A DNA stretch of 64,000 nucleotides. It comes from Bdellovibrionota bacterium (GTDB lineage Bacteria > Bdellovibrionota > Bdellovibrionia > Bdellovibrionales > JAEYZS01). The DNA lies in assembly GCA_040386775.1 (NCBI GenBank), contig JAZKEU010000009.1:113453-177452 (forward strand), in the 5' to 3' direction. Numbering within the stretch: position 1 is the stretch's first letter; every line of letters starts with the position of its first letter. The position numbers were made by a program, and so were the translations under genes. Under the pieces are notes generated by a model, which was given only the letters and a program-made list of their open reading frames with translations, did not search any database and had not been told where the DNA came from. Positions 1 through 64,000 of this stretch are shown in pieces.

Positions 1-1557
1 AGATTTTCTTAAAGTGTCGGAAATTTCGCCAAGCGTAACTTTGTTTTCGACGCAATCTATGATGATCGGCATTAAATTTTCATTCGTATTAGAAGCATTA
101 GCTAGCTGCTCTAGTTTTGTTTTTACGCCAAGTGATTTACGTTTCTTTTTAAATGCCTTTAGGCGAGAAACTTGCTCCTTCTCGACAGCAGATTTAATTT
201 TCATTATTTCAGGGGGCATTTCATTTTCTATTTGAAATTCATTCACGCCGACAACAATGGCCTCTTTTGACTCAAAGTCCTTTTGGAATCTGTAAGCTGC
301 TTCTTGGATTTCTCTCTGAATCCAGCCACTCTCAATACATTTTAAAACTCCACCTAAATCTTCAATTCTTTGAATGTAATTCGTAGCTCTTTGTTCAACT
401 TCAGCTGTTAGGGCTTCAACATAATGAGAGCCCGCAAGTGGATCTGAAACAGCAGTCACACCACTTTCATAAGCGATAATTTGTTGAGTTCTGAGTGCAA
501 TAGTTGCGGATTTTGAAGTTGGTAGGCCCAGCGCTTCGTCCATAGAGTTTGTATGTAAACTTTGTGTTCCACCAAGAACTGAAGCCATAGCCTGAAGAGT
601 AACTCTTGCGATGTTGTTCTCAGGCTGTTGTGCGGTGAGAGTTGATCCTGCAGTTTGAGAATGGAACCTCAACATCATAGATTTTTCACTCTTGGCGCCA
701 AAGCGATTTTTCATAATCTCAGCCCACATTTTTCTAGCAGCTCGGAATTTTGCGATTTCTTCAAAAAAATTATTATGAACGTTAAAGAAAAAAGATAATC
801 TTGGAGCAAATTCATCTACGCTTAAGCCTGCTTTGATCGCCGCTTCTACGTAAGTGATCCCGTTAGCTATTGTAAAGGCAACTTCTTGAGCCGCAGTACT
901 TCCAGCCTCTCTAATATGATAGCCAGAGATACTGATGGTATTCCATTGAGGAACGTTCTTTGCGCAATATTCAAAAATATTTGTAATGATTCTTAAAGAA
1001 GGCTTTGCTGGATAAATATAAGTTCCACGAGCAATGTATTCTTTTAAAATATCATTTTGAATTGTGCCTGAGATTTTATCCATATCGATTCCGCGTTTTC
1101 TTGCGGTGGCAATATAAAAGGCAAGGAGAATGCTGGCGGTTGCATTGATTGTCATCGATGTGGAAACTTTATCGAGAGGAATGTCTTTTAAGAGTAAATC
1201 CATATCTTCAATCGAAGAAATAGCCACTCCCACTTTTCCAACTTCACCTGTTGACATAATATGATCAGAGTCATAACCCATTTGCGTAGGAAGATCGAAG
1301 GCAACGCTCAAGCCCGTTTGACCTTTTTTGAGAAGCTCATGATAGCGCTTGTTACTTTCTTTTGCAGAACCAAAACCTGCATATTGTCTCATTGTCCACG
1401 GACGACCACGGTACATTGTTTCGTAAACTCCGCGTGTAAAAGGATATTTTCCTGGCGTCGGAGGTTCTTGTAGGGTTTTTGTATCATCAGAAGTGTAGAA
1501 TGGTTTTAATTCGATTTCTGATGATGTTTTAAAATTTTTATTCACCTTTAGAGACAT
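1..1557 (-). CDS. methylmalonyl-CoA mutase, large-subunit catalytic domain (partial)
   Basis: The reading frame is open from ATG at 1557 to the window edge (519 codons, C-terminus missing). The product begins MSLKVNKNF and carries the catalytic-barrel signatures of B12-dependent acyl-CoA mutases: [14 protein letters not shown] near residue 50, [35 protein letters not shown], and a C-terminal [12 protein letters not shown] and [14 protein letters not shown]. The family interconverts (R)-methylmalonyl-CoA and succinyl-CoA. The gene sits 4 bases after the biotin-carrier stop, so it is the last visible gene of an asnS-pccB-biotin carboxylase-carrier-mutase run, and its substrate is the product of that carboxylase after epimerisation. 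Whether a cobalamin-binding domain follows in the same protein or is a separate subunit cannot be seen. Family certain; substrate inferred from neighbours. Confidence 0.95.
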
Positions 1558-1561
1558 TCGT

Positions 1562-2086
1562 CTAACTTTCAAATTTGATAAGGAGCGCACCTGATTCTAC
1601 AGAGTCACCCTTATTCACAAGAATTTCTTTTACGACACATGGATGAGTGGCTTTCATTTCGTTTTCCATTTTCATTGCTTCCATAATGAGGAGAGGTTGT
1701 CCTGGCTCCACATTATCGCCGACGGCAACCATAATATCTACGATCTTGCCGGGCATTCCTGATTTTAAACTGTCAGAAGCGCCCATCGCGCCGCCGCCCT
1801 TTAAGCTTTCATGGAGCAAGCTCTCGTCGTTGTAAAGAGGAATTTCTCTATAAGATCCCCTTGTGTAGACAGTGTATTGAGTTCCTTCGCCAACAACGTC
1901 CACCATGTAAGATGATTCGTCGAAGAGAAAGCTCACGCCTTGGTCCATTCTTTTGAAATGTTCTTTTGGAATCTTATGAAACTCTTCCTTTTGACCCTTT
2001 TCCTGAAGAGTAATTCCCCAGTACTTCGGTTGTTCGTCAACTCGGATGAGATAGTCTTTACCTTTTAGTTTCGCTTGAAAATCCAT
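1562..2086 (-). CDS. biotin carboxyl carrier protein of an acyl-CoA carboxylase
   Basis: A 174-residue protein whose last 70 residues form a biotinyl domain. The biotinylation site is EAMKMENEM, with the target Lys at 139. The first 100 residues resemble the linker region found in the alpha chain of propionyl/methylcrotonyl-CoA carboxylases. Here that region is a separate polypeptide rather than fused to biotin carboxylase. It carries carboxybiotin between the carboxylase encoded just upstream (gap 17 bases) and the carboxyltransferase PccB. It is less likely to be the fatty-acid AccB, because the neighbouring mutase points to propionyl-CoA metabolism. Confidence 0.93.
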
Positions 2087-2103
2087 GATTAACCCTTCCT
2101 AAT

Positions 2104-3600
2104 TTATCCTCTGAGTGCTTTATCGCGGCCAACATTTTTCCATTTGCTTGGAAGTTCATTGTGCTTCCAGCTTCCACGCTCTTTGTAACCGTTGTAGGCT
2201 TCAATAGCAGCTGAGATCAGGAATACGCGATCGTCTAAGAACCTGAACATATCCTTCAAATCACCAAAATCTTTTTCAATGAATTGAGTTGTATAAGATC
2301 CATCTAGGAATTTTTTGTGATCCAAGATTGATTTGTGTAATGGAATATTGGTTTTGATTCCAGTCAAAGTGAATTCATCCAAAGCTCTATTCAAACGCTG
2401 AATGGCCTCTTCTCTTGTATGACCCCAAGCAATGAGTTTTGCGATCATTGGATCATAATGAATTGGAATTTCGTAATCTGGGTATGCATAAGAATCCACT
2501 CTAATAAAAGGACCTTGAGGGTGACGGCAGCGTCTGATTAATCCTGGGTTTGGAGTGAACGTCACGGGATCTTCAGCGCAGATACGTGCCTCGATCGCAT
2601 GGCCACGTTGTACTATGTCAGTTTGCTTTACGCTTAAGGGTTTTCCGAAAGCCACATTGATTTGTTCTTTTACCAAATCAACTCCTGTCACCATCTCAGT
2701 GATCGGATGTTCCACCTGGAGCCTGGTGTTCATTTCCATAAAGAAGAATTCTTTTGTGATGCTGTCAAAAATAAATTCGAAGGTTCCTGCGCTGTAATAC
2801 CCAATGGCTTTTGCAGCCTTTACAGAAATATCTCCCATTTTCTCTCGAACATCTTTTGGTACAGAGGGACTTGGAGATTCTTCGATAATTTTTTGGTGAC
2901 GTCTTTGGATTGAGCATTCTCTTTCGTAAAGATGAATGACATTTCCTTGTTTATCTCCAAAAACTTGAATTTCAATATGTTTAGGATTTTGGACGTAACG
3001 TTCGATATAAACTTGATCATCACCAAAAAAATTCCTAGCTTCGTTTTGTGCGGCCTTAAAAGCAGCTTTCACTTCGCTTTCTTTGTGCACAAGTCTCATT
3101 CCTTTTCCACCGCCTCCAGAAGTTGCCTTGATGAGAATTGGGTAGCCAACCTCTTTTGCAACTTTGATTGCATCCTCAGCCGTCGGAACCAATCCCGCAC
3201 TTCCAGGCACTGTTGGTACACCTGCTTTTTGCATTGTTTTTTTTGCAGTGATCTTATCACCCATCATGTCGATACATTCTGGAGAAGGGCCAATAAAAGC
3301 TATTCCTTCTTTTTTAAGTCTAGCTGCAAAGTCCGTGTTCTCAGATAAGAATCCATAACCAGGGTGAACAGCTTCTGCGCCTGAATCTTTACAAGCCTTT
3401 ACGATGTTATCTACGTTCAGGTAAGATTCTTTAGATGGAGCAGGCCCTACGAAATAAGCTTCGTCTGCCAAGATCACATGAAGAGAATTTCTATCAGCTT
3501 CACTGAATACCGCTACGGATTTAATTCCTAATTCACGGCAAGCTCTAATTACTCTCAGAGCAATTTCTCCACGGTTAGCAATCAATATTTTTTTAAACAT
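2104..3600 (-). CDS. biotin carboxylase subunit of propionyl-CoA carboxylase (AccC/PccA type)
   Basis: 498 residues, close to the usual AccC length plus a short tail. Starts MFKKILIANRGEIALRVIRA, the conserved biotin-carboxylase N-terminus. It has the ATP-grasp glycine loop SGGGGKGMR (about 161-169) with ATP-binding Lys159, the FMEMNTRLQVEHPITE catalytic stretch, and the EARICAEDP motif in the C-terminal domain. It carboxylates biotin on the carrier encoded next in the operon using ATP and bicarbonate. Upstream pccB is 11 bases away, so the two are translated from one message. Family certain; assignment to propionyl-CoA rather than acetyl-CoA carboxylation rests on pccB and the mutase. Confidence 0.95.
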   Translation of the reverse strand: MFKKILIANRGEIALRVIRACRELGIKSVAVFSEADRNSLHVILADEAYFVGPAPSKESYLNVDNIVKACKDSGAEAVHPGYGFLSENTDFAARLKKEGIAFIGPSPECIDMMGDKITAKKTMQKAGVPTVPGSAGLVPTAEDAIKVAKEVGYPILIKATSGGGGKGMRLVHKESEVKAAFKAAQNEARNFFGDDQVYIERYVQNPKHIEIQVFGDKQGNVIHLYERECSIQRRHQKIIEESPSPSVPKDVREKMGDISVKAAKAIGYYSAGTFEFIFDSITKEFFFMEMNTRLQVEHPITEMVTGVDLVKEQINVAFGKPLSVKQTDIVQRGHAIEARICAEDPVTFTPNPGLIRRCRHPQGPFIRVDSYAYPDYEIPIHYDPMIAKLIAWGHTREEAIQRLNRALDEFTLTGIKTNIPLHKSILDHKKFLDGSYTTQFIEKDFGDLKDMFRFLDDRVFLISAAIEAYNGYKERGSWKHNELPSKWKNVGRDKALRG

Positions 3601-3611
3601 ACTTTGCTCCC

Positions 3612-5168
3612 TTACAGTGGAATATTGCCGTGTTTTTTTCTTGGCATTGTTTCTTGTTTGTTTTTTAGCATTTCTAAAGACTGGATCAATCTCACTCTGG
3701 TCACTGAAGGTTCGATGACTTCATCAATATAACCAAGCTCCGCGGCTCTGTATGGATTTGCAAAAGTCTCTTGGTAATTATCTGTTAACTCTTTTCTAGT
3801 CTTTGTTGGATCTTTAGATTTTTTAATATCTTCTCTGAAAATAATGTTCACGGCACCTTCTGGACCCATCACCGCAATTTCTGCAGATGGGTAAGCCATA
3901 TTGATGTCTGAGCGTAAATGTTTAGACGCCATCACGCAGTAAGCGCCACCGTAAGCTTTTCTTGTGATCAGTGTGATCTTTGGAACTGTTGCTTCCGCAT
4001 AGGCATAAAGAAGTTTTGCTCCATGAGTGATAATTCCGTTCCACTCTTGATTTGTTCCTGGCAAGAATCCTGGAACGTCGACGAGAGTAATGATTGGAAT
4101 ATTGAAAGCATCACAAAATCTGATGAATCTCGCAGCTTTTTTAGAAGCTTCGATATCCAAACATCCAGCAAGAACTTGCGGTTGGTTGGCTACTATACCA
4201 ACGCTCTTACCATTGAGTCTTGAGAACCCAACGCAAATATTTTTAGCGTAGTGTTCATGAACCTCAAAGAAATAACCTTCATCCATTACAAGTTTAATTA
4301 GCTCTTTCATGTCGTAAGGTTTTTTAGAAGAATCCGGGATTAAGGTATTTAATTTTTCTTCAACTCTTGTTGGAGAATCTTTTGTGGGAATGATTGGCGA
4401 ATCATCCAAGTTGTTTGATGGAATAAAGCTTAAAAGTTCTCTGATCATCAAAAGACAGTGCTTATCGTTATCCGTTGCAAAGTGTGCAACGCCAGACTTG
4501 GAAGCGTGAGTCAATGCTCCGCCAAGTGCTTCTTTAGTTACATCTTCGTGAGTTACAGTTTTAATAACATCAGGGCCAGTCACAAACATATAGCTTGTGT
4601 CCTTCACCATAAATACGAAATCAGTAATTGAAGGTGAGTAAACCGCGCCACCAGCTGATGGTCCCATGATTGCAGAAATTTGTGGGATCACACCAGAGGC
4701 CATCGTGTTGTTTAAGAAAATATCAGCATATCCACCAAGAGCCTCAACGCCTTCTTGAATTCTTGCGCCACCCGAATCGTTGATCCCAATCATCGGAGCG
4801 CCATTCTTTAGAGCCATCTCTTGAATTTTGCAGATTTTGTTTGCTTGAGTTTGGGAAAGTGAACCACCGAACACCGTGAAGTCTTGAGAGTAAACATAAA
4901 CAAGTTTTCCGTTCACTCTGCCGTAGCCAGTGATAACACCATCCCCGAGAATCTTTTTATCGGCCATTCCAAAGTTTGTCGAACGATGTGTAACAAAACG
5001 ATCCATTTCAACAAAGCTTCCTGGATCTAAAAGAACATCAAGGCGCTCTCTAGCAGAAAGTCTTCCGCCTTCTTTTTGTTTCTTTAAGCGCTCTTCGCCG
5101 CCGCCCCTGTAGGCAATCTCATTTTTCTTTTCTAATTCAAGAATTTTGTCTTTCGTAGTTAATTCCAT
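3612..5168 (-). CDS. pccB: acyl-CoA carboxylase carboxyltransferase subunit (propionyl-CoA carboxylase beta)
   Basis: 518 residues, the normal length for PccB-type carboxyltransferases, with two crotonase-fold halves. The N-half holds [17 protein letters not shown] (131-147) and the oxyanion loop [11 protein letters not shown] (169-179). The C-half holds [14 protein letters not shown] and a second AYGGAYCVM oxyanion loop. It moves carboxyl from carboxybiotin to the acyl-CoA. The ATG at 5168 follows AAGAGG with a 5-base spacer. The 62-base gap to asnS contains a hairpin and a GCTGCAA-GAGG block that also occurs before tsf and groEL (separate entry). Substrate preference cannot be read from sequence alone; the mutase in the operon favours propionyl-CoA. 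Confidence 0.93.
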
Positions 5169-5204
5169 TTTATCCTCTTGCAGCAGTCGCTGTGGCGACT
5201 CCTA
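5169..5204 (-). promoter_or_regulatory. intercistronic hairpin + GCTGCAA + RBS module before pccB
   Basis: In the message strand a perfect 6-bp stem (AGTCGC/GCGACT, CACA loop, 5185-5200) is followed directly by GCTGCAA, then the ribosome-binding site AGAGGA and the pccB ATG. The same order (6-bp stem, four-base loop, GCTG(A/C)AA, GAGG) occurs before tsf and groEL with different stem bases. Role unknown; it could stabilise the downstream message or set relative expression. Confidence 0.55.
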
Positions 5205-5230
5205 AAATTAAAATATTTTATAAATAAAGT

Positions 5231-6520
5231 TTACGGATATATTCTGCCGTACATTCTTGGGTAAGGAATTGACTCTCTGATATGAGGCAATCCACAGATC
5301 CAAGCAACCGTTCTCTCAACGCCAAGACCAAATCCTGAGTGAGGGAATGTCCCGTACTTTCTTAAATCCAAATACCATTCAAAATCTTTTTCATTGAGCT
5401 TGTGCTCAGCGATTTTCTTCATAAGAACTTCGCCACTCTCTTCACGCTGACCGCCACCGATCATCTCGCCGTAACCTTCTGTTGCCAAAAGATCGCAACT
5501 CATAGTGTATCCTGGCTCATTCGGATCTTCTTTCATGTAGAAAGCTTTGATCGGCGCAGGGAAGTGATGAACGAATACAGGCTGATCAAACTTTGAAGAA
5601 ACAATTGTTTCATCCGGAGCACCAAAATCATCACCATCGATAAAGTCTGGATTTTCTTTTTTGATCATGGCAACAGCTTCTTTGTAGTGAATTCTTGGGA
5701 AAGGAGCTTTGATCTTTCTTAATTTTTCGATGTCGCGTTCTAGAGTTTTTAAATCTTCTTCGTGATGCTTAACCACAGTTTGCACAATGTATTCCACAAA
5801 CTTCTCAGCAAGCTCCATGTTATCCCAAAGATCGTTGAACGCAACTTCAGGTTCAACCATCCAGAATTCAATCAAGTGTCTTCTGGTTTTAGACTTTTCT
5901 GCTCTGAATGTTGGGCCAAAACAATAAGCCTTACCAAGAGCGGCAGCACTTGCTTCGCCGTAAAGTTGTCCTGATTGAGAAAGATAAGCTTTTAAATCAA
6001 AATATTTTGTTTCAAATAACGTTGATGTTCCTTCGCACGCGCTGGGTGTGAAGATTGGAGAGTCAACAAGAGTAAATCCATCATTATCAAAAAAATCTCT
6101 AATGGCTTTAATGATCGTGTGTCTAATTTTTAAAATTGCGACTTGACGTTTTGATCTCAGCCAAAGGTGGCGATTGTTCATTAAGAAATCTGTCCCATGG
6201 TCTTTTGGAGTGATCGGGTAGTCTACAGATTTCCCGTAAATTTCAAAACTCTCTGCTGATAATTCATAGCCACCGGGTTGTTTTGGATCTGCTTTCACGG
6301 TTCCTGTTACGAACACAGAAGTCTCTTGAGTGATCTGTTCAAAATTATTAAAAGCTTCTTCCGTGCATCCGCCTTTAAAGAAAACGCATTGGCAAAGGCC
6401 GGTGCCATCTCTTAAAAGCAAAAATTTAATTTTTCCAGAAGACCTGACATTGTAGGCCCAACCTTTGAGGGTTACTTTTTCGCCCACAAAGTTTTTTAGA
6501 TCGCTGATATATGTACGCAT
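5231..6520 (-). CDS. asnS: asparaginyl-tRNA synthetase
   Basis: 429 residues, a class IIb aminoacyl-tRNA synthetase. An OB-fold anticodon-binding domain (about 1-100, with [20 protein letters not shown]) is followed by the catalytic core. Motif 2 is [20 protein letters not shown] (about 201-220) and motif 3 is [17 protein letters not shown] (about 396-412). The [11 protein letters not shown] context and the absence of the large insertion seen in bacterial AspRS make AsnRS the better call. It charges tRNA-Asn directly. It is the first gene of the run leading into pccB, an unusual neighbour for a propionate module. It may simply share transcription. Confidence 0.93.
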
Positions 6521-6631
6521 AGTTATCCTTTTTTGAAGCTTAAATGTATATCGAGTTTCGGTCCTATGCTCAAGCGAGATTCAACCTCAATTCGAATGGA
6601 AATTTAGGGTAAAGTAATAACGAAAAAAGAT

Positions 6632-6675
6632 TGTTGCGCGCAGCAACAAAAAACCTGTTGTGTCTATGCAACAGA
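6632..6675. repeat. two tandem small hairpins between asnS and the acetyltransferase gene
   Basis: A 7-bp stem TTGTTGC/GCAACAA with a 5-base loop (6632-6650), then a 6-bp stem CTGTTG/CAACAG (6656-6675). The two can also pair with each other because both contain GTTG and CAAC. They lie in the divergent intergenic region, 20 bases before the acetyltransferase ATG. They could be transcript leader structure; no T-tract marks either as a clear terminator. Confidence 0.4.
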
Positions 6676-6695
6676 TCGAATAAATTCGTTCTCAG

Positions 6696-7253
6696 ATGGC
6701 AAAGTTAATTCCAGAAAAATTTAAACTCAAAGATGGCAGAGAAGTTTTGTTGAAATCTCCGATCCCTGATGAATGGGTAAAGATGAGAGATTTTATTAAT
6801 CTCATCAAGATGGAATCACAAAATACATTTCAATTCCCGGGACAGCCCGTTCTTGAGGAAACTGCTACGCGTGCGAGAATTCAAAAAGCTGCAGATTCGA
6901 GCAAAAGCCTGTGTGTGGATGTTGAGTTTGAGGGAAGATTTATTGCGCAGATGGATTTCTGGCCCGTTCATTCGATCGAAGATCATCCATGGCTCAAGCA
7001 CAATTGTTATTTTGGAATGACAGTGATTAAAGAATTCTGGCAGCAAGGATTGGCTAGAAAACTTTTAGAAGTTCTCGAGAGTGAAGCAAAGAAAATGGGT
7101 TATACGCACATTCGCGCAGAAGTTCGCGCAAGCAATGATCGCGGAGTAAAACTCTACACAAATTTCGGATTTAAAATCACGGGCTCCAAAGAAGAATTTG
7201 CATTTATCGATGGCAAATTCCACGATGATCTTTATATCACAAAGAAAATCTAA
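6696..7253 (+). CDS. GNAT-family N-acetyltransferase
   Basis: 185 residues with the GNAT core in the second half. GRFIAQMDFW is the beta-strand pair before the pocket, FGMTVIKEFWQQGLARKLLEVLE (about 109-131) supplies the acetyl-CoA pyrophosphate loop (QQGLAR in place of Q/RxxGxG/A), and NDRGVKLYTNFGFKITG is motif B. It resembles RimJ/RimL-type or YjgM-like acetyltransferases acting on an amine, but no substrate can be named. The ATG at 6696 has no clear Shine-Dalgarno. The stop overlaps the end of the convergent protease gene by 4 bases. Confidence 0.85.
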   Translation: MAKLIPEKFKLKDGREVLLKSPIPDEWVKMRDFINLIKMESQNTFQFPGQPVLEETATRARIQKAADSSKSLCVDVEFEGRFIAQMDFWPVHSIEDHPWLKHNCYFGMTVIKEFWQQGLARKLLEVLESEAKKMGYTHIRAEVRASNDRGVKLYTNFGFKITGSKEEFAFIDGKFHDDLYITKKI

Positions 7254-8476
7254 AGATTGTTAAGCACAGTCAAAGCTTGTGGAACGTTGATTTCACCTTC
7301 GGTTTTTACAATATAATTTCTTTTTGTAACACTATTTAGGATTATACTTTTTAGTTGTCCCACGGTGAGATTTGGATTTTTTCCAATAAGAAGTGCGGCA
7401 AGGCCACTCACAAAGGGAGCTGCCATGCTTGTTCCAGAGAGATATGCGTAATCACTATGGAGGTAAGAGCTTAAAATTTCGTCGCCAGGAGCCATCACGT
7501 CTACGAGCTGGCCCCAATTCGAAAATGAAGGCATAAATCCAAGTTTTGTGATTGCACCGACAGTAATCTGCGCAGAGCTTTGGAAAGCAGCAGGGAATTC
7601 TGGGTATCTAGAAATATCATTTCCATTGTTTCCCGCAGCTGCTACAAAGAGTACATTGTCTAGGACGAGCAAGTTGATTGTGTCTTCTAAAATTTTTGAG
7701 CAAAAGGATGATCCCCAGCTTGCGTTGATTACTTTTGCACCCATTTTTTTTGCGTAATTGATAGATTCAATAGCGTCACTTGTGTAACCGCTAGCTCCAT
7801 CCATAAAATCCAAAGGAAGAATTTTTACATCAGGAGCAATGCCTTTCATTGGACCACTTGTGTGGGAACCGGCAATTACTCCGGCCACGTGAGTTCCGTG
7901 TCCAGAAGTGTCGTGATTGGTTGGTGATTCCACCGCGAAATCCCATCCACGAATGTCATCAATTAGGCCATTTCCGTCATCATCAACATTACGTGCACCA
8001 TTTTGTTCGGCAATGTTTGTATATATTTTTGAAGAAAGAGATGGATGAGTGAGCTCAACTCCGGAGTCAATCACAGCAACAATGACACCTTGACCTTTGA
8101 TTCCGCTATTCCAAGCAGCACTGGCTTGAATTCTTTCGGCGCCCCAAGTTTCTTGAGCGTTAGGAGTAATTTCTCCTTTGCCCAGAATCAAATCATTGGC
8201 GTAAATGATTTGATCGCTTTCAACAATTTCTAATTCTTCCAATTTTGGGCGAACATACTTTTCTAACATTTCTTCTCGAGATTTTGCGTAAACCCGAACA
8301 ATGCTTCCGTCTTTTTTCTTAACGACATATCTTGTTTTGTGAGATGTTGATTCACAGTTCGCAGGGTTTTCTTGAAATACTTTCAGTTCGCCAGTTTTTT
8401 GCTTCGAGCATCCTGTCGCAACAAAAATAACGATCAGAATGAATAATATAGAGTAAATCCTTAAAAAGCGATCCAT
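7250..8476 (-). CDS. subtilisin-like (S8) serine protease, lipoprotein
   Basis: 408 residues. The first 23 form a lipoprotein signal (hydrophobic run, then VATGC, lipidated Cys23). A short prodomain (about 50-95) precedes an S8 catalytic domain with the full triad: Asp137 in AVIDSGVELTHP, His193 in GHGTHVAGV, and Ser350 in LSGTSMAAPFVSG. The oxyanion Asn lies in VAAAGNNGND. Such proteases act outside the cytoplasm. In predatory Bdellovibrionota they are numerous, but a predation role here is inference. It is convergent with the acetyltransferase, and its upstream region carries a 12-bp palindrome (8518-8529). Confidence 0.93.
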   Translation of the reverse strand: MDRFLRIYSILFILIVIFVATGCSKQKTGELKVFQENPANCESTSHKTRYVVKKKDGSIVRVYAKSREEMLEKYVRPKLEELEIVESDQIIYANDLILGKGEITPNAQETWGAERIQASAAWNSGIKGQGVIVAVIDSGVELTHPSLSSKIYTNIAEQNGARNVDDDGNGLIDDIRGWDFAVESPTNHDTSGHGTHVAGVIAGSHTSGPMKGIAPDVKILPLDFMDGASGYTSDAIESINYAKKMGAKVINASWGSSFCSKILEDTINLLVLDNVLFVAAAGNNGNDISRYPEFPAAFQSSAQITVGAITKLGFMPSFSNWGQLVDVMAPGDEILSSYLHSDYAYLSGTSMAAPFVSGLAALLIGKNPNLTVGQLKSIILNSVTKRNYIVKTEGEINVPQALTVLNNL

Positions 8477-8517
8477 GCTTTACCTTCCCAATGAACTCTT
8501 GCAAAGAGCTCCATGTA

Positions 8518-8529
8518 TGAGACGTCTCA
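8518..8529. promoter_or_regulatory. perfect 12-bp palindrome upstream of the protease gene
   Basis: TGAGACGTCTCA lies 42 bases before the protease start and is flanked by TGTA and CATACA, which extend the symmetry imperfectly. Size and place fit a homodimeric regulator site, but no regulator is identified. Confidence 0.35.
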
Positions 8530-8583
8530 CATACACTTTTCGGTAAAATCATTTTGAGACAGCACAGGACCTTAGACCAAAAG

Positions 8584-8623
8584 AAAGTCGATTTAAAAGA
8601 TAGGTACCTTTTAAATCGACTTT
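8584..8623 (-). terminator. terminator hairpin overlapping the punA stop codon
   Basis: A perfect 16-bp stem (8584-8599 with 8608-8623) around an 8-base loop. The punA TAA at 8611-8613 lies inside the stem, and in the message direction a T-rich stretch follows. The last codons of punA therefore double as terminator. Confidence 0.75.
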
Positions 8624-9432
8624 GTAAAATCGGTTAATGCTCTGATGAAATTTTTTGCGGCTTTTTGAGCGGCATCAGTGACTTCTTTATGATTGAGAGG
8701 TTTAGCCAAAATTCCAGAGGCGGCGTTGGTGATACAGCTTAATCCCACCACCTTTAAACCCATGTGTTTTGCTGCAATTACCTCTAGAACGGTGCTCATA
8801 CCTACGGCTCCGCCACCAATCTTTTGCAAGAATTTTACTTCTGCTGGAGTTTCATAGCAAGGGCCGAGGACGCCACAATAAATACCTTTAGAATGTTTCA
8901 CTTTCATTTTTTTAAGAACAGACATCATTTCTTTTGATAATTCTTTATCGTAGGCCTCTGTCATATCTGGAAACCTTGGTCCGAGAGAATCATCGTTACG
9001 ACCGATCAAAGGATTCTGGCCTGTGAGATTGATGTGATCAGAAATCACCATAAATTCACCCGGTCTCATAGTTGGTTTTAGTCCACCTGATGAGTTTGTT
9101 ACCACGAGAGTTTCAATTCCAAGTTTTGCTAGGGTGCGAATCGGATAAACCACTTCTTCCGTCGAATGTCCTTCATAAAAATGAATACGGCCCTTGAGAG
9201 CAACAACAGGAATATTTCCAATTTTTCCAAAAACCACTTCGCCAGAATGACCAGCGACATTTGGCTTTTTAAAGTGCGGAATATCTTTAAAAGGAATCAC
9301 TTTTTTAGATGCCAGTTGATCAGCAAATTCTCCCAAACCTGAGCCCAAAATAAAACCAATTTTTGGTTTCTCTGCTGGATGTTTTACCCCAACTTTACTC
9401 TCGATGTACTGAACTGTTTCCTGAAGATTCAT
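8611..9432 (-). CDS. punA: purine nucleoside phosphorylase (PNP-MTAP family 2)
   Basis: 273 residues, the typical length for trimeric PNP. Signatures: phosphate loop GSGLGEFAD (30-38), GHSGEVVFG, TNSSGGLKP, the purine-site LGPCYETPAE, and VGMSTVLEVIAAKHMGLKVVG. It splits inosine/guanosine and deoxy forms with phosphate into base plus (deoxy)ribose-1-phosphate. deoA and deoC lie 1.3-4 kb away on the same strand, giving a nucleoside catabolic set; a secreted-protein gene on the other strand separates them. The gene ends inside its own terminator. Confidence 0.94.
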   Translation of the reverse strand: MNLQETVQYIESKVGVKHPAEKPKIGFILGSGLGEFADQLASKKVIPFKDIPHFKKPNVAGHSGEVVFGKIGNIPVVALKGRIHFYEGHSTEEVVYPIRTLAKLGIETLVVTNSSGGLKPTMRPGEFMVISDHINLTGQNPLIGRNDDSLGPRFPDMTEAYDKELSKEMMSVLKKMKVKHSKGIYCGVLGPCYETPAEVKFLQKIGGGAVGMSTVLEVIAAKHMGLKVVGLSCITNAASGILAKPLNHKEVTDAAQKAAKNFIRALTDFTKSI

Positions 9433-9479
9433 AAAGATTCCTTATGGCAATAGCTGCCTAAATGTTGCGTTCGTACAAA

Positions 9480-9513
9480 CACTATATAGTGATGAACAAT
9501 TCTCGGTCATCAC
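9480..9513. promoter_or_regulatory. overlapping inverted repeats between punA and the divergent secreted-protein gene
   Basis: A perfect 12-bp palindrome CACTATATAGTG (9480-9491) overlaps a 7-bp inverted repeat GTGATGA/TCATCAC with an 11-base spacer (9489-9513). Position between divergent starts (9432 and 9586) suits an operator or shared promoter element. No regulator is assigned. Confidence 0.4.
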
Positions 9514-9585
9514 AAATTTTTAAAGTCCTAAATCAAACATCATTCTAGGGGCTGGCCCTCTTTTTGCTTTTAAATATCATAGATT

Positions 9586-10746
9586 ATGATGTCTTTGAGG
9601 CCATTCAAAATTCTTTTAATTATGACGTTTTTGATTTACCCTCATGCGTTTGCAGGAAATCAATGTGAATCATTGTTTTCAACGAAAAGCTCTTCAAAAA
9701 TTACAGAAAAACCTTCGGCCACAAAGAGAATTTCGCATATTCAAAATATAGAATGGCTAAAGAAAAAACTCTTTAAAGATGGCGAGATGGAGAAGCTCAA
9801 GAAATCGGATGCGCTTAGAGATCATAATGAATTTCTATCCAATATGCTTTCAGAGACTATAAAGATATTAAAACGTGATTTTCATCAAAAAGATTCAGAA
9901 TTAAAAAAAATCGAAGGCGCAAGTTTCTATTTGGAAGCCATCTTACAAAACATTAGTTTGCATCAAGCAGAGCATAAAGTAACCCATGACTATTACATTA
10001 GAATCAATTACGCGATTTCGAAGTTCATCGCACTTAAAAATTCTGAGTCGTTTATTGGAAATGCATTGATAAAAAAAATATCAGCACAGAAGGGTTCCAC
10101 TGTGCCTCAGAAAATAAAACAAAATTTCGAAGAAGATTTGATTGCTTATCGTTTTTTATTCGAGGGTTATAAAGAAGAGGGGTTGCAGTTATTTCCATTG
10201 TTTGCAGACTTAACCCCAAAAGATTTTATTGATTTAGGTGTAGAGTTAGTTCCTCTGGGAATGACATTGAATGCGAGGTCTACTTTTGATGGAAGAGGAG
10301 GACGTGATGCGCATGACTATTTTATACACGATTTACTGCATGCACAAGAGCTGCTGGCAGCTTGGAGCAGGTTGAGCCCTGCCGACAGAGCAAGATATGT
10401 CAAATTTGAGAAGTTCTTGTCATCTCCCGGCTTGAAGCTGACTCACGATGAAACTGTTTTGCTGTATGCATACGTCTTTAAACGTAGACATGAGAAGGTC
10501 ACGCTTGAGGAAATGCTAAAAGAATTCTATGGAGAACGAGCAGGATTAATTAAAAAAGGACATGAAAAAGAGATTTCTGAGGTATACGAAGACTTGGCTA
10601 ATCCACTAAAGAATACTCAATATGATATCATATTAACAAAGCAAGAGTATTTAGAAATTTTAAATAGCGCTCTTTCCAAAACCTCAACTCAATTTGAGGA
10701 ATTTAGAATCGAGGAGTTTCTAGCCTCGAAAGCAAAAACTGAGTAG
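9586..10746 (+). CDS. secreted protein of unknown function
   Basis: 386 residues beginning with a Sec signal (hydrophobic KILLIMTFLIYPHAFA, probable cleavage before GNQC around residue 24). The rest looks soluble, helical and charged. The most distinctive stretch is RGGRDAHDYFIHDLLHAQE (about 236-254), with four histidines and several acidic residues in helical spacing, which could be a metal site; I do not recognise a family. It is divergent from punA and convergent with deoA, so it interrupts the nucleoside catabolism genes. The ATG at 9586 is used; a second ATG follows at 9589. Function not assigned. Confidence 0.75.
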   Translation: MMSLRPFKILLIMTFLIYPHAFAGNQCESLFSTKSSSKITEKPSATKRISHIQNIEWLKKKLFKDGEMEKLKKSDALRDHNEFLSNMLSETIKILKRDFHQKDSELKKIEGASFYLEAILQNISLHQAEHKVTHDYYIRINYAISKFIALKNSESFIGNALIKKISAQKGSTVPQKIKQNFEEDLIAYRFLFEGYKEEGLQLFPLFADLTPKDFIDLGVELVPLGMTLNARSTFDGRGGRDAHDYFIHDLLHAQELLAAWSRLSPADRARYVKFEKFLSSPGLKLTHDETVLLYAYVFKRRHEKVTLEEMLKEFYGERAGLIKKGHEKEISEVYEDLANPLKNTQYDIILTKQEYLEILNSALSKTSTQFEEFRIEEFLASKAKTE

Positions 10747-10766
10747 AAGAGAGCATGATTTTTAGT

Positions 10767-12059
10767 TTATAATTTTTCACCAATCAAAGAAAAATTTGTG
10801 GACGGTGTATCATCAATCTGAATAGAATTTTCCAGTCTTTTCTTCGATTCTTCGAAATACGTTGTTTCATTGCTAGTAAGTGTCCAAAGTACATCGCCCT
10901 TAGAAACCTTATCTCCAATTTTTTTATGAATACGAATTCCTGCCACAGGATTGATTTTATCCGAAGATTTTTGTCTTCCAGCTTCAAGAATAATTCCAGC
11001 ATATCCGACACTTTTTGTGTCAAAGCTTTCCACATAGCCTTCTTCTGTCGCTTTGATTTCTAAAAACTTTGTGGGCTTTGGAAGTTTATAAAGATTCCCG
11101 CCCTGCATTCTGCAAGTCTCCGCGAATTTCTCGTAAGCCTTTCCGCTCTCTAAAACTTGCGTGGCCTTTTTATAACCGTCTTCAAAAGTTTTTACATTCC
11201 CAGAAAGAAGAAGCATCTCTGCGCTCAAAATTAATGATAGCTCACGCGTGTCTTCGAACATCGGCGAGCGTCCATTCTTTAAAATCGAAAGGCATTCCTC
11301 AATCTCCAAAGAATTTCCAGCATACTCTCCGAGAGGTTGATCCATTGAGGTTAAATAGACAGTTATTTTTCTTCCTGCATTCACGCCAATCTCTTTAAGC
11401 TTGAGGCCCAATCTCTTCGCTTGTTCTAAGGTGCTCATAAAGGCGCCGTTTCCAAATTTCACATCAAGAACAAGAGAAGAAATTCCCTCGGCCAATTTTT
11501 TGGACATGATAGAGGCACAAATCAAAGGAATGGATTCCACGGTTGCGGTGACATCTCTCAACGCATACATTTTTTTATCTGCCGGACAAATTTCATTTGT
11601 TTGCGCGATAATGCAAAGTCTATTTTTTTGAATTTGTTTTTTAAAATTTTCTAAACTCAAGTGACAGTTGAATCCAGGAATAGATTCTAACTTATCAATC
11701 GTTCCGCCAGTGTGACCAAGTCCACGACCTGCGATCATCGGAACTCCAATGTCACAAGCAGCAACAATAGGACCTATTATTAAGCTGGTTTTGTCTCCCA
11801 CGCCCCCAGTGGAATGTTTGTCTACAGTTTGGAAGTTTTCTTTCGAAAAATCCAGAAGGCTACCAGAATTCATGACTGCATCTGTAAGATAATAAGTTTC
11901 CTGAGAAGTAAATCCATTCAAATATCCCGCCATGAGGAATGCAGACATTTGATAATCAGGAATTTTTTCTTCTACAAAACTTTGGATAAAGAAATTGATT
12001 TCTTCTTGGGTGAGTTCTTTCTTTTCCCTTTTTTTAGTCAGAATCTCAACTGCAAGCAT
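10767..12059 (-). CDS. deoA: thymidine / pyrimidine-nucleoside phosphorylase
   Basis: 430 residues, the family's usual length. Signature KHSTGGVGDKTSLIIGP (81-97) supplies the phosphate site, and GRGLGHTGGTIDKLESIPGF (111-130) the nucleoside site. The C-terminal alpha/beta domain ends with a biotinyl-like hammerhead fold (GDKVSKGDVLWTLTS). It splits thymidine or uridine with phosphate into base and sugar-1-phosphate. Its start overlaps the deoC stop by one base, indicating translational coupling. deoC removes the 2-deoxyribose-5-phosphate formed after phosphopentomutase, which is not in the window. Thymidine versus broad pyrimidine specificity cannot be settled. Confidence 0.94.
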   Translation of the reverse strand: MLAVEILTKKREKKELTQEEINFFIQSFVEEKIPDYQMSAFLMAGYLNGFTSQETYYLTDAVMNSGSLLDFSKENFQTVDKHSTGGVGDKTSLIIGPIVAACDIGVPMIAGRGLGHTGGTIDKLESIPGFNCHLSLENFKKQIQKNRLCIIAQTNEICPADKKMYALRDVTATVESIPLICASIMSKKLAEGISSLVLDVKFGNGAFMSTLEQAKRLGLKLKEIGVNAGRKITVYLTSMDQPLGEYAGNSLEIEECLSILKNGRSPMFEDTRELSLILSAEMLLLSGNVKTFEDGYKKATQVLESGKAYEKFAETCRMQGGNLYKLPKPTKFLEIKATEEGYVESFDTKSVGYAGIILEAGRQKSSDKINPVAGIRIHKKIGDKVSKGDVLWTLTSNETTYFEESKKRLENSIQIDDTPSTNFSLIGEKL

Positions 12060-12847
12060 CAGTAATCCTTATTTTCAGAATCACCGGATTCATATTTAAT
12101 GATTTCTATACCAGAGCTGGTGCCGATTCTGTCGGCTCCGGCTTCAATGAAGGCCTTGGCTTGCTCTAAAGTTTTAATTCCGCCACTGGCTTTAACTTTG
12201 ATTTTCTCATTCAGAAGAGATTTGAATAGTTTTATATCTTCAATTTGTGCATGAGTCGGTGCAAAGCCAGTAGAAGTCTTAATGTATTTTGCACCAGAAA
12301 GTTGAACTGCGGCACACAAGAAGATCTTCTCCTCTTGAGTAAGATACGCAGTTTCAACAATGACTTTTACGGGAGTTCCTTGTGCAGCTTGCACGACCTG
12401 CCGGATGTCTTGAAAAACAAAGTCATATTCTCCACTCTTAAGCGCAGAAATATTAATCACCATATCGATCTCTTTGGCGCCTTGGCCTACGGCATATTGA
12501 GCTTCAAAAACTTTTGTAGAAGTGTTGTTAGCACCCAAAGGAAATCCCACCACAGTGATCGGCAGTACGTTGGTTCCGCGCAAAAGTTCTTTGCACTTAC
12601 TTAAATAATGAGGCTGAACGCAGACTGCTTTGAAAGCATGTCGTCTGGCTCCCACACAAAGCTCTTCAATCTGCTTTTGTGTGGCCTCTGCTTTTAAAAG
12701 CGTTTGATCGATATAATGGTTAAGTGGATGAGCGATATCATATTTTTTGGTAAAAATAGTTTTAGAATCTGAAAATAACTTTTCAGTTAAAGCTTTCAAT
12801 TCGGTGTTTAAAATGTCTTTAGGCAAAATATTTCGATGCATGCTCAT
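12059..12847 (-). CDS. deoC: deoxyribose-phosphate aldolase
   Basis: 262 residues with a TIM-barrel aldolase core after an N-terminal extension of about 40 residues. The Schiff-base Lys is Lys190 in YIKTSTGFAPTHA, the proton-relay Lys is Lys219 in VKASGGIKT, and VIVETAYL precedes them. It cleaves 2-deoxyribose-5-phosphate into acetaldehyde and glyceraldehyde-3-phosphate. It is the first gene of the deoC-deoA pair (1-base overlap). Start: ATG at 12847; a second ATG two codons later is equally possible. Divergent from acyP across 27 bases, so the two promoters must overlap. Confidence 0.94.
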   Translation of the reverse strand: MSMHRNILPKDILNTELKALTEKLFSDSKTIFTKKYDIAHPLNHYIDQTLLKAEATQKQIEELCVGARRHAFKAVCVQPHYLSKCKELLRGTNVLPITVVGFPLGANNTSTKVFEAQYAVGQGAKEIDMVINISALKSGEYDFVFQDIRQVVQAAQGTPVKVIVETAYLTQEEKIFLCAAVQLSGAKYIKTSTGFAPTHAQIEDIKLFKSLLNEKIKVKASGGIKTLEQAKAFIEAGADRIGTSSGIEIIKYESGDSENKDY

Positions 12848-12874
12848 GTGTCTTAAGATATAGATTAAAATTCT

Positions 12875-13162
12875 ATGAAATCAAAACAAATATTTGTATC
12901 AGGAAAGGTTCAGGGCGTAGGATTTCGCAATTACACCATGAAAATTGCGTCGGCGCTCGAAATCACTGGGTGGGCGCGTAATCTTTCCAGTTCCGATGTT
13001 GAGATCCTGGCTTGTTACGCTGAAGAGTCGGTATTTCAGAAATTCCTCGTAGAATTGAAAAAAGGGCCAGCTCGTTCAAAAGTAAATAATATAGAGATTA
13101 TTGATGTTGATTCTAAATCCATCCATTGCGATACTTTTACTATTGAACCTGACGGGGAGTGA
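12875..13162 (+). CDS. acyP: acylphosphatase
   Basis: 95 residues, typical for the family. The signature GKVQGVGFRNYT holds catalytic Arg18, and GWARNLSSSDVEI holds catalytic Asn36. It hydrolyses acyl phosphates such as acetyl phosphate in the cytoplasm. The stop is 4 bases before the GTG of the next secreted-protein gene, so the two probably share a message. Confidence 0.93.
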   Translation: MKSKQIFVSGKVQGVGFRNYTMKIASALEITGWARNLSSSDVEILACYAEESVFQKFLVELKKGPARSKVNNIEIIDVDSKSIHCDTFTIEPDGE

Positions 13163-13166
13163 ACGC

Positions 13167-13550
13167 GTGACCAAGAATATTCTATGCTCAATGATTGTAG
13201 TGCTTTTAGTTTCTACACAAAGTTTTGCTCAAAACAATAATCAAAGCACATCAAAAATTGGTCCCAAAAAACAACTCACGATGATTTTCTTATCGGGCCT
13301 CGGCGGCGCAGTTCTTGGTCTGAGCACTTTGTCTTTTCACGGTAGACCACAAGATCATCTAGGAAATATTGCTATTGGATTTGCTGTTGGCGTAGTGTTT
13401 GGAACTATATATGTGACTTACAATACGGCGACTAAGCCCAAAGAATATCTTGGGGAAACATTGGATCCCTTGTACTTCAGCCCTACAAACAGAGAGAGTG
13501 CTGACTTTAAGCCAGTGCCACAACTTGCTTCTTACACTTTAACTTTTTAG
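13167..13550 (+). CDS. small exported membrane protein of unknown function
   Basis: 127 residues starting at GTG 13167, which follows GGGGAG at proper spacing; an upstream in-frame ATG at 13101 lies inside acyP and lacks such a site. A signal peptide (ILCSMIVVLLVSTQSFA) is followed by QNNNQS and two hydrophobic, glycine-rich segments: MIFLSGLGGAVLGLSTLSF and IAIGFAVGVVFGTIYVTY. The C-terminus is short and polar. It looks like an inner-membrane hairpin protein. No family recognised. Probably co-transcribed with acyP. Confidence 0.7.
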   Translation: MTKNILCSMIVVLLVSTQSFAQNNNQSTSKIGPKKQLTMIFLSGLGGAVLGLSTLSFHGRPQDHLGNIAIGFAVGVVFGTIYVTYNTATKPKEYLGETLDPLYFSPTNRESADFKPVPQLASYTLTF

Positions 13551-13700
13551 TGTTTAATATAACACGGAAAAATGCTCACAAAAATCTAAAAAGCTGAAGT
13601 ATATTCACGCTTCCAATATCAGCATCTACTTAAAAGGTGTTTCCTTGGGTACGAAAATTGCTATGTATTCGTATATAAATTATCTAAACCCGGAGGTTAC

Positions 13701-14150
13701 GTGAAAAAATCATTGTTTTTGGCTATAGCTTTATCTTTATCTTTTGCCGCGCAAGCAAAAGATCGCTTAGAGTTTAATACTAGTACAAGCAAGGAGTACA
13801 AAGTTGCTTATGGTCATGCCTTAAGAATTGAAACAGCAGGATTTCTTCTCGTAAGATTGACTTGGAATGTGGCGGCGGCCGAACTTTATTGTTCTTTTGA
13901 TGTAGCAAAAACTACTGCGGATATGGCTGGACAAGTGGCTGGAGCATTAAAAACTTTATCCCAAGAATCCTACGATGCCATGACAACCGATAAAACTATA
14001 GTAGATGCACATCTTTTAACTCGTCAAAGCTTTAGTTTTCATGAAGAAGGTTCTCATAGGGGGATGAAAAATTCTTGTAAAAGAAACGTTGAAGAAATTC
14101 GTCTAATTGGTAACGAAGTAGCTTCTAGAATAGATGCTTTGAATCCCTAA
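13701..14150 (+). CDS. small secreted protein of unknown function
   Basis: 149 residues from a GTG start with the strong site CGGAGG five bases upstream. It has a clean Sec signal MKKSLFLAIALSLSFAAQA ending before KDRLEF. The mature part is about 130 residues with two cysteines (ELYCSF and NSCKRN) that could form a disulfide. I do not recognise a family. Its stop overlaps the end of convergent pilT by 4 bases. Confidence 0.7.
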   Translation: MKKSLFLAIALSLSFAAQAKDRLEFNTSTSKEYKVAYGHALRIETAGFLLVRLTWNVAAAELYCSFDVAKTTADMAGQVAGALKTLSQESYDAMTTDKTIVDAHLLTRQSFSFHEEGSHRGMKNSCKRNVEEIRLIGNEVASRIDALNP

Positions 14151-15262
14151 GCCGGCTTCTTAATAACTTGAGTTAATCCTGGAGGTACGGGCGTTGGATT
14201 GGCATCAGCAACTTGCTGTGCAGTTTGCGCCTTGGCCTTACCTAAGAATTTCAATGCATCGTCTTTCGACACTTTGCCATCCTTAACTAAATCCTGGATG
14301 TAGCCTTCAAAGTTCACCATGCCTTGCGCCTTACCAGTTTGCATCATCGAAGGAATTTGGAACGTCTTACCCTCACGAATCAAATTTGAAACCGCAGGGT
14401 TATTTAACAATACTTCAACGGCAGCCACACGGCCCGGTCTATCGAATCTCTTAAATAATGTTTGAGCAACCACTCCACGTAAACTTTCAGAAAGCATCGT
14501 TCTCACTTGCGCTTGCTGCTCTGAAGGGAAAATATCAATAATTCTATCCACAGTTTTAGCAGCACTGTTAGTATGAAGTGTTCCTAAAACCAAGTGACCC
14601 GTTTCTGCAGCAGTCATCGCTAACGAAATAGTTTCTAAATCTCTCATTTCACCCACCAGAATCACATCTGGATCTTCTCTCAGTGCAGCCTTTAAAGCTT
14701 TCGCGAAAGATTTCGTATGAGAAGAAACTTCTCTTTGATTCACGAGACAGTTTTTATTTTGGTGCACGAATTCAATTGGATCTTCAATCGTAATGATATG
14801 ACCTTTTTCTGTTTGATTGATGTAATCGAGCATCGAAGCAAGCGTTGTCGACTTCCCCGAACCCGTTGGACCCGTGACAAGTACTAAGCCTCTGTCCACA
14901 GAAACCATATCTAGAATTGATCTTGGTAAATTTAATTTTTCGATTGGTAAAATTTCATCTGGAATCGAACGGAAAGATCCGCCGAGCCCTTTTCTTTGCA
15001 TAAAAATATTCACGCGCACTCTGCCTACGCCGGGAGCAGCATAGGTGCAATCGAGCTCCCAATTTTCAACAAAATTTTTCTTTTGTCTCTCAGTCAGAAT
15101 TTCAAAAAGAAGTGCCTGAGTTTCGTCAGCAGACAAATCACGATAGTTCAATTTCACCATTTCTCCATGAACACGAAGGTATGGAGGCGCACCAGTTGTG
15201 ATATGAAGATCAGATGCGCTCTGATCTCTCATGATTTTGAATAAATCATCAAGCTTTGCCAT
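14147..15262 (-). CDS. pilT: type IV pilus retraction ATPase PilT
   Basis: 371 residues, the usual PilT length. N-terminal PAS-like domain (SASDLHITTGAPPYLRVHGE), Walker A GPTGSGKST (131-139), the acidic Asp box ITIEDPIEF, Walker B DVILVGEMRD (199-208), the His box GHLVLGTLHTNSAAKTVDR, and a C-terminal NLIREGK, part of the PilT-type AIRNLIRE motif. It drives pilus retraction for twitching and, in Bdellovibrio relatives, may matter for prey contact. It stands alone here, without other pil genes. PilU is a close paralogue that cannot be fully excluded. Confidence 0.9.
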   Translation of the reverse strand: MAKLDDLFKIMRDQSASDLHITTGAPPYLRVHGEMVKLNYRDLSADETQALLFEILTERQKKNFVENWELDCTYAAPGVGRVRVNIFMQRKGLGGSFRSIPDEILPIEKLNLPRSILDMVSVDRGLVLVTGPTGSGKSTTLASMLDYINQTEKGHIITIEDPIEFVHQNKNCLVNQREVSSHTKSFAKALKAALREDPDVILVGEMRDLETISLAMTAAETGHLVLGTLHTNSAAKTVDRIIDIFPSEQQAQVRTMLSESLRGVVAQTLFKRFDRPGRVAAVEVLLNNPAVSNLIREGKTFQIPSMMQTGKAQGMVNFEGYIQDLVKDGKVSKDDALKFLGKAKAQTAQQVADANPTPVPPGLTQVIKKPA

Positions 15263-15323
15263 AACTTCCTATCGGCGAAAAATCGGATTGATTAAACACC
15301 GACAAACGTCTAGCATGTGATCC

Positions 15324-16865
15324 ATGTCATCCGAAATATTAATCCATGTCAGACACAACGAAACTAGAGTCGCCTTCATTCAAAACGGCGTCCTCACGGA
15401 CCTAATGATCGAGAGAACTCAGTCTCGAGGTCTAGTAGGCTCTATTTTTAGAGGAAAAGTCGCGCGAGTTTTACCAGGTATGCAGGCAGCGTTTGTGGAC
15501 GTTAGTCTAGATCGTGCAGCTTTTTTGTATGTAGGTGATGTAAGGCAAGACATCAGCGGCAATAACTCTGAATTCATTTGGGATGAAGACGAAAACCAAG
15601 AAAAATCCGGCGAAATTCTTTTTGACGAAAATTCAACGGAACAAAAAGAAGATGAAACTCGTCCTCCGATTCAGGATTTACTTCGCGAAGGCCAAGATAT
15701 TCTAGTGCAAGTGGCAAAAGATCCTCTCGGCACAAAGGGTGCGAGAATCACAACGCATTTATCACTTCCCGGAAGACACGTTGTCTTTATGCCAACGCTC
15801 AATCACCTCGGAGTTTCTCGTAAAATCGAAGACGAAGGCGAAAGAGAAAGACTTAAAAAAATCGTAGAAAAACACATGCCCGCTCAAGGCGGGTTTATCG
15901 TCAGAACAGCTGCCGAAGGTGCAACGGAAGAAAGTATCGAAAGCGATGTGAAATACTTAGTTTCGCTTAGCCAAGAGGTACAAAAAAACTATCAAAAGAA
16001 AAAAGGCACTGGTCTTATTCACTCGGATCTTGACGTAGAATTGAGAGCGGTGAGAGATCTTTTGAACGAAGACGTAACGAGAGTGATCGTTGACGACGCC
16101 GAAGTTTACAAAAAAGTATCAAAATTCATTTCGCAATTTATGCCAAAACTTAAAAACAAAGTGGAGCTCTATAGCGCAGCCCAACCGCTGTTTGATAAGT
16201 ACGAAATCGATCTAGAAGTATCAAGGTCATTGGGCAGAAAAGTTTGGCTGAAATCTGGTGGATACATCATCATTGACGAGGCTGAAGCTTTGGTTGTGAT
16301 CGATGTGAACACAGGAAAATTCGTCGGCAAAAAAGACCTCGAAGATACAATTCTAAAGACAAATCTCGAGGCGGTAAAAGAGATCGCCCATCAATTACGA
16401 ATCAGAAACTGCGGTGGTATCGTAATCATTGACTTTATCGATATGGAAAAAGAGCTGAACCGTGAAAAGGTTCTAGAGGCGCTTCAAGAAGAACTCAAGA
16501 AAGACCGCGCAAAGACAAGCATCACCGGTATGTCTTCCCTGGGATTAGTGGAAATGACCAGAAAAAGGGTGCGACCTTCGCTTCTTAAAGCTCTTTGCGA
16601 GCCCTGCAATTATTGCGACGGGAAGGGCTATATTAAGAATAAAAACACGGTCAGTGGTGAAATTTTTAGACAAATCGAGCGCGACATCTATATGTTAAAG
16701 AGCAATTCGGATTCGATCCTGGTTCATTGTCACCCGACGGTGGCCGATTGGATTTATGATGAAGAGTCTATCTCCTTGGAACAACTGGAGAAAAAGATAA
16801 TGAAGCGCATTATTTTTAAAGTAGAATCAGAATTCCACGTTGAGCAGTTTGAAATTGAGATGTAA
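15324..16865 (+). CDS. rng: ribonuclease E/G family endoribonuclease
   Basis: 513 residues, RNase G size, lacking the long C-terminal scaffold of RNase E. An N-terminal S1-type region (GSIFRGKVARVLPGMQAAFVDV) contains an acidic insert (about 75-110). The catalytic domain has the two magnesium-binding aspartates in VVIDVNTGKFVG (about 323-334) and IVIIDFIDM (about 365-373). Next comes a CEPCNYCDGKGY cysteine cluster (about 424), the Zn-link position. It cleaves 5'-monophosphorylated RNA in rRNA and mRNA processing. rplU follows after a 119-base leader. Confidence 0.92.
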   Translation: MSSEILIHVRHNETRVAFIQNGVLTDLMIERTQSRGLVGSIFRGKVARVLPGMQAAFVDVSLDRAAFLYVGDVRQDISGNNSEFIWDEDENQEKSGEILFDENSTEQKEDETRPPIQDLLREGQDILVQVAKDPLGTKGARITTHLSLPGRHVVFMPTLNHLGVSRKIEDEGERERLKKIVEKHMPAQGGFIVRTAAEGATEESIESDVKYLVSLSQEVQKNYQKKKGTGLIHSDLDVELRAVRDLLNEDVTRVIVDDAEVYKKVSKFISQFMPKLKNKVELYSAAQPLFDKYEIDLEVSRSLGRKVWLKSGGYIIIDEAEALVVIDVNTGKFVGKKDLEDTILKTNLEAVKEIAHQLRIRNCGGIVIIDFIDMEKELNREKVLEALQEELKKDRAKTSITGMSSLGLVEMTRKRVRPSLLKALCEPCNYCDGKGYIKNKNTVSGEIFRQIERDIYMLKSNSDSILVHCHPTVADWIYDEESISLEQLEKKIMKRIIFKVESEFHVEQFEIEM

Positions 16866-16901
16866 GCCTCCAAAATTTAAGCATTTTCTTGGAATCATCC
16901 G

Positions 16902-16962
16902 TTGACAGTAACCAATGCCATGTGGCATTTATTCGGTCTTATTTAAGATTTAGAAGACCGAA
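16902..16962 (+). promoter_or_regulatory. candidate promoter element and structured leader of rplU
   Basis: TTGACA at 16902-16907 is a perfect -35 hexamer, but no convincing -10 lies at 17 bases. AT-rich candidates follow around 16927-16932. Two stems come next: AATGCC/GGCATT (16914-16929) and a 9-bp TTCGGTCTT/AAGACCGAA (16932-16940 with 16954-16962), 22 bases before the rplU ATG. Ribosomal-protein leaders are often autoregulatory; here that is inference. Confidence 0.4.
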
Positions 16963-16984
16963 ATAGTTAGGACAGGAGTTATAC

Positions 16985-17530
16985 ATGTACGCAATTATCA
17001 GAACCGGTGGAAAACAATATCGCGCTGAGGCCGGACAAAAATTACTTGTAGAAAAAATTGACAAGAATCTTGGTGAAGAATTTGATTTAAATGACGTTCT
17101 TATGGTTGGTGGTGATAAACCATTGATCGGGCCAGCAGCTTTGAAAGGCGCAAAAGTTACGGTTGTTGTAACTCAACAAGATCGTGGACCTAAAATTCTA
17201 ATCTTAAAAAAGAAAAGAAGAAAAGGTTACAGAAGAATGAATGGTCACAGACAACCTTTCACTCAATTATTCGTATTATCAATCACTGCTGGCGGACAAA
17301 CAGTTAAAGCTGAAACAAAAGCACACGTCATTGATCCAATGAAAAAACTAGAGAGAATGGAAGCTCACGAAGCAAAACTTCAAGCTCTATCAAGAGAAGA
17401 AAGAGTTGCGAAGAAGACTGCGAAATCTCAAAAGAAAATCGCGAAAAAAGTAACTGCTCCTAAGAAAAAAGCTAAAAAAGTAGTTAAGAAAAAAGCACCA
17501 GCGAAGAAAAAGAAAACAACAAAAAAATAA
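16985..17530 (+). CDS. rplU: 50S ribosomal protein L21 with a basic C-terminal extension
   Basis: 181 residues; ordinary L21 is about 103. Residues 1-103 are standard L21 (MYAIIRTGGKQYRAEAGQK, the DRGPKILILKKKRRKGYRRM rRNA-binding stretch, GHRQPFT). Residues 104-181 are an added tail with a helical part (MKKLERMEAHEAKLQALSRE) and then a Lys/Ala/Pro-rich stretch resembling histone H1-like tails. The tail could reach rRNA or bind nucleic acid non-specifically. AGGACAGGAG precedes the ATG. rpmA follows 32 bases downstream, the conserved rplU-rpmA-obg order. Confidence 0.95.
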   Translation: MYAIIRTGGKQYRAEAGQKLLVEKIDKNLGEEFDLNDVLMVGGDKPLIGPAALKGAKVTVVVTQQDRGPKILILKKKRRKGYRRMNGHRQPFTQLFVLSITAGGQTVKAETKAHVIDPMKKLERMEAHEAKLQALSREERVAKKTAKSQKKIAKKVTAPKKKAKKVVKKKAPAKKKKTTKK

Positions 17531-17562
17531 TTCAGAAAAAGTAAGTAATTTAGGGAGACATC

Positions 17563-17841
17563 ATGGCATCGAAAAAAGCGGGCGGTAGTACCAGAAACGG
17601 TAGAGACTCACAAAGTAAAAGATTAGGCGTAAAGAAATTTGGTGGCGAAACTGTAAAATCAGGAATGATTATTATTCGTCAAAGAGGAACACAAGTTCAG
17701 CCAGGTAAAAATGTAGGTCTTGGAAGAGATCATACGATTTTTGCCGTAGCAGCAGGAACTGTTCTTTTTGAACGTGTAAACAAAACGAAACTTAAAGTTT
17801 CAGTTGTTCCAACAACAGTAGCAGCGGGAAAAGCTTCTTAA
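17563..17841 (+). CDS. rpmA: 50S ribosomal protein L27
   Basis: 92 residues. N-terminus [20 protein letters not shown] matches mature L27, whose first residues reach the peptidyl-transferase centre; there is no Firmicutes-type cleavable prepeptide. [17 protein letters not shown] and the [14 protein letters not shown] loop are present. It follows rplU and is followed by a strong terminator before obg, so obg has at least a partly separate transcription unit. The RBS is AGGGAGA. Confidence 0.97.
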
Positions 17842-17876
17842 TTTAAGAGCTTTCCGATCAGCATAAGACAACACAT

Positions 17877-17909
17877 AAAAAAAGTACGCCCATAAAGCGT
17901 GCTTTTTTT
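17877..17909 (+). terminator. rho-independent terminator after rpmA
   Basis: A7-GTACGC / GCGTGC-T7 stem with a CCATAAA loop and one G-T wobble, ending in a run of seven T. The obg ATG follows 15 bases after the run, so read-through or a promoter within the terminator region must supply obg. Confidence 0.85.
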
Positions 17910-17923
17910 ATTTTAGGATAAAG

Positions 17924-18958
17924 ATGAAGTTTGTAGATGAAGCAGTGATAACTGTCGAGTCAGGGAGAGGGGGCCCGGGCAAAGTCAGTTTCCGTAGAGA
18001 TAAATTAGTTGCGCGTGGCGGACCCGACGGTGGTGATGGCGGTCGTGGAGGCAGTGTCATTTTTAAAGCAACCTCTCACTTGAATTCCCTCTTGGGTTTA
18101 AAATACAAAAAAGTTTTTAGAGCTAGCGACGGTGAACCCGGAGGAGCCTCGAGACACACAGGACCAGATGGTCAAGATGTCATTCTAGAATTTCCAATCG
18201 GCACTATTATTCGTGAGAAAAATTCCGACGATACATTAGAACTTACTGTGCACGGCAAAGAGTACGTTTACCTTAAGGGTGGCCGTGGTGGAAAAGGAAA
18301 CAACTTCTTCAAAAACTCCATCAACCAAGCACCTATGTTTGCTCAACCTGGAGAGCCTGGGGAAAAAAGAGAAATCAAAATTGAATTAAAACTTCTAGCA
18401 GACGTAGGCATTATTGGATTCCCGAATGCAGGGAAGTCTACGCTCATTTCTAAAATCTCCGCGGCTCGCCCAAAAGTGGCAGACTATCCGTTCACTACTC
18501 TTGTTCCCAATCTTGGTGTAGTGGATTCTGGAGATTACACCACATTTGTGGTGGCGGACATTCCAGGGTTAATTCCAGGAGCGCATGCAGGTGCTGGTTT
18601 AGGAGTGAAATTTTTAAAACACATCGAAAAAACAAAATGCTTTTTACATTTAATCGACGTGAGTCAGTTCAACGAATACAAGCCAATGGAAAGTTTTGAG
18701 CTTATTAATCATGAATTAAAGGCCTACGATGACACCAAGCAATCGGAAGAGCCTTTGGCAACAAGGCCGCAGATCGTTGCCCTCAACAAGTGTGACATTG
18801 TAGATGCTGATGAACTCCAAGGAATTAAAAGATCATTCGAGAAAAAAGGTTACAAGGTATTTATGATTTCGGGCCTTAGCGGCTACGGACTGAAAGACGT
18901 GGTTTTTGCTTTAAAAAAATTAATCGATAAACAAGCTTTGCAAGCAGCAGAAGGATAA
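17924..18958 (+). CDS. obg: Obg family GTPase
   Basis: 344 residues. The glycine-rich Obg fold occupies about 1-158 (GGPDGGDGGRGGSV, GGRGGKGN). The G domain has G1 GFPNAGKST (165-173), switch II DIPGLIPGA (212-220), G4 NKCD (288-291) and a C-terminal SGLSGYG G5. It acts in late 50S assembly and stress signalling. There is no long C-terminal Obg domain, so it is of the shorter CgtA type. The next gene starts one base after its stop, in the conserved obg-nadD order. Confidence 0.96.
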   Translation: MKFVDEAVITVESGRGGPGKVSFRRDKLVARGGPDGGDGGRGGSVIFKATSHLNSLLGLKYKKVFRASDGEPGGASRHTGPDGQDVILEFPIGTIIREKNSDDTLELTVHGKEYVYLKGGRGGKGNNFFKNSINQAPMFAQPGEPGEKREIKIELKLLADVGIIGFPNAGKSTLISKISAARPKVADYPFTTLVPNLGVVDSGDYTTFVVADIPGLIPGAHAGAGLGVKFLKHIEKTKCFLHLIDVSQFNEYKPMESFELINHELKAYDDTKQSEEPLATRPQIVALNKCDIVDADELQGIKRSFEKKGYKVFMISGLSGYGLKDVVFALKKLIDKQALQAAEG

Positions 18959-18959
18959 T

Positions 18960-19994
18960 ATGGCAGAAAAAATAGGAATATTTGGCGGAAGTTTCAATCC
19001 AATCCACGCAGGACACTTGAATAGCCTTCGTTATGTGATGAAGAAAAATAAACTTTCCAAAGTTTTTTTAGTCCCCAATAACAAAAATCCATTAAGAGAA
19101 GCAAGTGAAGATATGCCTTCTGGCGATCATCGCGTGAATATGATTAAGCTTGCATTAAAAGATGAAAAAAATGTTTCTGTAGATGAGCAAGAAGTCAATC
19201 GTGGCGGGACAAGCTACACCATCGAAACAATTCGTTTCTACGAATCAAAATATGGATCAGAAAACATTTTCTTTATCATGGGAGCGGATAGTTTTGAGAG
19301 TTTTGATCAATGGAAAAATTATGAAGACATTTTAAAAGCTTCAAACCTCATTGTAACAACCAGACCTCACTCGGAACTTCCTTTCGAAGTTGAGGATTTT
19401 CCAAAAGGACTTCAGCCATTAGTAAAGAATTTTGAACCCAATGGCGTGGCGAAGCTAAAATCTGGAAGACAAATTATCTACACACAACTTGAAGACCTGG
19501 ATGTTTCGGCAACTCAAATTAGAAAAAGATTTAAATTAAGAAGAAGCGTAGATTCATTTTTAAACTTTGAAGTTGAGCAATACATTAAAGAACACGATCT
19601 TTATGCGCCCCTCGACAAGAAAATTCCTGATTTCGAAGAATTCACAAAGCTTTGCGCCCAAGTTCTCTTTGACAAAAAAGCCATTGCCGTTCGTGGTTTT
19701 GATTTGAGAAAAATGAATGCTCCAAGTGAATACTCATTGGTTTGCTCAGGAACAAGTACCAAGCAAACGGTATCACTTGCGAACTCTCTCGTTCGCTATG
19801 TGAAAGAAGAATACAATGTTCTACCGATCAGCTTAGAAGGGCTCGATGAAGGTCGCTGGGTTCTAGTGGATTATGGAGCACTCATTGTTCATGTATTCTA
19901 TGATTATGTTCGTAATGAATACCGCCTAGAAGAATTGTGGAGAGAAGGTATCGATTTACAGCTCAAAGACACAGCGGCCCCGCCGAAAAAATAA
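18960..19994 (+). CDS. fusion of nicotinate-nucleotide adenylyltransferase (NadD) and ribosomal silencing factor (RsfS)
   Basis: 344 residues in one uninterrupted frame. Residues 1-213 are NadD: GIFGGSFNPIHAGHLNS (6-22) is the nucleotidyltransferase GxFxPxHxGH site, and the ISTT-like stretch is DVSATQIRKR (181-190). A short linker follows, then residues about 224-336 form a complete RsfS/Iojap domain, with SGTSTKQTVSLANSLV and the hallmark GRWVLVDYGALIVHVFYDYV. NadD makes deamido-NAD; RsfS binds L14 and blocks subunit joining on starvation. The two genes are usually adjacent but separate, so the fusion is notable. rlmH follows 2 bases on. Confidence 0.93.
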   Translation: MAEKIGIFGGSFNPIHAGHLNSLRYVMKKNKLSKVFLVPNNKNPLREASEDMPSGDHRVNMIKLALKDEKNVSVDEQEVNRGGTSYTIETIRFYESKYGSENIFFIMGADSFESFDQWKNYEDILKASNLIVTTRPHSELPFEVEDFPKGLQPLVKNFEPNGVAKLKSGRQIIYTQLEDLDVSATQIRKRFKLRRSVDSFLNFEVEQYIKEHDLYAPLDKKIPDFEEFTKLCAQVLFDKKAIAVRGFDLRKMNAPSEYSLVCSGTSTKQTVSLANSLVRYVKEEYNVLPISLEGLDEGRWVLVDYGALIVHVFYDYVRNEYRLEELWREGIDLQLKDTAAPPKK

Positions 19995-19996
19995 TC

Positions 19997-20467
19997 ATGA
20001 AGGTTATCTTTTTATATATCGAATCTCAGAAAGAAGATTGGGCTTTAGAAGCTCAATCTCTTTATACGGAGAAAATAAAAAGATTTTCCGAGTTTGAAAT
20101 CATTAAAATCAAAAGCCCATCCATCGCACGAGATAATAAAGCACATAAAATTGAAGAAGAATCCAAAATGATTCTTGGAAAACTAAAGAGTGATGATTAT
20201 TTTATCCTTTTTGATGAAGAGGGAAAAATCTTCGATTCAATTGCCTTTGCGCAGAATTTTAAGAAAATTCAAGAATCAAATCCTAAGAGAATAGTTTTCC
20301 TCATCGGTGGTGCTTTCGGCGTTTCAACAGAGGTAAAGGCGAGAGCGAATCAAAAGCTTTCACTTTCAAAGATGGTAATGAATCATCACGTCGCTCTCAC
20401 TATGGCCTTAGAACAAATTTACCGCACTTTCACAATCCTAAAAGGCATCCCCTACCATAATTCTTAA
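19997..20467 (+). CDS. rlmH: 23S rRNA pseudouridine-1915 N3-methyltransferase
   Basis: 156 residues from ATG 19997, two bases after the nadD-rsfS stop; an upstream in-frame ATG inside that gene is not used. The SPOUT knot is visible in FLIGGAFGVSTEVKARANQK, and the C-terminus SKMVMNHHVALTMALEQIYR...GIPYHN is the RlmH signature that completes the SAM and substrate site. It methylates pseudouridine 1915 on assembled 70S ribosomes. Order rsfS-rlmH-gpmI is a common bacterial neighbourhood. Confidence 0.95.
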   Translation: MKVIFLYIESQKEDWALEAQSLYTEKIKRFSEFEIIKIKSPSIARDNKAHKIEEESKMILGKLKSDDYFILFDEEGKIFDSIAFAQNFKKIQESNPKRIVFLIGGAFGVSTEVKARANQKLSLSKMVMNHHVALTMALEQIYRTFTILKGIPYHNS

Positions 20468-20541
20468 GACTTCGGACAAACCGACGAGAATCGACATCAT
20501 AATTCTTAACAAAGAGTACATTTTGATTTATTTTTGAGTTT

Positions 20542-22047
20542 ATGAAAGCTCTTCTTATTATCCTTGATGGTTTCGGTCATTCTGAAAAACACGAACACAA
20601 CGCTATTTATATGGCTAAGACGCCAACCATAGATAGTTTGATGAAGACGTATCCGCATAGCTTGCTGAAGAATTCAGGCGAGGCTGTTGGCTTGCCTGAG
20701 GGAATTATGGGAAACTCAGAAGTAGGTCACTTAAATCTTGGTGCCGGTCGAGTGGTCTATCAAGAACTTACCAGAATTAATAAATTCATTCGTGAAAAAG
20801 GTTTTCACACTCTTCCTGATATTCAAAGAATTGCACAAAACCCTATGGGCGCTTTACACTTTATCGGGCTTCTTTCAGACGGAGGAGTGCATTCGGATCA
20901 AAAGCATTTATTGAAATTGGTTGAATCGGTTAGAACTCTTTCCAAAGATAAGCCGATCTTTATTCATGTCATCACGGATGGAAGAGATACTCCTCCGAAA
21001 AGTGGAATAGATTTTGTTAAAGAACTACAACATCAAGTTGATCTCTTGCCAAATGTGCAAATTGCAACCGTTGTTGGTAGGTTCTATGCGATGGATAGAG
21101 ATCAAAGATGGGAAAGAGTGGAAATAGCTTACAAAGCTCTGACTCAAGAGGGCTCAGTAGAAGAATTCGATTCTGCGGAAGAAGCAGTTCTGGATGCTTA
21201 TAAAAAAGAAGAAACAGATGAGTTTATTTTACCAAGACAAATCCGCGGAGGCGTGAGAATTTCTCCGCAAGATCAGGTGATGTTCTTTAACTACCGTGCC
21301 GACAGAGCCAGAGAAATTTCTCTAGCAATCGCTGGTCCAGGCTTTGATAAATTCACAACGCCAGTCAAAGTTTTTTCAGAAAATTGGGTAACGATGACAA
21401 GATATCAAAAAGATTTTCCATTTAGACCACTATTTGATCAAGACTCTCTCAAAAATATTTTAGGTGAAATTGTCTCTCAAAAAGGATTTAAACAACTGCG
21501 CGTTGCCGAGACAGAAAAATATGCGCACGTAACATATTTCTTTAACGGGGGATTAGAAAAAGCATTCGATGGCGAAGATCGGATTTTGATTCCGTCTCCT
21601 AAAGAAGTAAAAACTTACGATGAAAAACCCGAGATGAGCGCGTTTGAGGTTACAGATAAACTTCTTGAAGGAATGGACAAAGATTATAAATTGATCGTGG
21701 TGAATTACGCGAACGGCGATATGGTTGGCCACACAGGAAACGAGCAGGCCGCAATTAAGGCTGTCGAGACTCTTGATAAGTGTGTTGAAAAGTTGGTAAG
21801 TAAAGCTCAAGCAAGAAATTTCGATGTGATCATTACGGCGGACCATGGGAACTGCGAAGAAATGATTTCGGAAACTGGCGAGGCAATGACCCAGCATTCG
21901 ATGAATCCGGTTCCCTGTATCTTGGTTTCTGAAAAACATAAAAACGTAAAAATGCATGACGGAGCCCTCTGCGATGTGGCCCCAACGATATTAAAGCTAT
22001 TCAATTGGGAAAAACCGGCGGATATGTCTGGAAATCCTCTTTTTTAA
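20542..22047 (+). CDS. gpmI: 2,3-bisphosphoglycerate-independent phosphoglycerate mutase
   Basis: 501 residues, normal for iPGM. Phosphoserine nucleophile Ser59 lies in GIMGNSEVGHLNLGAGRVVYQ; VITDGRDTPPKSG, GRFYAMDRDQRW and NYRADRAREI line the 3-PGA site. The C-terminal metal cluster includes NYANGDMVGHTG and TADHGNCE. It interconverts 3- and 2-phosphoglycerate with two Mn ions. No good Shine-Dalgarno precedes the ATG. It follows rlmH after 74 bases. Confidence 0.95.
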   Translation: MKALLIILDGFGHSEKHEHNAIYMAKTPTIDSLMKTYPHSLLKNSGEAVGLPEGIMGNSEVGHLNLGAGRVVYQELTRINKFIREKGFHTLPDIQRIAQNPMGALHFIGLLSDGGVHSDQKHLLKLVESVRTLSKDKPIFIHVITDGRDTPPKSGIDFVKELQHQVDLLPNVQIATVVGRFYAMDRDQRWERVEIAYKALTQEGSVEEFDSAEEAVLDAYKKEETDEFILPRQIRGGVRISPQDQVMFFNYRADRAREISLAIAGPGFDKFTTPVKVFSENWVTMTRYQKDFPFRPLFDQDSLKNILGEIVSQKGFKQLRVAETEKYAHVTYFFNGGLEKAFDGEDRILIPSPKEVKTYDEKPEMSAFEVTDKLLEGMDKDYKLIVVNYANGDMVGHTGNEQAAIKAVETLDKCVEKLVSKAQARNFDVIITADHGNCEEMISETGEAMTQHSMNPVPCILVSEKHKNVKMHDGALCDVAPTILKLFNWEKPADMSGNPLF

Positions 22048-22084
22048 ATGAATCTCGGACAAAAATTTACGTGAGATCGTAGGT

Positions 22085-22738
22085 ATGCGATTTCTCGCAC
22101 TTGGCATATTTGCAGTGATATGGGGAATGAATTCTTATTTTAGAAATTGCAAAAATTGCGGACTCAGTTTTTTCCATAATGATTTTAATCCCATAGATTT
22201 CTTTTGTAAGAAGTGTTGGTTTGAATTGGAAAAATACAAAACACCGACTCAATTTAAAATCTACAAATCTCCGGAAGTTTTAGTCAGGCCACTATTTTTG
22301 TGGGATGAAAAAGAAAGTGAGGTCGGAAATCTGATCCACGGATTGAAGGGTGGAACACCTTTCGAGATTATCCGTAAGCTTTCCTTAGAAATCATTGCCA
22401 GGGAATCTCCGGCGCAGGACGCTATTATTGTGCCGGTTCCCTCGTCCAAAGTCGGGGAAAAAGACCATGCTTATCAGATCGCAAATATCATTTCTGAGGA
22501 ACTGGGATTGCGGCTATGGTGCGGTCTTCGATGGGAAAATAAAAGCACGAATCAAAAGTTCCTGAAGAAAACCGAGAGGTTCGTAAGCACCATGACAAAG
22601 ACCGAAAGATTACCGCCCACCAGACAAGTGATTCTCATAGACGATTTGGTGACAACGGGAGCTACGGCGACGGCTGCTTACAAAGCCATCAAAAGTCTAA
22701 ATCAAATTGAAGTTTGGGCACTTGCTTGCAGGATTTGA
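22085..22738 (+). CDS. ComF-type phosphoribosyltransferase
   Basis: 217 residues. A four-cysteine zinc knuckle (CKNC...FCKKCW) is followed by a phosphoribosyltransferase domain whose PRPP loop is VILIDDLVTTGATATAAYKAI. This is the ComFC/GntX architecture linked to DNA uptake in competent bacteria, but the molecular role is not settled. The start is uncertain: ATG 22085 gives an odd hydrophobic lead, while ATG 22127 gives MNSYFRNC and starts right before the zinc knuckle. It overlaps or abuts the LolA-domain gene that follows. Confidence 0.82.
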   Translation: MRFLALGIFAVIWGMNSYFRNCKNCGLSFFHNDFNPIDFFCKKCWFELEKYKTPTQFKIYKSPEVLVRPLFLWDEKESEVGNLIHGLKGGTPFEIIRKLSLEIIARESPAQDAIIVPVPSSKVGEKDHAYQIANIISEELGLRLWCGLRWENKSTNQKFLKKTERFVSTMTKTERLPPTRQVILIDDLVTTGATATAAYKAIKSLNQIEVWALACRI

Positions 22739-22763
22739 CAGATTACTGATAAAATTAACAGAT

Positions 22764-24107
22764 ATGATTTTTTCCTTTATTGCACCTTTTATAGTTGCGA
22801 CCGTCGTTCTTGTCCCAAAAACAGGAGTCGAGGACAAAAAGCAACCGGAGATTTCTGAAGAAGCAGAAGCATCTGCATCTAAAGAAGTTCCTGTGATCAA
22901 GGAAGAAAAAAAAGAAGGAGTCATAACCCTCAGGAAAGCTGCGCCCAAATATAAATACATCAAAGTTGGGAAAGGAAAAAAGGCTAAGAGAAAAAAAGTT
23001 TTGATTAAAGAAGCTCCCTCCAAAACAGAATTTGACGAAGAAAATTTAGATGCCATTTACGAAAAAGAGCGTAAGTATTTCAATACAACTCGTGAAGCAT
23101 TTTTTAAAAAGAAAAAAACATCATCAGGCGTTTCGGGTGCCTTAGCATCTATTCCAGCAGCAGTTGCGAATTCTATAGCGGTAAATGTCTCTGAGGCAAA
23201 AATTGCAAGAACACCAAAACCTCCTCCTCCACCGGCAAAACCTGTAATGCAAACCGCAGAGCAATTCTTGAACGTAGAAGATGCCATTCAAGAAAAAAGA
23301 AAAATCGCTGCAAAAAATTCTGAGAAATTCGAGAGACTAGAGAAGGCTGAAAAAAAATTAGCCGAACTCAAAGAAAAGAAAAAATCTAAAACAGATAAAG
23401 ATAAGGCACCCTTAACAGATGCGGAAGTCAAAGATGAGCTTCAGCAAGAGATGTTGCGTGCGGTGGTCATAGAAGGCGAAGCCACAGAAAATAAGCGCGG
23501 TCCAAGTTCGTTGAAGGAAGATCCTAAAAAAATCCTTAAAAAGATCGAAACCAAATACATCACTCACTTTGTGAGAATAGATGTAAAGTCTGAGGTTACC
23601 CAGGCCCTTTTAGAGCGTACAAAAACCTATACGGGGAAGCTTTATATGGCTCCGGAAGGTCGTTTTAAGATGGATATGAAGGAGCCCAATAAGCATATGT
23701 TGCTTATGAATGGTAAAAATATCTGGGTGGTAGATTATCCTCTTGACGAGACGCAGGATAAAGTTCAAATACTACACTCTAAATCAGCCAAGAACCTGAA
23801 AAACCAAGCTTTTTTAGATATTTTTATGGGCGTTGGCAGTTTAGAAAAAAGATTTAAAATCGAGAGTTCAGATAAAAAAAATGATGAAATTACATACAAA
23901 CTTATTCCAAAAGAAAAAGATGCACAAATTGAGCGAGTCGAACTCAAAGTTGACGTTCAAGCTGAGCTCATCTCCAGCATCACTTTCTGGGATTCATTGG
24001 GCAATAAAACACAGCTCAGGTTTAGCGAACAAGACTTCAGTGAAAAAGTGGACAAAGAAATCTTCAAATTTAAGCCTCCGAAGGACGCTGCCATTACCTA
24101 CCTCTAG
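22764..24107 (+). CDS. exported protein with a long charged linker and LolA-like C-terminal domain
   Basis: About 447 residues from ATG 22764; an in-frame TTG at 22707 is possible but would add a non-signal lead and overlap comF. A hydrophobic N-terminus (MIFSFIAPFIVATVVLV) acts as signal or anchor. About 220 residues rich in Lys, Glu and Ala follow, including a PKPPPPPAKP segment and a predicted coiled stretch (about 190-225). The last 180 residues resemble LolA: YTGKLYMAPEGRFKMDMKEPNKHMLLMNGKNIWVVDYPLDE, a half-barrel that binds lipoprotein acyl chains. The long spacer is unusual for LolA. Function is inferred from that domain only. Confidence 0.7.
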   Translation: MIFSFIAPFIVATVVLVPKTGVEDKKQPEISEEAEASASKEVPVIKEEKKEGVITLRKAAPKYKYIKVGKGKKAKRKKVLIKEAPSKTEFDEENLDAIYEKERKYFNTTREAFFKKKKTSSGVSGALASIPAAVANSIAVNVSEAKIARTPKPPPPPAKPVMQTAEQFLNVEDAIQEKRKIAAKNSEKFERLEKAEKKLAELKEKKKSKTDKDKAPLTDAEVKDELQQEMLRAVVIEGEATENKRGPSSLKEDPKKILKKIETKYITHFVRIDVKSEVTQALLERTKTYTGKLYMAPEGRFKMDMKEPNKHMLLMNGKNIWVVDYPLDETQDKVQILHSKSAKNLKNQAFLDIFMGVGSLEKRFKIESSDKKNDEITYKLIPKEKDAQIERVELKVDVQAELISSITFWDSLGNKTQLRFSEQDFSEKVDKEIFKFKPPKDAAITYL

Positions 24108-24122
24108 CTGCGAGATAATTTA

Positions 24123-25532
24123 ATGATAAAAAATAGCCAAGAACAGGAATCAAACACTTCGACGCAAAAAAATGCCCAAAAAAGAAAAGTACACTTTATT
24201 AGCTTGGGTTGTCCTAAGAATTTAGTGGATTCAGAAATGATGATTGGTTCCCTCACGCAATCAGATTATGTGATCACAGACAGCGCGGAAGATGCAGAAA
24301 CTATCATCGTAAATACATGTGGATTTATCGAAGACGCAAAAAAAGAATCTCTTTCTACAATCTTTGAAATGTCTCGCATGAAAGAAGATGGAAAGCTAAA
24401 ACAGCTCGTAGTGGCGGGCTGCCTCACGCAACGATACAAAGAAGATCTAGTGAATGATCTTCCTGAAGCTGACGTATTCGTAGGATCTGGGGAATTCCAA
24501 AACATCGTAAAAATCCTAGACGAAAACAGATTGGATGCGACGAAGAAAAGATTCTTCAATCTTCCAACTTATTTACAACAAGAAAACACTCCGAGAGTGA
24601 ACTCACAAATGCCTCATAGAGCTTACTTAAAAATTTCTGAAGGTTGTTTAAAAAGATGTGCATTCTGTGCAATTCCAAAAATCAGAGGAAACCTTCAGTC
24701 ACGAACTATAGAAAATGTGGTGAACGAAGCGAAGCTTCTGGTCGCTGGCGGAGTAAAAGAACTGAATGTGATCTCTCATGACTTTACAGATTACGGTTGG
24801 GATCTTCGTAGAAAAGATCCAGAAAATATGACAAGCCCAGTAGAGCTTTTAAGAAGACTTTCGGATATTAAAGGACTTGATTGGGTGAGAGTACTTTATC
24901 TATATCCAGATGGCATCACTCCCGAAATGGTAAAATTGGTAAAAGAAAAAAATAATTTGGTTAAGTATTTCGATATGCCTCTTCAGCACATCAACAATGA
25001 AATGTTGAAGAGAATGAATCGCAAAATGACTAGAGAAGAAATTCAACAAGCGATCACAAATATCAGAACTGAAATTCCAGATGCTGTGATCAGAACTCAA
25101 TTCATCGTTGGATTCCCAGGTGAAACAGAAGAGTATTTCCAAGAATTATTAGACTTTGTTAAAGAACAAAAATTCGACCGCGTTGGCTGCTTTAAATATT
25201 CTCCCGAAGAAAGCACTGCCGGCGGCAAAATGACAGATCAAATTGATGAAGATATCAAAGAAGATCGCTTTCACAGATTGATGTCACTCCAGCTTCCAAT
25301 TTCCAAAAAGAAACACAAATCAATGATCGGATCTGTAATAGACGTGATCGTAGAAGGCGTGAGTGAAGAATCAGAACTTTTATTAAAAGGAAGATCATCA
25401 CAACAAGCCCCAGACATCGATGGCATTGTTTACATTAACGAAGGTGACGCAAAAATCGGTGACCTCGTAAAAGTAGAAATCACCGACGCCATGGAATACG
25501 ATTTGATTGGAAAAATTATTTCCGAAAATTAA
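24123..25532 (+). CDS. rimO: ribosomal protein S12 methylthiotransferase
   Basis: 469 residues. The N-terminal cluster domain has Cys30 (ISLGCPKNLVDSE, the RimO hallmark), Cys66 and Cys100. Radical-SAM cysteines are C175, C179 and C182 in SEGCLKRCAFCAIP. A C-terminal TRAM domain ends the protein. It adds a methylthio group to the conserved Asp of S12. ISLGCPKN separates it from MiaB. The N-terminus carries about 20 extra polar residues. The gene starts 15 bases after the LolA-domain stop. Confidence 0.95.
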   Translation: MIKNSQEQESNTSTQKNAQKRKVHFISLGCPKNLVDSEMMIGSLTQSDYVITDSAEDAETIIVNTCGFIEDAKKESLSTIFEMSRMKEDGKLKQLVVAGCLTQRYKEDLVNDLPEADVFVGSGEFQNIVKILDENRLDATKKRFFNLPTYLQQENTPRVNSQMPHRAYLKISEGCLKRCAFCAIPKIRGNLQSRTIENVVNEAKLLVAGGVKELNVISHDFTDYGWDLRRKDPENMTSPVELLRRLSDIKGLDWVRVLYLYPDGITPEMVKLVKEKNNLVKYFDMPLQHINNEMLKRMNRKMTREEIQQAITNIRTEIPDAVIRTQFIVGFPGETEEYFQELLDFVKEQKFDRVGCFKYSPEESTAGGKMTDQIDEDIKEDRFHRLMSLQLPISKKKHKSMIGSVIDVIVEGVSEESELLLKGRSSQQAPDIDGIVYINEGDAKIGDLVKVEITDAMEYDLIGKIISEN

Positions 25533-25620
25533 TCCCCACGTTGAATTACCGGATTAAATTCGAATTTCGAATATTATTTAGACTCTAAACGAAATAAATA
25601 AAACATGAATATGATTCTAA

Positions 25621-25702
25621 AAATGCAAATAGGATCTTTGCTTTAAGCGAAGATCCTATTTGGATGAAACTCCTAGGTCTTAGAAACCAAGGAGCAACAC
25701 GA
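25621..25702 (+). promoter_or_regulatory. structured leader of micropeptide element, copy 1
   Basis: ATGCAAATAGGA opens the leader. Hairpin 1 is a perfect 12-bp stem (25627-25638 with 25650-25661) capped by GCT-TTA-AGC. A TTGGATGAA linker follows. Hairpin 2 pairs CTCCT (25670-25674) with AGGAG (25690-25694), plus inner GGT/ACC, so the ribosome-binding site AAGGAG is in its 3' arm. A 7-codon upstream frame (25623-25646) starts at the leader ATG. The second copy at 42.3 kb keeps this layout with different paired bases. Confidence 0.65.
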
Positions 25703-25804
25703 ATGAAAACCTCTACACAGGTATTAATTCGTCAGATTTTGAGTTTTACTTTAATCGTTTTAAGAATTTTGTGGCTTTTGTTACAGATTTTGAATCAATT
25801 TTAG
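25703..25804 (+). CDS. 33-residue hydrophobic micropeptide, copy 1
   Basis: ATG at 25703 lies 8 bases after AAGGAG. The peptide starts MKTSTQVLIRQIL and ends LRILWLLLQILNQF, one likely membrane or amphipathic helix with Arg at 10 and 21 and Trp at 24. The second copy (42390-42488) also has Trp24 and an R-x-I-L motif in its first half. Small hydrophobic peptides behind a structured leader that hides the start site resemble type I toxins or leader peptides, but neither is shown. Confidence 0.55.
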   Translation: MKTSTQVLIRQILSFTLIVLRILWLLLQILNQF

Positions 25805-25909
25805 AAATTTAAAAGAGAAGTCCTAGCGTATTCAAAGACAAAGGATTGGGCTTAAACCCTAGACCACTGGTTGTTTTAAAAAAACGTGGGTCTTCGTCTT
25901 AAAGCACTA

Positions 25910-25990
25910 CTATCTTACAAGCGCTTGGAATACGAAAAAAAGAAGCACCGAAAAAATAAACATCATGGTTGCGCGAGCAGAGAAAATCAT
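25910..25990 (-). CDS. possible 26-residue membrane peptide downstream of hpt
   Basis: Starts 42 bases after the hpt stop, with AGGA eight bases before its ATG. The peptide is MIFSARATMMFIFSVLLFFV then FQALVR, one hydrophobic helix with basic ends. It could be translated from the hpt message. There is no comparative evidence, and 26 codons can be open by chance. Confidence 0.35.
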   Translation of the reverse strand: MIFSARATMMFIFSVLLFFVFQALVR

Positions 25991-26032
25991 TGTTGTTGTC
26001 CTATAAATCTAGCTGTGTGTCTTTAAAATGTA

Positions 26033-26560
26033 TCAATGTCTTAGATAGTATATGTCCGGATAGTTTCTGCCAAGCCCATTATCATCTAATCCGTAACCAA
26101 CCACATATCTGTCTTCGATGGTTTTTCCGATGTAGTCGGCTTTGATGTTGATAACTCTTCTTGCGGGCTTATCCAACAAGGTAACAATTTTCAGAGATGC
26201 AGGATCGGAAGACAGGATTCTATTCTTCAAGAAAGTCAGTTTTCTGCCGGCATCGATAACTTCTTCAACGATAATTACGTGTTTGTCTTTGATTTGAGTC
26301 GTGATGTCTTGATTGATAGTGATAACGTACTCCCCGCTTTTGCTTTTTTGGCTACTGAGGGATACAAAATCTATTCTTTGAGCCAAATTGATCTTACGGG
26401 AAAGGTCTGCGATGAATGGTAAGGACCCCTTCAGAACCCCAACAAGTACAATCGGTCTGCCTTTGTAGTCATGCTCGATTTCTTCTGCGATTCTTCCGAC
26501 GATTTCGTCGATTTCATCAGCTTTTAGGTATGGAATCATGTCGTCTTTAATTTGTGACAT
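26033..26560 (-). CDS. hpt: hypoxanthine phosphoribosyltransferase
   Basis: 175 residues, HPRT size. VLVGVLKGSLPFIADLSRKI (38-57) is the substrate loop with the K-G pair, DFVSLSSQKSKSGEYVI the flexible loop, and VIIVEEVIDAGRKLTF (95-110) the PRPP loop. In that loop the usual E-D-x-x-D-T/S-G reads E-E-V-I-D-A-G, so one acid and the small hydroxyl residue are substituted. It salvages hypoxanthine or guanine with PRPP, which fits purine bases released by PunA. The TPR gene lies 19 bases upstream. Confidence 0.92.
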   Translation of the reverse strand: MSQIKDDMIPYLKADEIDEIVGRIAEEIEHDYKGRPIVLVGVLKGSLPFIADLSRKINLAQRIDFVSLSSQKSKSGEYVITINQDITTQIKDKHVIIVEEVIDAGRKLTFLKNRILSSDPASLKIVTLLDKPARRVINIKADYIGKTIEDRYVVGYGLDDNGLGRNYPDIYYLRH

Positions 26561-26579
26561 ATGGTCTCCTGGATGAGGT

Positions 26580-27353
26580 CTAATATTCTTGATCGTTATT
26601 ATGTGATAAATGACTGTCTAAGGCTATTTCTGTCAAGCGTGTCTCGCGAGCCAACTGCAAATAGTGTTTTGCATCAGCATTCTGAGAATCTCTCATCTGA
26701 ACCTTTTCCCACTCTTCGACGGCTTCATAAACGCGGTTCATTTGGTATAAGTAAACCCCAAGGCGAACTCTAGCCTCGATATTTTGAGGGTAGTCTCTTA
26801 GGAAAAGTTGAAGCTCTTGAATTGCTCTTTGTTCCTTATGGATCTTCATAAAGCATTCGGCAATTTTTAGGATCAATAATCCAGGATTGTTCGATAACTT
26901 CTTAGCCTTCATGAATTGTTCTAAAGCATCTTCAAACTTCTCGATTTGAAGGTACAAATCTCCCAGTTCCATGTGTTTTTGGGTGATCCTGTCTTCGATG
27001 AATGGATCCGATTGCATCTTTGTTTCGTTTAAACGTTCTTGGGCTTCTTCAAAGACTTCTTTTGCTTCTTCATATCTGCCCAAATCATTTAAAATGATTG
27101 ATAAACCAACACTCGCATCCGTATAAGAGGGATCGATTTCTAAAGCTTTTTTGAAAGACTTGATGGCTTTATTGAATTGGCCCTTGTCATAGAAAAGAGT
27201 CGCAAGCATCTGGTAAACTTCTGGGTCTTTGTTGTTTTGAAGAATAGCTTGCTGCAAAAGAGGTTCTGCGGTTCTATAGTCGCCCTCAATAAAGCTTTCT
27301 TTAGCTTGCGCCATCATCTCGCGATATCCGGTGCGGTTATCACTATATGCCAT
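26580..27353 (-). CDS. tetratricopeptide-repeat protein
   Basis: 257 residues made of at least five TPR units: DYRTAEPLLQQAIL, DKGQFNKAIKSFKKALEIDPSYTDA, DLGRYEEAKEVFEEA, QIEKFEDALEQFMKAKK and HKEQRAIQELQLFLRDYPQNIEA. There is no signal peptide, so it is likely cytoplasmic. TPR arrays scaffold protein complexes. It overlaps bamD by 11 bases and precedes hpt, but no specific role can be read. Confidence 0.85.
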   Translation of the reverse strand: MAYSDNRTGYREMMAQAKESFIEGDYRTAEPLLQQAILQNNKDPEVYQMLATLFYDKGQFNKAIKSFKKALEIDPSYTDASVGLSIILNDLGRYEEAKEVFEEAQERLNETKMQSDPFIEDRITQKHMELGDLYLQIEKFEDALEQFMKAKKLSNNPGLLILKIAECFMKIHKEQRAIQELQLFLRDYPQNIEARVRLGVYLYQMNRVYEAVEEWEKVQMRDSQNADAKHYLQLARETRLTEIALDSHLSHNNDQEY

Positions 27354-28101
27354 ATTTACTCTTCACATCGCTAATCTGGTCGTTGTTATCGCTCGTTGGG
27401 AACTTTTTAGAAAGTTGTTCCAATAAGCTCTTTCCTTTTCCCACTTCACCAATTTCCAAAGCACTGATGGCACCTTTGAGGTAAGCTTCCGAAGTCAATT
27501 CTGCAGGAGCAGGCATCTTCGTGAGATTCTCAAAGCGTCTCATCGCACTTAAGTACTTTTCTTTTTTAAAATACCAATTGGCAATGTACGATTCTTTTTT
27601 AGCAAGCATATCTTGGGTGGCTTTTTTCTTTTCAGCCGCAGTTTTTGCAAAATCAGTTCCCGGATACTTATCAAGAACTATATTGAACTCTTGGATAGCT
27701 TGAACACCTTTAGACAAATCGCGATCAATCGTCGTTGGCAATTGATTGAAGTAAGAAAGTGCCAATTGCAAACTCACGTAAGGAATTTGCGGATGATTCG
27801 GATATAAGTATTTAAAGTTCGAATAAGAAAGCGCCGCTGATGCAAACTCTTCTTTTTTAAAATAAATATCAGCGATTCTTAAATCTGATTCTTTTGAATA
27901 TTGTGAGTAAGGGAATTTATTTTTAATTTCGTCGTAACGTCTAAGAGCTTCTTCGTAGCGTTCATCGTCTTCATACTCTTTGGCTTCTTTGAAAGCTTTT
28001 TCTGCTGAATTCACATCGATGGGATCTGGAGTTGAGCAGGAAACTACTGCTAGCGATAACAATAATGTTGTTAAAAATACTTTGAAAAAGTTCAGTCGCA
28101 T
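27343..28101 (-). CDS. bamD: outer-membrane protein assembly factor BamD, lipoprotein
   Basis: 252 residues, BamD size. Lipoprotein signal ends LAVVSC with Cys22. Five TPR-like helices follow: the first carries YEEALRRYDEIKNKFPYSQYSKESDLRIADIYF, and another has FNIVLDKYPGTDFAKTAAEKK, then YFKKEKYLSAMRRFENL. BamD binds BamA in the periplasm and recognises outer-membrane protein beta-signals. It overlaps the TPR gene by 11 bases. Confidence 0.92.
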   Translation of the reverse strand: MRLNFFKVFLTTLLLSLAVVSCSTPDPIDVNSAEKAFKEAKEYEDDERYEEALRRYDEIKNKFPYSQYSKESDLRIADIYFKKEEFASAALSYSNFKYLYPNHPQIPYVSLQLALSYFNQLPTTIDRDLSKGVQAIQEFNIVLDKYPGTDFAKTAAEKKKATQDMLAKKESYIANWYFKKEKYLSAMRRFENLTKMPAPAELTSEAYLKGAISALEIGEVGKGKSLLEQLSKKFPTSDNNDQISDVKSKYGI

Positions 28102-28170
28102 AAAACTCCAATTGTTCGGTACCGATTCGACGTAACGATTTTATACGCGATGAGTTTTTAATGTCAAATC

Positions 28171-29223
28171 TTATGCCCTAAATTTGATCAATTGATCATA
28201 AATTGTATAGAAGATGAGTTTGAGAACGCTAGCTACAGGAACAGAGATGATCATGCCCAAAACACCCATGACATTTGCTCCAATAATGAACACAACAATC
28301 ACAGTTACTGGGTGTAAATTCACAGTTCTAGCTACCACAAGTGGGATGATAAATACGATATCTACTAGTTGCGCGATAAAATAAACCATCGACATCAAAA
28401 GTACATTCAAGGAAGGTTCTTGATTGATAATGGCAATAATAAAAGCAGGAACCGCACCAATGAATGGGCCCACGTAAGGAATGAGGTTCATCACCGTGGC
28501 AAAGATTGCCAAGAATAAGGCATAAGGAAATTGAAGTATCGTTAAGCCAATCCAAACAACAATTCCCACAATAAAGGCTTCCACCAATCTTGCGCGAATA
28601 AAATCTCCAAGTTGAAGGTTAATTTTATGACTCAGAGAAAGCGCCATTTCGAAAACATTATTTGGAAATAGAGAGAGTAAATTTCTAGAGATTTTTCTGC
28701 CGTCTTTAAGCATGAAGTAGCAAAAAATCGGACCTAGTAAACAAACAGTCAAAAATTGTTGAGCAAACTTTGGAGCATTTTGTAAAAATCCAGTGACACC
28801 ACTTTCGGCAAGCCTTGCGATATTTTCACCAATATCATATTTGAAAACGTAAGGGATAAAGTCCTTCAGTTGATTTTCCCATTTTTGAATAAGAAAAGTC
28901 ACACCCTCAACATACTTAGGCATTTCCAATCGTAGTTCACGAATTTGTTCTACAACGAGAGGAATCGTAATGAAAACAAGTGCCGTCGTTAAAGCCAATA
29001 AAGTAAAATAGGGAATAAGAATAGCAGAATTTCTGCTCATCCCCATGCGCTCAAGATATCTTACGATCGGAGTGATGAGATAGGTCGCACCAAAAGCCAG
29101 CACAAAAGAAATAAGCATGTTCTCAACAATTAAAACAACTGTAGAAAGTAAAACCAATGTGAATAAGACAGCGGCAAGCCTTAGTAGGCGCTCACGCTTT
29201 ATTAGTGTGGGTAGTGCTTTCAT
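28171..29223 (-). CDS. AI-2E family (PerM-like) membrane transporter
   Basis: 350 residues with about seven or eight hydrophobic segments. Family marks are the N-terminal paired helices (AAVLFTLVLLSTVVLIVENML), the central soluble region, and the C-terminal FATVMNLIPYVGPFIGAVPAFIIAI with GVLGMIISVPVASVLKLIF. Family members export small molecules or ions; the AI-2 label covers few of them. Its ATG at 29223 lies within the preceding cyclic-nucleotide-binding gene (32-base overlap), with GAGGA unusually close to the ATG, suggesting translational coupling. Confidence 0.88.
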   Translation of the reverse strand: MKALPTLIKRERLLRLAAVLFTLVLLSTVVLIVENMLISFVLAFGATYLITPIVRYLERMGMSRNSAILIPYFTLLALTTALVFITIPLVVEQIRELRLEMPKYVEGVTFLIQKWENQLKDFIPYVFKYDIGENIARLAESGVTGFLQNAPKFAQQFLTVCLLGPIFCYFMLKDGRKISRNLLSLFPNNVFEMALSLSHKINLQLGDFIRARLVEAFIVGIVVWIGLTILQFPYALFLAIFATVMNLIPYVGPFIGAVPAFIIAIINQEPSLNVLLMSMVYFIAQLVDIVFIIPLVVARTVNLHPVTVIVVFIIGANVMGVLGMIISVPVASVLKLIFYTIYDQLIKFRA

Positions 29224-29782
29224 TTCCTCTATGTAGCTCCGTAAGCATCTTCATTTCATTTCTAAGTTGCGAAATTTTCTCTGTTGTAGATTTAAGTCTT
29301 TTTCCTACGACCTCAGCGAGACTCATTGTGATTTTAGCGCCGATGGAAGGATGACCTTGCAAGATAACATTGAGGTCAGGCTTAAAGAAACCAATCAATA
29401 CGGAATCTTCCGATGCCGTCGCATGAGCGGTTCTTTTTCCGTGATCTTCCACCAGAGAAAGCTCTCCAAAAAAATCGCCTTTTTTTAGTTTTGTAATCAG
29501 AACTTCACTGAATTTATCATTAGCACTTGCTGTAACATCTTCAAGTTCCACGACCGAAATATCTACGGCACCCTTTGCGATGATGTACATTCCGATCCCG
29601 ATTTCACTTTGTCTGAAAACAGTTTCACCCGCTCTGTAGTGTCTTTCATGAATTAGTTCTTCGACAATGCGAATTTCTTTTTTAGTTAAAGAGCTAAAAA
29701 TTTTATTTTGATGAAGAAGATTGGAAATTTTTTGAGATTTCTCTTCTTTCTTAAAAATATTTTCCCAAAGGAGATTGATCAT
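29192..29782 (-). CDS. cyclic-nucleotide-binding domain protein
   Basis: 196 residues, essentially one CNB beta-roll. RAGETVFRQSEIGIGMYIIAKGAVDIS is the first half, and KKGDFFGELSLVEDHGKRTAHATASEDS carries the phosphate-binding cassette (GEL...RTAHA). There is no C-terminal helix-turn-helix, so it is not a CRP-type regulator on this evidence; a helix (AEVVGKRLKSTTEKISQLRNEM) follows. It may gate or tether the overlapping transporter. A cAMP or cGMP role is likely but not shown. Confidence 0.85.
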   Translation of the reverse strand: MINLLWENIFKKEEKSQKISNLLHQNKIFSSLTKKEIRIVEELIHERHYRAGETVFRQSEIGIGMYIIAKGAVDISVVELEDVTASANDKFSEVLITKLKKGDFFGELSLVEDHGKRTAHATASEDSVLIGFFKPDLNVILQGHPSIGAKITMSLAEVVGKRLKSTTEKISQLRNEMKMLTELHRGNESTTHTNKA

Positions 29783-29794
29783 AAAGCGTTTGCC

Positions 29795-30607
29795 TCAAAA
29801 TGTATTTGTCACAAAAAGTTGATCGCGTGCAGCCCATCCCACGCGTCCCGTTGGATCTTCTATCTTATACCATTCAGCTTCTTTGTCACGAATCAACACT
29901 TCTGTTCCCTCTGGGATTTCAAATAGAGTTCCATATTCTGCATTAGGACCCGTTTTAACTTCAGCGAGCTTTACAATTGTGGTTGCCTTTGTTGTAACAA
30001 GATCCTTAAAACTAAAGAAACTCACAACGCCCAAACAAACAGTAATCACCAAAAATAGAATCGGCTTTGTTCCTAAAATAGGAGTAGCCTCGTCGTTTGC
30101 GAAGGCCTTCCTTTTTGCGCCCAAAAACTTAATAAACATAAACCCAGAAACAAAAAGACTGAGCAAAAAGAACGGCCAAATCATGTTGAATGAAAGGTGG
30201 TCCACGATGAGCTTTTCCAACCAGACCCAAGTAGAATCAGTAGTTTTTGCTAAAGGCTTTGCAGACATTTGACTCACAGCAAAATCAACTGCTTGCCTAG
30301 CCTCATTTAATTGCGGATTAATCGATAGCGCCTTGCGCCAAAGACCTATTGCTAGACCTGTTTTTCCCAGCTTGTACTCGGTCAGACCTAAATTGTATAT
30401 TAGATAACTGTTGTGAGTGTGGGATTTGAGAGCCTCCTCGATTGTGGTTCGAGCAGCTTCAAAGTCATTACTTTGATAACTTTTCTGATAATTATTGAAA
30501 GCAGAACTTGGATCACCCTCTGCTGCAAAACAAATATTGGAAGTGCCTGCTGATGTTGTCAGATAAAATAATACGAACGCAATTTTCATCAAAGTTGTTT
30601 TCATCAT
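29795..30607 (-). CDS. exported TPR + SH3 protein (BatE-like)
   Basis: 270 residues. Order: signal peptide (MKIAFVLFYLTTSAGTSNICFA), two TPR units (NYQKSYQSNDFEAARTTIEEAL; LGKTGLAIGLWRKALSINPQLNEA), two membrane helices (FNMIWPFFLLSLFVSGFMFI and PILFLVITVCLGVVSFFSF) and a bacterial SH3 domain (EVKTGPNAEYGTLFEIPEGTEVLIRDKEAEWYKIEDPTGRVGWA). This is the BatE layout; BatA/B/D are absent. The start is uncertain among ATGs at 30607, 30604 and 30589. It precedes the CNB protein by 12 bases. Confidence 0.78.
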   Translation of the reverse strand: MMKTTLMKIAFVLFYLTTSAGTSNICFAAEGDPSSAFNNYQKSYQSNDFEAARTTIEEALKSHTHNSYLIYNLGLTEYKLGKTGLAIGLWRKALSINPQLNEARQAVDFAVSQMSAKPLAKTTDSTWVWLEKLIVDHLSFNMIWPFFLLSLFVSGFMFIKFLGAKRKAFANDEATPILGTKPILFLVITVCLGVVSFFSFKDLVTTKATTIVKLAEVKTGPNAEYGTLFEIPEGTEVLIRDKEAEWYKIEDPTGRVGWAARDQLFVTNTF

Positions 30608-30696
30608 TCACACATTTTAAAAGGGCTTCGGCTCTGTGATCAAGAAGTATTAGGTACAGAAAAATAAATGAATTTTTATCGGAAAGGACAGAGGCT

Positions 30697-32094
30697 ATGT
30701 CGGGCGGTTTATTAGGGAATGATTTATGGGAATCAAAAAAAATTGACGATTTATTGAATCAAGCAGTGAAGGAAGTTTCTGCTATCAGCGAAAAGATTGA
30801 TGGCGTCAGAGAACCTAATCCCAAATTTACAGAGAGCGCAAAAAAAACTATGGATACCGTAGGCCAAATGAGAGGCCGTCCATTATTTTATCCCTACATT
30901 GGAAGCGGGATTGGAAGAGGTCCTTACACAGAAGTTGAAGACGGAAGCGTTAAGCTGGATTTGATCAATGGTATTGGGATTCATCTGATGGGACATTCGC
31001 ATCCAGGCGTAATCAAAGCCACACTTAAAGGAGCTTTGAGCGATATCGTTATGCAAGGTCATTTAGAGCCAAATCGTGAATACGTGGAATTCCATGATCG
31101 AATCACAAAGCTAGCCGCAAAAAATTCAAATCTTAAGCACGCTTGGATTACAACATGCGGAACAATGGCCAATGAAAATGCTCTCAAGATGGCTCGCCAA
31201 AAAAATTCTCCAGCGAGAATGATCTTAGGATTTAAAAATGCATTTGCTGGAAGATCGACATTGATGGCAGAACTTACGGATAACCCGGCCTACAAGCAAG
31301 GTCTTCCGGATTACAATGAAGTTCTAAGAGTTCCTTACTACGATGCAAAAAACCCAAAAGAAAGTTCTGAAGAGGCACTGAGAGTCGTAAAAGATCACGT
31401 AGCAAAGCATGAAAAAAACATTTCTGTATTTAGCTTTGAACCCATGCTGGGTGAGGGCGGATATATTTACGCTCCAAAAGAATTCCTCATTCCAATTTTT
31501 GAATTCTTAAAAGAAAAGAAAATTGCAATCTGGGCTGATGAAGTTCAAACCTTCACGAGAACAGGAGAATTATTCGCTTACGAAACTTTAGGCATCGGGA
31601 AATATATAGATCTGTGTACAATCGCAAAGACTGCACAAGTGGCGGCAACACTTTACACGGCGGAATACAATCCGCAACCGGGTTTGATAGCGGGAACGTT
31701 TGCTTCTAGCTCGGGATCTCTAGCAGCAGGAAATGAAATCTTAAGAATTTTAACAGAAGAAAATTATTTAGGACCAAACGGGAAGATTGCAAGCATCCAC
31801 AAGAAATTTATAGCGATGTTGAATGATTTAAATCAAACAACGTGCAAAGGATTATTGCGAGATGCAGGTGGTTTAGGGTTGATGATTGCTGTGACGCCGC
31901 TTGATGGCAATAAAGATAGAGTAGGAAAACTACTTCAAGTTCTCTACAAAAACGGTCTTATGAGTTTTGGGTGTGGAAAAGATCCATTGAGATTGAGGTT
32001 CCTAATTCCTGCGGTAATGCAAGATAAGGACATCGAGGTAGCAAAGAAAATTCTAGAAAAATCCATCTTAGAGTGTGCCTCCTCCTCCTCCTAA
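30697..32094 (+). CDS. class III aminotransferase, AstC-like (succinylornithine transaminase type)
   Basis: 465 residues, longer than AstC/ArgD (about 400) by an N-terminal lead. Class III signs: GIHLMGHSHPGVI (about 94-106), TCGTMANENALKMAR (153-167), FEPMLGEGG, the cofactor Asp281 in WADEVQTFTRTG and PLP Lys311 in TIAKTAQ. Followed by astA and astD, so it likely removes the alpha-amino-linked succinylornithine amino group. It could equally be an ornithine or lysine aminotransferase. The last codons read A-S-S-S-S from five CCT triplets in the coding strand. Confidence 0.82.
   Translation: MSGGLLGNDLWESKKIDDLLNQAVKEVSAISEKIDGVREPNPKFTESAKKTMDTVGQMRGRPLFYPYIGSGIGRGPYTEVEDGSVKLDLINGIGIHLMGHSHPGVIKATLKGALSDIVMQGHLEPNREYVEFHDRITKLAAKNSNLKHAWITTCGTMANENALKMARQKNSPARMILGFKNAFAGRSTLMAELTDNPAYKQGLPDYNEVLRVPYYDAKNPKESSEEALRVVKDHVAKHEKNISVFSFEPMLGEGGYIYAPKEFLIPIFEFLKEKKIAIWADEVQTFTRTGELFAYETLGIGKYIDLCTIAKTAQVAATLYTAEYNPQPGLIAGTFASSSGSLAAGNEILRILTEENYLGPNGKIASIHKKFIAMLNDLNQTTCKGLLRDAGGLGLMIAVTPLDGNKDRVGKLLQVLYKNGLMSFGCGKDPLRLRFLIPAVMQDKDIEVAKKILEKSILECASSSS
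32078..32092 (+). repeat. five tandem CCT triplets at the end of the aminotransferase gene
   Basis: CCTCCTCCTCCTCCT encodes the terminal serines and the first stop base. The message contains the anti-Shine-Dalgarno core CCUCCU, so it can pair with the GAGG site of astA 70 bases downstream. It is also a slippage-prone tract next to a stop codon. Confidence 0.5.
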
Positions 32095-32171
32095 TACATT
32101 GTCGTTCGTGGGCGGCGCTAGGTGGCCGGTAATAATAACTCGTCGTGAGACGATAACTGATCGAGGTGTTT

Positions 32172-33191
32172 ATGTCCTATATCCTAAGAAGCGTAGAAGA
32201 GCGCGACGTTCGTGATTTGCAAGTGTTGAGTTCGCAATTTACGATGATCAATCTTCCAAATGATGCAAAGGTGTTGGCGAGAAAAATCGAAAAGAGCCAA
32301 AATTCTTTTGCGGGACTTATTAAAAATAATGCGGAAGCAGAATATATTTTTGTGGTAGAAGACACAGAAACAGAAAGAGTTGTTGGGAGTTCATTAATTC
32401 TTGCAAAGCATGGAACCAAAGAGGAGCCACACTTTTATTTTAAAGTGACAAAGAAAGAACATTTCTCGAGTGACTTAGGAATCGGATTTGTGCATCAAGT
32501 TCTAAAACTCGAAGAGGAAGCCAACGGACCTACGGAGATCGGCGGTCTTTTGGTGGACAGTGAGTACCGGAGGGATCCCGAAAAAATTGGTAAACAAATT
32601 TCTCTGGTGAGATTTTTGTTTATGGCAATGTATCCTGAAAGATTCGAATCAAAAATTTTATGTGAACTCTCTCCGCCACAAATGGCCCAAGGTAAAAGTG
32701 AATTCTGGGAAGCGATGGGAAGAAGATTTACTGGGCTGCCATACCAAGAGGCGGATAAACTCAGTCATAGATATAAAGAATTTATTCATAGCTTGTTTCC
32801 GAAAGAAGAAATCTACACGTGTGTTCTTTCATCTGCTGCAAGATTTGTTTTAGGCAGAGTGGGTGATGAGACAAGACCTGCCCAGCATCTATTGGAAAAA
32901 CTAGGATTTAAATATTTAAACGAAGTCGATCCATTTGATGGGGGTCCGCATTTTGGAGTGGTTACCAATGAGGTTCCACTCATTAAAAATGCAAAACATT
33001 TGGAAGTGTCTTCTCGTGATCAAGCGGAATTTAAAAATTATGGCTTAGTTGGATTTATGAGAGACGGGAAATTTTTGGCTAAGCATACCGCTTATCATCT
33101 AGATGGTGATCGTATTGTGTTACCAGGAACAACCAAAGAAATTTTAAAACTTAGCGCAAATGATAAAGTTTGTTTAACTGAAATAGTATAG
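32172..33191 (+). CDS. astA: arginine N-succinyltransferase
   Basis: 339 residues from ATG 32172, five bases after GAGG; an in-frame GTG at 32166 overlaps that site and is rejected. The family shows in ILRSVEERDVRDLQVLSSQ, FHFKVTKKEH-like FYFKVTKKEHFSSDLGIGF, EIGGLLVDSEYRRD and the C-terminal FDGGPHFGVVTNEVPLI. It transfers succinyl from succinyl-CoA to arginine, the first step of the AST pathway. Its succinyl-CoA could come from the methylmalonyl-CoA module in this window. It is followed 8 bases later by astD. Confidence 0.92.
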   Translation: MSYILRSVEERDVRDLQVLSSQFTMINLPNDAKVLARKIEKSQNSFAGLIKNNAEAEYIFVVEDTETERVVGSSLILAKHGTKEEPHFYFKVTKKEHFSSDLGIGFVHQVLKLEEEANGPTEIGGLLVDSEYRRDPEKIGKQISLVRFLFMAMYPERFESKILCELSPPQMAQGKSEFWEAMGRRFTGLPYQEADKLSHRYKEFIHSLFPKEEIYTCVLSSAARFVLGRVGDETRPAQHLLEKLGFKYLNEVDPFDGGPHFGVVTNEVPLIKNAKHLEVSSRDQAEFKNYGLVGFMRDGKFLAKHTAYHLDGDRIVLPGTTKEILKLSANDKVCLTEIV

Positions 33192-33199
33192 GAAGAGTT

Positions 33200-34702
33200 A
33201 TGTCAGAGAATCTTTACCGCGGCGATTACATTAACAAAGAATTTATGATTCCGGCTAAGCCTGATGGCGAAGTGAAAGACATTTCTCCGTCTGATAAAAA
33301 AGACCTGATCATGACATTCGAATATGCTTTTGATCATGTGAATAAAGCTGTAGAGGCAGCGAAGAAAGCTTTCCCGCATTGGGCAGGGCTTTCGCTTCAA
33401 GAGCGCACGCACTATCTAACAAGACTAAAAGAAGTTTACACAGCTAGAAAAAATGATTTAGCAGAAGCTATTTCAAGAGACATGGGAAAACCATTATGGG
33501 AAGCGCTGACGGAAGCTCAAGCTATGATTGGGAAAATTGATATTACGCTGAATGAGTCTATGAAGCTTGTAGCGACTCAAGAATTTGAAAATGCCCTACC
33601 TGGAGTAAAAGGTGTTGTTCGTTTTAAACCTCGCGGAGTGATGGCGGTTCTTGGGCCCTTTAATTTTCCAGGACATTTACCTAATGGACACATTATTCCA
33701 GCATTGATTACGGGAAATACAGTTGTATTCAAACCTTCCGAACAAACTCCTTTTGTTGGCCAGATTATGGCAGAAATGTTTCACCAGGCAGATTTTCCGC
33801 ATGGTGTTTTCAATATGGTACAAGGTTTGGGAGAAACTGGCCGAAGATTGGTGGCGCATGAACTTGTGGATGGAATTCTCTTTACCGGTTCCTACGATAC
33901 AGGATTAAAAATCAAACAAGAAACCATGACTCATTACTGGAAGATTTTAGCTCTTGAGATGGGCGGGAAAAATGCTTCATTAGTTTGGGATGATACGGAT
34001 CTTGATAAGGCAATTTATGAGAATCTTCAAGCTTCGTTCTTAACTACGGGACAAAGATGTTCTTGTACAAGTCGTTTGATCCTTCATAAAAATATTTATG
34101 ATCAATTTATGGATAAGTTCTATAAAGCGGCAAAAAAATTAACGATCGGTCACTGGAAGGACAACACTTTCATGGGGCCACTCATCAATGATACTGCAGT
34201 AGAAAATTATTTAAGATTTCAAGGGATTGCAGTTAGAGAAGGAGCAGAATGCTTGATGCGAGGGAAGGCTCTCGATAAAGAGCTTAATGGATCTTACGTG
34301 ACACCAAGTATATATCTAATTGATAAGCCTTCTGAAAAATCAGTTTATCAAAAAACAGAAATTTTTGGCCCAAACTTAGCAGTTTATAAAACCGATGATT
34401 TTGATCAATCGTTAGAACTGATCAACTCTACGGGCTATGGATTAGTGACTTCGATTTTCACTAAACAAAAAGAACTTTATGATAAATTAAATCAGCAAGC
34501 TCGTGTAGGTTTAGTGAACTGGAATAGAGGAACTATTGGTGCAAGCTCACGCCTACCGTTTGGTGGAATGGACAAGTCTGGAAACGATAGACCGTCGGCT
34601 CACTTTGCCGTTCAGTATTGCACGGTACCGGTAGCAAATCTGGAGGACCCAACTCCATTTGATGCGTCTAAGCTTCCTCCGGGCTTAGAGGTGATTTCTT
34701 GA
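33200..34702 (+). CDS. astD: succinylglutamate-semialdehyde dehydrogenase
   Basis: 500 residues, an aldehyde dehydrogenase with Cys287 in TTGQRCSCTSR, Glu253 in LALEMGGKNA and the NAD-site FKPSEQTP. GQRC(S/T)C and the PFNFPGHLPNGH stretch are AstD-like. It oxidises N-succinylglutamate semialdehyde to N-succinylglutamate with NAD. SD is AGGAAGAG. The stop TGA overlaps the TTG start of mltG by 4 bases. Confidence 0.93.
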   Translation: MSENLYRGDYINKEFMIPAKPDGEVKDISPSDKKDLIMTFEYAFDHVNKAVEAAKKAFPHWAGLSLQERTHYLTRLKEVYTARKNDLAEAISRDMGKPLWEALTEAQAMIGKIDITLNESMKLVATQEFENALPGVKGVVRFKPRGVMAVLGPFNFPGHLPNGHIIPALITGNTVVFKPSEQTPFVGQIMAEMFHQADFPHGVFNMVQGLGETGRRLVAHELVDGILFTGSYDTGLKIKQETMTHYWKILALEMGGKNASLVWDDTDLDKAIYENLQASFLTTGQRCSCTSRLILHKNIYDQFMDKFYKAAKKLTIGHWKDNTFMGPLINDTAVENYLRFQGIAVREGAECLMRGKALDKELNGSYVTPSIYLIDKPSEKSVYQKTEIFGPNLAVYKTDDFDQSLELINSTGYGLVTSIFTKQKELYDKLNQQARVGLVNWNRGTIGASSRLPFGGMDKSGNDRPSAHFAVQYCTVPVANLEDPTPFDASKLPPGLEVIS

Positions 34703-35736
34703 AGTTTATCAAAATTTTGTTAGCCACGGTATTTGTAGGTGCGTTGTTTGTAACGACTTATCTGTATTTTCAGCTGAAACCAAGATCGGGTCAGTCCGAA
34801 AAAATTCTTATCGAAGTAGAGCCCGGTCCTTTCAAAAATGTGATCGATGATCTTCACGAAAAGAATGTGATTCAAAATAAACGCCTGTTCTCAATCATTG
34901 CGACTTTTACAAAAGCGGACCAAAAAATCAAAATGGGTGAGTACGAAATCACAACAGATATGTGGCCTCACGAAATTTTAACCATCCTTGTTAGTGGAAA
35001 GAGTGTTCAAAGATCTTTTACAGTTCAAGAAGGGTTAAACATCTTTGAAATTGCGCAAACTTTTGAGCTCAACAAAATCACTACGGCAAAGCAATTTTTA
35101 AAACTGGTTAGAGATCCCAAGTACACAGAGCAATTGATTGGATTCAAAGCTTCATCGCTAGAGGGTTACTTATATCCAAATACGTATTTTTATACTAAGG
35201 GGATGAGTCTAGATAAAATCATTCGCATGATGGTGGATCATTTCAATAATGTTGTGTCCGAGATTGCGCCACAACTTCAAGAAGATAAAGCTTTGCGCCA
35301 CAAAATGGTAATATTGGCGAGCATGATTGAAAAAGAAACCGGAGCTCCGGAAGAGCGTCCCACTATTTCATCGGTATTTTATAATCGCATGAAAAAAAAT
35401 ATGAAGTTTCAGTCTGATCCTACAATCATGTATGGCATTGCCGTTCAAAAGGGCTTTATGTCGAACAACATTAGAAAATCTGATATTCTTGCTAAGACTC
35501 CATACAACACGTACACAGTTCCAGCTCTTCCTATTGGTCCCATCGCAAACCCAGGAAAAGATGCGATCTTGGCAGCGCTTAAGCCGGAAAAGACAGAGTA
35601 TTTATTTTTTGTGAGCATGAACGAAGGTAGACATTATTTCTCGAGAACCTACCAAGAGCATGATGACGCCGTAAAAAAATATCAAAAAGACCGCAGAATG
35701 CGCGAAGGCAAATCTTGGCGCAATCTCAAGAAGTAA
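34699..35736 (+). CDS. mltG: endolytic murein transglycosylase MltG
   Basis: 345 residues starting at TTG within the astD stop (TTGA overlap), so translation is coupled. N-terminal membrane anchor (ILLATVFVGALFVTTYLYF), LysM-like domain (FTVQEGLNIFEIAQTF), and the YceG catalytic region EGYLYPNTYFYTKGMS plus ASMIEKETGAPEERPTISSVFYNR with catalytic Glu211. It cuts nascent peptidoglycan at the inner membrane. An envelope gene on an amino-acid operon is unusual; whether it has its own promoter is not visible. Confidence 0.92.
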   Translation: MKFIKILLATVFVGALFVTTYLYFQLKPRSGQSEKILIEVEPGPFKNVIDDLHEKNVIQNKRLFSIIATFTKADQKIKMGEYEITTDMWPHEILTILVSGKSVQRSFTVQEGLNIFEIAQTFELNKITTAKQFLKLVRDPKYTEQLIGFKASSLEGYLYPNTYFYTKGMSLDKIIRMMVDHFNNVVSEIAPQLQEDKALRHKMVILASMIEKETGAPEERPTISSVFYNRMKKNMKFQSDPTIMYGIAVQKGFMSNNIRKSDILAKTPYNTYTVPALPIGPIANPGKDAILAALKPEKTEYLFFVSMNEGRHYFSRTYQEHDDAVKKYQKDRRMREGKSWRNLKK

Positions 35737-35753
35737 ATCTTTAGAAAATTTGG

Positions 35754-36170
35754 TTATTCGATATTCATCTTTTGTTTGATTTGGGCGACTTCTACTTTGT
35801 CTAGGTTTGAGCAATGTAAGAAGTGCGATACTTTATCGCTTAGGCACTTTGAGTGGTTTCTAATTCCACCGCAAGAAAGTCTATTGTCGTAGCATTTTTT
35901 AACTTGGTTTCCACCGAATTTTTGATGAAGAGAGAGAAGTTCTAAATCCAATTGTCCCTCTGCGATTTCTTCAGGAGTAACTTCAACGGTTGCTGCAGAG
36001 ACAGAGGCAATTCCTCTCTCGACTTCTGTGGATTTCCCGACCTCATAGAATTTATAAACGCCCAGAACTGATACAATAAAAAGTAACATAGTGATCTTGT
36101 TTTGTTCAGCAGCGTTTTTCATGAATATTGATCGGACAAAGGTCTTAGGACCTTTAGAGATTTCAAGCAC
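35754..36170 (-). CDS. small membrane-anchored protein of unknown function
   Basis: 138 residues if GTG 36170 is used; ATG 36122 (MKNAAEQ) is a plausible shorter start and gives 122 residues. One membrane segment (ITMLLFIVSVLGVYKFYEVG) is followed by an acidic stretch and a C-terminal part with four cysteines (VKKCYDNRLSCGGIRNHSKC...LHCSN). The cysteine set may form disulfides outside the membrane. It lies two bases after the upstream unknown gene. No family recognised. Confidence 0.6.
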   Translation of the reverse strand: MLEISKGPKTFVRSIFMKNAAEQNKITMLLFIVSVLGVYKFYEVGKSTEVERGIASVSAATVEVTPEEIAEGQLDLELLSLHQKFGGNQVKKCYDNRLSCGGIRNHSKCLSDKVSHFLHCSNLDKVEVAQIKQKMNIE

Positions 36171-36185
36171 CTTTAGAGATTTTCG
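36138..36185. repeat. small hairpin and 13-bp direct repeat at a gene junction
   Basis: AAAGGTC/GACCTTT with a four-base loop (36138-36155) overlaps the first copy of a direct repeat CCTTTAGAGATTT (36150-36162), repeated at 36170-36182. The second copy includes the end of the upstream unknown gene. Duplicated gene-end sequence suggests a small tandem duplication. Confidence 0.45.
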
Positions 36186-36685
36186 AGAGAAATCTTCTGA
36201 TTTACGAGAGTAAAGCTCTTTGTATTGCTGTCGAACTTTATGACATTTAAGTGTGCGCTAAGATTATTATCAAAGCCTGGAACTATAATTTCACTCATAG
36301 GATCGTCATCGATATTGATGTAAGCAAGATTAGTGGCGTTCCCGCCCAGTAAAAAATAACCTTCGTATTTACTGCCAGTATCAATTTGAGACACAAGTTC
36401 ATAATTGTATTGATTAATGATTTTATAGATTTCCACCATAATTTTATTACTGATTTTTACCTTCATAATTTGGTAAGGCTCAGAATTGGTGTCTGGAGTG
36501 AATACAAGAATAGAGAGAACTTTTCTGTCCAGTTGTAGTGACGGAAATATCAAAGCGGAATTGAGTGACAGAATGTAAACAGCAAGTATTAAGAAGCCCA
36601 CAATAAAAAAGAATGTTTTTTTATAAGCGGTTAGCTTTAAAATATTTGTCTTCAGCATTTTTAGTAAAATCATCACTTGTCTCAC
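36173..36685 (-). CDS. membrane-anchored protein of unknown function
   Basis: 170 residues with one N-terminal membrane helix (TFFFIVGFLILAVYILSLNSALIF, about 24-47) and a beta-rich exterior domain. NATNLAYINIDDDPMSEIIVPGFD resembles the Asp-rich blade of VCBS/FG-GAP-type repeats found in secreted proteins. Only one such unit is seen. Starts at 36685, 36673 and 36658 are possible. Same strand and 2 bases from the next unknown gene, so they may form a pair. Confidence 0.6.
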   Translation of the reverse strand: MRQVMILLKMLKTNILKLTAYKKTFFFIVGFLILAVYILSLNSALIFPSLQLDRKVLSILVFTPDTNSEPYQIMKVKISNKIMVEIYKIINQYNYELVSQIDTGSKYEGYFLLGGNATNLAYINIDDDPMSEIIVPGFDNNLSAHLNVIKFDSNTKSFTLVNQKISLENL

Positions 36686-36713
36686 TTAGTACCTTAAGTT
36701 TATTGTATGACAT

Positions 36714-37313
36714 ATGAAACCACAAGACCTTTACAAGCTGATTGAATCTAGAAAATCCATTCGAAAGTACAAAAAAGATCCCGTACCTCAAGATGTACTA
36801 GAGAGAATCCTCAACGCCGGAATGCATGCCCCATCTGGAAAGAACAAGCAGAACTGGAGATTCTTTGTGGTTCAAGGGAAGAAAAAAGACGAATACCTGA
36901 AATATTCGCAAAAAAGCTGGTTAGGTATAAAAGATATTCTTCAAAAGACACTTAAGCCTTCTCTATATGAATTCACAGAAAGATTCTTCTATACTCTTGG
37001 AGATGCGCCCGTACACATCTTTTGTTACTCATTGAATGATCCAGAAGAGCGTCACTACACAAGTATTGGTAGTGTCTATATGGCTGTGGAAAACATGATT
37101 TTAGCGGCGGTGAGTGAGGGACTTGGAACTTGTCCCATGGGAGCACCACTTGAGATTAAAGATGATGTGGATAAATTTTTAGGAATTAAAGACATTGCTG
37201 TTCCTGCGGGAGCGGAATTGGAACTTTTGTGTGGACTTGTTTTGGGTTATCCCGATCATGAACCACCGAAGGCCCCAAGACAGGTTGAGGGAAGAGTAAC
37301 TTACTTAGGGTAA
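36714..37313 (+). CDS. nitroreductase-family flavoprotein
   Basis: 199 residues. The FMN-dependent nitroreductase fold starts with IESRKSIRKYKKDPVPQDVLERIL and APSGKNKQNWRFFVVQ (FMN phosphate site), followed by MAVENMILAAVSEGLGTCPMG and the C-terminal GYPDHEPPKAPR. The fold uses NAD(P)H to reduce nitro groups, quinones or flavins. The physiological substrate is unknown. It overlaps the convergent small secreted gene by 9 bases. Confidence 0.88.
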   Translation: MKPQDLYKLIESRKSIRKYKKDPVPQDVLERILNAGMHAPSGKNKQNWRFFVVQGKKKDEYLKYSQKSWLGIKDILQKTLKPSLYEFTERFFYTLGDAPVHIFCYSLNDPEERHYTSIGSVYMAVENMILAAVSEGLGTCPMGAPLEIKDDVDKFLGIKDIAVPAGAELELLCGLVLGYPDHEPPKAPRQVEGRVTYLG

Positions 37314-37664
37314 TTCTTCCGCTTCGGTCTTACAGACGTAACAAATCGTGTAGAACGAAGAAAAGGGCACGCCATCATCTCTAACGCCGCGGTAATGTCC
37401 TGAGGCGGTTTGATGGCAGTTGTATTTTGTAGAAAGATTTTTGTTTAAAATTAGGGTCTCCTGGGCGCGCTCGCAGTTGAAATTATTTTCTCGAAAAAAA
37501 TCTTGATTTACCAACTTGCATTTTCCATTTGGAACCTCGAGCTTTAGATTAGAAGAGGCTTTGAATATGTTAAAGGAACCCACTTCACTTTTGAGAGGAA
37601 GTGTACATTCCTTGCTCTGAGCTAAGGAACCGAAAGAAATCATAATGATTAAAATATATTTCAT
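37305..37664 (-). CDS. small secreted protein of unknown function
   Basis: About 119 residues from ATG 37664, preceded by GGTGGTG; four codons upstream another ATG (37676) is less likely. The signal is MKYILIIMISFGSLAQS, then KECTLPL. The mature part has six cysteines including CERAQE, YNCHQTASGHYRG and a C-terminal TICYVCKTE. This suggests a compact disulfide-bonded protein. No family recognised. Confidence 0.65.
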   Translation of the reverse strand: MKYILIIMISFGSLAQSKECTLPLKSEVGSFNIFKASSNLKLEVPNGKCKLVNQDFFRENNFNCERAQETLILNKNLSTKYNCHQTASGHYRGVRDDGVPFSSFYTICYVCKTEAEELP

Positions 37665-37810
37665 AAACACCACCATCTAAAAATTATTATATCAAAAATT
37701 AAAGACTCCATAGCGAGAGTTGTAAATTGGATAGGTACGTCAAATTTCTTTACAGAGTTCCTTGTGGTGTAAATCAATATACGCTCTAATGAGTCCATTA
37801 AGGGGGATTT

Positions 37811-38353
37811 ATGAAATATATTTTAGTTCTTACGGTAACGTTTTTTGCACAATTTTCAGTTGGGGGAACCATCGTTTTGGTAGAGACAAATAAGGGAAAT
37901 TTCGAAATCGAATTGAATGATGAGAAAGCTCCAGTTTCATCAGAGAATTTTTTAAAGTATGTAGACTCAGGTTTTTATAACGGCACAATCTTCCACAGAG
38001 CAGTCAAAAATTTCGTCGTGCAAGCGGGAGGATTAACCTCGGACATGCAGGAGAAAGAAACATTAGCTCCTATCCCAAGCGAAGCCAAGAATGGTTTAAG
38101 TAATCTTAAGGGCACATTAGGAATGGCAAGAACAGCAGACATTAATAGCGCCACTTCACAATTCTACGTAAACACTAAAGACAACACGGGACTGGATTAC
38201 TCTTCAACAAAAGCAGGATACACAGTCTTTGGAAAAGTGATCAGCGGTTACGAAGTGATTGAGGTCATCGAAAATTCTCCGGTTCATTCCGTGGATGGAT
38301 ACGATGATGTCCCTCAAGAAGCAATTGTTATAGAGAGCATGAAGAGAAAGTAA
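37811..38353 (+). CDS. periplasmic peptidyl-prolyl cis-trans isomerase (cyclophilin)
   Basis: 180 residues with a signal peptide (MKYILVLTVTFFAQFSVG) and a compact bacterial cyclophilin: GNFEIELNDEKAPVSSENFLKYV, FHRAVKNFVVQAGG (catalytic Arg), GTLGMARTADINSATSQFYVN, and VFGKVISGYEVIEVIE. It isomerises Xaa-Pro bonds outside the cytoplasm. PpiA-type by signal. AAGGGGGA precedes the ATG. A long hairpin shared with 42.1 kb follows. Confidence 0.92.
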   Translation: MKYILVLTVTFFAQFSVGGTIVLVETNKGNFEIELNDEKAPVSSENFLKYVDSGFYNGTIFHRAVKNFVVQAGGLTSDMQEKETLAPIPSEAKNGLSNLKGTLGMARTADINSATSQFYVNTKDNTGLDYSSTKAGYTVFGKVISGYEVIEVIENSPVHSVDGYDDVPQEAIVIESMKRK

Positions 38354-38698
38354 ATGCGTATACTTTTTCTTATACACATAGCAACACCGCGGCGGTGTTG
38401 CTATGTGTCTTTGGTCTTTGGAAATCAAATCGATCATTTTTTCTGAACTTTAATGACTCGGTCCTAATTCCAAGACATTCCCCATGGATACTGAGCTAAT
38501 TGTGGGCTAAACAACATCTGACAACTTCCACTTTCTAGCATATTAATTGCAAATTAACTGAAGTATATAAGAACAGTATTGATTAAAGCCACTTGTTCAA
38601 TGATCAAAACTTGTTTGAAAAAGAGCTGGTCATTGATCGGCGTTTTTTATGACGTTACATTTCGCCCGCGGCGAAGCTCTGCGATGGCAGTAATTGGA
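38354..38698. other. 345-base region without a gene
   Basis: Contains the CATAGCAACACC hairpin (38374-38408), and near 38597-38650 a TCAATGA/TCATTGA stem followed by a run of six T that could end a small RNA. TTCGCC/GGCGAA (38663-38677) lies next to the end of the nucleotidyltransferase gene. No tRNA fold or coding frame was seen. Confidence 0.5.
38374..38408. repeat. long hairpin after cyclophilin gene (family with 42141-42173)
   Basis: A perfect 16-bp stem around a 3-base loop. Its arm includes CATAGCAACACC, which also forms a hairpin arm at 42141. No uniform T-tract follows on either strand, so it is a stable structure rather than a standard terminator. Confidence 0.6.
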
Positions 38699-39145
38699 TT
38701 ATTTTAAATTTTGCTTTAAATATTCTAAAAGTAGATTTGATTTTTCAACTCTTCCCATCAGATGGTATGCCTTGGCCCAAACTGCGGGGCTGCCAACTGG
38801 AACTTCTTCCCATTCTTTTATGACTAGTGTTGGGACGTTGAAAACTCCTGAGCTTGTGCGGATCGCAAAGCCGCCGATGAGATCAATCGATGTATTTTCT
38901 ATTTTGATTACGCATAAATATTTTGAAGGAAATAATTCTGTTGGAGGCTTTACTTCATAATTGAGACCTTTAAGCAAAGGCTCAACAGTTTCCCATTCTG
39001 CGTCTGTCGTAAGGTCCCAATCGCGCACATCTTTTACCAACCCTAAGCAAGCCATCAATCCGCTGCCTCCCAAAGCATGCTTAATGCCCGCCTTCTTTAA
39101 GCGAGAAGAAATTTCTTTCAATGCGGAGAAATCCGGAGTTTGCAT
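38699..39145 (-). CDS. nucleotidyltransferase-like protein, small
   Basis: 148 residues from ATG 39145, six bases after AAGGG; an upstream in-frame ATG at 39166 lacks a site. It has the polymerase-beta-type signature: GGSGLMACLGLV then DVRDWDLTTD, giving GG(S)...DxD, with a third acid in TSIDLIGGFA. Such minimal transferases include antitoxin or toxin partners (MNT, AbiEii), tRNA nucleotidyltransferase relatives and lone proteins. No HEPN partner sits beside it. The substrate cannot be assigned. Confidence 0.65.
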   Translation of the reverse strand: MQTPDFSALKEISSRLKKAGIKHALGGSGLMACLGLVKDVRDWDLTTDAEWETVEPLLKGLNYEVKPPTELFPSKYLCVIKIENTSIDLIGGFAIRTSSGVFNVPTLVIKEWEEVPVGSPAVWAKAYHLMGRVEKSNLLLEYLKQNLK

Positions 39146-39226
39146 GTATACCCTTACCACTTTCAATTATTTTTTATTTTTTGAAATTGCAGTATCATAA
39201 CGAATGTCCTCCGCTCGCTCCCGCGA

Positions 39227-40090
39227 TCATAAGATTTGTTTTTTCAACCAATCGGACATTCTAGAAATAATATCTTTATTCGTGAATCGGCTTCGTGACC
39301 ACCAAATGCCATATTTACTCTGGCCTCCTGGTTTTTCGCGAATGATGTAGAGTTGCTTAGTCTCCACTTCGTCTTTGACGACATAACGAGGTAGCAAGCA
39401 CCAACCGAAACCACTTAAGCAGGCGGCGCGAGCAGTAGATATGTCATTAAAGTACGCTGCAATATTAAGTTTATTTTCATTCTCTGACTCTGAAAAAATC
39501 TTGTCAGGATAAAGACGCTCACAGGCCAAGTGAGGGGTTTGGTAGAGCCCGTGGTTTTCAATCATAGTTTTATATTTTTTAAGAAACGATTTTGAAGCGA
39601 CGGCAACAATTGGTTCTGAAATGAGTTGCTTGTAAGCTAATTGCGGATCAGAGGGTCTGTCGCAATCAATTCCAATATCAATCTTGCCATTCAAAAGTGC
39701 TTCCTCAGTTCCGTTTTCAAAAGTGTAAAGAGAGAGTTTTGTATTTGGAAAGAGTTCAACAAGTGTCGTGAACTGTGGCGCCATGACTCTGGCTGCAAAC
39801 TCACGGTTCGTTCCAATTCTTAAAACAGATTGAAGTTCTGCAAGCTGAGTTTGAACGCGGATGGAGTCTCGTGTTTGACTATTGAGTCTTCGGCCAATTT
39901 CTGTGAGTACCCATCGTCCATTTCTTTTTTCTATGGCTGGATATTTCTCGCTGATGCGAGCCAACTGCCGGGATACACCTGAGGCATCTTTGCGGAAAGC
40001 CTGTGCCGTCGCCTCAATAGTTAATGCCTCTTCTAGCTCCAAAAGAAGCTCACAGTCGGAAGAGGAAAGTGGAAAACGATTTTTTTGCAT
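39227..40090 (-). CDS. LysR-family transcriptional regulator
   Basis: 287 residues. The N-terminal winged helix reads LELEEALTIEATAQAFRKDASGVSRQLARISEKYPAIEKRNGRWVLTEIGRRL, with the recognition helix SGVSRQLARI. A LysR substrate-binding domain follows (EPIVAVASKSFLKKY, ARAACLSGFGWCLLPRYVV). It starts 147 bases from a divergent secreted-protein gene; an inverted repeat sits in that gap (40149-40175). Effector unknown; likely regulates the divergent pair and itself. Confidence 0.88.
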   Translation of the reverse strand: MQKNRFPLSSSDCELLLELEEALTIEATAQAFRKDASGVSRQLARISEKYPAIEKRNGRWVLTEIGRRLNSQTRDSIRVQTQLAELQSVLRIGTNREFAARVMAPQFTTLVELFPNTKLSLYTFENGTEEALLNGKIDIGIDCDRPSDPQLAYKQLISEPIVAVASKSFLKKYKTMIENHGLYQTPHLACERLYPDKIFSESENENKLNIAAYFNDISTARAACLSGFGWCLLPRYVVKDEVETKQLYIIREKPGGQSKYGIWWSRSRFTNKDIISRMSDWLKKQIL

Positions 40091-40148
40091 GAGGCCCCCT
40101 AATAAATCTCAAAGTACTAGATTTTGTGAAAATCGCAATAAAGTTATG

Positions 40149-40175
40149 CATTATTTGCAATTTACTCATAATGCG
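40149..40175. promoter_or_regulatory. candidate LysR operator
   Basis: GCATTAT and ATAATGC form a perfect 7-bp inverted repeat spaced by 13 bases, 59 bases before the LysR start and 63 before the divergent gene. LysR sites usually have a T-N11-A core within such symmetry. Assignment by position only. Confidence 0.45.
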
Positions 40176-40237
40176 CATTCAAATAACAATGGTTTAAGTC
40201 GGTGAGTGATCATCGACTATAACAATAAGGGGGATAT

Positions 40238-40570
40238 ATGAAGAAAAGCCAAACGATTTTGAATGTGGGGGTCACTATGCTAACAACATTAGGTGCCGCT
40301 TCGGTGTTTGCCGAGAATTTGCCGGTACCGCGAGCTCACGACATTCAGCCAATGGCTGGTAACTGTGCCATTGGGCCATTTCCGCAGACGGATAAAGCAG
40401 GACCATACAACGCACATTGTGCTGTACTTACGGACGGCGAGAAATGTTTAGCTGTAATTAAGCAATACATGAGCAGTGAAGGAGTTTTGAAAAAAGTCAG
40501 TTTAGGTGAAGAAGAAAAAGTCGCTTATTGTTTAGAACATTTCAAAAATGAGATCTTAGGAGAAGAATAA
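40238..40570 (+). CDS. small secreted cysteine-containing protein
   Basis: 110 residues. The signal is the hydrophobic TILNVGVTMLTTLGAASVFA, cleaved before ENLPVPRAH. The mature part has GNCAIGPFPQTDKAGPYNAHCAVLTDGEKC and a later Cys in AYCLEHF, four cysteines in all. I do not recognise the family. The next gene starts 3 bases after its stop, so the two are one unit, opposite the LysR gene. Confidence 0.65.
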   Translation: MKKSQTILNVGVTMLTTLGAASVFAENLPVPRAHDIQPMAGNCAIGPFPQTDKAGPYNAHCAVLTDGEKCLAVIKQYMSSEGVLKKVSLGEEEKVAYCLEHFKNEILGEE

Positions 40571-40573
40571 AAA

Positions 40574-41539
40574 ATGGTTATCCAAGAATCGGAAGATTTT
40601 GATTTGTCAGAGTCCGCTTATCAAAGGGTGATTTCTAAGCTTGAAAGAAAGCCTGAGATCTTCACTTTTGAGTCAGATCCGCTCTTGGCTTCTTTAATAG
40701 CCTGTCTTGGAATACAATTTGATCTTGGTAAAAAAGATTGGGACCGGTTGAGCGCTCCCCTCAATGTAAAAATTGGGGGAGCTTCTAATTTATGGAAATC
40801 CAAACTAATTAGTTTTAAAGATGAGATTGGTCTTTGTTTATGGTCTTCTGAGATTGATGAATTTAAACCTGACCATATTGATCTTAAATATATTCTTCAT
40901 CCTCTCTCACTTGACGAAAATCACAAACTCAGTCGTTTAATTATTTTTCCAAATCTTATTGCTCAACATTATAGAAAACTTGGCATCAATTTGGTTATCG
41001 TCAAAAAATGGGCCTTAAGTTCTTTTCTTGCAGAAGCAAAAAATACAACCAACTATCTACTGACTAATGAACTTGAGATGACCAATGGTACGCCTTTAAT
41101 TCAGGCTCAACTCATGGCCACCAATCAGCTGGCCTTCCAAGGTACACATGATTTAGCGGATCATCTCTTGGGGGCAAATCGATTTGGGTTAGAGCGCAAC
41201 CAAAGCTTTTACGCCCTCATTCATGACAAAATGGAAAAAGCTCTTTTACAGGAGCACTCTAGACCAAACATCATGCGGGTTTTGGCTTACCTCATGGGCG
41301 TGATACTTGACGATATGGCTCAACCCATTTGGTATAATTCAGAAAAACATTATCAAACTCTGAAAAAAGCATTAAATAATTTTGAAAACTTAGAAAAATT
41401 TTCTTCAGACAAAGCAGACCTTTCTCTTCCGCCATCATTTCACGCCCTCGTTTCAGTCCTAAGGGATAATAAATTTAATGCTGAGCCTGGCGAGGCATAC
41501 GATAATTTTATTAAGAGCCTTTGTTATCTATGTCTATAG
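40574..41539 (+). CDS. cytoplasmic protein of unknown function
   Basis: 321 residues, no signal or membrane segment. Moderately conserved-looking stretches include GTPLIQAQLMATNQLAFQGTHDLADHLLGANR, with His-Asp-x-x-Asp-His spacing that could bind a metal, then FYALIHDKMEKALL. I cannot assign a family. It follows the small secreted protein by 3 bases and is probably controlled with it by the divergent LysR regulator. Confidence 0.6.
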   Translation: MVIQESEDFDLSESAYQRVISKLERKPEIFTFESDPLLASLIACLGIQFDLGKKDWDRLSAPLNVKIGGASNLWKSKLISFKDEIGLCLWSSEIDEFKPDHIDLKYILHPLSLDENHKLSRLIIFPNLIAQHYRKLGINLVIVKKWALSSFLAEAKNTTNYLLTNELEMTNGTPLIQAQLMATNQLAFQGTHDLADHLLGANRFGLERNQSFYALIHDKMEKALLQEHSRPNIMRVLAYLMGVILDDMAQPIWYNSEKHYQTLKKALNNFENLEKFSSDKADLSLPPSFHALVSVLRDNKFNAEPGEAYDNFIKSLCYLCL

Positions 41540-41739
41540 TTGTTTTATATAAATAAACGACATTTTGATTTTGTAAAAATAGCTCTTATGGGGCAATTTT
41601 TGTCCCAATATGTTTCATGAAAATTTGGAAAAAACTAAATACTAGTTTATGTTCGCTCAAGTTTAATAGGATTCTTGGGAGCTGTAATCACCAAGTATCT
41701 AGTTTTTTAACAAAGATTACTTTTTATAAGGAGACTAAT

Positions 41740-42087
41740 GTGAAAACTTTAATCTTATCCTCTCTCTTTTCTTTATTATTACCTTTGTCTGCAATGGCGA
41801 ATAACCTGGCTCTTCCCGAAAGCACAAGCGCTTTGACTTTAAAACTCGAAGCTCTAGCCACATGCAATTTTACTGGGATGAATGGGGAAATTACAGAGAC
41901 TGCAGACGAAATTCAGGTATATATCGAAGTAACAGAGTTTACGAAAAAAGGATGCTTTGACAAGAGACAAGTGTCTGATTCAGTAAAAATAAAGTTATCG
42001 TCTAAGCAAGCGAATTCCGGAAAAAATATAGTGATCAAGTCAGATGATCAGTCTGTAAATTTGGTTGGAGTTGATTTTAATAACTAA
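41740..42087 (+). CDS. small secreted protein of unknown function
   Basis: 115 residues from GTG 41740, seven bases after AAGGAG; the longer in-frame start at 41617 would place a non-signal stretch first. Signal MKTLILSSLFSLLLPLSAMA, then NNLALPES. The mature part is about 95 residues, beta-rich, with two cysteines (ATCNFT and GCFDKR). No family recognised. A shared hairpin follows. Confidence 0.65.
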   Translation: MKTLILSSLFSLLLPLSAMANNLALPESTSALTLKLEALATCNFTGMNGEITETADEIQVYIEVTEFTKKGCFDKRQVSDSVKIKLSSKQANSGKNIVIKSDDQSVNLVGVDFNN

Positions 42088-42140
42088 GAATTTTTTATGG
42101 ATCTAGGATAAAATTATGAAGAAGACATTATTTTTTCCTA

Positions 42141-42173
42141 AGCATAGCAACACCTTCGTGGTGTTGCTATGCT
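42141..42173. repeat. hairpin sharing the CATAGCAACACC arm (family with 38374-38408)
   Basis: A 14-bp stem around a TTCGT loop. Twelve arm bases equal those of the hairpin at 38374, while the loops and flanks differ. This points to a dispersed palindromic repeat or a shared functional hairpin. Confidence 0.6.
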
Positions 42174-42310
42174 TCCTCTATAATTCGGAATTTAGAAATC
42201 ATTTTTATTTTCACAAAGAGTTTGTTGGATTGCTTATTTTCGGATTTTGATTCGTTATTCGGACACAGTTCATTCTCATAAACAATCCATTGATTTATAC
42301 CTAGGCTCTT

Positions 42311-42389
42311 AAAATGCAAGAAGGAAACCTGCTTAGCAAGTTCCCTCCTTGGATGAACCTCATTTGTTCCACAAACAAAGGAGGTCCGG
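42311..42389 (+). promoter_or_regulatory. structured leader of micropeptide element, copy 2
   Basis: The leader ATG is at 42314 (ATGCAAGAAGGA). Hairpin 1 has nine of eleven pairs (42318-42328 with 42340-42350) with an inner TGC-TTA-GCA cap. TTGGATGAAC follows. Hairpin 2 pairs ACCTC (42357-42361) with GAGGT (42381-42385), with inner TTTGT/ACAAA, placing the ribosome-binding site in the 3' arm as in copy 1. CCTCCTT in hairpin 1 can alternatively pair with AAGGAGG. A 27-codon upstream frame runs into the micropeptide start. Confidence 0.65.
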
Positions 42390-42488
42390 ATGAATAAACG
42401 ACAAAAACAACTGTTGGTTATTCTTCGGCATATTTTAGGGATTATTAAATCTGTCCTTTGGATAGTTTTTATAATATTATTACTTTAA
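42390..42488 (+). CDS. 32-residue hydrophobic micropeptide, copy 2
   Basis: ATG 42390 follows AAAGGAGG. The peptide starts MNKRQKQLLVILRHILGI and ends VLWIVFIILLL, a basic head and one hydrophobic helix. It shares with copy 1 an R-(Q/H)-I-L unit, then (I/V)LW with Trp at residue 24. Its last three codons overlap the 3' end of pgeF on the other strand. Its function is unknown. Confidence 0.55.
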   Translation: MNKRQKQLLVILRHILGIIKSVLWIVFIILLL

Positions 42489-43172
42489 ATAAATAAAACT
42501 ATAATTACGACAAGAGGCCTTCTGTCTTCTAAACGAAGAATACTCTTCGTTTGTCATTGTATCGATATTCGAAAAATAAAGTTCTTGAATTTGAATTGGC
42601 AGTTCAAGCATCTGCGCATGAACAATTTTTTTTAAATTGAAAAAATATTTATGAGTATCTTCATCGTGAATGTATTGGCCATGATCGATCTCGGTGCATT
42701 TTATTAACTTCATCGCGACATCTTCATCAACTTCAAAGCTTTTATATTGAATATGTGGCCCAACATAAACTGAAATTAAAGGTGAACGAGACTCTTTGGT
42801 AAATTGCTCAAGGCCGATCTTTGTAATTTTATTCTCAACCCCTCGCCATCCGGCATGAAGTCCCATAATCCATTTATTGTGCTGGTCATAGGCTAAGATA
42901 GGTAAGCAGTCTGCGGTTTGGATCACCAAGCCCAAGTTCTTTGTAGCAGTATAGTGACCGTCGGCTTGGTGCAGTTCATCGGTATACCTATCAAAATGAA
43001 CAACTTTATTTCCATGGACTTGCTTTAAGAATTGGAATTGAATGCTTGGGAAAAAAGAAAAGTGTTCCTTTTCGAAATGTTTATTTCCAAAGAATAAGAA
43101 AACTTGATCATTTTCGTAGTATTGTCCGTAAACCTTACCATTCTTATCAAATGTCTTAAGACTTATGAGCAT
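42480..43172 (-). CDS. pgeF: polyphenol-oxidase-like (YfiH/PgeF) purine nucleoside phosphorylase family protein
   Basis: 230 residues, normal for the YfiH/DUF152 family. It has QVHGNKVVHF, DGHYTATKNLGLVIQTADCLPILAYD (metal-binding Cys region), GLHAGWRGVENKITK and C-terminal RRQKASCRNYSFIYLK. Known members bind zinc, cleave nucleosides with phosphate and prevent wrong peptidoglycan amino-acid use. The start overlaps the rluD stop region by 17 bases. Confidence 0.9.
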   Translation of the reverse strand: MLISLKTFDKNGKVYGQYYENDQVFLFFGNKHFEKEHFSFFPSIQFQFLKQVHGNKVVHFDRYTDELHQADGHYTATKNLGLVIQTADCLPILAYDQHNKWIMGLHAGWRGVENKITKIGLEQFTKESRSPLISVYVGPHIQYKSFEVDEDVAMKLIKCTEIDHGQYIHDEDTHKYFFNLKKIVHAQMLELPIQIQELYFSNIDTMTNEEYSSFRRQKASCRNYSFIYLK

Positions 43173-44166
43173 TGATTCCTGCCTCTTCGTAGAGCGGCAC
43201 TAAGTCGCTCGGAACAGGTGAAGTGAAATACATTTTTTCTTGGGTAGTGGGATGTACGAATCCCAATTCTTTTGCGTGGAGAGCAATCCTGGTCATGCTA
43301 TCGATAAAACTCTTCACGGCATGAGATTTTACATTTCTTTGTCTGTTCTTTGAGCCATAAGAAATATCGCCAACGATCGGATGTTGTTTCTCTGAAATGT
43401 GAACACGGATTTGATGAGTTCTTCCGGTTTCTAACTTTACTTCTAGCAAAGTGAAGCCACGAGGAGAGTATTCAATTTTTTTAAAGTTAGTGATGGCAAT
43501 TTTTCCTAGAGAGTTATCTGGATTTTGGTGTTTCACAGAAGCGTATCTTTTTCTGTCATTAGGATGTCTCGCAAGGTAAGTCGTGATTTTCCCTTCTTTG
43601 TCTTTTACTTCGCCAAATACTAAAGCCCAATAGATTCTGTGAATGCTTCTGTCTTTGAATTGTTTTGCTAAGGCTTCATGAGTTTGATTGTTTTTTGCGA
43701 CGACGAGTAATCCACTCGTTTCTTTATCTAGCCTATGTACAATGCCGGGCCTGTTCTCGCCAAAGCCCATAGATAAATCTTTTGTATGGTGGATGAGCGC
43801 GTTCACCAGTGTGTCTTGCGCATGTCCGTGAGCTGGATGAACAACAAGATTTGCAGGTTTATTCAGAACCAACAAATCTTTATCTTCAAAAAGAATTTCC
43901 AGATTTAATTCAAAAGGAATTAAGCCTGTCTCAACTCGTTCTTGCGGAAGAGAGATTAAAAATTTATCTCCGCTTTGAGTTTGGTATGAGGATTTAACAT
44001 TTTTTTCTCTGCCTGCAGAATCAATCAATTTCACTTTATCTTTATCGATAAGTTGTGCAGCCTTGGATCTTGAGCCAATGAGTGGGTGAGAAGATAAAAC
44101 CTTATCTATTCTTTGATTGATTTTATCTTCACCAATGATGATTTCGAACGAATTAGAATTCTCCAC
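43156..44166 (-). CDS. RluD-family 23S rRNA pseudouridine synthase
   Basis: 336 residues. N-terminal S4 RNA-binding domain (NQRIDKVLSSHPLIGSRSKAAQLIDKDKVKLI) and a synthase domain with catalytic Asp in RPGIVHRLDKETSGLLVVAKN, then RTHQIRVHISEKQHPIVGDISYG. The size and S4 domain fit RluC/RluD; RluD modifies helix 69 (1911, 1915, 1917). rlmH in this window then methylates Psi1915, a fitting pair. It overlaps the HTH/J protein by 14 bases. Confidence 0.9.
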   Translation of the reverse strand: MENSNSFEIIIGEDKINQRIDKVLSSHPLIGSRSKAAQLIDKDKVKLIDSAGREKNVKSSYQTQSGDKFLISLPQERVETGLIPFELNLEILFEDKDLLVLNKPANLVVHPAHGHAQDTLVNALIHHTKDLSMGFGENRPGIVHRLDKETSGLLVVAKNNQTHEALAKQFKDRSIHRIYWALVFGEVKDKEGKITTYLARHPNDRKRYASVKHQNPDNSLGKIAITNFKKIEYSPRGFTLLEVKLETGRTHQIRVHISEKQHPIVGDISYGSKNRQRNVKSHAVKSFIDSMTRIALHAKELGFVHPTTQEKMYFTSPVPSDLVPLYEEAGINAHKS

Positions 44167-44731
44167 GGGATTCAGTATATAGCTTCATATATGATTCACA
44201 CACTTCTTTTGTGTTTAATTCTAAGATTTGTGCAATTTGCTTCACATAGCTACGTACGAATACAGCCGCAGGGAGTGCGTCAAAGTCATTGGCCTCAATC
44301 GCGATCAAATGATGAACCCCAATGCAGGTTTTGTTGGCGATGTAGTTTAAGGAAACATTTTTCTTAAGCCTGATTTTCTTGATCAATAAGCCATCAAAGA
44401 AGTTAGTGTTGAGAAGTTCGTTCTCAAGTTCTGCTCCGATATCAAAACTATCATCTGTTTCAAACTGAAATTTTTCTTTAGGAGCATCAGTTTTCAGTGA
44501 ATGGATAAATTGAGTTTGGCTTTTCATTTTTTTAACCAGAATGTTGTAAGCCTCTTCGACCCATCCTCTTAATTCTACGGCTTCTTCGGATCCGAATGAA
44601 TTTGCGAACTCCGGATTTTCAGGTGAATAGATCTGACAAGCCTTCTTGTAGGCTTGTTCAATTTCTTCAAGCGATGCCGACGGAGTAACACCTAAAATTT
44701 CATAATATTGTAAATCGAGTCTTTGATTCAT
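44153..44731 (-). CDS. degenerate J-domain protein with RodZ-type helix-turn-helix
   Basis: 192 residues. The first 70 are J-like: YYEILGVTPSASLEEIEQAYKKA, but the HPD tripeptide that stimulates DnaK is replaced by SPE (IYSPENP). A spacer follows. From about 130 an HTH_25 domain like RodZ appears: IRLKKNVSLNYIANKTCIGVHHLIAIE, then PAAVFVRSYVKQIAQILELN. RodZ links MreB to the membrane; here no membrane helix follows. The J-like part is probably a protein-binding module rather than a co-chaperone. Confidence 0.78.
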   Translation of the reverse strand: MNQRLDLQYYEILGVTPSASLEEIEQAYKKACQIYSPENPEFANSFGSEEAVELRGWVEEAYNILVKKMKSQTQFIHSLKTDAPKEKFQFETDDSFDIGAELENELLNTNFFDGLLIKKIRLKKNVSLNYIANKTCIGVHHLIAIEANDFDALPAAVFVRSYVKQIAQILELNTKEVCESYMKLYTESRGEF

Positions 44732-44898
44732 AGCTACTTCCCCACTATTCCATGTTTATCTGAATCTTTTTTGCCTGCTATACATGACCTATAGCCCCTA
44801 ATCCTTGGGCTTGATATATTCTAACACTATAAAAACGAATGAAAACAACTACTTTACTCTTTGAACCAAAGTCCAGCCAAGACCATAGTCTAGTCCAG

Positions 44899-44927
44899 AA
44901 CCAAAAGCGACTAAGCGCCTTTTGGTT
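44899..44927 (-). terminator. terminator hairpin overlapping the tsaB stop codon
   Basis: In the message, AACCAAAAGGCG pairs with CGCTTTTGGTT with one bulged G. The tsaB TAG at 44911-44913 lies in the loop side of the stem. There is no strong T-tract downstream, so termination may be partial. Confidence 0.55.
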
Positions 44928-45600
44928 TTAGTTTTTCTTCTGGGGAAGAAAGTCGTACGTAAAGAGGCTCTAGGGCTTCCCAGCTGATCGGTTTTTTGGA
45001 ATCTTTGCTGAGTAGAGCAAGCTGATTGAGGTGAACGGCAGAGGGAATATCGTTAAAAGTCTTAGGTCTTTTGATTTCTAGAGAGGAATCAATTTTATCT
45101 TTGTAATATTCAAAGGCATCACCCACAAATAGAGTGTTCGGTTGTTTTAATAGGTCATTGAGCTTGAGAGCAGAAGCCACTTCGATTTCACCCGCCGGCA
45201 TCCAGTTATTCCCAGCACTCACAAACTTACCCACATAACAAAGCTCACTGTGTGCATTGATTGCGACAAGAAGCTTTTGATCATCGAGGGAGGCGCCCTG
45301 AGCAATGGTTTCTAAAGAATTAAAAGTGTAGATCGGTTTATGAGTAAAAAACCCTAGGGTCTTTATCGTATTGATAGAGATTCGAATTCCCGTAAAGCTG
45401 CCAGGCCCAACATTCACCGCGTAGGCATCGATATCTGATTGCTTGAGATTATGATTTTTTAGAGCTTTGACTAGAAATCCTGCGAGAAGTTCTGCGTGGG
45501 ACTTTTCTTGCTTCCAACTGAAAGTTTCGAGAATTTGAGAATCTCTCTGCAACGAGAGAGATCCTTCGGAGTGGCTGGATTCAAGACCGAGAAGTAGCAT
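44911..45600 (-). CDS. tsaB: tRNA threonylcarbamoyladenosine biosynthesis protein TsaB
   Basis: 229 residues. The ASKHA N-terminus MLLLGLESSHSEGSLSL and EKSHAELLAGFL are followed by the TsaB signature VNVGPGSFTGIRISINTIKTLGF. TsaB scaffolds TsaD and TsaE in making t6A37 on ANN-decoding tRNAs. The start overlaps rseP by one base, ATGC at the junction. The end lies in a hairpin. Confidence 0.93.
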   Translation of the reverse strand: MLLLGLESSHSEGSLSLQRDSQILETFSWKQEKSHAELLAGFLVKALKNHNLKQSDIDAYAVNVGPGSFTGIRISINTIKTLGFFTHKPIYTFNSLETIAQGASLDDQKLLVAINAHSELCYVGKFVSAGNNWMPAGEIEVASALKLNDLLKQPNTLFVGDAFEYYKDKIDSSLEIKRPKTFNDIPSAVHLNQLALLSKDSKKPISWEALEPLYVRLSSPEEKLKPKGA

Positions 45601-47261
45601 TACTGCAAAAGACGAGTGACGTCATTTACAAAAGCAAACACCATCAACGCTAACAATAGAACCAATCCAACTTGTTGCGCGATTTCCATTTTTCTCATGG
45701 AAAGTGGCGCACCCTTGATAGCTTCAATGGTGTAGAACACCAAGTGTCCACCATCAAGAATCGGAATCGGAAGTAGATTCAATACAAACAAATTAATCGA
45801 AATGATCGCCATGATTTTCATGAAAGGGCTAATGCCTATTTCAAAAGTCTTTGAAGCCAGCTGTCCAATCATGATGGGTCCACCGATAGACTTTGCAGAA
45901 ACTTTGTTCTGAATGAGTCTTACGAAAGACATAATTGTTGCCTTTGTCCAATACACAGATTTTACAAATCCATTTTTGATTGCTTTCACCGGGTTTGAAG
46001 TTCTCTCCACAAATGTGAATGGAGGAGCAATAGCCATCGCTGTGATCACGCCAAGAGCATAAACTTTTTTCTCTTTACCTGTCGGCGTTGTCTGATCGAT
46101 CAATTCCGGAGTTACCACAAGAGATTCATTCTTTCCACCTCTTGTCACTACGATTGCTAAGGGTTTATCTTCAGGCTTGTAAGATTGAATGTTATTTACA
46201 ATCTCTTGCCACGAAGAAACAGTGTTGCCATTCACAGAAACAATGCGGTCGCCTTCTTTCATTCCTGCTTTGGCAGCTGCGCTATCTTCCATTACTTTTG
46301 AAACATATAAGTCTGAACTCTCAATACCAAACGACTTTAAAAGCTCCAGAGGGCTCGAGCCAGTCTTGCTGATTTCGATTGAGTAAGGCTCCTTCTTTTC
46401 TTCAACTGGTTGAATTTTTAAAGAAATATTTGTATTTGTAGAAGCTTGAATTGCAGAAACCAATTCCTTAAATCTTAAAACTTCTTTTCCATCTACATGA
46501 GTAATTTGATCACCAAGTCTCAAGCCAGCTTTGTAAGCAGCACTATCTTCGCTGATAATACCTATAGTGGTTGCAGATGAAGCAAAGCCAAGTCCCTCAA
46601 TCTCACCAACAAAATCTTCGCTAGAAAGAATATTTTTATTTGGAGCCAGTTTTGCGCGCGAAGAAAATTTGGAAATTTCTTCCGAATTAAACCTTTGAAC
46701 TTCAAAATTTAAATTTTTATCTGCGTTGTCTTCCACTGTTGTTTGGACTTGCTCCCAGGTTGCAACAGGAGCGTCGTTCACCTTTAAAACCTTATCGCCA
46801 GATCTAAAACCATCAGTATAAGCCTGAGAGTTCGTTGGAACATCACCAAGAGTTGGTTGAATAGTTTCTTCGCCGACAAGAGAGATCAGCGTGAAAAGAA
46901 CGATGGCAAAGAAGAAGTTCATCAATGGACCAGCAAGGACCACTGCGATTCTTTGACCAACGGGCTTATGATTGAATGCAAATTGCTTTTCACTTTCTGG
47001 AACCTCGGCCGTTGGATCATCTCCAAACATCTTTACGTATCCACCCAGTGGGAAAAGAGAAATGCAATATTCCGTATCACCCTTTTTGTATTTGAATAAT
47101 TTTTTACCAAAACCAAGGCTGAATGTCTCTACGCGAACACCATAATATTTTGCCACTAGGAAATGTCCTAGTTCGTGAACAAAAATCAAAAGACCTAAAA
47201 GGATGATCAAGGGAACGATGAAAGAAAATCCTTGCTGTACATAACCGATGAGAACTTCCAT
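45600..47261 (-). CDS. rseP: site-2 membrane zinc protease RseP with three PDZ domains
   Basis: 553 residues, longer than E. coli RseP (about 450). Zinc site HELGH is at 29-33 (His29, Glu30, His33) and the third ligand is in NLLPIPILDGGH (495-506). Between the first helix and the last helices lie three PDZ-like repeats rather than two: around SQAYTDGFRSGDKVLKVN, around DSAAYKAGLRLGDQITHVDG and around DSAAAKAGMKEGDRIVSVNG. It cleaves anti-sigma factors in the membrane. It lies between tsaB and cdsA in a common bacterial order. Confidence 0.94.
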   Translation of the reverse strand: MEVLIGYVQQGFSFIVPLIILLGLLIFVHELGHFLVAKYYGVRVETFSLGFGKKLFKYKKGDTEYCISLFPLGGYVKMFGDDPTAEVPESEKQFAFNHKPVGQRIAVVLAGPLMNFFFAIVLFTLISLVGEETIQPTLGDVPTNSQAYTDGFRSGDKVLKVNDAPVATWEQVQTTVEDNADKNLNFEVQRFNSEEISKFSSRAKLAPNKNILSSEDFVGEIEGLGFASSATTIGIISEDSAAYKAGLRLGDQITHVDGKEVLRFKELVSAIQASTNTNISLKIQPVEEKKEPYSIEISKTGSSPLELLKSFGIESSDLYVSKVMEDSAAAKAGMKEGDRIVSVNGNTVSSWQEIVNNIQSYKPEDKPLAIVVTRGGKNESLVVTPELIDQTTPTGKEKKVYALGVITAMAIAPPFTFVERTSNPVKAIKNGFVKSVYWTKATIMSFVRLIQNKVSAKSIGGPIMIGQLASKTFEIGISPFMKIMAIISINLFVLNLLPIPILDGGHLVFYTIEAIKGAPLSMRKMEIAQQVGLVLLLALMVFAFVNDVTRLLQ

Positions 47262-47331
47262 GAAATACCTTCTTCAAGATTTGAATTAATAATCTAAAGT
47301 AAACTAGAATTTAATTTTATAATTTTGAGAG

Positions 47332-48126
47332 CTAAATCGCAATATAATAAAACACAGGAAGGGCAAACAAGATGCCATCAAAACGATCTAAAAATCCGCC
47401 ATGGCCAGGGAGTAGAGAGCCAGAGTCTTTTGCTCCGGCTACGCGTTTAATAAGCGATTCAAAGAAGTCGCCGGACTGGGCTAAAATGCCTGCAACGGCG
47501 CAACTCACACCTAATGTAGCTAGATTCGCTTCTGGGAAGAAATATGAACCAAGTCCTGCGCCTAAAATAATTGATGCCGCAAGACCCCCAAGAGCGCCTT
47601 CGAGAGTTTTATTAGGAGAAATTGCAGGTATTAATTTATTTTTTCCGAATTTCCTACCAACAAAATACGCTGCGACATCGCCTGCAAATACGACACCCAA
47701 ACAAACGATAAACCAATAAGCACCATTATAAAGCATCAATAATTTGGTGGTTAGTGCAGGCAAAAGTCCGACATAAGCAAAGCCCAGAGAATATAAAGAA
47801 ATAATTTTTAGATGTTCTGCGTTTTCCTTATCAGAATAAAGAACCAAGATAAGAGCCATTGAAAGAGCCGTGATCAAAAACAAAAAGGGTAAGAAGTGTG
47901 CGGGCAGATAGTTGAACACTAATGTAGAAACAAATGTTTGAACAATAAAAGGATAAACTAGCTTTGGAGCCAGAGTTTTAAAAAGCAGCTTCGCGGTCTC
48001 ATATTGCATAAAGAGAACAAGTGCATGAACCAGATAAATAAAATACTGAGCACCTAAAAAAGCGCAGCCCATAGCAATGGCCAATAGTATAATAGCAGTG
48101 ATTGTTCTTTTTAAAGTCTGACCCAT
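47332..48126 (-). CDS. cdsA: phosphatidate cytidylyltransferase
   Basis: 264 residues, seven or more membrane helices. CdsA signatures GDVAAYFVGRKFGKNKLIPAISPNKT and the C-terminal SLIKRVAGAKDSGSLLPGHGGFLDRFDG are intact. It forms CDP-diacylglycerol for phospholipid synthesis. Order uppS-cdsA-rseP is conserved in many bacteria. Confidence 0.94.
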   Translation of the reverse strand: MGQTLKRTITAIILLAIAMGCAFLGAQYFIYLVHALVLFMQYETAKLLFKTLAPKLVYPFIVQTFVSTLVFNYLPAHFLPFLFLITALSMALILVLYSDKENAEHLKIISLYSLGFAYVGLLPALTTKLLMLYNGAYWFIVCLGVVFAGDVAAYFVGRKFGKNKLIPAISPNKTLEGALGGLAASIILGAGLGSYFFPEANLATLGVSCAVAGILAQSGDFFESLIKRVAGAKDSGSLLPGHGGFLDRFDGILFALPVFYYIAI

Positions 48127-48157
48127 TAACCACTCTCTAAAGGTTCAAATAAAACGT

Positions 48158-48883
48158 TCAAATATTATTGGAAGTCATTTGTTCTGAGGTTCTTCCAAAT
48201 CTTCTTTCACGTTTATTGTAATCTTCAATGGCACGAAGTAAATCGTTTTTTGTAAAATCCGGCCATAGAGAATCCGTAAACATCAATTCCGTGTAGGCAG
48301 ATTGCCACAAAAGGAAGTTTGAAAGTCTTTGTTCGCCACTTGTACGAATGAGAAGATCAGGATCTGGAAGCTCTGCGGTTTCTAGCAAGCCAGAAATAGT
48401 TTCTTCCGTCACATTATTGGGTTGTAGTTTTCCTAAAAGAATAAGTTCATGAGCTTTTTTGAAAGCTTGAACAATATCTTCTCGTCCACCATAACTGATC
48501 GCCATATTGAGAGTCATTCCCGTGCAGCCGGCTGTCGCATCCACAGTTTTAATGATTTCTTTTACGATTTCTTGTGGAAGGCGTTCAATTTGTCCAAGCA
48601 CTCTAAATCTAATATTTTGTTTTACAAGGAGTGCTCTTTCGCGCACGAGATATTTAAAAAGAAGTTTCATGAGAAGTTCAACTTCTTGTCTCGGTCTATT
48701 CCAATTTTCAGTGCTGAATGCATAAAGAGTCAAATGAGGAACGCCGACTTCTCTCACAGCAGTGATGATCTTCTTCGCGACTCTTACGCCTTGAATATGA
48801 CCAAAAGCACGATGGCGCCCTTTGTTCTGCGCCCATCTGCCATTGCCGTCCATAATGATGGCTATATGGTTGAGAGTTTTCAA
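48158..48883 (-). CDS. uppS: undecaprenyl diphosphate synthase (isoprenyl transferase)
   Basis: 241 residues. Cis-prenyltransferase motif I HIAIIMDGNGRWAQNKG has the essential Asp12; FSTENWNRPRQEV and the C-terminal LIRTSGEQRLSNFLLWQSAYTEL complete the IPP/FPP site. It makes C55 lipid carrier for peptidoglycan. frr lies 11 bases upstream and cdsA follows, the usual frr-uppS-cdsA order. Confidence 0.95.
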   Translation of the reverse strand: MKTLNHIAIIMDGNGRWAQNKGRHRAFGHIQGVRVAKKIITAVREVGVPHLTLYAFSTENWNRPRQEVELLMKLLFKYLVRERALLVKQNIRFRVLGQIERLPQEIVKEIIKTVDATAGCTGMTLNMAISYGGREDIVQAFKKAHELILLGKLQPNNVTEETISGLLETAELPDPDLLIRTSGEQRLSNFLLWQSAYTELMFTDSLWPDFTKNDLLRAIEDYNKRERRFGRTSEQMTSNNI

Positions 48884-48894
48884 ACTTCGAGCTC

Positions 48895-49452
48895 CTATAC
48901 GGTCATCAATTCTTTTTCTTTGTCGCCAGCAGTTTGATCCACTTTTGCAATATAATCATCTGTCAATTTTTGAATTTCTTCTTGGGATTTTTTGCTTTCG
49001 TCTTCGCTGATTGCTTTGTCTTTAAGAGCAGCTTTTACCTCTTCGTTAGCATCACGGCGCGCGTGTCTTACCGCAACTCTTGCGTCTTCAACAACTTTAC
49101 CGATTTGCTTAACTAGTTCTTTACGTCTTTGTTCTGTAATTTCTGGAAGCTTTAATAGAATTTTTTTGCCATCGTTTATTGGAGTCATGCCCAAATCACT
49201 TTTTACGATAGCGGCTTCGATTTCTTTTAATGTGCTCACTTCCCAAGGTGCAATCATAAATGTTTTTGCATCTGGGCAGCTCAAAGCTGAAACTTGCGAG
49301 AGTGGAGTTACAGTTCCGTAGTAGACTACTTTAATAGAATCGAGCATTGATGTGTGTGCTTTACCAGTACGAACTTTCCCTAATTCTCTTTTTAGAGAAT
49401 CAAGACCCAACTTCATTTTTTCTTCAGCTTTTGATTTGATTTCTTTTACCAT
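48895..49452 (-). CDS. frr: ribosome recycling factor
   Basis: 185 residues, RRF size. LDSLKRELGKVRTGKAHTSMLDSIKV and YYGTVTPLSQVSALSCPDAKTFMI (domain II), then LPEITEQRRKELVKQIGKVVEDARVAVRHARRDANEEVK (long helices of domain I). It splits post-termination ribosomes with EF-G. pyrH is 25 bases upstream. Confidence 0.96.
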   Translation of the reverse strand: MVKEIKSKAEEKMKLGLDSLKRELGKVRTGKAHTSMLDSIKVVYYGTVTPLSQVSALSCPDAKTFMIAPWEVSTLKEIEAAIVKSDLGMTPINDGKKILLKLPEITEQRRKELVKQIGKVVEDARVAVRHARRDANEEVKAALKDKAISEDESKKSQEEIQKLTDDYIAKVDQTAGDKEKELMTV

Positions 49453-49477
49453 ATTAAATTCCTCGAAATATTTATAT

Positions 49478-50852
<1,375 letters not shown>

Positions 50853-50897
50853 TTGAATGCTCCTCCGGTTTCAGCGCTTGCTTGGGCAAGCACTATC
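50853..50897 (-). promoter_or_regulatory. intercistronic hairpin + GCTGAAA + RBS module between rpsB and tsf
   Basis: In the message GCTTGC-CCAA-GCAAGC forms a 6-bp hairpin (50876-50891), then GCTGAAA, then CGGAGGAG and the tsf ATG. Same order and partly the same sequence occur before groEL. The stem may slow ribosomes or nucleases between the two genes. Confidence 0.55.
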
Positions 50898-50905
50898 CTT
50901 CTTTC

Positions 50906-51790
50906 TTAGTTAGTTTCTTCGTCAGTTGTTGTTTCAGTCTCAGCTTGTTCAAGTTCAGCTGCGATTTCAACATCGTCCGCTGTTCCTACAGCAACTAGCT
51001 TACGAGCAGCAGCGGCTTTTGCAGCAGCTTCAGCTTTAGAATCTTTTTTAGTTGCAGTTCCTTGAGCTTCGTCACCTTTATCCGTACTAGATCTGATTTT
51101 ATCTTGATAAAGCTTAGCACCTTCTAAGTAGCTATCAGCGATAAGGTTAGCGAAAAGTTGAATTGATCTGATTGCATCGTCGTTTCCAGGAATTGGATAT
51201 TGAATCACATCTGGATCCGCGTTGGTGTCAGAGATGCCTACAACAGGAATTCCAAGAACTTTTGCTTCATGAACAGCAATGTGTTCTTTCTTTAAATCCA
51301 CGATGAAGATCGCCTTTGGAAGATCTTTCATATCTTTGATACCTTCAAGATACTCAGTCAATTTTTCTTGTTCTTTGTCCATTCTAGACTGTTCTTTTTT
51401 GCTAAAGTATTGGAACTCGCCTTTTTCTTTCATTAATTCTAATTTTTTCAAACGATCGATTGAAGCTTTGATAGTTACAAAGTTAGTAAGTGTTCCACCC
51501 AACCATCTTTTTGTAATGTAGTACTGACCACATTTTTCCGCCGCTTCTTTTACAACTGTTGAAGCTTGTTTCTTTGTACCAACAAAAACCATTTTTCCGC
51601 CTTGAGCAGAAACTGTTTTTACGAAATCAGCCGCTTTTTGTGCCATCAAAACTGATTTTTGTAGATCGATAATATGAATCCCAGAACGTGTACCGAACAC
51701 GTAATTTTTCATTTTTGGATTCCATCTGTGTGTTTGATGTCCGAAATGAACACCGCACGAAAGCATTTCTTTGATAGTAACTTGAGCCAT
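50906..51790 (-). CDS. rpsB: 30S ribosomal protein S2
   Basis: 294 residues; E. coli S2 is 241. The core is standard (VTIKEMLSCGVHFGHQTHRWNPKMKNYVFG, KRWLGGTLTNFVTIKASIDRLK, VVGISDTNADPDVIQYPIPGNDDAIRSIQLF). From about residue 235 an Ala/Glu/Lys-rich tail of about 60 residues follows, probably exposed. The RBS is CAGGGAGG. Confidence 0.97.
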   Translation of the reverse strand: MAQVTIKEMLSCGVHFGHQTHRWNPKMKNYVFGTRSGIHIIDLQKSVLMAQKAADFVKTVSAQGGKMVFVGTKKQASTVVKEAAEKCGQYYITKRWLGGTLTNFVTIKASIDRLKKLELMKEKGEFQYFSKKEQSRMDKEQEKLTEYLEGIKDMKDLPKAIFIVDLKKEHIAVHEAKVLGIPVVGISDTNADPDVIQYPIPGNDDAIRSIQLFANLIADSYLEGAKLYQDKIRSSTDKGDEAQGTATKKDSKAEAAAKAAAARKLVAVGTADDVEIAAELEQAETETTTDEETN

Positions 51791-51813
51791 TATAGCCTCC
51801 CTGGTTAATCTTC

Positions 51814-51897
51814 CTTCTCAACTGGATTACTTTATCGCTATCAACGATCAGCACCAGGTGTGTTGAGAAGTGTTTATTTTCTTGGAGTAACTCCAAA
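51814..51897 (-). promoter_or_regulatory. structured leader of rpsB
   Basis: Upstream of the S2 start are a 9-bp inverted repeat CTTCTCAAC/GTTGAGAAG (51814-51822 with 51862-51870) and a TTGGAG/CTCCAA hairpin (51882-51896). S2 leaders are autoregulated in several bacteria; this leader is a candidate on position and structure only. Confidence 0.35.
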
Positions 51898-51998
51898 AAT
51901 TGTCCTTATTAATTTTTAAGGTCCAAAAGATGTAGCATGGGAGGGCGCACCGGTGCAAATTCATTGACGAAAATACATGCATTGGAGATCTAATAGTG

Positions 51999-53120
51999 CT
52001 ACGCGTTAACAAGATCGATTGCCGGTAGATCTTCCGTATGAACCTTCGATTGATTAGATATGAGGTTATTGATGATTTCAGTCGTGTATTGGGCAGCTGT
52101 TAGGGCGCCAATGAATGGGTTGGTATGTTCCACCAGGTGATTCGAACAAAGTCCAATATTTTCAATACCCTCAAGTTGGCCAAAGCGTTTTGATTTAAGA
52201 TCGATATAGCCATGAGTTTTCGGCCATAGAGCGATTTTATCAAATTCATGATCATTTAAGGCTTCAGGATAAGCTCTTTTAAGCTGCCTTTTTAATTCTT
52301 TTAGGATGTGGACGCCTTCTTCATTGATGTCTGGAACATCGGAATTGATAAAGCTTATCCATTGAGAAGTTGATCCTTGGAATTTACCAACACTTACAAC
52401 GGGATTTTTTTGAGTTCCGTAAAGCACATGAATTTCTTCTTTGTCTGTGATCGGAGTTTTATGAGCGATACTCAGTTGCAGCGTTGACCAGAAATTCCCT
52501 TTTGATAATCTAGCAAGAGCTTTTGCCGAAACCGCCTTGCCGGCTGTTGTTTCTAAATCCAAAAATTCGATTAAGTCGGATGGATTTTCTGCAAAGATAA
52601 AGTTTCTAGGTATCAAAGTGTCTTTGTCGTTGATTGTGATGTCGGTGATTTTTCCTTCAGCAACATTGATTGCTGTCAGAGTAGAGTTGTAGCGAATTTC
52701 TAATCCAGAAGTCAAAATGGTTTTGATCCACTCACTGACGCTGGGAGTGAATTCCATTCTGTCTGCGAAGAGGAAATCCTGTAAAAATTCGGATTCTTTT
52801 GGAGCGTGTTCTCCAAATCCTACGAAAGGTTCAAAGTGTCCTTTTTCAAAAGTAGTGGGTGGCAAAGATTTTTTAACGGCCTCGATATTGAAGAAATTTT
52901 TTTTGATCCATTCTGCAACTCTCAAAGAATTGTCATCGTAAGATGGAGTGGTGAACAAGCTGTGGATCGAAGCTTGGGCATGATCAATGGAGGCAAAATA
53001 TTTGCCAGCTTTGTCTGTACTTTCAAGAATAAGGGTTTTGAAACCTTTTTGATGTAAGTAGTAACCTGTAAGTAAACCTTCTAAAGTTGCACCGTAAATG
53101 ATGAATTCGAATTGTTTCAT
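51999..53120 (-). CDS. flavin-dependent oxidoreductase-like protein
   Basis: 373 residues starting KQFEFIIYGATLEGLLTGYYLHQKGFKTLILESTD, a Rossmann dinucleotide fold, but the GxGxxG turn is GATLEG, so two glycines are replaced. The C-terminal ENIGLCSNHLVEHTNPFIGALTAAQYTTEII resembles the FAD closing motif of amine-oxidase-type proteins. The fold suggests a flavin enzyme; the weak loop leaves cofactor binding open. No substrate or pathway is suggested by the neighbours. Confidence 0.6.
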   Translation of the reverse strand: MKQFEFIIYGATLEGLLTGYYLHQKGFKTLILESTDKAGKYFASIDHAQASIHSLFTTPSYDDNSLRVAEWIKKNFFNIEAVKKSLPPTTFEKGHFEPFVGFGEHAPKESEFLQDFLFADRMEFTPSVSEWIKTILTSGLEIRYNSTLTAINVAEGKITDITINDKDTLIPRNFIFAENPSDLIEFLDLETTAGKAVSAKALARLSKGNFWSTLQLSIAHKTPITDKEEIHVLYGTQKNPVVSVGKFQGSTSQWISFINSDVPDINEEGVHILKELKRQLKRAYPEALNDHEFDKIALWPKTHGYIDLKSKRFGQLEGIENIGLCSNHLVEHTNPFIGALTAAQYTTEIINNLISNQSKVHTEDLPAIDLVNA

Positions 53121-53141
53121 AAAGTCAGTATTGCAGAGAGA

Positions 53142-54014
53142 TTATAAGAGTTTCAACCACGCATTAAGACGCGTTGCAATTATTGATAAGACAAATCTCA
53201 CAGGTTTTTTAGCTGTGGGTGAGCGATCTAGGGCACGAGCGATGGGAGGCGAAATTTTGTAGTAAGTTTCAATAAATAGGTTGCCTAAGAAATAACGTCT
53301 CAAGAAATTATCTCGGAATGCGCAAAGAATTTGCACTTCTGGCGCGAGGTTTGTGTTAAAGGCCGCCGTCGCAATAAAACATCTTACTAAGTTTTTATCC
53401 ACGCTTTTCAGCACTTCGTTTGTAAGTGCTCTGTTTTTCGTATACTTGGTGTAGTTTACAAGTTTTCTAGCTAGGTCGGATTGGATGTTAGAATTTGATC
53501 TCGCAAAGGCAATGAGTTTTTGGGCGATCATTTTTTGGCGATCGGCGTATTTTGTATTCGTGTCATAAATTTTATATAAATCCCACATTACATAAGACAT
53601 CACGGTGAGTTCTTTTTTATGACGAGGATCTTTGAAGGTTTCAGGAGTAATTTCTGTTGGTTTTATTTCAAATCCTATAGCCACGCTTTTCATGTATTTT
53701 TCATACATAATAGCAGACTCAGGATACGCTCTGATAGACATTAAATTTCTAGCTTGTTTTAAAAAGTCGACGCGATTTTTCCAGAGAACTTTTTTATTGT
53801 GCTCAACTGTATTTTTTTGAGCGCGAAGCTTTGCGCCTTGTGAAACAAGCGACGACATCTCGGTGTAACACTTCGGGCACACTTGAGCGAGCGCGGCTTC
53901 GGGTCTTCCGTTGGACTCCAACGAAACCTTCATGCCGGCATCAATTCTTAAAAGATCTTCAACCTCGTTTTTGCACTTTGGACAAGGTAAAAGTTTTCTT
54001 GCTGCATCTGCCAT
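53142..54014 (-). CDS. zinc-ribbon protein with CFI-box C-terminal domain
   Basis: 290 residues. Two CxxC pairs, Cys11/14 (CPKCKNEV) and Cys46/49 (VCPKCYTEM), form an N-terminal zinc ribbon. The middle is helical. From residue 212 CFIATAAFNTNLAPEVQILCAFRDNFLRRYFLG is the CFI-box, seen as a C-terminal tail in many secreted or surface proteins; the end is moderately hydrophobic. There is no signal peptide, unlike typical CFI-box proteins. The function of the box is unknown. Confidence 0.75.
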   Translation of the reverse strand: MADAARKLLPCPKCKNEVEDLLRIDAGMKVSLESNGRPEAALAQVCPKCYTEMSSLVSQGAKLRAQKNTVEHNKKVLWKNRVDFLKQARNLMSIRAYPESAIMYEKYMKSVAIGFEIKPTEITPETFKDPRHKKELTVMSYVMWDLYKIYDTNTKYADRQKMIAQKLIAFARSNSNIQSDLARKLVNYTKYTKNRALTNEVLKSVDKNLVRCFIATAAFNTNLAPEVQILCAFRDNFLRRYFLGNLFIETYYKISPPIARALDRSPTAKKPVRFVLSIIATRLNAWLKLL

Positions 54015-54087
54015 TTTTTAAAAAATCCTCTCCTTTAAGAATCGGATTTCATTGGAGATTTCTTTACCGGCGAGGAGAGAAGCTAGA

Positions 54088-56097
54088 CTAGAAGGTGTTC
54101 ATTGGATCAATGTCGATATGGACCTGAACTCCGGAGGGAAGGTCTGTATTTTTGAAAAGATATTTGCAAAAATCTCGAATGGATTTTGAGGTCTTTGATT
54201 TGATCAGCATTTGGTAGCGATATTTGTTTTTTAGTTTAAAAATAGGTGATGTAACAGGCCCAAGGACCATAAGATTAGGGAATTTTTTTTGCAAGATCAT
54301 AGAATTTTTTTCCAATAAAGAAGCGGCTTGTTTTACTTTTTTCGCATCCAGTCCTTGGATTCTCACACTCGCCAAACGTCCATAGGGTGGATAGTTGAGC
54401 TCTTCTCGGTTTTTCAATTCTTGATCTGCAAACCCTGCGAAATCATTTTTTTGTGCATAAACGAGACTGGTGTATTCTGGATTGTAGGTCTGAATGATCA
54501 CTTCACCGTTCATGGTGTGTCTTCCAGGTCTTCCGCTCACTTGAGAGAGAAGTTGAAAGTTTTTTTCCGGAGTTCTAAAATCTGGAAAATTAAATCCAAT
54601 ATCGGCCAGTAAAATTCCCACAAGAGTGAGTTTTGGAAAATCCAAACCTTTTGCAATCATTTGTGTACCAATCAGAATATCCGCTTCACCAGATTCAACA
54701 GCCTCGATGGCTTGCTCTAAAGTTTCTCGATTGTAAATTTCATCTCGATCAAGACGAATAGTTCTAGCTCGCGGAAATAAATTTTTTATTTCTTCCTCGA
54801 TTTTTTCTGTGCCGATACCAATTGCTTTGGGCTCACCTTGCTTGCAAGTACTGCAAACTGGTTTTAAATCCTCATCATATCCACAGTAGTGGCAGACCAA
54901 ATGAATCTTAGCATGAAGACTCAAAGATACATCACAGTTTGGGCAGCCGCGCGTATCCCCGCATTCTCTACACATTACAATTTGAGAAAGGCCTCGGCGA
55001 TTTAAAAAAAGCGCTACTTGTTCTTTGTCAGAAAGTCTTTCTTGGATTTTATCATAAAGATCTTGAGTCATCCATTGAGGAAGATTTGGATGTTTTTCCT
55101 TATCTTTTTCTCTCATGTCTAAAATTTTAATGTCAGGAAGCTGAGCCTTAGAGATTCTATTTTTCAAATGATGAAGATGATATTTTCCATCTTTTACGTT
55201 CTTCCAGCTTTCAAGTGCGGGAGTGGCCGAGCCCAGAATAATTGGAATACCCAGATTTTTTGCAAGCATAATTGCACAGTCTCTTGCGTGATACTTTAAT
55301 TTTTCATCTTGTTTAAAACTGGATTCATGCTCTTCATCGACGATGATGATTCCTAAGTTAGGAAATGGACAAAAGAGAGCAGATCTTGCACCAATCAGAA
55401 TTTTCTTTTTTCCATCAACGACAGACCACCATTGATTTGTTTTCTCTCTCTCGGTCAAATGAGAATGAATAACAGCAACCTCATCCCCAAAGCGTTCAAC
55501 GAATCTTCTTAAGAGCTGGGGAGTTAAAGAAATTTCTGGGACAAGCACCAAGGCTTGCTTTCCATCGGCAATAATTTTTTTTAAGAGCTCCAAATAAACT
55601 TCAGTTTTGCCGGAACCTGTAATTCCCCAAAGCAAATGAGTTTGAAAGCCATCGAGTGCTGAGATCTTTTCGAAGGCTTCATTTTGCTCATCAGATAATT
55701 TTACGAAGTCTTTTCTTTGTACATCGGGAAGGGGTGAAGATTTTCTGGTTTTTCCGCCTTCTTTTTTGAGAGGAGGAAACATCAACGGTAAAGTTTGTCC
55801 GAGTGGATACATATAGTATTCAGAAATCCATATGAGCCAATCCAAATATTTTTTGGAAATAGGCTGAGCATCCGTGGAGAGCTCATGAATTTCTTTAATT
55901 TCGTATTTTACATCAGGCTTTTGAACTTCTTTTAAGATTACGCCCTCTGCGACTTGACGCCTTAAGGGTACTTTAACAAAGTGGCCGGCATAATCTTTTG
56001 CTTCATTTTGTGAAGTGAGAAGTTTGTAAGTGTAAGTTTGGTCGAGAGGTGAATTGACGGCAACTTCGAAAAATTTTTCGGTCAGCTTTTCCGTCAT
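54088..56097 (-). CDS. priA: primosomal replication protein PriA (DNA helicase)
   Basis: 669 residues. N-terminal 3'-end-binding domain, then the helicase core with Walker A GITGSGKTEVYLELLKK, DEEH box VDEEHESSFKQDEKLKYH, and GSATPALES. The zinc-binding insert has CRECGDTRGCPNCDVSLSLH, HLVCHYCG and CSTCKQ. PriA restarts stalled replication forks by loading the replisome. It overlaps the upstream secreted-protein gene by 4 bases. Confidence 0.95.
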   Translation of the reverse strand: MTEKLTEKFFEVAVNSPLDQTYTYKLLTSQNEAKDYAGHFVKVPLRRQVAEGVILKEVQKPDVKYEIKEIHELSTDAQPISKKYLDWLIWISEYYMYPLGQTLPLMFPPLKKEGGKTRKSSPLPDVQRKDFVKLSDEQNEAFEKISALDGFQTHLLWGITGSGKTEVYLELLKKIIADGKQALVLVPEISLTPQLLRRFVERFGDEVAVIHSHLTEREKTNQWWSVVDGKKKILIGARSALFCPFPNLGIIIVDEEHESSFKQDEKLKYHARDCAIMLAKNLGIPIILGSATPALESWKNVKDGKYHLHHLKNRISKAQLPDIKILDMREKDKEKHPNLPQWMTQDLYDKIQERLSDKEQVALFLNRRGLSQIVMCRECGDTRGCPNCDVSLSLHAKIHLVCHYCGYDEDLKPVCSTCKQGEPKAIGIGTEKIEEEIKNLFPRARTIRLDRDEIYNRETLEQAIEAVESGEADILIGTQMIAKGLDFPKLTLVGILLADIGFNFPDFRTPEKNFQLLSQVSGRPGRHTMNGEVIIQTYNPEYTSLVYAQKNDFAGFADQELKNREELNYPPYGRLASVRIQGLDAKKVKQAASLLEKNSMILQKKFPNLMVLGPVTSPIFKLKNKYRYQMLIKSKTSKSIRDFCKYLFKNTDLPSGVQVHIDIDPMNTF

Positions 56098-56933
56098 CTA
56101 AACCTCTTGTAAAAATCTCCCACCACGCTTTGAGCCCACTCTGGTGGAAGCGCTTTATTTTGATTTTCTAACTTTGCAAACTGATTTTCATCAAAAAACT
56201 CAACGCCTTTATTTAAAGCATCGGCGCGAGACAGTTCGATCTGAACATACTGAGTATCCCAGGAAATCTTTTGTGACTTTGGATATATTAAACTTCTGGA
56301 GAGCTCGGCAAAAGTATCGGCGGTCATTTCTGATTTTGAAGCGAACTTGATTTTTTTAATTGTAAAGTGATCTTGTTCCACCCAGATTCCAGGAGCCCCT
56401 TCTTCTTGAGCGGCGTAACCAAGAACGTAGTTTACGGTTCCGCCCAGTCTTGCGAGTTTTAAGTAAGGTTCGTTAATGAGCGTAACATCTTTAATTTCCT
56501 TAGCTGATTTAATCAGGGGACGTTTTTTTAGAGTTTGTGCTGGCATAATTTTTCTTTGAATTAAAGAATCTTTTAAATCTTGAGAAGATCTTTTGAAGAA
56601 GAGTCCCTCATGAAAGTCCGCAGGGATAGAGGAGGCTTGAAGGCCGCCATTTGCACCAAAAGAATATTTTTTACCTTTTTTATATAGGAAATACTGAGTG
56701 AAGAGTGGACCTTCTGCTTTTAAAAACATAAGGTCATCGTTTTGAATCCACCAAGTTTCTGTCACGGTGATGTTCCTGGTAGCCGTCGGGAAGTTCACTT
56801 CTTGCTTTACTTGATAAACGCCAGAGCCTGCGTTCTTAACTACTTTTGTAAAAATAAAATCTGCCGAAGGAATGTAAGCAGATGTGGAAACACTTAAAAT
56901 AATTAATGTTATAAATAAAAATAGAGCTTTCAT
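56094..56933 (-). CDS. secreted protein of unknown function
   Basis: 279 residues with a signal peptide (KALFLFITLIILSVSTSAYIPSA). The mature part is beta-rich, with VKQEVNFPTATRNITVTETWWIQNDDLMFLKAEGPLFTQYFLYKKGKKY resembling the first half of LolA/LolB or an outer-membrane lipoprotein-sorting fold, but I cannot confirm a family. Its stop overlaps priA's start by 4 bases. Upstream galU is 19 bases away. Confidence 0.65.
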   Translation of the reverse strand: MKALFLFITLIILSVSTSAYIPSADFIFTKVVKNAGSGVYQVKQEVNFPTATRNITVTETWWIQNDDLMFLKAEGPLFTQYFLYKKGKKYSFGANGGLQASSIPADFHEGLFFKRSSQDLKDSLIQRKIMPAQTLKKRPLIKSAKEIKDVTLINEPYLKLARLGGTVNYVLGYAAQEEGAPGIWVEQDHFTIKKIKFASKSEMTADTFAELSRSLIYPKSQKISWDTQYVQIELSRADALNKGVEFFDENQFAKLENQNKALPPEWAQSVVGDFYKRFR

Positions 56934-56952
56934 GTGTGTCCTCTTTTGATGT

Positions 56953-57852
56953 CTAAAGTCTTTGAGCTAGGGTTTTAATGTACTGCCTTAAACCTTCACC
57001 TGTTTCAGGGTGAATAAGTCCAAGCTCGATATTCGCTGTTAAAAATCCAAGCTTATCTCCCGCATCGTATCTTTTTGCGGAGAAAGTCATTCCGTGCATG
57101 CGACCTTTGATTGCAAGTTTTGTCATCGCATCGGTCAGTTGTATTTCGCCATTCTTACCGGGCTTTAAATTTCTAAGTTCATTGAACAAAGCATTTTCAA
57201 AAACATATCTTCCGGGTATTGCCAAAGTACTCGGAGTATCTTTCTCCGAAGGCTTTTCCACCACGTCTGAAATATCAAAAAGCTTTCCGTTCGGCTTGTT
57301 ATGTTGCAGGTTATTTTCCAGTGGCTTGGCCTTCACCATTCCGTATTTTACAACTTCTTTTCTTTGAACTTCCATTAAACCAATTGTAGAAATACCTGTG
57401 ATGTTAAATTGGTTCGCAAGTTCCTCAGTGACCGTCGGTGTTCCGATCATGATTTCATCAGCGAGTAAAACCGCGAAAGGCTCATCCCCAATAATAGGTT
57501 GCCCACAAAGTACGGCGTGACCTAGGCCCAAAGCTTCTTTTTGTCGGATAGAAATAATATTGGCTAGGCCTTTTGCTTTTTCGAGTCTTTCCAACAAATC
57601 GGTCTTTCCAGCTTTCGTTAATATGTCTTCTACCTCATATGAGTTATCAAAAAAATCTTCGATAGCAGATTTGCCTCTTCCAGAAATCAGAATAATATCC
57701 TCGATACCTGCGCGAACAGCTTCTTCCACAACGTAAAGTATTGTTGGTTTGTCCACGATGGGGAGCATCTCTTTTGGAATTGTTTTTGTAGCGGGCAGAA
57801 ATCTTGTTCCTAATCCTGCCGCTGGAATAATTGCCTTTGTGACCTTTTTCAT
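56953..57852 (-). CDS. galU: UTP-glucose-1-phosphate uridylyltransferase
   Basis: 299 residues from ATG 57852; an in-frame GTG at 57870 would add six residues but has no better site. Signature KAIIPAAGLGTRFLPATKTIPKEMLPIVDKPT is the nucleotide loop with the catalytic Lys, and VVEKPSEKDTPSTLAIPGRYVF follows. It makes UDP-glucose for envelope polysaccharide. A large inverted repeat sits 52 bases upstream. Confidence 0.94.
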   Translation of the reverse strand: MKKVTKAIIPAAGLGTRFLPATKTIPKEMLPIVDKPTILYVVEEAVRAGIEDIILISGRGKSAIEDFFDNSYEVEDILTKAGKTDLLERLEKAKGLANIISIRQKEALGLGHAVLCGQPIIGDEPFAVLLADEIMIGTPTVTEELANQFNITGISTIGLMEVQRKEVVKYGMVKAKPLENNLQHNKPNGKLFDISDVVEKPSEKDTPSTLAIPGRYVFENALFNELRNLKPGKNGEIQLTDAMTKLAIKGRMHGMTFSAKRYDAGDKLGFLTANIELGLIHPETGEGLRQYIKTLAQRL

Positions 57853-57903
57853 CCAACTAGAATTATGCACTCATACAATAAATGCAATTGATTGGGTTAA
57901 GCA

Positions 57904-57983
57904 GCAAAAGGTGAGCCGCACCTTTTTCACAGGTCGGCGTCATATAACGCAAATCTTCAGAAAAGGTGCGGCTCACCTTTTGC
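57904..57983. repeat. perfect 23-bp inverted repeat with internal palindromes
   Basis: Arms at 57904-57926 and 57961-57983 are exact reverse complements separated by 34 bases. Each arm contains AAAAGGTG and CACCTTTT around AGCCG or CGGCT, so each folds into its own hairpin, and the pair folds into a larger one. It sits in the divergent gap between galU and a small secreted gene. The form is that of a bacterial interspersed (REP-like) doublet. Confidence 0.65.
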
Positions 57984-58110
57984 CTCCGGATGGACCTAAA
58001 GGGGCAGGGATATTTTCTTTTTTATAAGGTAGGCATTTTGAAATCGAATTAAACGAGGGTAGGGCCTGGCACCTAGATTGTAGTGTATGAAGTGCAGGAA
58101 GGTTTTGTTT

Positions 58111-58581
58111 ATGAAGAAAATACTACTCGTAATATTAGGAATTTCTTGGATGTTAGCGCAGACGGCTCTAGCTCAGGAAGTTGTATCTTTTAAAGAGTGG
58201 AAAAAAGCAAAAACCCTTGAGTCTCAGACGGTGATTGCACAACTAGAAACTCTGGAGAAGGGTTCCCCAGCACAGTTTGGGCCAGAGGCACAATCAAAGC
58301 TTAAGCAGGCGAGAACCAACCTTGAAATCACCAAAGATCTAAATGCTCAGGATTACTTCGTTTTATACTTATCTCCAAGGTTTCAAAATGATCAACAAGC
58401 GTACACCAAAGCCGTACAAATGATGTCAGCAGATGAAATTGCCCAAATCCTTATGGGCTATGACCGCGTGATAGAAGAGCGTAGAAAGAAGAACCTTTTG
58501 CCCCTCGATAGTGCAAAATTTGGTTTCAATACTCCTAAAAAAATGGAACCCTCACAAGTTCTGTCTTTAATAGACAAATAA
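58111..58581 (+). CDS. small secreted protein of unknown function
   Basis: 156 residues from ATG 58111, eight bases after GGAAGG; an upstream in-frame ATG at 58087 overlaps that site. Signal MKKILLVILGISWMLAQTALA, then QEVVSFKEWKKAK. The mature part is helical and charged (LKQARTNLEITKDLNAQDYFVLYL), with no cysteine. No family recognised. groES lies about 180 bases downstream with its own promoter. Confidence 0.68.
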   Translation: MKKILLVILGISWMLAQTALAQEVVSFKEWKKAKTLESQTVIAQLETLEKGSPAQFGPEAQSKLKQARTNLEITKDLNAQDYFVLYLSPRFQNDQQAYTKAVQMMSADEIAQILMGYDRVIEERRKKNLLPLDSAKFGFNTPKKMEPSQVLSLIDK

Positions 58582-58674
58582 TCGAAAAATACATCACTTA
58601 TTAAATTTCAATAAAATTAAATACTTACATATGTAGGGCATTATCGACTGCTTATTTTTTTCGCCGGTATGCTC

Positions 58675-58703
58675 TTGACTTATATGCCCTCCGAATCAAT
58701 ATT
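58675..58703 (+). promoter_or_regulatory. candidate promoter of groES-groEL
   Basis: TTGACT (58675-58680), a 17-base spacer and AATATT (58698-58703), 60 bases before the groES ATG. CAATAT at 16 bases is an alternative -10. No CIRCE repeat (TTAGCACTC-N9-GAGTGCTAA) or heat-shock sigma-32 motif is visible nearby. Confidence 0.45.
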
Positions 58704-58763
58704 GTGCGCACATCAATGGTTAGCTATTTTGCTGACCCAATTAACTATTTCGGAGGATATTTT

Positions 58764-59063
58764 ATGGCAGCGACTCTAGGAGTTCGTCCATTACGCGACA
58801 AAATTCTTATCAAAAGATTAGAAGAAGAAACAAAAACTGCAGGTGGATTATTTATCCCTGACACAGCTAAAGAAAAACCACAAAAAGGTAAAGTTGTAGC
58901 CATCGGAACTGGCCGCGTGACTGATGATGGAAAAACAATTCCATTTGAAGTTAAAAAAGGCGACAGCGTACTTTTCCAAAAATATTCTGGAACAGAAATC
59001 AAACTTGAAGGCGAAGAATACATCATCATGGATGAGAGTTCTATTCTTGGCGTTCTTAACTAA
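58764..59063 (+). CDS. groES: GroES co-chaperonin
   Basis: 99 residues from ATG 58764, preceded by CGGAGGA; an upstream in-frame ATG is not the start, since the protein is complete from MAATLGVRPLRDKILIK. The mobile loop reads TAGGLFIPDTAKEKPQKG, and GDSVLFQKYSGTEIKL follows. It caps GroEL in protein folding. groEL follows after 61 bases with the shared hairpin module. Confidence 0.97.
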   Translation: MAATLGVRPLRDKILIKRLEEETKTAGGLFIPDTAKEKPQKGKVVAIGTGRVTDDGKTIPFEVKKGDSVLFQKYSGTEIKLEGEEYIIMDESSILGVLN

Positions 59064-59076
59064 ATTTATAAATTAA

Positions 59077-60771
<1,695 letters not shown>

Positions 60772-60803
60772 TTTGATTTCCAAAATAAATCGATATTAGT
60801 AAG

Positions 60804-60831
60804 ACCCGACATGAAAATGTCGGGTTTTTTT
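60804..60831 (+). terminator. rho-independent terminator after groEL
   Basis: ACCCGACAT-GAAA-ATGTCGGGT, nine pairs with a GNRA loop, then a run of seven T. The last two T bases overlap the end of the convergent unknown gene. Confidence 0.9.
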
Positions 60832-61558
60832 ATACTGCGATTTTTTGGAGAGTTTCTTCCTCAGCGGGAATAACAAATTTAGTTCTAGGAACAACAATCA
60901 TTTTATCCCAAAGTCTTTTTCCAATTTCTGCTACAACGGGATCTGTTCCATCTGTCATGTCTTTTTTGTAGAAAGCACCTAGATTCACAAGATCTTTATC
61001 ATTGAAGTTGGGCACGTTCTCTTTGAACATAACAGCACCAAATCTTTCGATCAGCTTGTCTACCCCCCGGGCATTTCTTGTAACAGCGGTCATCGCCGGT
61101 GAACTAGAAGTTAAAAATCTTCTTATTGTAAAATATAAAACCAAATCTTTTATGGACAATTTGGACTGCGTGCCTCTCCATTCTTTTGCAACAGTAGTGT
61201 TGGAAATAATAATAACTTCTGGGCCATACTTCGTAAGCTGTTCGAATTCATTGTCCGTCCAAAGTTTAAAATAAGAATCATTTTTTGTTGCATCAGCTTT
61301 GAAATCTGCCCATTTTAAAAACAAAAGAGCAATGCATTTTGAACCGTAAAAAACGCAATTGATTTCTGTTTGCCTAGTGAAATCATCAGAGTGCAGGCGT
61401 TTATTTACATCTAGTTCTTTATAGGCCTCTGACCATACTTTGTACCAGCATTCATAAGCACTATTATAGTATTCCAAGTATTTAGGATCTGGGTCAGATC
61501 CAGGCAGTGAAACGAACTTGAAGTTTTCTTCTTGAATCAAATTTGTTAAAGTACTCAT
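60830..61558 (-). CDS. acyltransferase-like protein of unknown substrate
   Basis: 242 residues, soluble. The middle resembles an N-acyltransferase fold: NCVFYGSKCIALLFLKWADF (beta strands), VIIISNTTVAKEWRGTQSKLSIKDLVLYFTIRRFL (possible acyl-CoA loop), and TAVTRNARGVDKLIERFGAVMF (like the final GNAT motif). I am not certain of the family. It is divergent from a fatty-acid desaturase 106 bases away. The ATG at 61558 has no clear Shine-Dalgarno. Confidence 0.6.
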   Translation of the reverse strand: MSTLTNLIQEENFKFVSLPGSDPDPKYLEYYNSAYECWYKVWSEAYKELDVNKRLHSDDFTRQTEINCVFYGSKCIALLFLKWADFKADATKNDSYFKLWTDNEFEQLTKYGPEVIIISNTTVAKEWRGTQSKLSIKDLVLYFTIRRFLTSSSPAMTAVTRNARGVDKLIERFGAVMFKENVPNFNDKDLVNLGAFYKKDMTDGTDPVVAEIGKRLWDKMIVVPRTKFVIPAEEETLQKIAV

Positions 61559-61664
61559 TAACTACTCATCGTAAAATTAATTAAGAAATTAATAGGCTCC
61601 AACAAATAAAGTTTAATACTATTAACTAGTCTTAAAATATTTTGTATCAAGTCGATAAAGAGCC

Positions 61665-62657
61665 ATGGCAGCTCCAGAATATTATAAGTCTATACTCAAA
61701 AAGACAGATTTTAATCCATCAGTATATCAATTGCTTTTGCATCTCTTTGTAGATGGTATAATATTAGCTGGAATATATTTTCTATTGCAGCAAGAAAAAA
61801 TATTTTCTTATTTCTTGGCGCAACTTCTATGGCCAGTTTTATTCTTTAGATTCTTTGCGCTTATGCACGAGGCAGTTCATTCGTCGGTAGTTAAGAAAAT
61901 TAAACTGAATAATTTTGTTGGTTATTTGGCTGGGGGCTTTTGCTTTTTACCCTACTATCCGTGGAAAAAAATGCATTTGCAGCACCACTACTGGGCAGGA
62001 AATGTAGAGAAAGATCCCGTGATGAAACTCATAAAAGATCACGATCCAAATAATAAATTAAAAAATAATTTTATAGGTTTTGCATGGAAAAGCTGGATAC
62101 CGCTCTTGTCGATTCTTCAGCATACGGTTTTTTGGATAGCTGGACTAGCATTTGTAAAAGAAGCTAAGACAAGCGGAGCAAAATTAAGTTGGTTTTTGTC
62201 CTACTTAGTCCCATTTGTGACTTACTATGGGTTTTATAAAATGGGATTATTTACTTTTTCAAATGTAGGGCCAGGCATTTTAATGTATTTAATTATGGTA
62301 GAGGTGATTAACTTTCCTCATCATCTTGAACTTCCTCAAAACCGTGGAGATGAAACTCTGCCTGTATGGGAGCAGCATTTGATAAGTAGATCGTGCTCAT
62401 ATCCGCGATGGTTTTCTCGGTGGGTGCTTAATAATTTCAACCTACATACAGAGCATCATATCTTCCCAAAAGCTCCTTGGTATAAATTGGATCAAATTCA
62501 AAGTGAAGTAAGAATGGCATTAATGAATAAGTATAACCATTCAAACAATAATGAATGGATTCTAAAAAACAGAAGAAAAAATCTAGAACAATTGTTAATT
62601 TACAAAGTTGAAAATAAAAAATCAGACTTATCTGATACACAGAGAGAAGTGGCTTAA
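61665..62657 (+). CDS. fatty-acid desaturase family membrane protein
   Basis: 330 residues, four to six membrane segments. The three histidine boxes of membrane desaturases are present: HEAVH (68-72), HLQHH (104-108) and HTEHHIF (about 259-265), which bind the di-iron centre. The family desaturates or hydroxylates acyl chains with O2. Regioselectivity cannot be read. The end overlaps the convergent unknown gene by 4 bases. Confidence 0.88.
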   Translation: MAAPEYYKSILKKTDFNPSVYQLLLHLFVDGIILAGIYFLLQQEKIFSYFLAQLLWPVLFFRFFALMHEAVHSSVVKKIKLNNFVGYLAGGFCFLPYYPWKKMHLQHHYWAGNVEKDPVMKLIKDHDPNNKLKNNFIGFAWKSWIPLLSILQHTVFWIAGLAFVKEAKTSGAKLSWFLSYLVPFVTYYGFYKMGLFTFSNVGPGILMYLIMVEVINFPHHLELPQNRGDETLPVWEQHLISRSCSYPRWFSRWVLNNFNLHTEHHIFPKAPWYKLDQIQSEVRMALMNKYNHSNNNEWILKNRRKNLEQLLIYKVENKKSDLSDTQREVA

Positions 62658-63379
62658 ATAAAATCAATTCCTTCGTGGGATAAGTCAGAAAGCATGCTCT
62701 TTGCTTCACAAGTTACAATGAGACCAGTTCTTTTTCCAATATTGTTTGTGATAGGTGCTATTTTTTTAAAACGAATCTCACACAATTGAATAGGACTTGC
62801 TTTGATTTCTTTTATCATATGAGTGGGAACATCGCTCATATCATAAGTAATGGAATCATCTGAATTTTGTAAAACAGCGGTGATATGTTTTTGAATTTTT
62901 TGAGAAACTTGAGACGGTCGATAGTACAATTCACTCCAGTCAAAAGAAATAAGATCTGAAAGACTATACGTTGTTGTTTCATAAAACTTGAAGTTTCTGA
63001 AGATTTGAATGCAATCAAGATTATAAATTTCTACGATATCATCTTCAGAGATGCTATCAATTATATCTGTATTAGTTCGATACTTCATGAACTCTAAAAT
63101 ATTTTTTGTCATTTCTTGATTAGAAACTCGACCTTTACCTAAAATTGCATTTTGCATACCAATGATGTGTTTTTTTAAATCTGTAATGCGCGTCACAAGG
63201 GATTCTGAGTCTAAAGAATCAATTTTTTTGATTCCTTCTTCAGAGGTTGTTCTAATTGTAATATTTTGTAAAGATCCAAGGACTGCAACAATATCTATTT
63301 GAGCATAGAGTTGATTGATAAGATTTTTTCTACCATCAGATTCTAACTTAAGAACTGTATTTTCCATAGATAAACCCAT
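62654..63379 (-). CDS. protein of unknown function paired with an XRE regulator
   Basis: 241 residues, no signal or membrane span (ATG 63379 or 63367). The N-half is helical, the C-half beta-rich; the last 70 residues (ITYDMSDVPTHMIKEIKASPIQLCEIRFKK...TGLIVTCEAKSML) might be a small ligand-binding or PilZ-like barrel but lack a clear motif. It starts 25 bases after the XRE gene, so the pair is one operon. It could be a regulated effector or a partner of the regulator. Confidence 0.6.
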   Translation of the reverse strand: MGLSMENTVLKLESDGRKNLINQLYAQIDIVAVLGSLQNITIRTTSEEGIKKIDSLDSESLVTRITDLKKHIIGMQNAILGKGRVSNQEMTKNILEFMKYRTNTDIIDSISEDDIVEIYNLDCIQIFRNFKFYETTTYSLSDLISFDWSELYYRPSQVSQKIQKHITAVLQNSDDSITYDMSDVPTHMIKEIKASPIQLCEIRFKKIAPITNNIGKRTGLIVTCEAKSMLSDLSHEGIDFI

Positions 63380-63404
63380 TGCTAAAGGTTACTGCGCTAT
63401 TTGT

Positions 63405-63683
63405 TTAGATAGCAGCAGATGACTTCTTTGAGAACAGACTTCTTTTCCAATAGCTTTTTTGGATAGTCTCGATTCTTTCTAGAAATTCCTTTTGGTTGAT
63501 TCCGTAAATATCAACTATCTTCTTGAGTGCTTGCAATGGCGGGGAAGAAACTCCACGTTCCCAGTTTGCAATAAACTGAGAGCTATAACCCAACTTCTTA
63601 GCAACTTCCACTTGTGAAAGCTCCTTGTCGAGTCTTCTTTGTCTTAAATACTGGCCTAATTCATAAAAAGCTTGTTGATCCAT
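63405..63683 (-). CDS. XRE-family helix-turn-helix regulator
   Basis: 92 residues. The Cro/CI HTH is LGQYLRQRRLDKELSQVEVAKKLGYSSQFIANWERGVSSPPLQALKKIVDIYGI (about 8-61), with the recognition helix SSQFIANWERG. A short basic tail follows. It likely autoregulates and controls the next gene. A divergent small peptide gene begins 48 bases upstream. Confidence 0.88.
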   Translation of the reverse strand: MDQQAFYELGQYLRQRRLDKELSQVEVAKKLGYSSQFIANWERGVSSPPLQALKKIVDIYGINQKEFLERIETIQKSYWKRSLFSKKSSAAI

Positions 63684-63731
63684 GCCCCAATGTTAAATAA
63701 TTCTGATTAAAAATACAATGAGGAAGACTAA

Positions 63732-63851
63732 ATGCATAAATTTTTTATTATATTAGGCGTTTTAATGCTTATTTGCGCAGCTATTTTGTCTCAATGTGTG
63801 CCTCAGCATGGCATAAATGTACAAAATTTAATTATAAATGGCCCAAAATAA
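63732..63851 (+). CDS. 39-residue exported peptide
   Basis: ATG 63732 follows TGAGGAAG at good spacing. The peptide reads MHKFFIILGVLMLICAAILS then QCVPQHG, ending VQNLIINGPK. The hydrophobic N-terminus ends in L-S-Q-C, close to but not a standard lipobox, so lipidation is uncertain. The stop lies in one arm of a hairpin shared with the opposite gene. Divergent from the XRE regulator. Its function is unknown. Confidence 0.6.
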   Translation: MHKFFIILGVLMLICAAILSQCVPQHGINVQNLIINGPK

Positions 63852-63870
63852 CGGTAATTTATAACCGTTA
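63849..63870. terminator. bidirectional hairpin whose arms contain both stop codons
   Basis: TAACGGT (63849-63855) pairs with ACCGTTA (63864-63870) over an 8-base loop. The plus-strand stop TAA (63849-63851) and the minus-strand stop of the partial gene (63868-63870) are the outer ends. Both neighbours converge on it. Confidence 0.6.
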
Positions 63871-64000
63871 AAAGAGATATTCAACCCCACCAGTGAGAGT
63901 TGTAAACTTTTGAGAAGCATCAATTGCGTCGCTGGCATCGGCGCCCCCACTGAACTTTGTAGAAAATAAAGAGAAGTCTAGGGATCCGGTAAATCGCAAT
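63868..64000 (-). CDS. outer-membrane beta-barrel-like protein, C-terminus (partial)
   Basis: The frame is open from the window edge to TAA at 63868, giving 44 residues. It reads RFTGSLDFSLFSTKFSGG, then SQKFTTLTGGVEYLF. Alternating polar and hydrophobic residues and a final Phe (EYLF) are the C-terminal beta-signal of proteins inserted by the Bam complex. The N-terminus is outside the window. Family cannot be named. Confidence 0.6.
   Translation of the reverse strand, partial: LRFTGSLDFSLFSTKFSGGADASDAIDASQKFTTLTGGVEYLF

What the first reader, a model, noticed from the sequence alone, without database searches (positions are those of the whole stretch)
25621..25804. Leader-plus-micropeptide element, first of two copies
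Seen directly: this block and the one at 42311-42488 share order and signature words. Each has ATGCAA..AGGA, a hairpin with a TTA loop, TTGGATGAA, a hairpin enclosing the AAGGAG site, then a 32-33 codon hydrophobic ORF with R-(Q/H)-I-L and LW at residue 24. The stems differ in bases but keep pairing: copy 1 uses CTCCT/AGGAG plus GGT/ACC, copy 2 uses ACCTC/GAGGT plus TTTGT/ACAAA. Such covariation argues for a selected RNA structure rather than a simple repeat. Hiding the ribosome-binding site ahead of a small membrane peptide is typical of type I toxins and of regulated leader peptides; which one, if either, is inference.
Basis: partly seen in the sequence, partly recalled or inferred. Interest (0 to 1): 0.82.

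Follow-up and report, generated by a model that had tools for sequence, protein, structure and literature searches.

The report
Bdellovibrio multi-copy toxin-like peptide genes
The finding is one copy of a previously uncatalogued family of tiny stand-alone genes found only in Bdellovibrio-type bacteria, each with a sigma54-type promoter, a hidden ribosome-binding site and a conserved 30-43 residue positively charged membrane-type peptide, built like an RNA-controlled (type I) toxin although toxicity and the antisense RNA are not yet shown.

Summary
The window holds 2 of 9 copies in this genome. A covariance model of the leader alone finds the element in 40 of 141 genomes of the order and, on inspection, in none of the 228 other genomes of the phylum; 68 members carry a peptide that the model did not contain. 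The peptide (30-43 aa, [IYF]RR[IF]L..., net charge about +6) is under purifying selection. Hairpin 1 covaries strongly, and the Shine-Dalgarno site is paired in every member tested. The conserved block starts at GG exactly 10 nt before GC (54/64): a sigma54 -24/-12 promoter, not a leader ORF. Its predicted start lies inside hairpin 1. On the minus strand only, hairpin 1 is followed by a U-rich tract, like the terminator of an antisense RNA. A structured 3' region closes the unit. The genes are stand-alone and multi-copy, and match nothing in Pfam, NCBIfam, PHROGs, PDB or Rfam. Best reading: a lineage-specific, sigma54-driven, type I-toxin-like gene family. Not shown: expression, toxicity, the antisense RNA and its promoter. 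Window copy 1 has a degenerate -24 element (GA). Copy 2 has a truncated peptide and lacks the 3' domain.

The parts
25612..25626 (+). sigma54-type -24/-12 promoter of copy 1 (TGATTC-TAAAAA-TGC); the family consensus is GG, here the -24 element is GA (degenerate). Predicted +1 about 25638
   Evidence: family logo: GG at -12/-11 relative to GC in 54/64 members; start position from geometry only
25626..25662 (.). hairpin 1 / inverted repeat that straddles the predicted start; terminator-like on the minus strand
   Evidence: covariation; U-rich tract on the minus strand only
25670..25694 (+). SD-sequestering hairpin, CTCCTAGGT...ACCAAGGAG
   Evidence: SD paired in 66/66 members, own arms pair better than swapped arms (38/10000 shuffles)
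25703..25804 (+). 33-codon ORF MKTSTQVLIRQILSFTLIVLRILWLLLQILNQF
   Evidence: conserved in 68 members with pN<pS; no family match
25805..25920 (+). 3' domain of copy 1 (diverged): TCCTAGCGTATTC...CAAAGGATTGGGCTTAAACCC; 3' limit approximate
   Evidence: alignment with the C13 and C12 copies and the family
42302..42317 (+). sigma54-type promoter of copy 2 (TAGGCTCTTAAAATGC, GG-N10-GC intact); predicted +1 about 42329
42316..42352 (.). hairpin 1 of copy 2
42357..42387 (+). SD hairpin of copy 2 (ACCTCATTTGT...ACAAACAAAGGAGGT)
42390..42488 (+). 32-codon ORF of copy 2, truncated relative to the C19 copy; the 3' domain is missing

Best explanation
This is one member of a multi-copy, Bdellovibrionales-specific family of stand-alone small genes that work like type I toxins. 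Shown by sequence: (1) a 30-43 residue basic, hydrophobic peptide kept by purifying selection; (2) an SD site hidden in a local hairpin; (3) a covarying inverted repeat upstream; (4) a conserved GG-N10-GC (sigma54 -24/-12) motif overlapping it; (5) a U-rich tract after the repeat on the minus strand only; (6) a structured 3' region; (7) monocistronic intergenic placement. Inferred: RNA polymerase with sigma54 and an enhancer-binding activator makes the mRNA on a stress or life-cycle signal; translation is held low by the SD hairpin; an antisense RNA made from the minus strand inside the element, ending at hairpin 1, covers the start region and represses it; when released, the peptide inserts in the inner membrane and slows or depolarises the cell. 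Because sigma54 transcripts would start inside hairpin 1, hairpin 1 would form mainly in the antisense (or read-through) RNA.
For: Leader-only model R1 finds 40/141 genomes of the order, and nearly every strong hit is followed by the peptide, which R1 did not contain. Peptide: 68 members, pN<pS in 21/22 pairs at 75-85% identity and 62/64 at 65-75%; median 36 aa, net charge +5.7, 18-aa hydropathy 2.2. Hairpin 1: 0/500 shuffles; own arms -20.0 vs swapped -11.1 kcal/mol, 0/5000. SD paired in 66/66 (mean 0.88 vs 0.65 with shuffled upstream). Promoter: GG at one exact position in 54/64, 0-7 at other positions, GG not part of R1; rpoN in 99/103 good genomes of the order; 11 sigma54 activators in the own genome. 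Minus-strand U tract: at least 8 T of 12 in 46/61 vs 13% of random T runs, plus strand at background; equally strong when the downstream gene runs the other way (8.4 vs 8.1), so it belongs to the element. 3' helix covariation in the Bdellovibrio class. Always intergenic; 29 convergent, 32 tandem, 3 divergent (P 3e-5). Patchy 0-9 copies per genome, with decayed copies, as in toxin families.
Against: No transcript, ribosome or toxicity data. No antisense promoter at a common position: best minus-strand sigma70 score 7.91 vs 7.77 shuffled. Long-range pairing of the SD with the 3' UTR, as in hok/aapA, is not supported (own vs swapped P 0.32). Hairpin 1 lies largely upstream of the predicted sigma54 start (10.3 of 13.9 pairs), which sits awkwardly with it being part of the sense mRNA. 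No conserved upstream activator site was seen. The finding copy itself has a degenerate -24 element, so it may be weak or silent.
Confidence: 0.5

Rival explanations
1. A sigma54-regulated small membrane peptide gene that is not a toxin-antitoxin locus: the peptide modulates a membrane process and there is no antisense RNA; hairpin 1 insulates the promoter.
For: Promoter motif and selected peptide hold without any antitoxin; no antisense promoter found.
Against: Many diverged paralogues, patchy presence and decay are more typical of toxins; the element's own minus-strand terminator signature is then unexplained.
Confidence: 0.25
2. The RNA starts upstream at or before the GG from a sigma70 promoter, and hairpin 1 is a 5' stabiliser or standby structure of the mRNA; GG-N10-GC is not sigma54.
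For: Strong covariation of hairpin 1 is most simply explained if it is in the mRNA; slight AT-richness and a weak -10-like peak just upstream of GG.
Against: Nothing is conserved upstream of GG; in several copies the neighbouring gene ends within 10 nt of the element; GG-N10-GC with Y-N-Y after GG matches the sigma54 consensus.
Confidence: 0.2
3. A cis-regulatory leader (attenuator or leader peptide) of the downstream gene.
For: SD hairpin and short ORF resemble leaders.
Against: Downstream gene on the same strand in only 18 of 64 copies; unrelated neighbours; the ATGCAA upstream frame is not selected (34/60 open vs 30 and 37 in other frames); no Rfam match.
Confidence: 0.03
4. A decaying mobile repeat without function.
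For: Scattered copies, some broken.
Against: Purifying selection on the peptide, covariation and a near-invariant promoter motif.
Confidence: 0.02

Closest known systems
Helicobacter pylori AapA/IsoA type I toxin-antitoxin
   Same: About 30-residue hydrophobic basic peptide, SD hidden in hairpins, several loci per genome (SD-sequestering hairpins: PMC6733600)
   Different: No sequence similarity known; here a sigma54-type promoter; no antisense promoter found; SD to 3' UTR pairing not supported here
Escherichia coli TisB/IstR-1 and ShoB/OhsC
   Same: Short amphipathic basic membrane peptides from structured, poorly translated mRNAs (PMC7708055)
   Different: LexA-controlled (tisB) or sigma70-type -35/-10 with proposed CpxR sites (shoB, PMC11264685), not sigma54; antitoxin RNAs proven; no Pfam match for this family
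hok/sok
   Same: Structured toxin mRNA with blocked translation; small membrane peptide
   Different: No coupled leader ORF; no supported 5'-3' pairing; no Hok_gef match
Sigma54 -24/-12 promoters (RpoN regulons)
   Same: GG-N10-GC with TGGYNY...TGCA; rpoN and 11 activators in the genome
   Different: Fused to a covarying inverted repeat spanning the start; an A-run where the sigma54 consensus has none

Membership tests
type I toxin-antitoxin | small (under about 60 aa) hydrophobic membrane peptide | tested here: met
   30-43 aa, 18-aa hydropathy 2.2, net charge +5.7; selected
type I toxin-antitoxin | antisense RNA antitoxin overlapping or adjacent | tested here: inconclusive
   Minus-strand terminator signature but no common antisense promoter; no RNA data
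type I toxin-antitoxin | peptide toxic on overexpression, relieved by the RNA | not testable with these tools
   needs bench work
type I toxin-antitoxin | structured mRNA with SD sequestration | tested here: met
   66/66 with SD pairing above 0.5. Frequent in the class, not strictly defining
known toxin families (Hok, Ldr, Fst, TisB and others in Pfam or NCBIfam) | match to the family profile | tested here: not met
   0 meaningful matches for 25 members
sigma54 promoter | GG-N10-GC -24/-12 element | tested here: met
   54/64 at one exact spacing; copy 1 in the window itself has GA
sigma54 promoter | rpoN-dependent start about 12 nt after GC | not testable with these tools
   rpoN and activators present
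cis-regulatory leader | conserved downstream gene in the same direction | tested here: not met
   18 of 64
known RNA family (Rfam) | match above gathering score | tested here: not met

The most novel reading that the evidence does not exclude
A new, lineage-restricted type I toxin-antitoxin class in predatory-type bacteria whose toxin gene is switched on by sigma54 and an activator rather than sigma70, and in which one covarying inverted repeat serves both as the toxin's start region and as the terminator of its antisense antitoxin, so that the two RNAs are physically interlocked.
Probability: 0.35. Interest if true: 0.8.

Novelty: new variant of a known kind. Interest (0 to 1): 0.62.

Why it matters
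Up to 9 copies per genome of a selected gene family appear in no protein or RNA family library held here, probably because the ORFs are too short to be annotated. The held papers searched give no type I toxin-antitoxin in Bdellovibrio and no sigma54-driven type I toxin. If confirmed, it would tie a membrane-peptide switch to sigma54 control in predatory bacteria and give a compact promoter-terminator overlap to test. It also gives a concrete set of loci for reannotation.

Tried and rejected
Leader ORF from ATGCAA and mok-like coupling: rejected, open frames at background. Hok-like pairing of the SD or the 5' end with the 3' UTR: not supported overall (one class P 0.03, not relied on). Common sigma70 antisense promoter: none. 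Plus-strand (read-through) terminator role of hairpin 1: T tract at background. The weighted T-tract score showed only a mild minus-strand excess (0.64 percentile); the T count is clearer. tRNA-like reading of the 3' hairpin (loops such as CTTAAAA): not pursued, no tRNA or Rfam support. HD100-sized genome G022 hit (L162) and the out-of-order hit in G158: false, no peptide. Viral contigs: two matches, both unrelated coding sequence. The regex for the 3' end missed most members, so the 3' limit is approximate.

Full report
Observation. The two blocks are in the sequence as described. Copy 1's leader folds far better than its shuffles (z -6.6); copy 2's alone does not (z -1.3). The case therefore rests on the wider family.

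Copies in the same genome. DNA, peptide and pattern searches, followed by the leader model, give nine copies in the 2.86 Mb genome G000: contigs C1, C7, C9 (the two in the window), C12, C13, C17, C19 and C24. The C13 and C12 peptides are 70-76% identical to copy 1. Copy 2 is close to C19 and C24, but its peptide is cut short and the 3' domain is gone. The C12 copy keeps the SD hairpin, peptide and 3' domain but has lost hairpin 1 and the promoter motif.

Relatives. A covariance model was built from 12 leaders (SD region included, peptide excluded). It matches 40 of 141 genomes of the order at E 0.01 or better. Some weak matches are false (for example L162 and L164). Nearly every strong match is followed directly by an ATG and a 30-43 codon ORF with the same core. 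In 228 genomes of the phylum outside the order there was one match at E 0.001, and it has no peptide. Named carriers are Bdellovibrio, Pseudobdellovibrio and an Oligoflexia MAG. True members come from at least 11 genera in four families of the order. If so, HD100 appears to have no copy and Tiberius one.

Peptide. In 68 members the consensus is M...[IYF]RR[IFV]L.I.K..L.[IL][IL]L[LV][IL]..I(L)K.L. Nonsynonymous change is below synonymous in 21 of 22 pairs at 75-85% identity and 62 of 64 at 65-75% (pairs are not independent). Length median 36, net charge +5.7, best 18-residue hydropathy 2.2. No match in Pfam, NCBIfam, PHROGs or PDB.

RNA or DNA structure. Hairpin 1 is supported by 185 cells with changes on both sides against 68 in shuffles (on a model-fitted alignment) and, independently of that fit, by own arms pairing at -20.0 against -11.1 kcal/mol when swapped. 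The SD hairpin shifts register between members, so an alignment consensus misses it, but the SD is paired in 66 of 66 members (0.88 vs 0.65 with shuffled upstream sequence) and own arms beat swapped arms (38 of 10000). The 3' region holds a covarying helix in the Bdellovibrio class, 5 of 10 pairs with changes on both sides, and a related but different hairpin (GGGACTTAAAATCCC) in the others.

Promoter. The block of conservation starts abruptly at GG, ten bases before the GC of ATGC, followed by Y-N-Y. GG is at that one place in 54 of 64 members and at 0-7 at the other 29 offsets tested; it was not in the model. This is the sigma54 -24/-12 signature (TGGCACG-N4-TTGCA, established knowledge). 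rpoN is in 99 of 103 good genomes of the order, so presence does not discriminate carriers from non-carriers; the own genome has 11 sigma54 activators. The predicted start lies inside hairpin 1, with 10.3 of 13.9 pairs reaching upstream of it. In window copy 1 the motif reads GA instead of GG.

Antisense signature. After hairpin 1 on the minus strand comes a tract such as TTTTGCATTTTT: 8.2 T of 12, at least 8 in 46 of 61, against 13% of random T runs; the plus side is at background (5.4 vs 5.7). The A-run that gives this tract lies where the sigma54 consensus has no preference. It is as strong where the downstream gene runs in the element's direction (8.4) as elsewhere (8.1), so it is not the terminator of a neighbour. 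This points to an antisense RNA made inside the element. Its promoter was not found.

Context. All copies tested are intergenic and stand-alone: 29 between convergent genes, 32 in tandem, 3 divergent. Neighbours differ from copy to copy. Tandem copies occur, and broken copies occur beside intact ones in sister genomes (L163 vs L156).

Mechanism and rivals. The anatomy (membrane peptide, hidden SD, element-internal antisense terminator, many patchy paralogues) works like a type I toxin locus, with sigma54 in place of the usual sigma70 control. Membership in type I toxin-antitoxin systems is not claimed: the antisense RNA is only inferred and toxicity is untested. The main rivals are a sigma54-controlled membrane peptide without antitoxin, and a sigma70 start upstream of hairpin 1.

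Novelty. No library family or held paper describes it. The literature search covers only the held open-access papers. I rate it a new variant of a known kind.

Noticed in passing
L010 (G000:C12:192250-200403), about 3985-4150: A copy that kept SD hairpin, peptide and 3' domain but lost hairpin 1 and the sigma54 motif.
   Followed up: partly
L119 (G032:C10), L133 and L145 (G017): Neighbouring copies of the element: three about 2 kb apart in G032, and tandem in G017, on C12 with a unit of 368 nt.
   Followed up: partly
3' domain, e.g. L078 about 2700-2760, L080: 3' hairpin with 7-nt loops (CTTAAAA, CTTTAAA, CTCAAAA, CTGAAAA) that look like anticodon loops; no tRNA or Rfam support.
   Followed up: no
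G000 whole genome: TGGCAY-N6-TGC occurs 52 times against 13 for the reversed control pattern, hinting at a sizeable sigma54 regulon; coding bias not excluded.
   Followed up: no
L163 vs L156: Same locus in two Bdellovibrio genomes: intact element in one, internal deletion running peptide into the 3' region in the other.
   Followed up: partly
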